From contig JAICYE010000011.1 of the NCBI GenBank assembly GCA_025934385.1, positions 1 through 14,279 of the forward strand: a stretch of 14,279 bases of DNA, given 5' to 3'. The stretch is from Acidimicrobiia bacterium (GTDB lineage: Bacteria; Actinomycetota; Acidimicrobiia; IMCC26256; BP-133). Within the stretch, counting starts at the first letter, position 1. Every line of letters begins with the position of its first letter. The position numbers were made by a program, and so were the translations under genes. Below the pieces are notes generated by a model. That model searched no databases. It saw nothing but the letters and a program-made list of their open reading frames with translations, and was not told where the DNA came from. Positions 1-14,279 of the stretch are shown here, piece by piece.

Positions 1-670
1 CGGGCGGCATCGGCGGTGCCGCCGGCCCGGGAGGACGGGGAGGCGCCGGGACCGCCCGCCCGGCCGTCCGGGGAGGCGCCGGGACCGCCGGCCCGGCCGT
101 CCGGGACGGGGCGCAGGCGGTGGTCGGCAAGGGCCGGCGCGGGCCGGGAAACGGCAAGGGGTCGATGATCTCGCCGCGGCCCCGCATCCAGGCGATGCCG
201 CCGGTGAGGCAGAACGGGACGTCGGAGCCGAGCGAGGCGCCGAGGGCGGCGAGGGCTGCCGTGTCGAGCGCGAGCCCGAGGAGACGGGCGCCGCCCACGA
301 GCGTTCCGGCGGCGTCGGCCGACCCGCCGCCGAGGCCGGCCCCCGACGGGATCGACTTGTGGAGCGAGACGTCGAGACCCGACGCCGCCCACGGCCCGGG
401 ATCGTCGCCTTCGGCCGCTGCCTCCAGCAGCAGCCGGGCGGCCCAGGCGGCCAGGTTCGTCTCGTCGGACGGCACGCCGACGACCGCCCGGCCCGACAGC
501 CGCACCCGGACGCCGAACGGCGCCTGGATGCGCAGACCCACCACGTCGTGCGGCTCCCGCAGCGAGACGACGAGCGCCTCGAGCTCGTGGTACCCGTCGG
601 GGCGGCCCCCGAGCACCCGCAACGACAACGTGAGCTTGGCCCTGGCCAGCACCCGGACGTCGCGACTCAT
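1..670 (-). CDS. ispE: 4-diphosphocytidyl-2-C-methyl-D-erythritol kinase IspE, 3' end beyond window
   Basis: IspE is the GHMP-superfamily kinase that phosphorylates CDP-methylerythritol with ATP in the MEP isoprenoid pathway, in the cytosol. The frame is open from the ATG at 670 to the window edge. Visible family motifs are an N-terminal AKLTLSLRV...RPDGYHEL block (residues about 11-30), the ATP-binding glycine loop PSGAGLGGGSADAA (about 108-121) and GSDVPFCLTGG (about 148-158), followed by RGRGE. The start overlaps the rsmA stop in an ATGA, so translation is probably coupled; ksgA-ispE adjacency is common in actinobacteria. After residue ~170, where homologs have a hydrophobic strand ending in a Pro-Gly/Pro turn, the frame instead gives a Pro/Ala-rich stretch containing an 11-residue tandem repeat. 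The C-terminal half of the kinase is not in the window, so I cannot tell whether this is an in-frame insertion or a disrupted gene. Identity of the N-terminal part is secure. Confidence 0.9.
   Translation of the reverse strand, partial: MSRDVRVLARAKLTLSLRVLGGRPDGYHELEALVVSLREPHDVVGLRIQAPFGVRVRLSGRAVVGVPSDETNLAAWAARLLLEAAAEGDDPGPWAASGLDVSLHKSIPSGAGLGGGSADAAGTLVGGARLLGLALDTAALAALGASLGSDVPFCLTGGIAWMRGRGEIIDPLPFPGPRRPLPTTACAPSRTAGPAVPAPPRTAGRAVPAPPRPPGPAAPPMPP
40..105. repeat. 33-bp direct tandem repeat, two units, inside ispE
   Basis: Two adjacent 33-bp units, 40-72 and 73-105, differ at a single position (C versus G at unit position 18). Each begins GAGGCGCCGGGACCGCC and ends CCGGCCGTCCGGG. 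Because 33 is a multiple of three, the repeat adds 11 residues per unit in the ispE frame: PRTAGPAVPAP, then PRTAGRAVPAP. A further Pro/Ala-rich stretch follows toward the window edge. This is consistent with recent slippage or unequal duplication. Confidence 0.9.
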
Positions 671-1587
671 CCGGCCGCCCCGCCCGGAGGCCACCCCGCC
701 CCGCCTTCGGCGTTGCTCGGGAACACCCCGTGTTCCTCAGGAACGCCGGAGGCGGCGGCCCGGGCCAGGGCCGCCCACTGGTCCAGGGTCAGCGCTTCCG
801 CCCGGAGCATCGGCGGGATCCCGGCGGCGGCCAGCACGGCCTCGACGCGCCCGCCGAGTGCCGGCCGGAGCGCCTGGCGGAGCGTCTTGCGCCGCTGGCC
901 GAACCCCGCCCGGGCCAGCCGGAACAGCGCTTCCGGTGACGGCACGTCGACCGGCGGCGCCGCCCGCCGCTCGAAGCGGACGACGGCGGATTCCACCTTC
1001 GGCCGGGGGACGAACACCGTCGGCGGGACGGTCCCGACCACCGAGGCGGCGGCGCGGTAGGCGACCTTCACCGAGATCGCCCCCGACGCCTGCGAACCCG
1101 GCGGTGCCGCCAGGCGCTCGCCGACCTCCTTCTGGACCATGACCGACAGCATCGACAGCCGCGGCACGTCGTCGAGGAGCCGGGCGACCAGCGGCGTGGC
1201 CACGTTGTAGGGCAGGTTCGAGACCATGGCCCAGGGGCCGTCGCCGCCGAGCAGGGCGCCGTAGTCGGCGGAGAGGGCGTCGCCGTGGACGACGCGCACC
1301 TGCGGCAGGTCGGCCACCACCTCGCCCAGCACCGGCAGGAGGTGTCGGTCGAGCTCCAGCGCCAGCACCTCCCCGCCAGGCGAGACCGCCTCGGCCAGGG
1401 CGACGGTCAGCGACCCGACGCCGGGGCCGACCTCCAGGACGCGCTGCCCCGGGCCCACTCCCGCCAACCGGACGATCCGGCGGGCGGTGTTGGGGTCGGC
1501 CAGGAAGTTCTGGCCCAGGGCGCGACTCGGCCGGAGGTCATGAGCGGCGAGGAGAGCCCGCACGTCCGCCGGAGACAGCAGCCGCAC
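667..1587 (-). CDS. rsmA: 16S rRNA (adenine-1518/1519-N6) dimethyltransferase RsmA/KsgA
   Basis: RsmA dimethylates the two adjacent adenines in helix 45 of 16S rRNA late in 30S assembly, using S-adenosylmethionine. Visible motifs are GQNFL (about residues 25-29), the SAM-binding loop VLEVGPGVGSLT, acidic LELD, the catalytic SNLPYNVATPL (the N-L-P-Y motif), FGQRRKTLRQAL and the C-terminal RAEALTLDQWAALA. The start is GTG at 1587, chosen because the GQNFL motif follows at the usual distance; no good Shine-Dalgarno is visible and no ATG fits. The product is 306 residues, slightly long for the family, because about 28 Gly/Pro/Ala-rich residues follow the last conserved block. The stop overlaps the ispE start (ATGA). 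The gene upstream, a G5/RlpA cell-wall protein, matches the rpfB-ksgA-ispE order of mycobacteria. Confidence 0.96.
   Translation of the reverse strand: MRLLSPADVRALLAAHDLRPSRALGQNFLADPNTARRIVRLAGVGPGQRVLEVGPGVGSLTVALAEAVSPGGEVLALELDRHLLPVLGEVVADLPQVRVVHGDALSADYGALLGGDGPWAMVSNLPYNVATPLVARLLDDVPRLSMLSVMVQKEVGERLAAPPGSQASGAISVKVAYRAAASVVGTVPPTVFVPRPKVESAVVRFERRAAPPVDVPSPEALFRLARAGFGQRRKTLRQALRPALGGRVEAVLAAAGIPPMLRAEALTLDQWAALARAAASGVPEEHGVFPSNAEGGAGWPPGGAAG
720..736. repeat. perfect 7-bp inverted repeat in the 3' end of rsmA
   Basis: GGAACAC (720-726), spacer CCC, GTGTTCC (730-736). It lies in the region encoding the non-conserved RsmA tail, about 50 bp before the ispE start. It could fold as an RNA hairpin on either strand or be a dyad protein site. 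No function can be assigned. Confidence 0.5.
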
Positions 1588-1604
1588 ACCGGGACCGTAG
1601 TGCT

Positions 1605-1637
1605 TCCCGGGGGCGACCCCCGGGACCCCCGGGCCCG
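1605..1637. repeat. GC-rich hairpin between the G5/RlpA gene and rsmA; possible partial copy of the 50-bp element
   Basis: The 54 bp between the two genes hold an inverted repeat, CCCGGGGG, loop CGA, CCCCCGGG (1606-1624). It is followed by a second C/G block that lengthens the structure. It resembles the second half of the 50-bp element found in ychF, mtnP and the GGDEF gene: the same seven-pair stem as in the mtnP copy, with loop CGA instead of ACA and a one-base length change after it. No U-tract follows in either direction, so a classical terminator is not indicated. It may attenuate or process the transcript between the two genes. Confidence 0.5.
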
Positions 1638-1641
1638 GGCC

Positions 1642-2640
1642 CTACCACTCGATGCGGACCCGCACGACTCCCTGGTTCGGCCCGGCGATGGCGAGGAACA
1701 CGCTCCGGTCGAGGTCGATGATGCGCCCGGCGACGAACGGCCCCCGGTCGGCCACCGTGCACGTCGCCGACTGGCCGGTGGCCAGGTTGATGACCTTGAC
1801 CACCGTGCCCTTGGGCAGGGTCCGGTGGGCACAGGTCCCGGGCCGGTAGTGGTACCAGGACGCGCCGCCCTCCTGGTGGCCGCCGGCGGCACCCGGGGTG
1901 GGGGTGTCCCCGGGCGCGGGGGCGGCGGGGGCGTCGCCCTCGGCGATGCGGAGCTTCAGCGGCACGTCGTCATCGACGCCGGCCGGGGCGCCCCGTCCGC
2001 CGCCCCGGCCGACGATCACCACCCGGGGCGTCGCCGGCGTCACGATCTCCGACGACAACTCCCGCTTGCTGCTGATCCGACCGTCCCGCCGGGTCACCAG
2101 GAAGACCACCCGCTCCATGCCCGGCGACCCGTCCGCCTCCACCCTCGTCTCGCCCTTGGGCAGCGTCACGTCGTCGCGGCGCTGCTCGGCCACCGCCAGG
2201 GGCCGCTCCTCGGTCACCTGCGTCACGTCCACCCGGACCACCGTCACCGTTCCGCCTGGCGGGGCGTCGAGCGGCGGCGTCACCTCGTCGTCGGCGTCGA
2301 GGGTGACCCCGAGCCCGGCCAGCAGGTCGCCGACCGTCGCCGCCGAGGTCACCACGTCCCGGCTCGATCCGTCGTGGGTGACGGTCACCTTGGTCTGTGG
2401 GGCGGGATCCGGCGCCCGGAAGGCCGAGCGGGAGGCCCGGTCCCGGGCCACGTGGTCGGCGTCGATCGAGGCCGCCAGCGCCGCCGACCGCAGCGTCGGC
2501 CGCTCCGGCGGAGCGCCCCGGACGACCACCGCCCCGATGGCGGCGGCCGCCACCGTCACGGCGACGACGGCGGGGACGGAGCGGCCGGTGAAGCGGCGCC
2601 GGCCGCGGCGCGGCGCGGCATCTGGGCTGGTGGAGGGCAT
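1642..2640 (-). CDS. DUF348–G5–RlpA-like double-psi beta-barrel cell-wall protein at the rpfB locus
   Basis: Predicted exported or membrane-anchored peptidoglycan-active protein of 332 residues. After a short Arg-rich N-terminus there is a hydrophobic segment (about residues 21-43, VPAVVAVTVAAAAIGAVVV), then one DUF348 repeat (about 82-150, with VTSAATVGDLLAGLGV), then a G5 domain (about 142-212, ending PATPRVVIVG). A Gly/Ala/Pro linker follows, then a C-terminal RlpA-like barrel starting at GGASWYHY. The barrel carries CAHRTLPKGTVVKV and the hallmark DRGPF...GRIIDLDR, ending in VRVRIEW. Two Cys (GTC and ATC) could form a disulfide. The domain order parallels mycobacterial RpfB and Bacillus YabE, but the C-terminal lytic domain is RlpA-type. 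The stretch between ASWY and the AHRTLP motif is only about seven residues, so the Gly-Glu-containing loop of classical RlpA transglycosylases is absent and catalytic activity is uncertain. The gene sits between tatD and rsmA exactly where rpfB lies in mycobacteria. The ATG at 2640 precedes the membrane segment; its Shine-Dalgarno is weak. Confidence 0.88.
   Translation of the reverse strand: MPSTSPDAAPRRGRRRFTGRSVPAVVAVTVAAAAIGAVVVRGAPPERPTLRSAALAASIDADHVARDRASRSAFRAPDPAPQTKVTVTHDGSSRDVVTSAATVGDLLAGLGVTLDADDEVTPPLDAPPGGTVTVVRVDVTQVTEERPLAVAEQRRDDVTLPKGETRVEADGSPGMERVVFLVTRRDGRISSKRELSSEIVTPATPRVVIVGRGGGRGAPAGVDDDVPLKLRIAEGDAPAAPAPGDTPTPGAAGGHQEGGASWYHYRPGTCAHRTLPKGTVVKVINLATGQSATCTVADRGPFVAGRIIDLDRSVFLAIAGPNQGVVRVRIEW
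1891..1915. repeat. possible decayed relative of the 50-bp element in the G5–RlpA linker
   Basis: Positions 1900-1911 read GGGGGTGTCCCC. On the minus strand this is the core of the second hairpin of the 50-bp element, followed by A and CCCCGGG. There is no first hairpin with the GCGGCTCAC arm. The match lies in the low-complexity Pro/Gly linker between the G5 and RlpA domains, where such sequence can arise by chance. Confidence 0.25.
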
Positions 2641-2747
2641 CGCGGCACGCTAACGAGGCGTTTTGGCGAGCGGCAAACGTCCCCACGCTGCGTCCCACCG
2701 GCCGGAAACACCCGTTCATATTCGTTGCCCGTGAGGTATCTGTGACC
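2641..2747 (-). promoter_or_regulatory. 107-bp spacer upstream of the G5/RlpA gene, with a 6-bp dyad and a weak promoter candidate
   Basis: This is the only sizeable gap within the metG-to-ispE cluster and is visibly lower in GC than its surroundings. A dyad TGAGGT (2732-2737), seven-base spacer, ACCTCA (2745-2750) overlaps the tatD stop codon. On the minus strand GTCACA and GAATAT are separated by 17 bases, a weak -35/-10 pair. An internal promoter for the cell-wall gene, separate from metG-tatD, is plausible. I do not see the conserved blocks of a c-di-AMP (ydaO) riboswitch, which sometimes precedes rpf genes. Confidence 0.35.
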
Positions 2748-3560
2748 TCAGAGCGAAGTGTTACTTGACAGCGGTCGTGGGCCCCGGGAGGGCCAGAAGA
2801 ACGCCAGGGCGTTGGCCCGGGTGACCTCGGCCACCGTTTCCACCGGCTCCTGACGGGCGGCGGCCAGCGCCGCCCCGACCGCCGGCAGGAACGCCGGCTC
2901 GTTGGTCCTGCCCCGGTGGGGGACGGGTGCCAGGAAGGGCGAATCGGTCTCCACCAGCAGGCGGTCGGCCGGGGTTGCCGCCGCCGCCGCCCGCAGGTCG
3001 TCGGCCGTCTTGAACGAGACGATCCCGGAGTACGACAGCCAGCAGCCGAGCCCCAACGCCCGTTCCGCCTCGGCCGGGCCGCCGGTGAAGCAGTGGAAGA
3101 CCGTCCGGGGCGGGACCCCGTCCGATTCGAGAACGGCGAACGTCTCCACCCAGGCGTCCCGGGAGTGGATGATCAGCGGCAGCCCCCGGTCGCGGGCCAG
3201 GCCGAGCTGGGCCCGGAAGGCCGCCTCCTGGGCGTCGGGCTCGGAGTGGCGGTAGTAGAGGTCGAAGCCCGCCTCCCCGATGCCGACGACGCGGTCGGCG
3301 CCGGCCAGCTCGACCAGACCGGCCCACTCGTCGGCCAGCCGGGAGGCGTCGTGGGGATGGAGCCCGACGGTGGCCCACACACAGGCGAACTCCCCCGCCA
3401 GCCGGACGGCCTCGGTGGACGTGGCCAGGTCGGTGCCGATGCAGACCATGCGCTCGACGCCGGCCTCGACCGCCCGGGCCACCGCCTCGTCGGGGGTCGG
3501 GCCGCGGCCCCCGAACTGGAGATGGCAGTGGGCGTCGATCCAGGCGACCGGCGCGCTCAT
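2748..3560 (-). CDS. tatD: TatD-family metal-dependent hydrolase (deoxyribonuclease)
   Basis: TatD proteins are metal-dependent TIM-barrel hydrolases with DNase activity. The 270-residue product shows the full metal-site series: DAHCHL near the N-terminus (residues 9-14), GIGEAGFDLYYRHS with the bridging Glu, PLIIHSRDAW, FHCFTGG and VETDSPFLAPVPHRG near the C-terminus. The chosen ATG at 3560 overlaps the metG stop (ATGA), with GGAAGG just before it. An in-frame upstream extension exists but lies inside metG and has no conserved sequence. The C-terminus runs about 15 residues past the usual NALAFF ending. metG-tatD adjacency is widespread in bacteria. Confidence 0.95.
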   Translation of the reverse strand: MSAPVAWIDAHCHLQFGGRGPTPDEAVARAVEAGVERMVCIGTDLATSTEAVRLAGEFACVWATVGLHPHDASRLADEWAGLVELAGADRVVGIGEAGFDLYYRHSEPDAQEAAFRAQLGLARDRGLPLIIHSRDAWVETFAVLESDGVPPRTVFHCFTGGPAEAERALGLGCWLSYSGIVSFKTADDLRAAAAATPADRLLVETDSPFLAPVPHRGRTNEPAFLPAVGAALAAARQEPVETVAEVTRANALAFFWPSRGPRPLSSNTSL

Positions 3561-5071
3561 CCTTCCAGCCGCGGGAACAACGCCGGGCCGCGCTCCAGCG
3601 TCGAACCCGCCGGCATCGACCCCCAGGCGGCGGCATCGGGCAGGCGTTGGTCCTCCGGCGTGCCCGGCAGCCCGAGGCGCCGCCACAGCTCGCCGGCGGC
3701 GTCGGGGATGATCGGCGCCGCCAGCAGCGCCACCAGCCGCAGGGTCTCCAGGCAGTCGCCGAGGACGGCGGCCACCGCCGCGTCGTCGCCCGCCTTCTGC
3801 CGGGCCCACGGCGCCCGGTCCTCGATATAGGAGTTGGCCGAGCGGATCAGGTCCCACACGGCGCCGAACCCGCCGGCGAAGTCGAGTCGGGTCATCCCCG
3901 CCGAGAGCGCCTCGAGCGCCACCGCCGACTGCTCCCGCAGCGGCCCGTTCTCCCGCTTCTCGGGCGCCACCCCGCCGAGGTAGTTGACGGCCATGTTCAG
4001 CACCCGGCTGGCCAGGTTCCCGAAGTTGTTGGCCAGGTCGGCGTTGTAGCGGGCCACCATGGCCTCGTAGCTGAAGTCGCCGTCGGGCCCGAAGTTCTGG
4101 TCGCGGAGGAAGTGATAGCGCACCCCGTCCGACCCGAAGGTCGCCACCAGGTCACCGGGGGCGATCTGGTTGAGGCGGGTCTTGCTCATCTTCTCGCCGC
4201 CGACCAGGAGCCAGCCGTGGGCGAAGACGCACTTCGGCGGCGCCTCGCCGGCGGCCATCAGCATGGCCGGCCAGTAGACGGCATGGAAGCGGAGGATGTC
4301 CTTCCCCACCAGGTGGTAGTCGACCGGCCAGAAGTGGTCGAAGCGCTCCCGGTCGGAGCCGTAGCCCATGGCCGTGCAGTAGTTGATGAGGGCGTCGAAC
4401 CAGACGTAGGCCACATGGCGGGGATCCCAGGGGATCGGCACGCCCCAGCTGATCGACGTCCGGGAGATGGAGAAGTCCTGCAGGCCCTGACGGATGAAGC
4501 CCAGCACCTCGTTGCGACGGGTCTCGGGCTGCACCGCCTCGGGGTGGGCGGCGTAGTGCTCGAGCAGCCGGTCCTGGTAGCGGGAGAGCTTGAAGAAGTA
4601 GTTCTCCTCCCGCATCCGCTGGACGGGTCGGCCGTGGATCGGGCAGTGCCCGTCGACCAGCTCGTCCTCCACGTAGTAGGCCTCGCAGGCCACGCAGTAG
4701 AGGCCCTCGTAGGTGCCGAGCTCGATGTCGCCGGCGTCGTAGACCTTCTGCAGCATCTCGGAGACGGCCCGGTAGTGGCGGGGCTCGGTGGTGCGGATGA
4801 AGTCGTCGTTGGAGATCCGAAGCTCTTTCCAGGCCTCTCTGAACCGTTCACTCGTCCGGTCGGCCCAGTCCTTGGGTGTCAGCCCCTGGGCCTCGGCGGC
4901 CTGGGCCATCTTGAGCCCGTGCTCGTCGGTACCGGTGAGGAAAAACACCTCATCTCCCCACAAACGTCGCCAGCGGGCCAGCACGTCAGCGGCGATGGTG
5001 GTGTAGGCGTGGCCGATATGGGGAACGTCGTTGACGTAATAGATGGGAGTGGTGACGGAGAAGGGTGGCAC
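3557..5071 (-). CDS. metG: methionyl-tRNA synthetase
   Basis: Class I aminoacyl-tRNA synthetase charging tRNA-Met, 504 residues. The HIGH signature appears as PHIGHAYT (about residues 17-24). The catalytic KMSKT is in GGEKMSKTRLN (about 291-301). The connective peptide holds a single zinc knuckle, CVAC...CPIHGRPVQ (about 127-152). Other family blocks are TGTDEHG, WFDALINY and DLANNFGNLASR. There is no C-terminal Arc1p-like tRNA-binding domain, as in many short actinobacterial MetRS. The start is GTG at 5071, giving MPPFSVTTPIYYVNDVPH. It is supported by a GAGGAAG Shine-Dalgarno six bases upstream on the minus strand. The stop overlaps tatD. It is the first gene of the minus-strand metG-to-ispE cluster and divergent from the AbrB-like regulator. 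Confidence 0.97.
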   Translation of the reverse strand: MPPFSVTTPIYYVNDVPHIGHAYTTIAADVLARWRRLWGDEVFFLTGTDEHGLKMAQAAEAQGLTPKDWADRTSERFREAWKELRISNDDFIRTTEPRHYRAVSEMLQKVYDAGDIELGTYEGLYCVACEAYYVEDELVDGHCPIHGRPVQRMREENYFFKLSRYQDRLLEHYAAHPEAVQPETRRNEVLGFIRQGLQDFSISRTSISWGVPIPWDPRHVAYVWFDALINYCTAMGYGSDRERFDHFWPVDYHLVGKDILRFHAVYWPAMLMAAGEAPPKCVFAHGWLLVGGEKMSKTRLNQIAPGDLVATFGSDGVRYHFLRDQNFGPDGDFSYEAMVARYNADLANNFGNLASRVLNMAVNYLGGVAPEKRENGPLREQSAVALEALSAGMTRLDFAGGFGAVWDLIRSANSYIEDRAPWARQKAGDDAAVAAVLGDCLETLRLVALLAAPIIPDAAGELWRRLGLPGTPEDQRLPDAAAWGSMPAGSTLERGPALFPRLEG

Positions 5072-5220
5072 GCGTGTCTTCCTCGGCTTCTCGACTCAGG
5101 CCTTACGATACGACGCCGTCACGGGTCAACGGTCCGCAAGGCACCGGCCCCCAGGGGCCGCCCGCCCCGCCCCGGGCCGTCCCGGCGCACGACTCGAAGC
5201 GTGAGGCGCGCTCGACGGGC
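5072..5220. promoter_or_regulatory. divergent promoter region between metG and the AbrB-like gene
   Basis: The 149-bp gap must hold the start signals of both genes. TACGAT at 5104-5109 (plus) and TATCGT at 5105-5110 (minus) are overlapping -10-like hexamers. TTGACC on the minus strand (5124-5129) is a -35-like hexamer, but only 13 bases from that -10. GGCCCC (5146-5151) and GGGGCC (5154-5159) form a short inverted repeat. No T-box or riboswitch fold is recognisable. Exact promoter positions remain uncertain. Confidence 0.35.
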
Positions 5221-5448
5221 ATGACCCGCAAGGTCGACGAACTCGGACGCATGGTCCTCCCCAGCGAGCTCCGCAAGCGGTTCCGCATCCACGAGGGCGA
5301 CCACCTCGCCATCCACGTGGAAGAGGAGCGGATCGTGCTGACCAAGGTGGAGACGGGGTGCGTCTTCTGCGACTCCACGGCCGGCCTCGTCAACTACCGG
5401 GACAAGCTCATCTGCGACGACTGCATGGCCTCGATCCGCAACATCTGA
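5221..5448 (+). CDS. AbrB/SpoVT-type DNA-binding regulator with Cys4 zinc-ribbon-like C-terminus
   Basis: A 75-residue protein. Residues about 3-45 are a swapped-hairpin AbrB domain: TRKVDELGRMVLPSELRKRF, then IHEGDHLAIHVEEERIVLTKVE, which matches the start of transition-state regulators such as Bacillus AbrB. The remainder has C-x2-C (CVFC) and C-x2-C (CDDC) separated by 14 residues, a likely zinc-binding tail of the kind seen in some clostridial and actinobacterial AbrB paralogs. The ATG at 5221 begins exactly at the conserved domain. The frame stays open upstream to about 5065, but that sequence is Pro/Arg-rich and overlaps the metG start, so I reject the longer version. No strong Shine-Dalgarno is visible. 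It is a single-gene unit, divergent from metG and convergent with rsmI (10-bp gap). Its target genes cannot be read from the sequence. Confidence 0.88.
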   Translation: MTRKVDELGRMVLPSELRKRFRIHEGDHLAIHVEEERIVLTKVETGCVFCDSTAGLVNYRDKLICDDCMASIRNI

Positions 5449-5458
5449 TTTCGTCTCC

Positions 5459-6355
5459 TCACGACCCTGCCCCCCTCCGGAGGGACGTGGCGAGGCTATA
5501 GGCCCGGCGGCGGCTGACGCCGAGGCGACCGGCCACCGCCGCGGCCGCATCCCTGGTCGACGCCCCGCCCTCAAGTTCCGCCCGCAACGCCGCCTCGAGC
5601 GCGTCGTCGGGCGGCTCGGTGCCGTGGCCGGGCCCGGACGGCGCCGGGCCGATCACGATCACCTGCTCGCCCCGGGGCTCGGGGCCCGCTCCGGTTCCGG
5701 CTCCGGCCGCCGCCGGCCCGAGCGTTCCCCGCCAGACGGTCTCGAACTTCTTCGTCAGCTCCCGGGCCACGGCGACCGGCCGGTCGGGGCCGAAGGCGGC
5801 GGCGAGATCGGCCAGGGTCGCCTCCAGCCGGTGGGGTGCCTCGAACAGCACGACGGTGCGGTCCTCGCCCTGGAGGGCCTGGAGGCGGGCGGCGCGCTGG
5901 CGGCCCTTGCGGGGCAGGAACCCCTCGAACACGAACCGGGCGGTCGGCAGCCCCGACACGACCAGCGCCGAGAGGACGGCGCTCGGCCCCGGGACCACCT
6001 CGACGGCCACGCCGGCCGCCAGCGCGGCGGTCACCAGCCGCTCGCCGGGGTCGGAGATGCCGGGCATCCCGGCGTCGGTGACGCACACCAGCCGCTCCCC
6101 CCGCTCGACGATCCGGCCCACGAGCCTGGCGGCGAGTTCCGCCTCGTGGGGACCGTGGAAGGAGACCAGCCGCCCGCCGGCCGGGATCCCCAGCGCGGTG
6201 AGGAACGGCCGGGTCCGGCGGGTGTCCTCGGCGGCGATGACGTCGGCCGTGGCCAGCGCCTCCACCGCCCGGGCCGAGACGTCGCCCAGGTTCCCGATCG
6301 GCGTCCCCACCAGGATGACGGCCGGGCGGGCTTCGCCGCCCTCGGGCTGGGTCAC
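5459..6355 (-). CDS. rsmI: 16S rRNA (cytidine-1402-2'-O)-methyltransferase RsmI
   Basis: RsmI uses S-adenosylmethionine to methylate the 2'-O of C1402 in the 30S decoding centre. The 298-residue product has the tetrapyrrole-methylase-like fold signatures: ILVGTPIGNLGD near the N-terminus, AAEDTRRT, LVSFHGPHE, VTDAGMPGISDPG, VVPGPSAVLSALVVSGL, FEGFLPRKGRQR, VLFEAPHRL and ARELTKKFETVWRG. A C-terminal helical tail (GVSRRRAYSLATSL) is also typical. The start is GTG at 6355, four bases overlapping the DUF192 stop (GTGA), with GAGGTG upstream as a good Shine-Dalgarno. A Gly/Ala-rich linker sits before EQVIVIGPAP. It is the last gene of the seven-gene minus-strand cluster and ends 10 bp from the convergent AbrB-like gene. 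Confidence 0.96.
   Translation of the reverse strand: MTQPEGGEARPAVILVGTPIGNLGDVSARAVEALATADVIAAEDTRRTRPFLTALGIPAGGRLVSFHGPHEAELAARLVGRIVERGERLVCVTDAGMPGISDPGERLVTAALAAGVAVEVVPGPSAVLSALVVSGLPTARFVFEGFLPRKGRQRAARLQALQGEDRTVVLFEAPHRLEATLADLAAAFGPDRPVAVARELTKKFETVWRGTLGPAAAGAGTGAGPEPRGEQVIVIGPAPSGPGHGTEPPDDALEAALRAELEGGASTRDAAAAVAGRLGVSRRRAYSLATSLRRGAGS
5473..5484. repeat. 12-bp perfect palindrome at the convergent gene ends
   Basis: CCCTCC directly followed by GGAGGG within the 3' end of rsmI, about 25 bp beyond the AbrB-like stop. It could help terminate the plus-strand transcript, since the 10-bp space between the two stops holds no hairpin. There is no T-tract, so the assignment is weak. 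Confidence 0.25.
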
Positions 6356-6690
6356 TCCTTCACCTCGACGGTGTCGCCCGGCCGGAGCTGCCACCGCTCG
6401 AAGGCGCCGGCCGCCGCCTCGACGACGAACCCCGACCGCCACACCACCCGGGTGACCCGCCACGGCTCCACCGTCCGGGTCCGCAGGACGACGCCGCGCC
6501 GGTCGCAGAACGCCACGTCGATCGGGAAGCGCATTCCCAGCGTGTGGATCTGGCGGCAGGGCCGCAGCACGAGCGCTCCGGTCACCTCGGCCGAATCCCG
6601 GCGGCCGAGAAGCCCCTGGGCCCGCTCCCGCGTCCCCCGGGCGACCTCCGCACTGGCCAGGACGTCCCCTTCCCGCACGAGCCAGGCCAT
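6352..6690 (-). CDS. DUF192 (UPF0127) family protein
   Basis: A 112-residue protein of unknown biochemical function. It carries the family's central blocks: RAQGLLGR (about residues 23-30), then QIHTLGMRFPIDVAFCDRRGVVL (about 47-69), and a C-terminal EAAAGAFERWQLRPGDTVEV. No signal peptide or membrane segment is visible, whereas many DUF192 proteins are exported, so this looks like the short cytosolic actinobacterial form. The ATG at 6690 lies 15 bp after ychF, and the stop overlaps the rsmI GTG. Its place between ychF and rsmI suggests a housekeeping role, but nothing in the sequence fixes one. Confidence 0.85.
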   Translation of the reverse strand: MAWLVREGDVLASAEVARGTRERAQGLLGRRDSAEVTGALVLRPCRQIHTLGMRFPIDVAFCDRRGVVLRTRTVEPWRVTRVVWRSGFVVEAAAGAFERWQLRPGDTVEVKE

Positions 6691-6705
6691 CGCGCCGCCG
6701 GGCCT

Positions 6706-7821
6706 TCAGACGTTGAAACGGATCTCCAGGACATCGCCATCCTGGACCTCGTAGTCCTTGCCCTCGACGCGGAGCTTCCCCTGCTCCTTGGCCCGGGCCC
6801 ACGAACCGATGGAGAGCAGCTCGTCCCACCGGATGACCTCCGCCCGGATGAACCCCCGCTGGAGGTCGGAGTGGATGACGCCGGCGCACTCCGGAGCCCG
6901 GGCGCCGGCCCGGAACGTCCAGGCCCGGCTCTCCTTGTCGCCGGTGGTGAGGAAGGTCCGCCGGCCGAGGAGGTGATAGGCGGCGTGGGCCACGCGGGGC
7001 ACGACGCCCTCGCCGAGGCCGAGGCCCTCCAGCAGCTCCGTCCGCTCCCCGGGGTCGAGCCGGGCCGCCTCCGCCTCGAGCTGCACCGACACGGCCAGGG
7101 CCCCGGGGGACGGGGGGTGTCCCCCCGACAAGGGCGGCGTGAGCCGCTCCGAACCGAAGGGGGCGGCCAGCTTGGCGGCGTCGTCGAGCTGGTCCTCCCC
7201 GAGGTTCACCACGGTGAGGACGGGCTTGGTGGTCAGCAGGAACGACGGCTTGAGCAGGTCCCGCTCCTCGGTCGTGAGTGCCGCCCGGTAGAGCGGCGTG
7301 CCCTCGTCGAGCAGGACCTGGGCCTTCTCCAGAGCGGCGATCTCGGCCAGCAGCGACTTGTCGCCCTTGGCCGCCTTCTGCTGGCGGTGGACCCGGCCCT
7401 CCACGGCGGCTGCGTCGGCCAGCACCAGCTCGAACTCCAGCGTGGCGAGGTCGTCGGCCGGGTCGGGGGCGCCACCGGTCGGGGTGACCACCGCCGGGTC
7501 GTCGAAGGCCCGCAGGACGTAGACGAGGGCGTCGACCTCCCGCAGGCTGCCGAGGAACCGGTTCCCGAGGCCCTCGCCGGTGCTGGACCCCTTGGCCAGG
7601 GCGGCGATGTCGACGAACTCGACCCCGGCCGGCACGACCTTGCGGGACTCCGACATCTCCGCCAGCTTCCACAGCCGCTCGTCGGGCACCTGGGCGATGC
7701 CCACCGTCGTCTCGGTGGTGGAGAAGGGGTGGGACGCCACGACGGCGTTGCCACCGGTCAGGGCGTTGAACAGGCTGGACTTCCCCGAGTTGGGCAGGCC
7801 GACGAGGCCGAGCTTCTCCAT
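6706..7821 (-). CDS. ychF: YchF/Obg-like redox- or ribosome-associated ATPase, with an in-frame repeat insertion
   Basis: YchF is a TRAFAC-class P-loop NTPase that prefers ATP and binds ribosomes. The 371-residue product has the P-loop GLPNSGKSS (about residues 8-16), switch region FSTTETTVG, a G3-like DIAALAKGSSTGEGLGNRFL and a G4-like NLGED. The C-terminal TGS domain contains AGVIHSDLQRGFIRAEVI and ends DGDVLEIRFNV. The start ATG at 7821 begins directly at MEKLGLVG. Between APFG and ALAVSVQLEAEA, residues about 225-241 (ERLTPPLSGGHPPSPGA) are encoded by one copy of the 50-bp palindromic element. Homologs run almost directly from one flank to the other, so this is an added surface loop before the coiled-coil/TGS part. 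The frame is intact and all catalytic motifs remain, so the protein is likely functional. Confidence 0.95.
   Translation of the reverse strand: MEKLGLVGLPNSGKSSLFNALTGGNAVVASHPFSTTETTVGIAQVPDERLWKLAEMSESRKVVPAGVEFVDIAALAKGSSTGEGLGNRFLGSLREVDALVYVLRAFDDPAVVTPTGGAPDPADDLATLEFELVLADAAAVEGRVHRQQKAAKGDKSLLAEIAALEKAQVLLDEGTPLYRAALTTEERDLLKPSFLLTTKPVLTVVNLGEDQLDDAAKLAAPFGSERLTPPLSGGHPPSPGALAVSVQLEAEAARLDPGERTELLEGLGLGEGVVPRVAHAAYHLLGRRTFLTTGDKESRAWTFRAGARAPECAGVIHSDLQRGFIRAEVIRWDELLSIGSWARAKEQGKLRVEGKDYEVQDGDVLEIRFNV
7099..7148 (-). repeat. 50-bp palindromic element, copy A (inside ychF)
   Basis: Read on the minus strand it starts AGCGGCTCACGCCGCC, a hairpin GCGGC / TCAC / GCCGC. A short spacer CTTGT follows, then a second hairpin CGGGGGG / ACA / CCCCCCG, then TCCCCCGGGGCC. 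It aligns without gaps to copy B (45 of 50 identical) and copy C (42 of 50). It is in the same orientation as ychF, with element base 1 at codon position 2, and adds about 17 residues. Confidence 0.9.
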
Positions 7822-7832
7822 CGGGCCTGAGG

Positions 7833-8531
7833 CTACGCCGCGGCGGTTTCGAGGATGTTGTCGAGTTCGGCCAGAGCCGCCCAGGGGTCGCGCACCAGGA
7901 CGGCCTGCAGCCCCACCTGCCGGGCCGACTCCACGTGGCGGCGGGTGTCGTCGAGGAACACGGCCGCCTCCGGGGCGACCTCGAGCCGCTCGCAGGTGAG
8001 CCGGAAGATGGCGGGGTCGGGCTTGCGGAGCCCGACGTCGCAGGAGTCGACGACGACGTCGAAGAGCTCGAGCGGGATCGAATCCTTCCAGTACCGGCCC
8101 CACTCCCGGACATTGTTGGTCAGGATCGCCGTCCGGTACCCCCCGGCCCGCAGCTCCCGCACCCGGTGGACCATCATCCAGTGCACGCCGACGCCGAGCT
8201 CCCGCAGGAACTGGGCGTACACACCGAGGTCGAGCGGTCGGCCGAGGGCGACCTCGGAGCGGACCACGAGCCGTTCGTGGAACTCGTCGAGCGTCAGGCG
8301 CCCGGTCTCGAGCAGGTGCCAGTCGTGCGCCTCGGGGGCGCCAGGTAAAGCTGCCGAGTGGTCGGGGATCGCCTCGGTCGGGCCCTGGGGCGAGGCGCCC
8401 TTCCCGAACAGCAGCTGGGCCAGCGACTGCTCGGGGTAGCCCATCCGCCGCTCGAATTCGGCGATGCCGGCGAAGGGCGTGGTCGACAGGACGCCGCCGT
8501 AGTCGAAGATGACCGCCTCGATCTGCACCAT
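7833..8531 (-). CDS. HAD-superfamily hydrolase (haloacid dehalogenase-like)
   Basis: A 232-residue protein of the haloacid dehalogenase superfamily, probably a cytosolic phosphatase of unknown substrate. Motif I is VIFDYGGVLST (nucleophile Asp at residue 10), motif II is AILTNN, motif III is the Lys in GLRKPDPAIF, and motif IV is AVFLDDTRRHV. In motif I the usual second Asp (D-x-D) is Gly, as in the FDFGGVL-type group of HAD proteins; this group includes the epoxide-hydrolase/phosphatase-like branch. The cap region (residues about 15-95) is helical and contains a Gly/Pro/Ala-rich stretch, GKGASPQGPTEAIPDHSAAL, before the DWHLLETGRLTLDEF helix. The ATG at 8531 starts just before motif I; no good Shine-Dalgarno is seen. 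It lies 33 bp after uppP and 11 bp before ychF, probably in the same operon. Confidence 0.88.
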   Translation of the reverse strand: MVQIEAVIFDYGGVLSTTPFAGIAEFERRMGYPEQSLAQLLFGKGASPQGPTEAIPDHSAALPGAPEAHDWHLLETGRLTLDEFHERLVVRSEVALGRPLDLGVYAQFLRELGVGVHWMMVHRVRELRAGGYRTAILTNNVREWGRYWKDSIPLELFDVVVDSCDVGLRKPDPAIFRLTCERLEVAPEAAVFLDDTRRHVESARQVGLQAVLVRDPWAALAELDNILETAAA

Positions 8532-8564
8532 GACGTCCGGGAGGCTAGCGGCGCGGCCGCCGCG

Positions 8565-9338
8565 TCAGCGCAGCCGGATCACCAGTGCCGACAGCGGGGC
8601 GAAGGCGAAGAGGTACCAGGCGAAGACGTTGAGCGAGTGGGTCCGCACGAACCGCAGCAGGTAGTGGATGGAGGCGAACCCCACGACTCCCGACACCAGC
8701 GTCCCCGTGAGCGAGGCGGCCGAGATCACCAGATCGCCCTTGGCCAGGTCGAGGACGCCGGCGCCGCCGATGGCCGGTATCGACAGCAGGAACGAGAAGC
8801 GGGTCGCCTCCTCGCGGGACAGACCGGCCAGGAGGCCCGTCCCGATCGTGGAGCCCGACCGGGAGATGCCGGGCAGGATGGCCACCGCCTGGGCGGTGCC
8901 GATGGCCGCCGAGCGCCCGTCGTCGAGCTCGTGGCGGACGGCCCGCTCCCCGAGCTTCTCCGTAGCCACCAGGATGCAAGCGGTGCAGAACAGCTCGATG
9001 CAGCTCTCGTAGGGTCGCTGGAACGAGTCCTCGAAGAAGCCGCCGAAGGCCAGGCCGGCGATGACCGCCGGGATCGTGCCGATGACCAGGAACCGCAGGA
9101 TCCGCCGGCTGGTGGCGACGTCGGGCCCCCGGCCCAGCGCCCCGAGGACCAGCCCGATGATCTCGTTGCGGAAGTAGATGATCAGGGCGACCAGCGTGCC
9201 CATGTGGAGCAGGACGGTGAGCCCGAGCGGTGGCTCTCCCCACCCCAGCATCCCGGGCACGAGGACGAGGTGGCCGCTGGAGGAGACGGGCAGGAACTCG
9301 GTCAGCCCCTGGACGAGGCCGAGAATGATCTCGTGCAC
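8565..9338 (-). CDS. uppP: undecaprenyl-diphosphate phosphatase (BacA/UppP)
   Basis: Integral membrane enzyme that dephosphorylates undecaprenyl pyrophosphate, recycling the lipid carrier for peptidoglycan and other wall polymers; overexpression gives bacitracin resistance. The 257-residue product has both signature motifs: GLTEFLPVSSSGHL (about residues 11-24, with the catalytic Glu and Ser) and LPGISRSGSTI (about 155-165, catalytic Arg). It has seven or eight hydrophobic segments along its length, as expected. The start is GTG at 9338, immediately in front of the conserved N-terminus HEIILGLVQGLTEF. It lies only 3 bp after the mtnP stop, so it is co-transcribed and probably translationally coupled. 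Confidence 0.96.
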   Translation of the reverse strand: MHEIILGLVQGLTEFLPVSSSGHLVLVPGMLGWGEPPLGLTVLLHMGTLVALIIYFRNEIIGLVLGALGRGPDVATSRRILRFLVIGTIPAVIAGLAFGGFFEDSFQRPYESCIELFCTACILVATEKLGERAVRHELDDGRSAAIGTAQAVAILPGISRSGSTIGTGLLAGLSREEATRFSFLLSIPAIGGAGVLDLAKGDLVISAASLTGTLVSGVVGFASIHYLLRFVRTHSLNVFAWYLFAFAPLSALVIRLR

Positions 9339-9341
9339 GTC

Positions 9342-10226
9342 CTACGGTAGCGACCGCTCCAGCGGGCCGAGCGCTTCTCCGCACCGACAGGTTCGCTTCT
9401 CCGGCACGGCCGCGATCACGTCGAAGAGCAGGCCCCGCAGCCGGGCGAGGTTCGACGTGAAGAACCCGAACACCTCGGCCTGGGTGACCGACCCCACCCC
9501 GGCGTTCGGAAGCGGCTCACGCCGCCCTTGTCCGGGGGACACCCCCGGCCCCCCGGGCTCGACGCCGGTGTCGTAATCGGTGATGAGGGCGATGCCGGCG
9601 TAGCAGAGGCCGAGCTCCCGGGCCAGGTAGGCCTCGGGGTACTGCGTCATGTTGATGACCTCGAACCCCTGGCTGCGGTACCAGCGGGACTCCGCCCGGG
9701 TCGAGAACCGGGGCCCCTGCACGACGATCACGGTGCCGGACGGGTGGACGGTGATGCCGGCCGCCCGGGCCGCCTCCACCGCCACCGCCGAAAGCTCGGC
9801 GCAGTAGGGATCGGCGTAGGACACGTGGTGGGCCACCGGACCCTCGTAGAAGGTGTCGGCCCGGCCCCAGGTGCGGTCGACGAGTTGGTCGGGGACGACG
9901 AAGTCGCCCGGCGCCACGCGGGGCTGCAGCGACCCGGCGGCGCAGGGGCCGATGAGCCGGGTGACGCCGACCTGGCGCATGGCCCAGAGGTTGGCCCGGT
10001 AGTTGATGCGGTGGGGCGGCAGCTCATGGCGGCGACCGTGGCGGGGCAGGAAGGCCACCCACCGGCCACCGACGTCGCCGATCGTCACCGGCGCGGCCGG
10101 CGCACCGAACGGCGTCTCGAGCGTCACGTCCACGGCGTCGTCGAGGAACGAGTAGAACCCGGAACCCCCGAAGACCCCGATGTCGGCCTGGGCCTCGGCC
10201 GGAGCCGGGGCCGCCGAGGACGTCAC
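9342..10226 (-). CDS. mtnP: S-methyl-5'-thioadenosine phosphorylase (MTAP/PNP family), with an in-frame repeat insertion
   Basis: Family enzyme cleaving methylthioadenosine with phosphate to adenine and methylthioribose-1-phosphate, in methionine salvage. The 294-residue product shows IGVFGGSGFYSF (phosphate loop), FLPRHGRRHELPPHRINYRAN, GPCAAGSL, VQGPRFSTRAESRWYR, INMTQYPEAYLARELG and LITDYDTG. The Asp pair in TDYD favours an adenine-type base over a PNP (6-oxopurine) substrate, although some actinobacterial members of this group are annotated simply as PNP. The start is GTG at 10226, overlapping the fmdB-type stop (GTGA). An in-frame extension farther upstream lies within that gene and is not conserved. 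Between YDTGVE and VTQAEVF, residues about 222-239 (PGGPGVSPGQGRREPL) come from the 50-bp element in antisense orientation. Homologs have only a few residues there, so the loop is an insertion close to the C-terminal helix. Confidence 0.9.
   Translation of the reverse strand: MTSSAAPAPAEAQADIGVFGGSGFYSFLDDAVDVTLETPFGAPAAPVTIGDVGGRWVAFLPRHGRRHELPPHRINYRANLWAMRQVGVTRLIGPCAAGSLQPRVAPGDFVVPDQLVDRTWGRADTFYEGPVAHHVSYADPYCAELSAVAVEAARAAGITVHPSGTVIVVQGPRFSTRAESRWYRSQGFEVINMTQYPEAYLARELGLCYAGIALITDYDTGVEPGGPGVSPGQGRREPLPNAGVGSVTQAEVFGFFTSNLARLRGLLFDVIAAVPEKRTCRCGEALGPLERSLP
9511..9560 (+). repeat. 50-bp palindromic element, copy B (inside mtnP, antisense to it)
   Basis: Read on the plus strand: AGCGGCTCACGCCGCC, spacer CTTGT, hairpin CCGGGGG / ACA / CCCCCGG, then CCCCCCGGGCTC. 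It is ungapped against copy A with five mismatches. Two of these exchange a base pair in the second hairpin (G-C in A, C-G in B). The short flank TTCGG before the element is also shared with copy A. It is opposite in orientation to mtnP. Confidence 0.9.
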
Positions 10227-10552
10227 GCGATCTTGCTGTCCGACTTCGACGAGGTGCCCGACGACCCGCCCGACGATGACGACGACCCGCCCGACGTCGA
10301 GTCGGAGGACGTCGAGTCGGAGGACGACGACGACGCGACGTCCTTGTCGGTCACCTTGTGGGCGCCGCCCTTCCCGCTCCGGTTGTCGGTCTTGTAGAAC
10401 CCGCTGCCCTTGAAGACGATCCCGACCGGCGAGAAGACCTTCCGCAGCTTCCCGCTGCAGCTCGGGCACTTCGTCAGCGGCTTGTCGGAGAACGACTGGA
10501 CCACTTCCAGGTGCTCGCCACAGCTGTTGCAGCGGTACTCGTAGGTGGGCAT
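10223..10552 (-). CDS. FmdB-family putative regulatory zinc-ribbon protein with Ser-rich tail
   Basis: A 109-residue protein. The first ~60 residues match the FmdB family: MPTYEYRCNSCGEHLEVVQS, then KCPSCSGKLRKVFSPVGIVF, then KGSGFYKTDNR. Two CxxC pairs form a zinc ribbon. The remaining ~45 residues are a Ser/Gly/Thr-rich, low-complexity tail ending SKSDSKIA. FmdB proteins were named from a proposed regulator of formamidase genes, but their role is generally unknown. The ATG at 10552 has GAGG five bases upstream. It is the first gene of the seven-gene minus-strand cluster, overlaps mtnP (GTGA), and has a CIRCE operator 14 bp upstream of its start, which suggests heat or protein-stress control. 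Confidence 0.9.
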   Translation of the reverse strand: MPTYEYRCNSCGEHLEVVQSFSDKPLTKCPSCSGKLRKVFSPVGIVFKGSGFYKTDNRSGKGGAHKVTDKDVASSSSSDSTSSDSTSGGSSSSSGGSSGTSSKSDSKIA

Positions 10553-10566
10553 GGCAACCTCGGTCG

Positions 10567-10593
10567 TTAGCACTCGGGACGCTTGACTGCTAA
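10567..10593. promoter_or_regulatory. CIRCE element (HrcA operator)
   Basis: TTAGCACTC (10567-10575), nine-base spacer, GACTGCTAA (10585-10593). The CIRCE consensus is TTAGCACTC-N9-GAGTGCTAA, so 17 of 18 arm bases match with the exact spacer length. It lies between the Shine-Dalgarno of the fmdB-type gene and a -10 hexamer, the usual CIRCE position over the transcription start. It should be a repressor site for HrcA, controlling the fmdB-type operon and possibly also the divergent GGDEF gene. Confidence 0.85.
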
Positions 10594-10622
10594 TCATAGC
10601 TGCCGCATTGACAGGGTGTCCC
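10593..10622 (-). promoter_or_regulatory. predicted sigma-A-type promoter of the fmdB-type operon
   Basis: On the minus strand, -10 TATGAT (10593-10598) lies 18 bp from a -35-like GGGACA (10617-10622). The -10 abuts the CIRCE element, so HrcA binding would cover the start point near 10586. The resulting leader is about 34 nt and contains GAGG (10558-10561) before the ATG. The -10 is strong and the -35 only moderate. Confidence 0.6.
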
Positions 10623-10645
10623 CGAGGTGTCGGAATGGGCCCACC

Positions 10646-11929
10646 ATGGGGCCGCCTCCGTTCACGCGCTCGCTGGCCGTTGCCCTCGGCGTGGCGGCGG
10701 GCTGGCTGCTGGTCGTGGCCGTGATCGCCGCCCTGGCCGGCGGCCTCGTGGGCATCAGCATCCTGGCCGGCGTCGGGGCGGTGATGGCCGCCGCCTGCGG
10801 GGTGGTCACCTGGCGGACGGCCCGGCGGCTCGAGGCCTGGCTCGGCGAGCAGCTCCACGACACGGCCCGCGACCTCGAGAGCTCGCAGCAGGCCTTCCGG
10901 CGGGCCATCGCCCGGCTCGGCGACACGCTGGCCGCCACCCACAACCGGGAGAAGATCCTCGAGGCCGTGTCGGAGACCGCCCAGCTGGCGGTCGGGGCCC
11001 AGCGGGGCGTCTTCTACGAGTACATCCCGGCCCGGAGGGTCCTCCTCGCCCGGTCCGGGGTCGGGCCCGACGCCCCCGAGCTGAGCCTGCCGCTGGGGAC
11101 GGGCCTGGCCGGCACCTCGGCCGCCGAGCGGGCGCCGGTCAGCTACCCCGGGTCCGCGGTCTCAGGCGGCTCACACCGCCGCGATCAGGGGGACACCCCC
11201 TGTCCCCCGGGGCCGGTGTTCCCCGAGCCCGAGGTGGCCACGGCCATGGCCGTCCCGTTCTTCAGCCGCGGCGACCTGCTCGGCGTGGTCGCCGTCTACG
11301 GCCACGGCGAGGAGGACACGTTCGGCCCCGACGACCTCGAGACCCTCGTCACCCTGGTGACCCAGGCCGGCACGGCCGTCGACAACGTCTCGCTCCACGA
11401 GGAGGCCCGGCGGCTGTCGATCACCGACGGCCTCACCGGCCTGTGGAACCGCCGCCAGCTCGACCTGCGCTGCCAGGAGGAGCTGGAGCGGGCCATCCGC
11501 TTCGGCCGGCCGGTCGGGGTGGTGTTCTGCGACGTCGACCACTTCAAGGACGTCAACACCGAATGGCACCACCAAGGCGGCGACGCCGTCCTCGTCGAGG
11601 TGGCCCAGCGACTGTCGGCCGCCACCCGGGAGATCGACGTCGTGGCCCGCTACGGCGGCGAGGAGTTCGTCCTGCTGCTGCCCGAGACCGACCTGGCCGG
11701 CTCCAGGATCCTGGCCGAGAAGGTCCGCCGGGCGATGGGCGACGAGCCCGTGGAGCACGCCGGCCGCACCCGGACGGTCACGCTGTCGCTGGGCGTGGCC
11801 GCCTATCCCCACAGCGGGACCACCGTCCGCACGCTGCTGGCGGCGGCCCAGGAGGCGCTCGGCCGGGCCAAGTCGAACGGGCGGGACCGGGTGGAGGAGG
11901 CCCAGCCCAAGATGCGGAGCACCGGCTGA
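10646..11929 (+). CDS. membrane GAF–GGDEF diguanylate cyclase, with an in-frame repeat insertion
   Basis: Predicted to make the second messenger c-di-GMP from two GTP. The 427-residue product has two N-terminal membrane segments (about residues 9-30 and 33-55), then a helical linker. A GAF domain follows (about 85-235, with LPLGTGLAGTSA and AMAVPFFSRGDLLGVVAVYG). The GGDEF domain is at about 250-415: LTDGLTGLWNRRQL-type start, FCDVDHFKDVN metal site and active site RYGGEEF. RxxD (REID) sits five residues before GGEEF, the inhibitory I-site. I chose the ATG at 10646 just before the membrane segments; an in-frame GTG at 10616 is the alternative. Inside the GAF domain, residues about 174-190 (GGSHRRDQGDTPCPPGP) come from a copy of the 50-bp element. 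galU follows after 17 bp, suggesting co-transcription and a link between c-di-GMP and surface polysaccharide supply. Confidence 0.92.
   Translation: MGPPPFTRSLAVALGVAAGWLLVVAVIAALAGGLVGISILAGVGAVMAAACGVVTWRTARRLEAWLGEQLHDTARDLESSQQAFRRAIARLGDTLAATHNREKILEAVSETAQLAVGAQRGVFYEYIPARRVLLARSGVGPDAPELSLPLGTGLAGTSAAERAPVSYPGSAVSGGSHRRDQGDTPCPPGPVFPEPEVATAMAVPFFSRGDLLGVVAVYGHGEEDTFGPDDLETLVTLVTQAGTAVDNVSLHEEARRLSITDGLTGLWNRRQLDLRCQEELERAIRFGRPVGVVFCDVDHFKDVNTEWHHQGGDAVLVEVAQRLSAATREIDVVARYGGEEFVLLLPETDLAGSRILAEKVRRAMGDEPVEHAGRTRTVTLSLGVAAYPHSGTTVRTLLAAAQEALGRAKSNGRDRVEEAQPKMRSTG
11165..11214 (+). repeat. 50-bp palindromic element, copy C (inside the GGDEF gene)
   Basis: GGCGGCTCACACCGCC (hairpin GGCGG / CTCACA / CCGCC), a diverged spacer GCGAT, then hairpin CAGGGGG / ACA / CCCCCTG and TCCCCCGGGGCC. 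It is ungapped against copies A and B. It is sense-oriented, with element base 1 at codon position 1, a frame different from copy A. An alternative 8-bp stem GGGGGACA / TGTCCCCC is also possible. Confidence 0.9.
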
Positions 11930-11946
11930 CCGGCGAAGATGCGTCC

Positions 11947-12828
11947 ATGAGCAAGGTTCGGAAAGCGGTCATCCCGGCGGCGGGGCTCGGGACGCGGTTC
12001 CTCCCGGCCACCAAGAGCCAGCCCAAGGAGATGGTGCCGGTCATCGACAAGCCCACCATCCAGTACGTGGTGGAGGAAGCGGTCGGCGCCGGCATCACCG
12101 ACATCCTCGTGATCACCGGCCGGGGGAAACGGGCCATCGAGGACCACTTCGACCGCAACTTCGAGCTCGAGTTCTACCTGGAGCAGGGCAAGAAGAACGA
12201 GGAGCTCGAGCAGGTGCAGGCCATCTCCGAGATGGCCGACATCCACTACATCCGCCAGCGCGACCCGCTCGGCCTGGGTCATGCGGTTTCGGTCGCTCGA
12301 CAGCATGTGGGGTCGGAGCCCTTCGCCGTCCTGCTCGGCGACGACATCATGGTCGACGACTCGAAGCTGCTGCGGTCGATGCTCGACGTCTACGACCGGT
12401 ACGGGCGCTCGGTGGTGGCCGTCCTCGAGGTGCCCCGCGAGGACATCAGGAACTACGGCTGCGTCACTCCCGAACTGATGGAGGAGAACCTCGTCCGCAT
12501 CCGGTCGATCATCGAGAAGCCCAAGCCGGAGGACGCCCCCTCCAACCTGGCCGTCATCGGCCGCTACGTCTTCACGCCCGAGATCTTCGACGCCCTCGAT
12601 CGGATCACGCCCGGCGCCGGCGGCGAGCTGCAGCTCACCGACGCCATCAGCCTGCTGCTCCAGACCCAGACGGTATTCGGGTACGCCTTCGAGACCGGCC
12701 GCTACGACATCGGCAAGAAGATCGACTTCCTCCGGGCCACCGTGGAACTGGCGCTCGACCGCGCCGACCTCGGCGACGAGTTCCGGGCCTTCCTGGCCGA
12801 CCTCGTCCAGCGGCGCAAGATCGTCTAG
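11947..12828 (+). CDS. galU: UTP–glucose-1-phosphate uridylyltransferase
   Basis: Makes UDP-glucose from UTP and glucose-1-phosphate for glycolipids, polysaccharides and galactose metabolism. The 293-residue product has the nucleotidyltransferase signature AVIPAAGLGTRFLPATKSQPKEMVPV split over residues about 7-32, followed by IDKPTIQYVVEEA. It also has the metal-binding VLLGDDIM, the IIEKP sugar-binding block and FETGRYDIGKKIDFL near the C-terminus. Length matches bacterial GalU. The ATG at 11947 follows the GGDEF stop by 17 bp, with only a weak GAAG as Shine-Dalgarno. The gene is convergent with the following minus-strand gene. Confidence 0.97.
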   Translation: MSKVRKAVIPAAGLGTRFLPATKSQPKEMVPVIDKPTIQYVVEEAVGAGITDILVITGRGKRAIEDHFDRNFELEFYLEQGKKNEELEQVQAISEMADIHYIRQRDPLGLGHAVSVARQHVGSEPFAVLLGDDIMVDDSKLLRSMLDVYDRYGRSVVAVLEVPREDIRNYGCVTPELMEENLVRIRSIIEKPKPEDAPSNLAVIGRYVFTPEIFDALDRITPGAGGELQLTDAISLLLQTQTVFGYAFETGRYDIGKKIDFLRATVELALDRADLGDEFRAFLADLVQRRKIV

Positions 12829-12830
12829 GG

Positions 12831-12857
12831 CGCGTCCCGGGGGCGCCGGGTGGCGCG
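12831..12857. terminator. possible bidirectional terminator hairpin between convergent galU and the surface-protein gene
   Basis: The 35-bp gap between the stops contains nested arms: CGCG (12831-12834) with CGCG (12854-12857), and CCCGG with CCGGG inside. The helix is imperfect because of unequal internal bases and has no T-tract, as is common for high-GC actinobacterial terminators. Its position between convergent stops is the main support. Confidence 0.4.
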
Positions 12858-12863
12858 GCGGGG

Positions 12864-14279
12864 TCAGCCGAAGAGGCCGGGCAACAGCTTCGCAGTGGAC
12901 AGGGCCGGCAGCGTCACCGGCGACGTCGGTGGGCCGGCCGGTGGCGTCGCCGGAAGCGCCGGAACGACGGCCTTGGCCAGCGCCGGCAGGGCGGGTACGA
13001 GGGCCGGCAGGGTCGGAACCAGCGCCGGCAGGGCGGGCGCCGTCGCCGGCGGCGGGGCGGACGGCGGCGCGGCGGACGGACTCTGGCCGCCGTTGCCGTT
13101 CCCATTGACCGGCGCCGGGCCCGGGCCTATCACGTGCGGGCAGTCCTCGTGGGTGATGACCTGGCCCATCTGGAGCGTGACCCCCGAGGGGTACTTGTCG
13201 GAGTCGTAGAACAGCGTGTGGGCCGACGTCCCCACGAAGCTCAGCCGTATGCGGACGCCGATCTGGTGGCCGGCTGCCACCGTGTGGGGCGTGGACAGTG
13301 GGATCGGCACCTGCGTCTCGGTGGGCGCGGCCGCCGACGCCTTGGCCGCCACGTCCTTCGGGCTCTGCCCGATGATGCTGATCGCCCCCTTGGGGTCGAT
13401 GTCGACGAGGTCGCCGGTCAACAGCCCCGCCACCGCCTCGCTCGGGCCCTGGATGAAGGCCCGGAGCTTGGCCGACCCGCCGAGGGTCGCCGGCTCGGTC
13501 AGCGGCGGGGTGGTGAACAGCGGCTCCTTGCCGGTGCTCGTGGCCTGGCCGAAGGTGGCGGCCAGCCGGCGCTCGGGAGCGCGGTTGCCGAGCACGCCGT
13601 TCGGCAGCGGCCCGACGTAGGTGAACTGCGGGTCGGCCGGGAAGGCGGCGACGCCCGTGGCCTTGTCGTCCTGGAAGCGGTAGTCCTTGGTCGTGACCGG
13701 GGTGAACCCGGTGAGCGACGAGCACGGCTTCGGCTGGGCGCCGAACACCGAGATCAGGCTGGTGATGAAGCGCTTCTCGACCGCGTCGTCGGCCGGGCCG
13801 AGGTCCATCGGAGGCGCCACCGTGCCGACGGCGCCGATATCGACGGTCCACTTGCCGAAGGCCAGGCCGGTGAAGCGCTGGGCCGCCTTGGCCTGGTCGG
13901 GGTCGAGCTTGTGGAGGTCGAGGTCGAGCGACGTCGTGCCGGACGCGGCCGACGCCTCCGTGGTGCCGACCTCCTTGCCGGCGGCGTCCTTCACCGTGAT
14001 GTCGTAGGTGGTGACGCCGACGAACGGCAGCGTCCCGCCGTTGCTGATGACCTTGACCCGCTCGCTGCCGGGGTCGACCTGGATCGTGTGCGTCAGCTTG
14101 CCGACCAGCATCGGGGCCCGCTCGTTGTAGGCGTAGGTGCGGGAGGGGTGGGCCAGCCCGGCGAGGACGGCCTGGTCGCGGGCGGCCTGCTGGCCTTCGA
14201 GGATCGACTCGGTGTCGGAGACCGCCTTGCCCTTCACGCTCTCGGCGAGGTCCACGGCGCCCGAGGCGTCGGTGTAGCC
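12864..14279 (-). CDS. C-terminal part of a large, probably exported protein (possible subtilase/X-Pro-peptidase-like), 5' end beyond window
   Basis: The frame is open from the window edge (first residues GYTDASGAVDLAESV) to the stop at 12864, about 471 residues. I do not recognise the family with certainty. The first residues resemble the end of a subtilisin-type catalytic domain (GYTDASGAVDLA). A beta-rich segment follows (HTIQVDPGSERVKV, VGVTTYDITVKDAAGKEVG), compatible with a pre-peptidase-type or jelly-roll domain. Residues in the middle to C-terminal part (LTEPATLGGSAKLRAFI, then HTVAAGHQIGVRIRL and TLFYDSDKYPSGV) resemble the beta-jelly-roll of X-Pro dipeptidyl-peptidase/CocE C-termini. 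The last ~75 residues are Pro/Ala/Val-rich with a 7-residue repeat (LPALVPA type), ending KLLPGLFG. There is no LPxTG motif or C-terminal membrane helix. Only two Cys are visible (KPCSS and EDCPH). Export is inferred from composition; the N-terminus is not available. Confidence 0.6.
   Translation of the reverse strand, partial: GYTDASGAVDLAESVKGKAVSDTESILEGQQAARDQAVLAGLAHPSRTYAYNERAPMLVGKLTHTIQVDPGSERVKVISNGGTLPFVGVTTYDITVKDAAGKEVGTTEASAASGTTSLDLDLHKLDPDQAKAAQRFTGLAFGKWTVDIGAVGTVAPPMDLGPADDAVEKRFITSLISVFGAQPKPCSSLTGFTPVTTKDYRFQDDKATGVAAFPADPQFTYVGPLPNGVLGNRAPERRLAATFGQATSTGKEPLFTTPPLTEPATLGGSAKLRAFIQGPSEAVAGLLTGDLVDIDPKGAISIIGQSPKDVAAKASAAAPTETQVPIPLSTPHTVAAGHQIGVRIRLSFVGTSAHTLFYDSDKYPSGVTLQMGQVITHEDCPHVIGPGPAPVNGNGNGGQSPSAAPPSAPPPATAPALPALVPTLPALVPALPALAKAVVPALPATPPAGPPTSPVTLPALSTAKLLPGLFG
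12981..13043. repeat. 21-bp tandem repeat, three units, in the surface-protein tail
   Basis: Units 12981-13001, 13002-13022 and 13023-13043 each carry GCCGGCAGGG near the start and diverge toward the end. In the minus-strand frame each encodes a heptad of the form LPALVPx. They make up part of the Pro/Ala-rich tail and are in frame. Confidence 0.75.

Follow-up and report, generated by a model that had tools for sequence, protein, structure and literature searches.

Very small, probably mobile hairpin elements inserted in frame in conserved genes of an actinobacterial clade

A stretch of 14,279 nucleotides from an Acidimicrobiia bacterium (the window) carries three copies of a short repeat inside three unrelated genes, and comparison with related genomes makes it likely that they belong to a family of very small, non-autonomous mobile hairpins peculiar to one small clade of uncultured actinobacteria, the mobility being read from contrasts between relatives. 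The copies are dispersed, confined to one lineage, present or absent at orthologous sites and placed in frame in their host genes, in agreement with the original prediction of a mobile palindrome tolerated by open reading frames (ORFs). The features of the window are as follows.

About 1603..1632, plus strand: probable degenerate 30-bp copy, intergenic, with the loop CGA, not ACA
6706..7821, minus strand: ychF, host of copy A (Pfam YchF-GTPase_C and MMR_HSR1)
7102..7152, minus strand: copy A, a 51-bp element inside ychF, encoding SERLTPPLSGGHPPSPG in frame (profile score 51.0)
7113..7125, minus strand: core GGGGGACACCCCC of copy A
9342..10226, minus strand: mtnP (methylthioadenosine phosphorylase), host of copy B (Pfam PNP_UDP_1; homologues carry the same name in the sources)
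9507..9557, plus strand: copy B, a 51-bp element inside the minus-strand gene mtnP, encoding PGGPGVSPGQGRREPLP (profile score 42.1)
9534..9546, plus strand: core GGGGGACACCCCC of copy B
10646..11929, plus strand: GAF-GGDEF gene, host of copy C (Pfam GGDEF and GAF)
11161..11211, plus strand: copy C, a 51-bp element inside the GAF-GGDEF gene (profile score 43.4)
11188..11200, plus strand: core GGGGGACACCCCC of copy C

The repeat had been reported as three ungapped 50-mers, and both their coordinates and their identities (A/B 45, A/C 42 and B/C 39 of 50) are correct; the next-best match to copy A in the window reaches 30/50, and the best match in 60 first-order Markov simulations 33/50. The unit itself had to be redefined as 51 bp rather than 50, and as a composite of a 21-bp hairpin and a 30-bp hairpin unit that is also found alone. 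The 30-bp unit consists of a GGGGG/CCCCC stem, usually extended by one variable pair, an ACA loop and the tail CCCCCGGG, and in the 51-bp form it is preceded by the 21-bp hairpin GGCGGC-TCMC-GCCGCC. A loop census of all GGGGG-NNN-CCCCC hairpins returned ACA in 151 (8 for the runner-up loop), and the outer boundaries of the aligned copies are sharp. The fourth, degenerate 30-bp copy in the window is considered probable from inspection by eye and the loop census; it is not among the matches listed above 4 bits in the profile search. Some stem pairs covary: at −1/+13, Watson-Crick pairs are formed by 54 of 55 long copies (shuffling gives 37.4) and by 86 of 113 short ones (71.2). Several other stem pairs showed covariation no greater than shuffling, the covariation score of a control slid by +3 (0.107) exceeded that of the structure itself (0.094), and the gain in fold energy over shuffles was modest.

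The window's three nearest relatives (G001, G002 and G003, actinobacterial metagenome-assembled genomes (MAGs) of 4.5–5.3 Mb) contain 90, 77 and 92 exact copies of the core, respectively, as compared to 0, 0 and 1 for the control, and each of the remaining 392 of 395 genomes of the class contains at most 3. The proximity of three copies had been taken to suggest many more in the genome, and a covariance-model search of these relatives indeed detected at least 136, 131 and 125 copies of the 30-bp unit and at least 56, 35 and 52 of the 51-bp form (G001, G002 and G003, in this order); these are minimum counts, as scoring was limited to 150 candidates per genome. A sample of contigs, chosen non-randomly, yielded 174 copies at ≥12 bits and none in the reversed sequence, with the 30-bp form outnumbering the 51-bp form (118 vs 56). 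Most of these copies (120) lie inside ORFs, 44 are intergenic and 10 partial; relative to random placement, copies are depleted in genes (153 expected) and in excess between them (10 expected). Rfam gave no match to the element at gathering thresholds. A single 19-base pattern likewise found nothing in viral contigs, and a single 55-base copy nothing in phages or plasmids.

Evidence for mobility comes from orthologous sites that are filled in one relative and empty in another. We kept 12 credibly anchored filled/empty pairs after discarding 16 of 28 rows in which the anchor word, as judged by eye, matched an unrelated place. The net length difference was 51 bp once (L198 vs L213) and 30 bp five times (L217, L213:8464, L200, L218 and L227), the other six values being 48, 47, 45, 24, 24 and 22; thus half of the pairs differ by neither 30 nor 51, a point against the mobile-element reading. 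All nine in-gene differences are multiples of three. The suggested check for a target duplication revealed none: even at the best among many boundary offsets, 9.1% of 3-mers were identical, against an expectation of 3.2% (n=55). The motif CTGT, considered as a possible target, occurs in stretches of 10 or 11 bases near the 5′ end of 31 of 165 copies from the relatives, as compared to 2 of 168 control 11-mers, and is not reliably present at empty sites.

These data also bear on the idea that the repeats serve the host as sites of recognition or regulation (uptake, Chi-like or terminator sequences) and are selected in place, as the highly conserved core and loop and the intergenic excess might suggest. 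That reading is barely credible given that whole blocks are gained between orthologues, some of them with flanks 92–96% identical, that in-gene copies occupy all frames and both orientations, and that the presence or absence of whole units contradicts conserved positions across species. Spread without a dedicated enzyme, by template switching during replication or by recombination between copies, would account for head-to-tail tandem copies (periods of 51, 30 and 24), for the missing target duplication and for the occurrence of different forms at one site in different relatives. We nevertheless regard it as very unlikely, since sharp outer boundaries and a distribution over more than 100 unrelated places are unlike the products of local copying.

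The three host ORFs of the window are intact and backed by Pfam, Pfam domains are present in 29 of 30 host proteins checked, and conserved proteins gain from the 30- or 51-bp units roughly 10 or 17 amino acids. The estimate of 16–18 added residues per copy was right as to frame and can be made precise from the relatives, where the 51-bp unit adds exactly 17 residues in both YchF (KLAAPFG[SERLTPPLSGGHPPTPG]DDALAV in P0121 vs KLAAPFGDDALAV in P0127) and MtnP (EG[PGGPGVSPGQGRREPLP]EAGVEP in P0001 vs EGEAGVEP in P0005); at the corresponding sites of the window one or two neighbouring codons are lost. Copy B is absent at the mtnP position in L001, L002 and L003, and the GGDEF orthologues lacking copy C show a gap of 17 (L002) or 16 (L001) residues. 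The placement in loops with little or no sequence in the respective families holds for YchF and MtnP; for copy C it does not, as its residues 171–189 fall inside the GAF-model match (99–246). A structure model of MtnP (mean pLDDT 63.3) puts the insert in a stretch below 50 (215–240); that of YchF, with a mean pLDDT of 44.8, was of poor quality and was set aside.

Among aligned sequences, the YchF site is empty in 12 of 30 and occupied in 18 of 30 by peptides reading as the hairpin family, the corresponding numbers for MtnP being 22 and 11 of 33; the family was assigned here from the peptide, and DNA was inspected for the window and L003 only. Unrelated residues of equal length are thus not what relatives show at these positions: YchF and MtnP homologues are either empty or family-bearing, and the orthologues of the GGDEF protein are empty in both L001 and L002. 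In YchF and MtnP homologues one site is refilled, in several frames, so two of the three window sites were probably filled more than once; alternatively, one unit could have been replaced by another.

Inside genes, the stop frame and a cysteine-encoding frame are avoided. The frame in which the TCAC loop would produce a TGA stop is occupied exclusively by copies lacking it (present in 0 of 20, as compared to 17 of 22 otherwise; p=1e-7), and only 2 of 65 opposite-strand copies use the Cys-encoding frame (p=3e-9). Being open in six frames does not in itself set the element apart, as the same holds for 60% and 50% of shuffles of matched composition. Bypassing or mini-intron-like elements of yeast mitochondria have a similar size and similar hairpins, and this resemblance raises the question of whether the inserts are cut out of the mRNA or passed over by the ribosome. 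The observed frame avoidance, together with the in-gene length differences in multiples of three, shows that the frame matters and makes such removal highly improbable.

A gene that could mobilize the family was sought in several ways. The Y1/RAYT transposase domain (PF01797) was detected in 5 of 14 known genomes used as a positive control and in none of the three relatives, which are MAGs of unstated completeness. A mobiliser encoded between neighbouring copies was also considered: 41 pairs enclose 40 genes, and the 7 scanned against Pfam included no transposase (orotidine decarboxylase-like, PhzF-like, AMP-binding, signal peptidase II, periplasmic binding, FliG and isochorismatase). TnpB is present in 1–2 copies per genome. 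The RVT_1 domain has one match in each of the three genomes; those in G001 and G003 are orthologous retron-type reverse transcriptases (two segments, with 74% and 78% identity), and the match in G002 is a group II intron reverse transcriptase, whereas the retron enzyme of that genome is a fragment with 62% identity, located where a contig ends. Beyond these genomes, the only matches to the retron enzyme among the 100 genomes searched around G003 were weak and came from two genomes. The gene is preceded by a conserved 170-nt leader, which gave no match to the element profiles. An ORF-adapted selfish hairpin built of modular multiple-of-three units and spread as folded RNA or single-stranded DNA by this reverse transcriptase is a quite unlikely scenario; the co-occurrence is weak evidence, because the three genomes are sisters.

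The family may alternatively represent divergent REPs, either of the GTAG type, with a mobilising RAYT that escaped detection because the assemblies are incomplete, or kin of the CGTC REPs. As described in PMC3733652, REPs share with the family size, hairpins, dispersal and in-gene copies; GTAG REPs with RAYT are small dispersed palindromes, some of them intragenic, and CGTC REPs are small hairpins with no known transposase, some in genes, in many of which the tag is changed to TGTC. An unpaired TGTC (T 84%, G 91%, T 96%, C 98%) stands directly before the right stem of our long form, resembling this variant, but the short form has no such tag. Moreover, the stem here is 5–7 bp, G-C rich and without AT pairs, with a loop of 3 and the CCCCCGGG tail, whereas in the same source CGTC REPs have a stem of 8–9 bp starting with AT pairs, a loop of 4–5 and a CCA tail. 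Unlike GTAG REPs, the aligned copies have no constant GTAG (single copies have it, by eye), no Y1 transposase was found in the three genomes, and genes hold the majority of the copies sampled, REPs as covered there being mostly intergenic. Membership in either group is thus unlikely.

Returning to mobile hairpins as the preferred explanation, we propose that the units insert as blocks, without recognisable target duplication, and that some permissive sites may be filled repeatedly. A trans-acting enzyme would recognise the folded hairpin as single-stranded DNA or RNA. Multiple-of-three lengths and a mostly stop-free sequence would keep host genes intact when a linker, a loop or the end of a protein receives an insertion, and gene-breaking insertions would presumably be removed by selection. 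Tolerated selfish DNA, without demonstrated host benefit, is the simplest reading.

Two adjacent GC-rich hairpins, as in the 51-bp form, also make up the double-hairpin elements of fungal mitochondria, which, unlike the actinobacterial ones, are organellar. Cyanobacterial small dispersed repeats (Elhai et al., 2008) are reportedly very small mobile repeats, likewise tiny. MITEs differ in having a target-site duplication, not found here, and terminal inverted repeats, which on inspection are absent from the consensus ends. The closest analogy, drawn from description, is with the Rickettsia palindromic elements, dispersed hairpins found in frame in unrelated conserved genes and also between genes (PMC2229807); R. 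conorii genes carry 44 such insertions (PMC10969869). The hairpin family appears to work in the same way, by in-frame insertion into unrelated conserved genes. It is not a member of any family tested, and is set apart from the Rickettsia elements by described length (105–146 or about 150 bp, as opposed to 30 and 51 bp) and by its modular, GC-rich, actinobacterial character.

In the literature compared, it is chiefly from Rickettsia that mobile palindromes lying in frame within bacterial genes are known. The actinobacterial clade would add a different and smaller in-frame family with most sampled copies in genes. Filled and empty orthologues are at hand, and therefore both the movement of the hairpins and the limits of protein loop and end reshaping can be tested by comparison. 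For annotators, segments resembling GGPGVSPG or GGVPPTTAAG in proteins of this clade are to be read as insertions.

A comparison of the three 50-mers inside the ychF (copy A), mtnP and GAF-GGDEF genes of the window gave the pairwise identities of the original prediction (45 and 42 of 50) and a third value of 39. The next best match to copy A within the window was 30/50, and the maximum in 60 simulated windows was 33. The host ORFs likewise proved to be as predicted: Pfam detects YchF domains in the first, PNP_UDP_1 (MtnP) in the second, and GAF and GGDEF in the third. Another repeat, at 12977-13050, consists of 21-bp direct repeats in the Pro/Ala/Leu-rich C-terminal part of ORF 12864-14279 (-).

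The nearest relatives were identified through MtnP, whose search gave at least 567 loci, of which 80 were retained.

Loci in the nearest relatives, all MAGs titled Actinomycetota or Acidimicrobiia bacterium
L001, JAUZEY, in genome G001, MtnP 85%
L002, JAUZEX, in genome G002, MtnP 82%
L003, JAICGL, in genome G003, MtnP 79%

The exact 13-base core of the element occurs 90, 77 and 92 times in G001, G002 and G003, versus 0, 0 and 1 for the reversed control. It was present in 6 of the 61 genomes around G003, more than once only in these three, and in 44 of 395 genomes of the class, at most three times in each except the same three. A 25-base short-form pattern hit 2 of 396 genomes of the phylum, G003 (28) and G429 (1), a sample outside which G001 and G002 lie. 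The covariance-model search of relatives proposed at the outset returned at least 56, 35 and 52 long-form matches (E≤0.001) in G001, G002 and G003, and at least 136, 131 and 125 for the short unit (E≤0.01), whose model picks up the right half of long copies as well; these are lower bounds, with 150 candidates scored per genome. Four other genomes gave 0 or 1 short-model match each.

The anatomy of the units was derived from 120 stretches of G001-G003 picked for holding the exact core (thus a non-random sample), which together with L001-L003 and the window make 124 sequences (1.19 Mb, 71% GC). Profiles built from exact-core copies identified 174 copies at ≥12 bits, 56 fitting best the long and 118 the short profile, and no copies in the reversed sequences of the same sample. 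The short form (30 bp) has a GGGGG/CCCCC stem, an ACA loop and the tail CCCCCGGG; in the long form (51 bp) this unit is preceded by a 21-bp hairpin with a TCAC or TCCC loop. Among GGGGG-NNN-CCCCC hairpins of the sample the ACA loop was found 151 times and the runner-up 8 times. Conservation drops sharply past alignment position +23 and, in the long form, also before -31. Tandem periods are 51 (L225, L195, L129), 30 (L190) and 24 (L113, L153); the partial cores spaced by 24 bp (L113:10626-10656 and 13276-13330; L153:1185-1238) look as if one unit had entered another or been duplicated inside it. A similar 5' leader (TGTGCTG..CGC.GATCC) on two short-form copies (L003:3091-3122 (-) and L187:7445-7475 (+)), along with inserts of ~14 extra residues in YchF homologues (P0128, P0131, P0147 and others), suggests a possible third variant of roughly 42 bp.

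Some stem pairs of the hairpins covary, by statistics that leave out the relatedness of copies. At -1/+13, Watson-Crick pairs occur in 54 of 55 long copies (37.4 when shuffled) and 86 of 113 short ones (71.2); the pooled value (140/168 vs 68) is inflated by pooling two subfamilies. Five mis-registered control pairs showed no excess pairing (p 0.067 to 0.99). Two further pairs of the long form covary, -21/-10 (52/55 vs 41.6) and -18/-13 (50/55 vs 42.2), while for -23/-8, -22/-9, -20/-11, -19/-12 and -2/+14 covariation was absent or only marginal. In a set of 30 long copies, 96.9% of the cells are paired, versus 54.7-81.0% in slid controls, with 8 double changes versus 1.3 in shuffles; the covariation score of the +3 slid control lay slightly above that of the structure (0.107 vs 0.094). 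Fold energies of six single copies gave z-scores of -0.4 to -2.4.

Genes were called with a purpose-written gene finder based on codon usage, which gave a coding density of 92%. The 174 copies fall wholly in ORFs (120), between genes (44) or partially in ORFs (10), with ~153, 10 and 12 expected at random; genes are therefore under-represented as sites, yet home to most sampled copies. Of 118 in-gene copies, 25 (12 expected) lie no more than 15 residues from the N- or C-terminus of the protein, and some N-terminal placements may be start miscalls. In a random draw of 30 hosts from the 79 complete ORFs with lengths of 150-900 residues, 29 had Pfam domains, among them AIR synthase-type (PurL-like), NusG, FliF, FliH, GcvH-like, CoA ligase and cytochrome bd subunit I proteins; by comparison of coordinates, the insert is clearly inside the best domain stretch in 4 of 30. 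One long copy sits in a gene whose product has a phage integrase domain (L145:4069-4719 (+)).

TCCC consensus units are open in six frames, as are 60% and 50% of shuffles; the TCAC loop adds a TGA in one frame. None of the 20 copies that use that frame has TCAC, versus 17 of 22 in other frames (p=1e-7), and of 65 opposite-strand copies 2 use the GCPP-encoding frame (p=3e-9 vs one third). Since an ORF interrupted by a stop would not have counted as intact, broken genes were sought around the 54 other copies, leaving out those whose flanks were short or whose cores were poor. No split genes were found around them by blastp among 1,232 sampled proteins; coding signal flanked 7 of these copies on both sides, in the same frame in 1 and in different frames of one strand in 3. 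The sequence data support, with limited power, the view that inserts would be translated and gene-breaking ones lost.

For 39 of 108 genes with in-gene copies another sampled genome encodes an orthologue-like protein, several lacking exactly the encoded residues. Among 28 DNA pairs chosen, 12 were credibly anchored on both sides.

Net length differences between paired loci
51, in gene: L198 vs L213
30, in gene: L217 vs L182; L213:8464 vs L198; L200 vs L117; L218 vs L197; L227 vs L127
48, in gene: window vs L001, GGDEF gene
45, in gene: window vs L001, MtnP gene
24, in gene: L003 vs L001
47 and 22, outside genes
24, counted partly in gene: L194 (G001, long copy 11854-11908) vs L215 (G002)

All nine in-gene differences are multiples of three, including the two of the window, whose inserts keep the frame as claimed. 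In the L194/L215 pair the element is on both sides and L215 lacks 24 bp of its middle; elements can thus decay by internal deletion. The target duplication that alignment of homologues might have revealed was not found in 55 long copies (best of many offsets, 9.1% identical 3-mers vs 3.2% expected).

Had homologues carried unrelated residues of the same length at these sites, the insertion reading would fail; instead, the site is empty in many homologues. In MtnP (32 homologues from the best 120 of 7,999, plus the window) the site after DYDTGVE lacks an insert in 22 of 33 sequences and, as called from the peptide (DNA seen for the window and L003 only), holds the long form in one frame in 5 (window, P0001-P0004), in a second frame in 2 (P0009, P0011), and the short form in 4 (P0031, P0034, P0037, P0040). 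Short-form inserts also occur at the MtnP N-terminus, two of them in P0033. In YchF (29 homologues from the best 120 listed, plus the window), with types called likewise, the site is empty in 12 of 30, and holds the long form in 3 (window, P0121, P0125), a longer short-form relative (PGGPGVSPGSAxST) in 9 and a short insert in another frame in 6. Several unit types at one site would reflect repeated insertion or unit-for-unit replacement, which cannot be told apart here.

The likeness to Rickettsia palindromic elements (RPEs) was borne out: according to PMC2229807 and PMC10969869, RPEs behave alike, in Rickettsia. GTAG and CGTC REPs are mostly intergenic (PMC3733652), with defining stems and tails that our elements do not share. 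In the long form, an unpaired TGTC just ahead of the right stem resembles the CGTC tag. REPs are listed for Acidimicrobium ferrooxidans in PMC12306157. The core string was not found in the running text of the papers searched, and none of the titles listed pointed to a family of this sort from Acidimicrobiia or Actinobacteria.

The transposase domain PF01797 was not found in G001, G002 or G003. G001 and G003 encode a retron-type reverse transcriptase (RT) preceded by a 170-nt leader; G002 has the leader beside an RT fragment.

Leader and RT loci
L246:3058-3227, +, 170-nt leader
L245:6262-6431, +, 170-nt leader
L247:3703-3872, -, 170-nt leader
L232:1000-2382, G003, retron-type RT directly downstream of the leader
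L233:481-1968, G001, retron-type RT directly downstream of the leader

The leader is bounded by the inverted repeats GCGACAGCG...CGCTGTCGC, and together with the RT it resembles the retrons that PADLOC classes as 'RT_other/RT_outgroup'. Among 100 genomes searched, the only other RT matches were in G007 (50%, one stop) and G036 (41%, partial). No sequence link between leader or RT and the elements was found, and the RT is only a candidate mobiliser of the hairpins. Overall, a mobile hairpin, which would be served in trans by some enzyme, is the reading indicated by block-wise gain, refilled sites, conserved hairpins and a burst confined to this clade.
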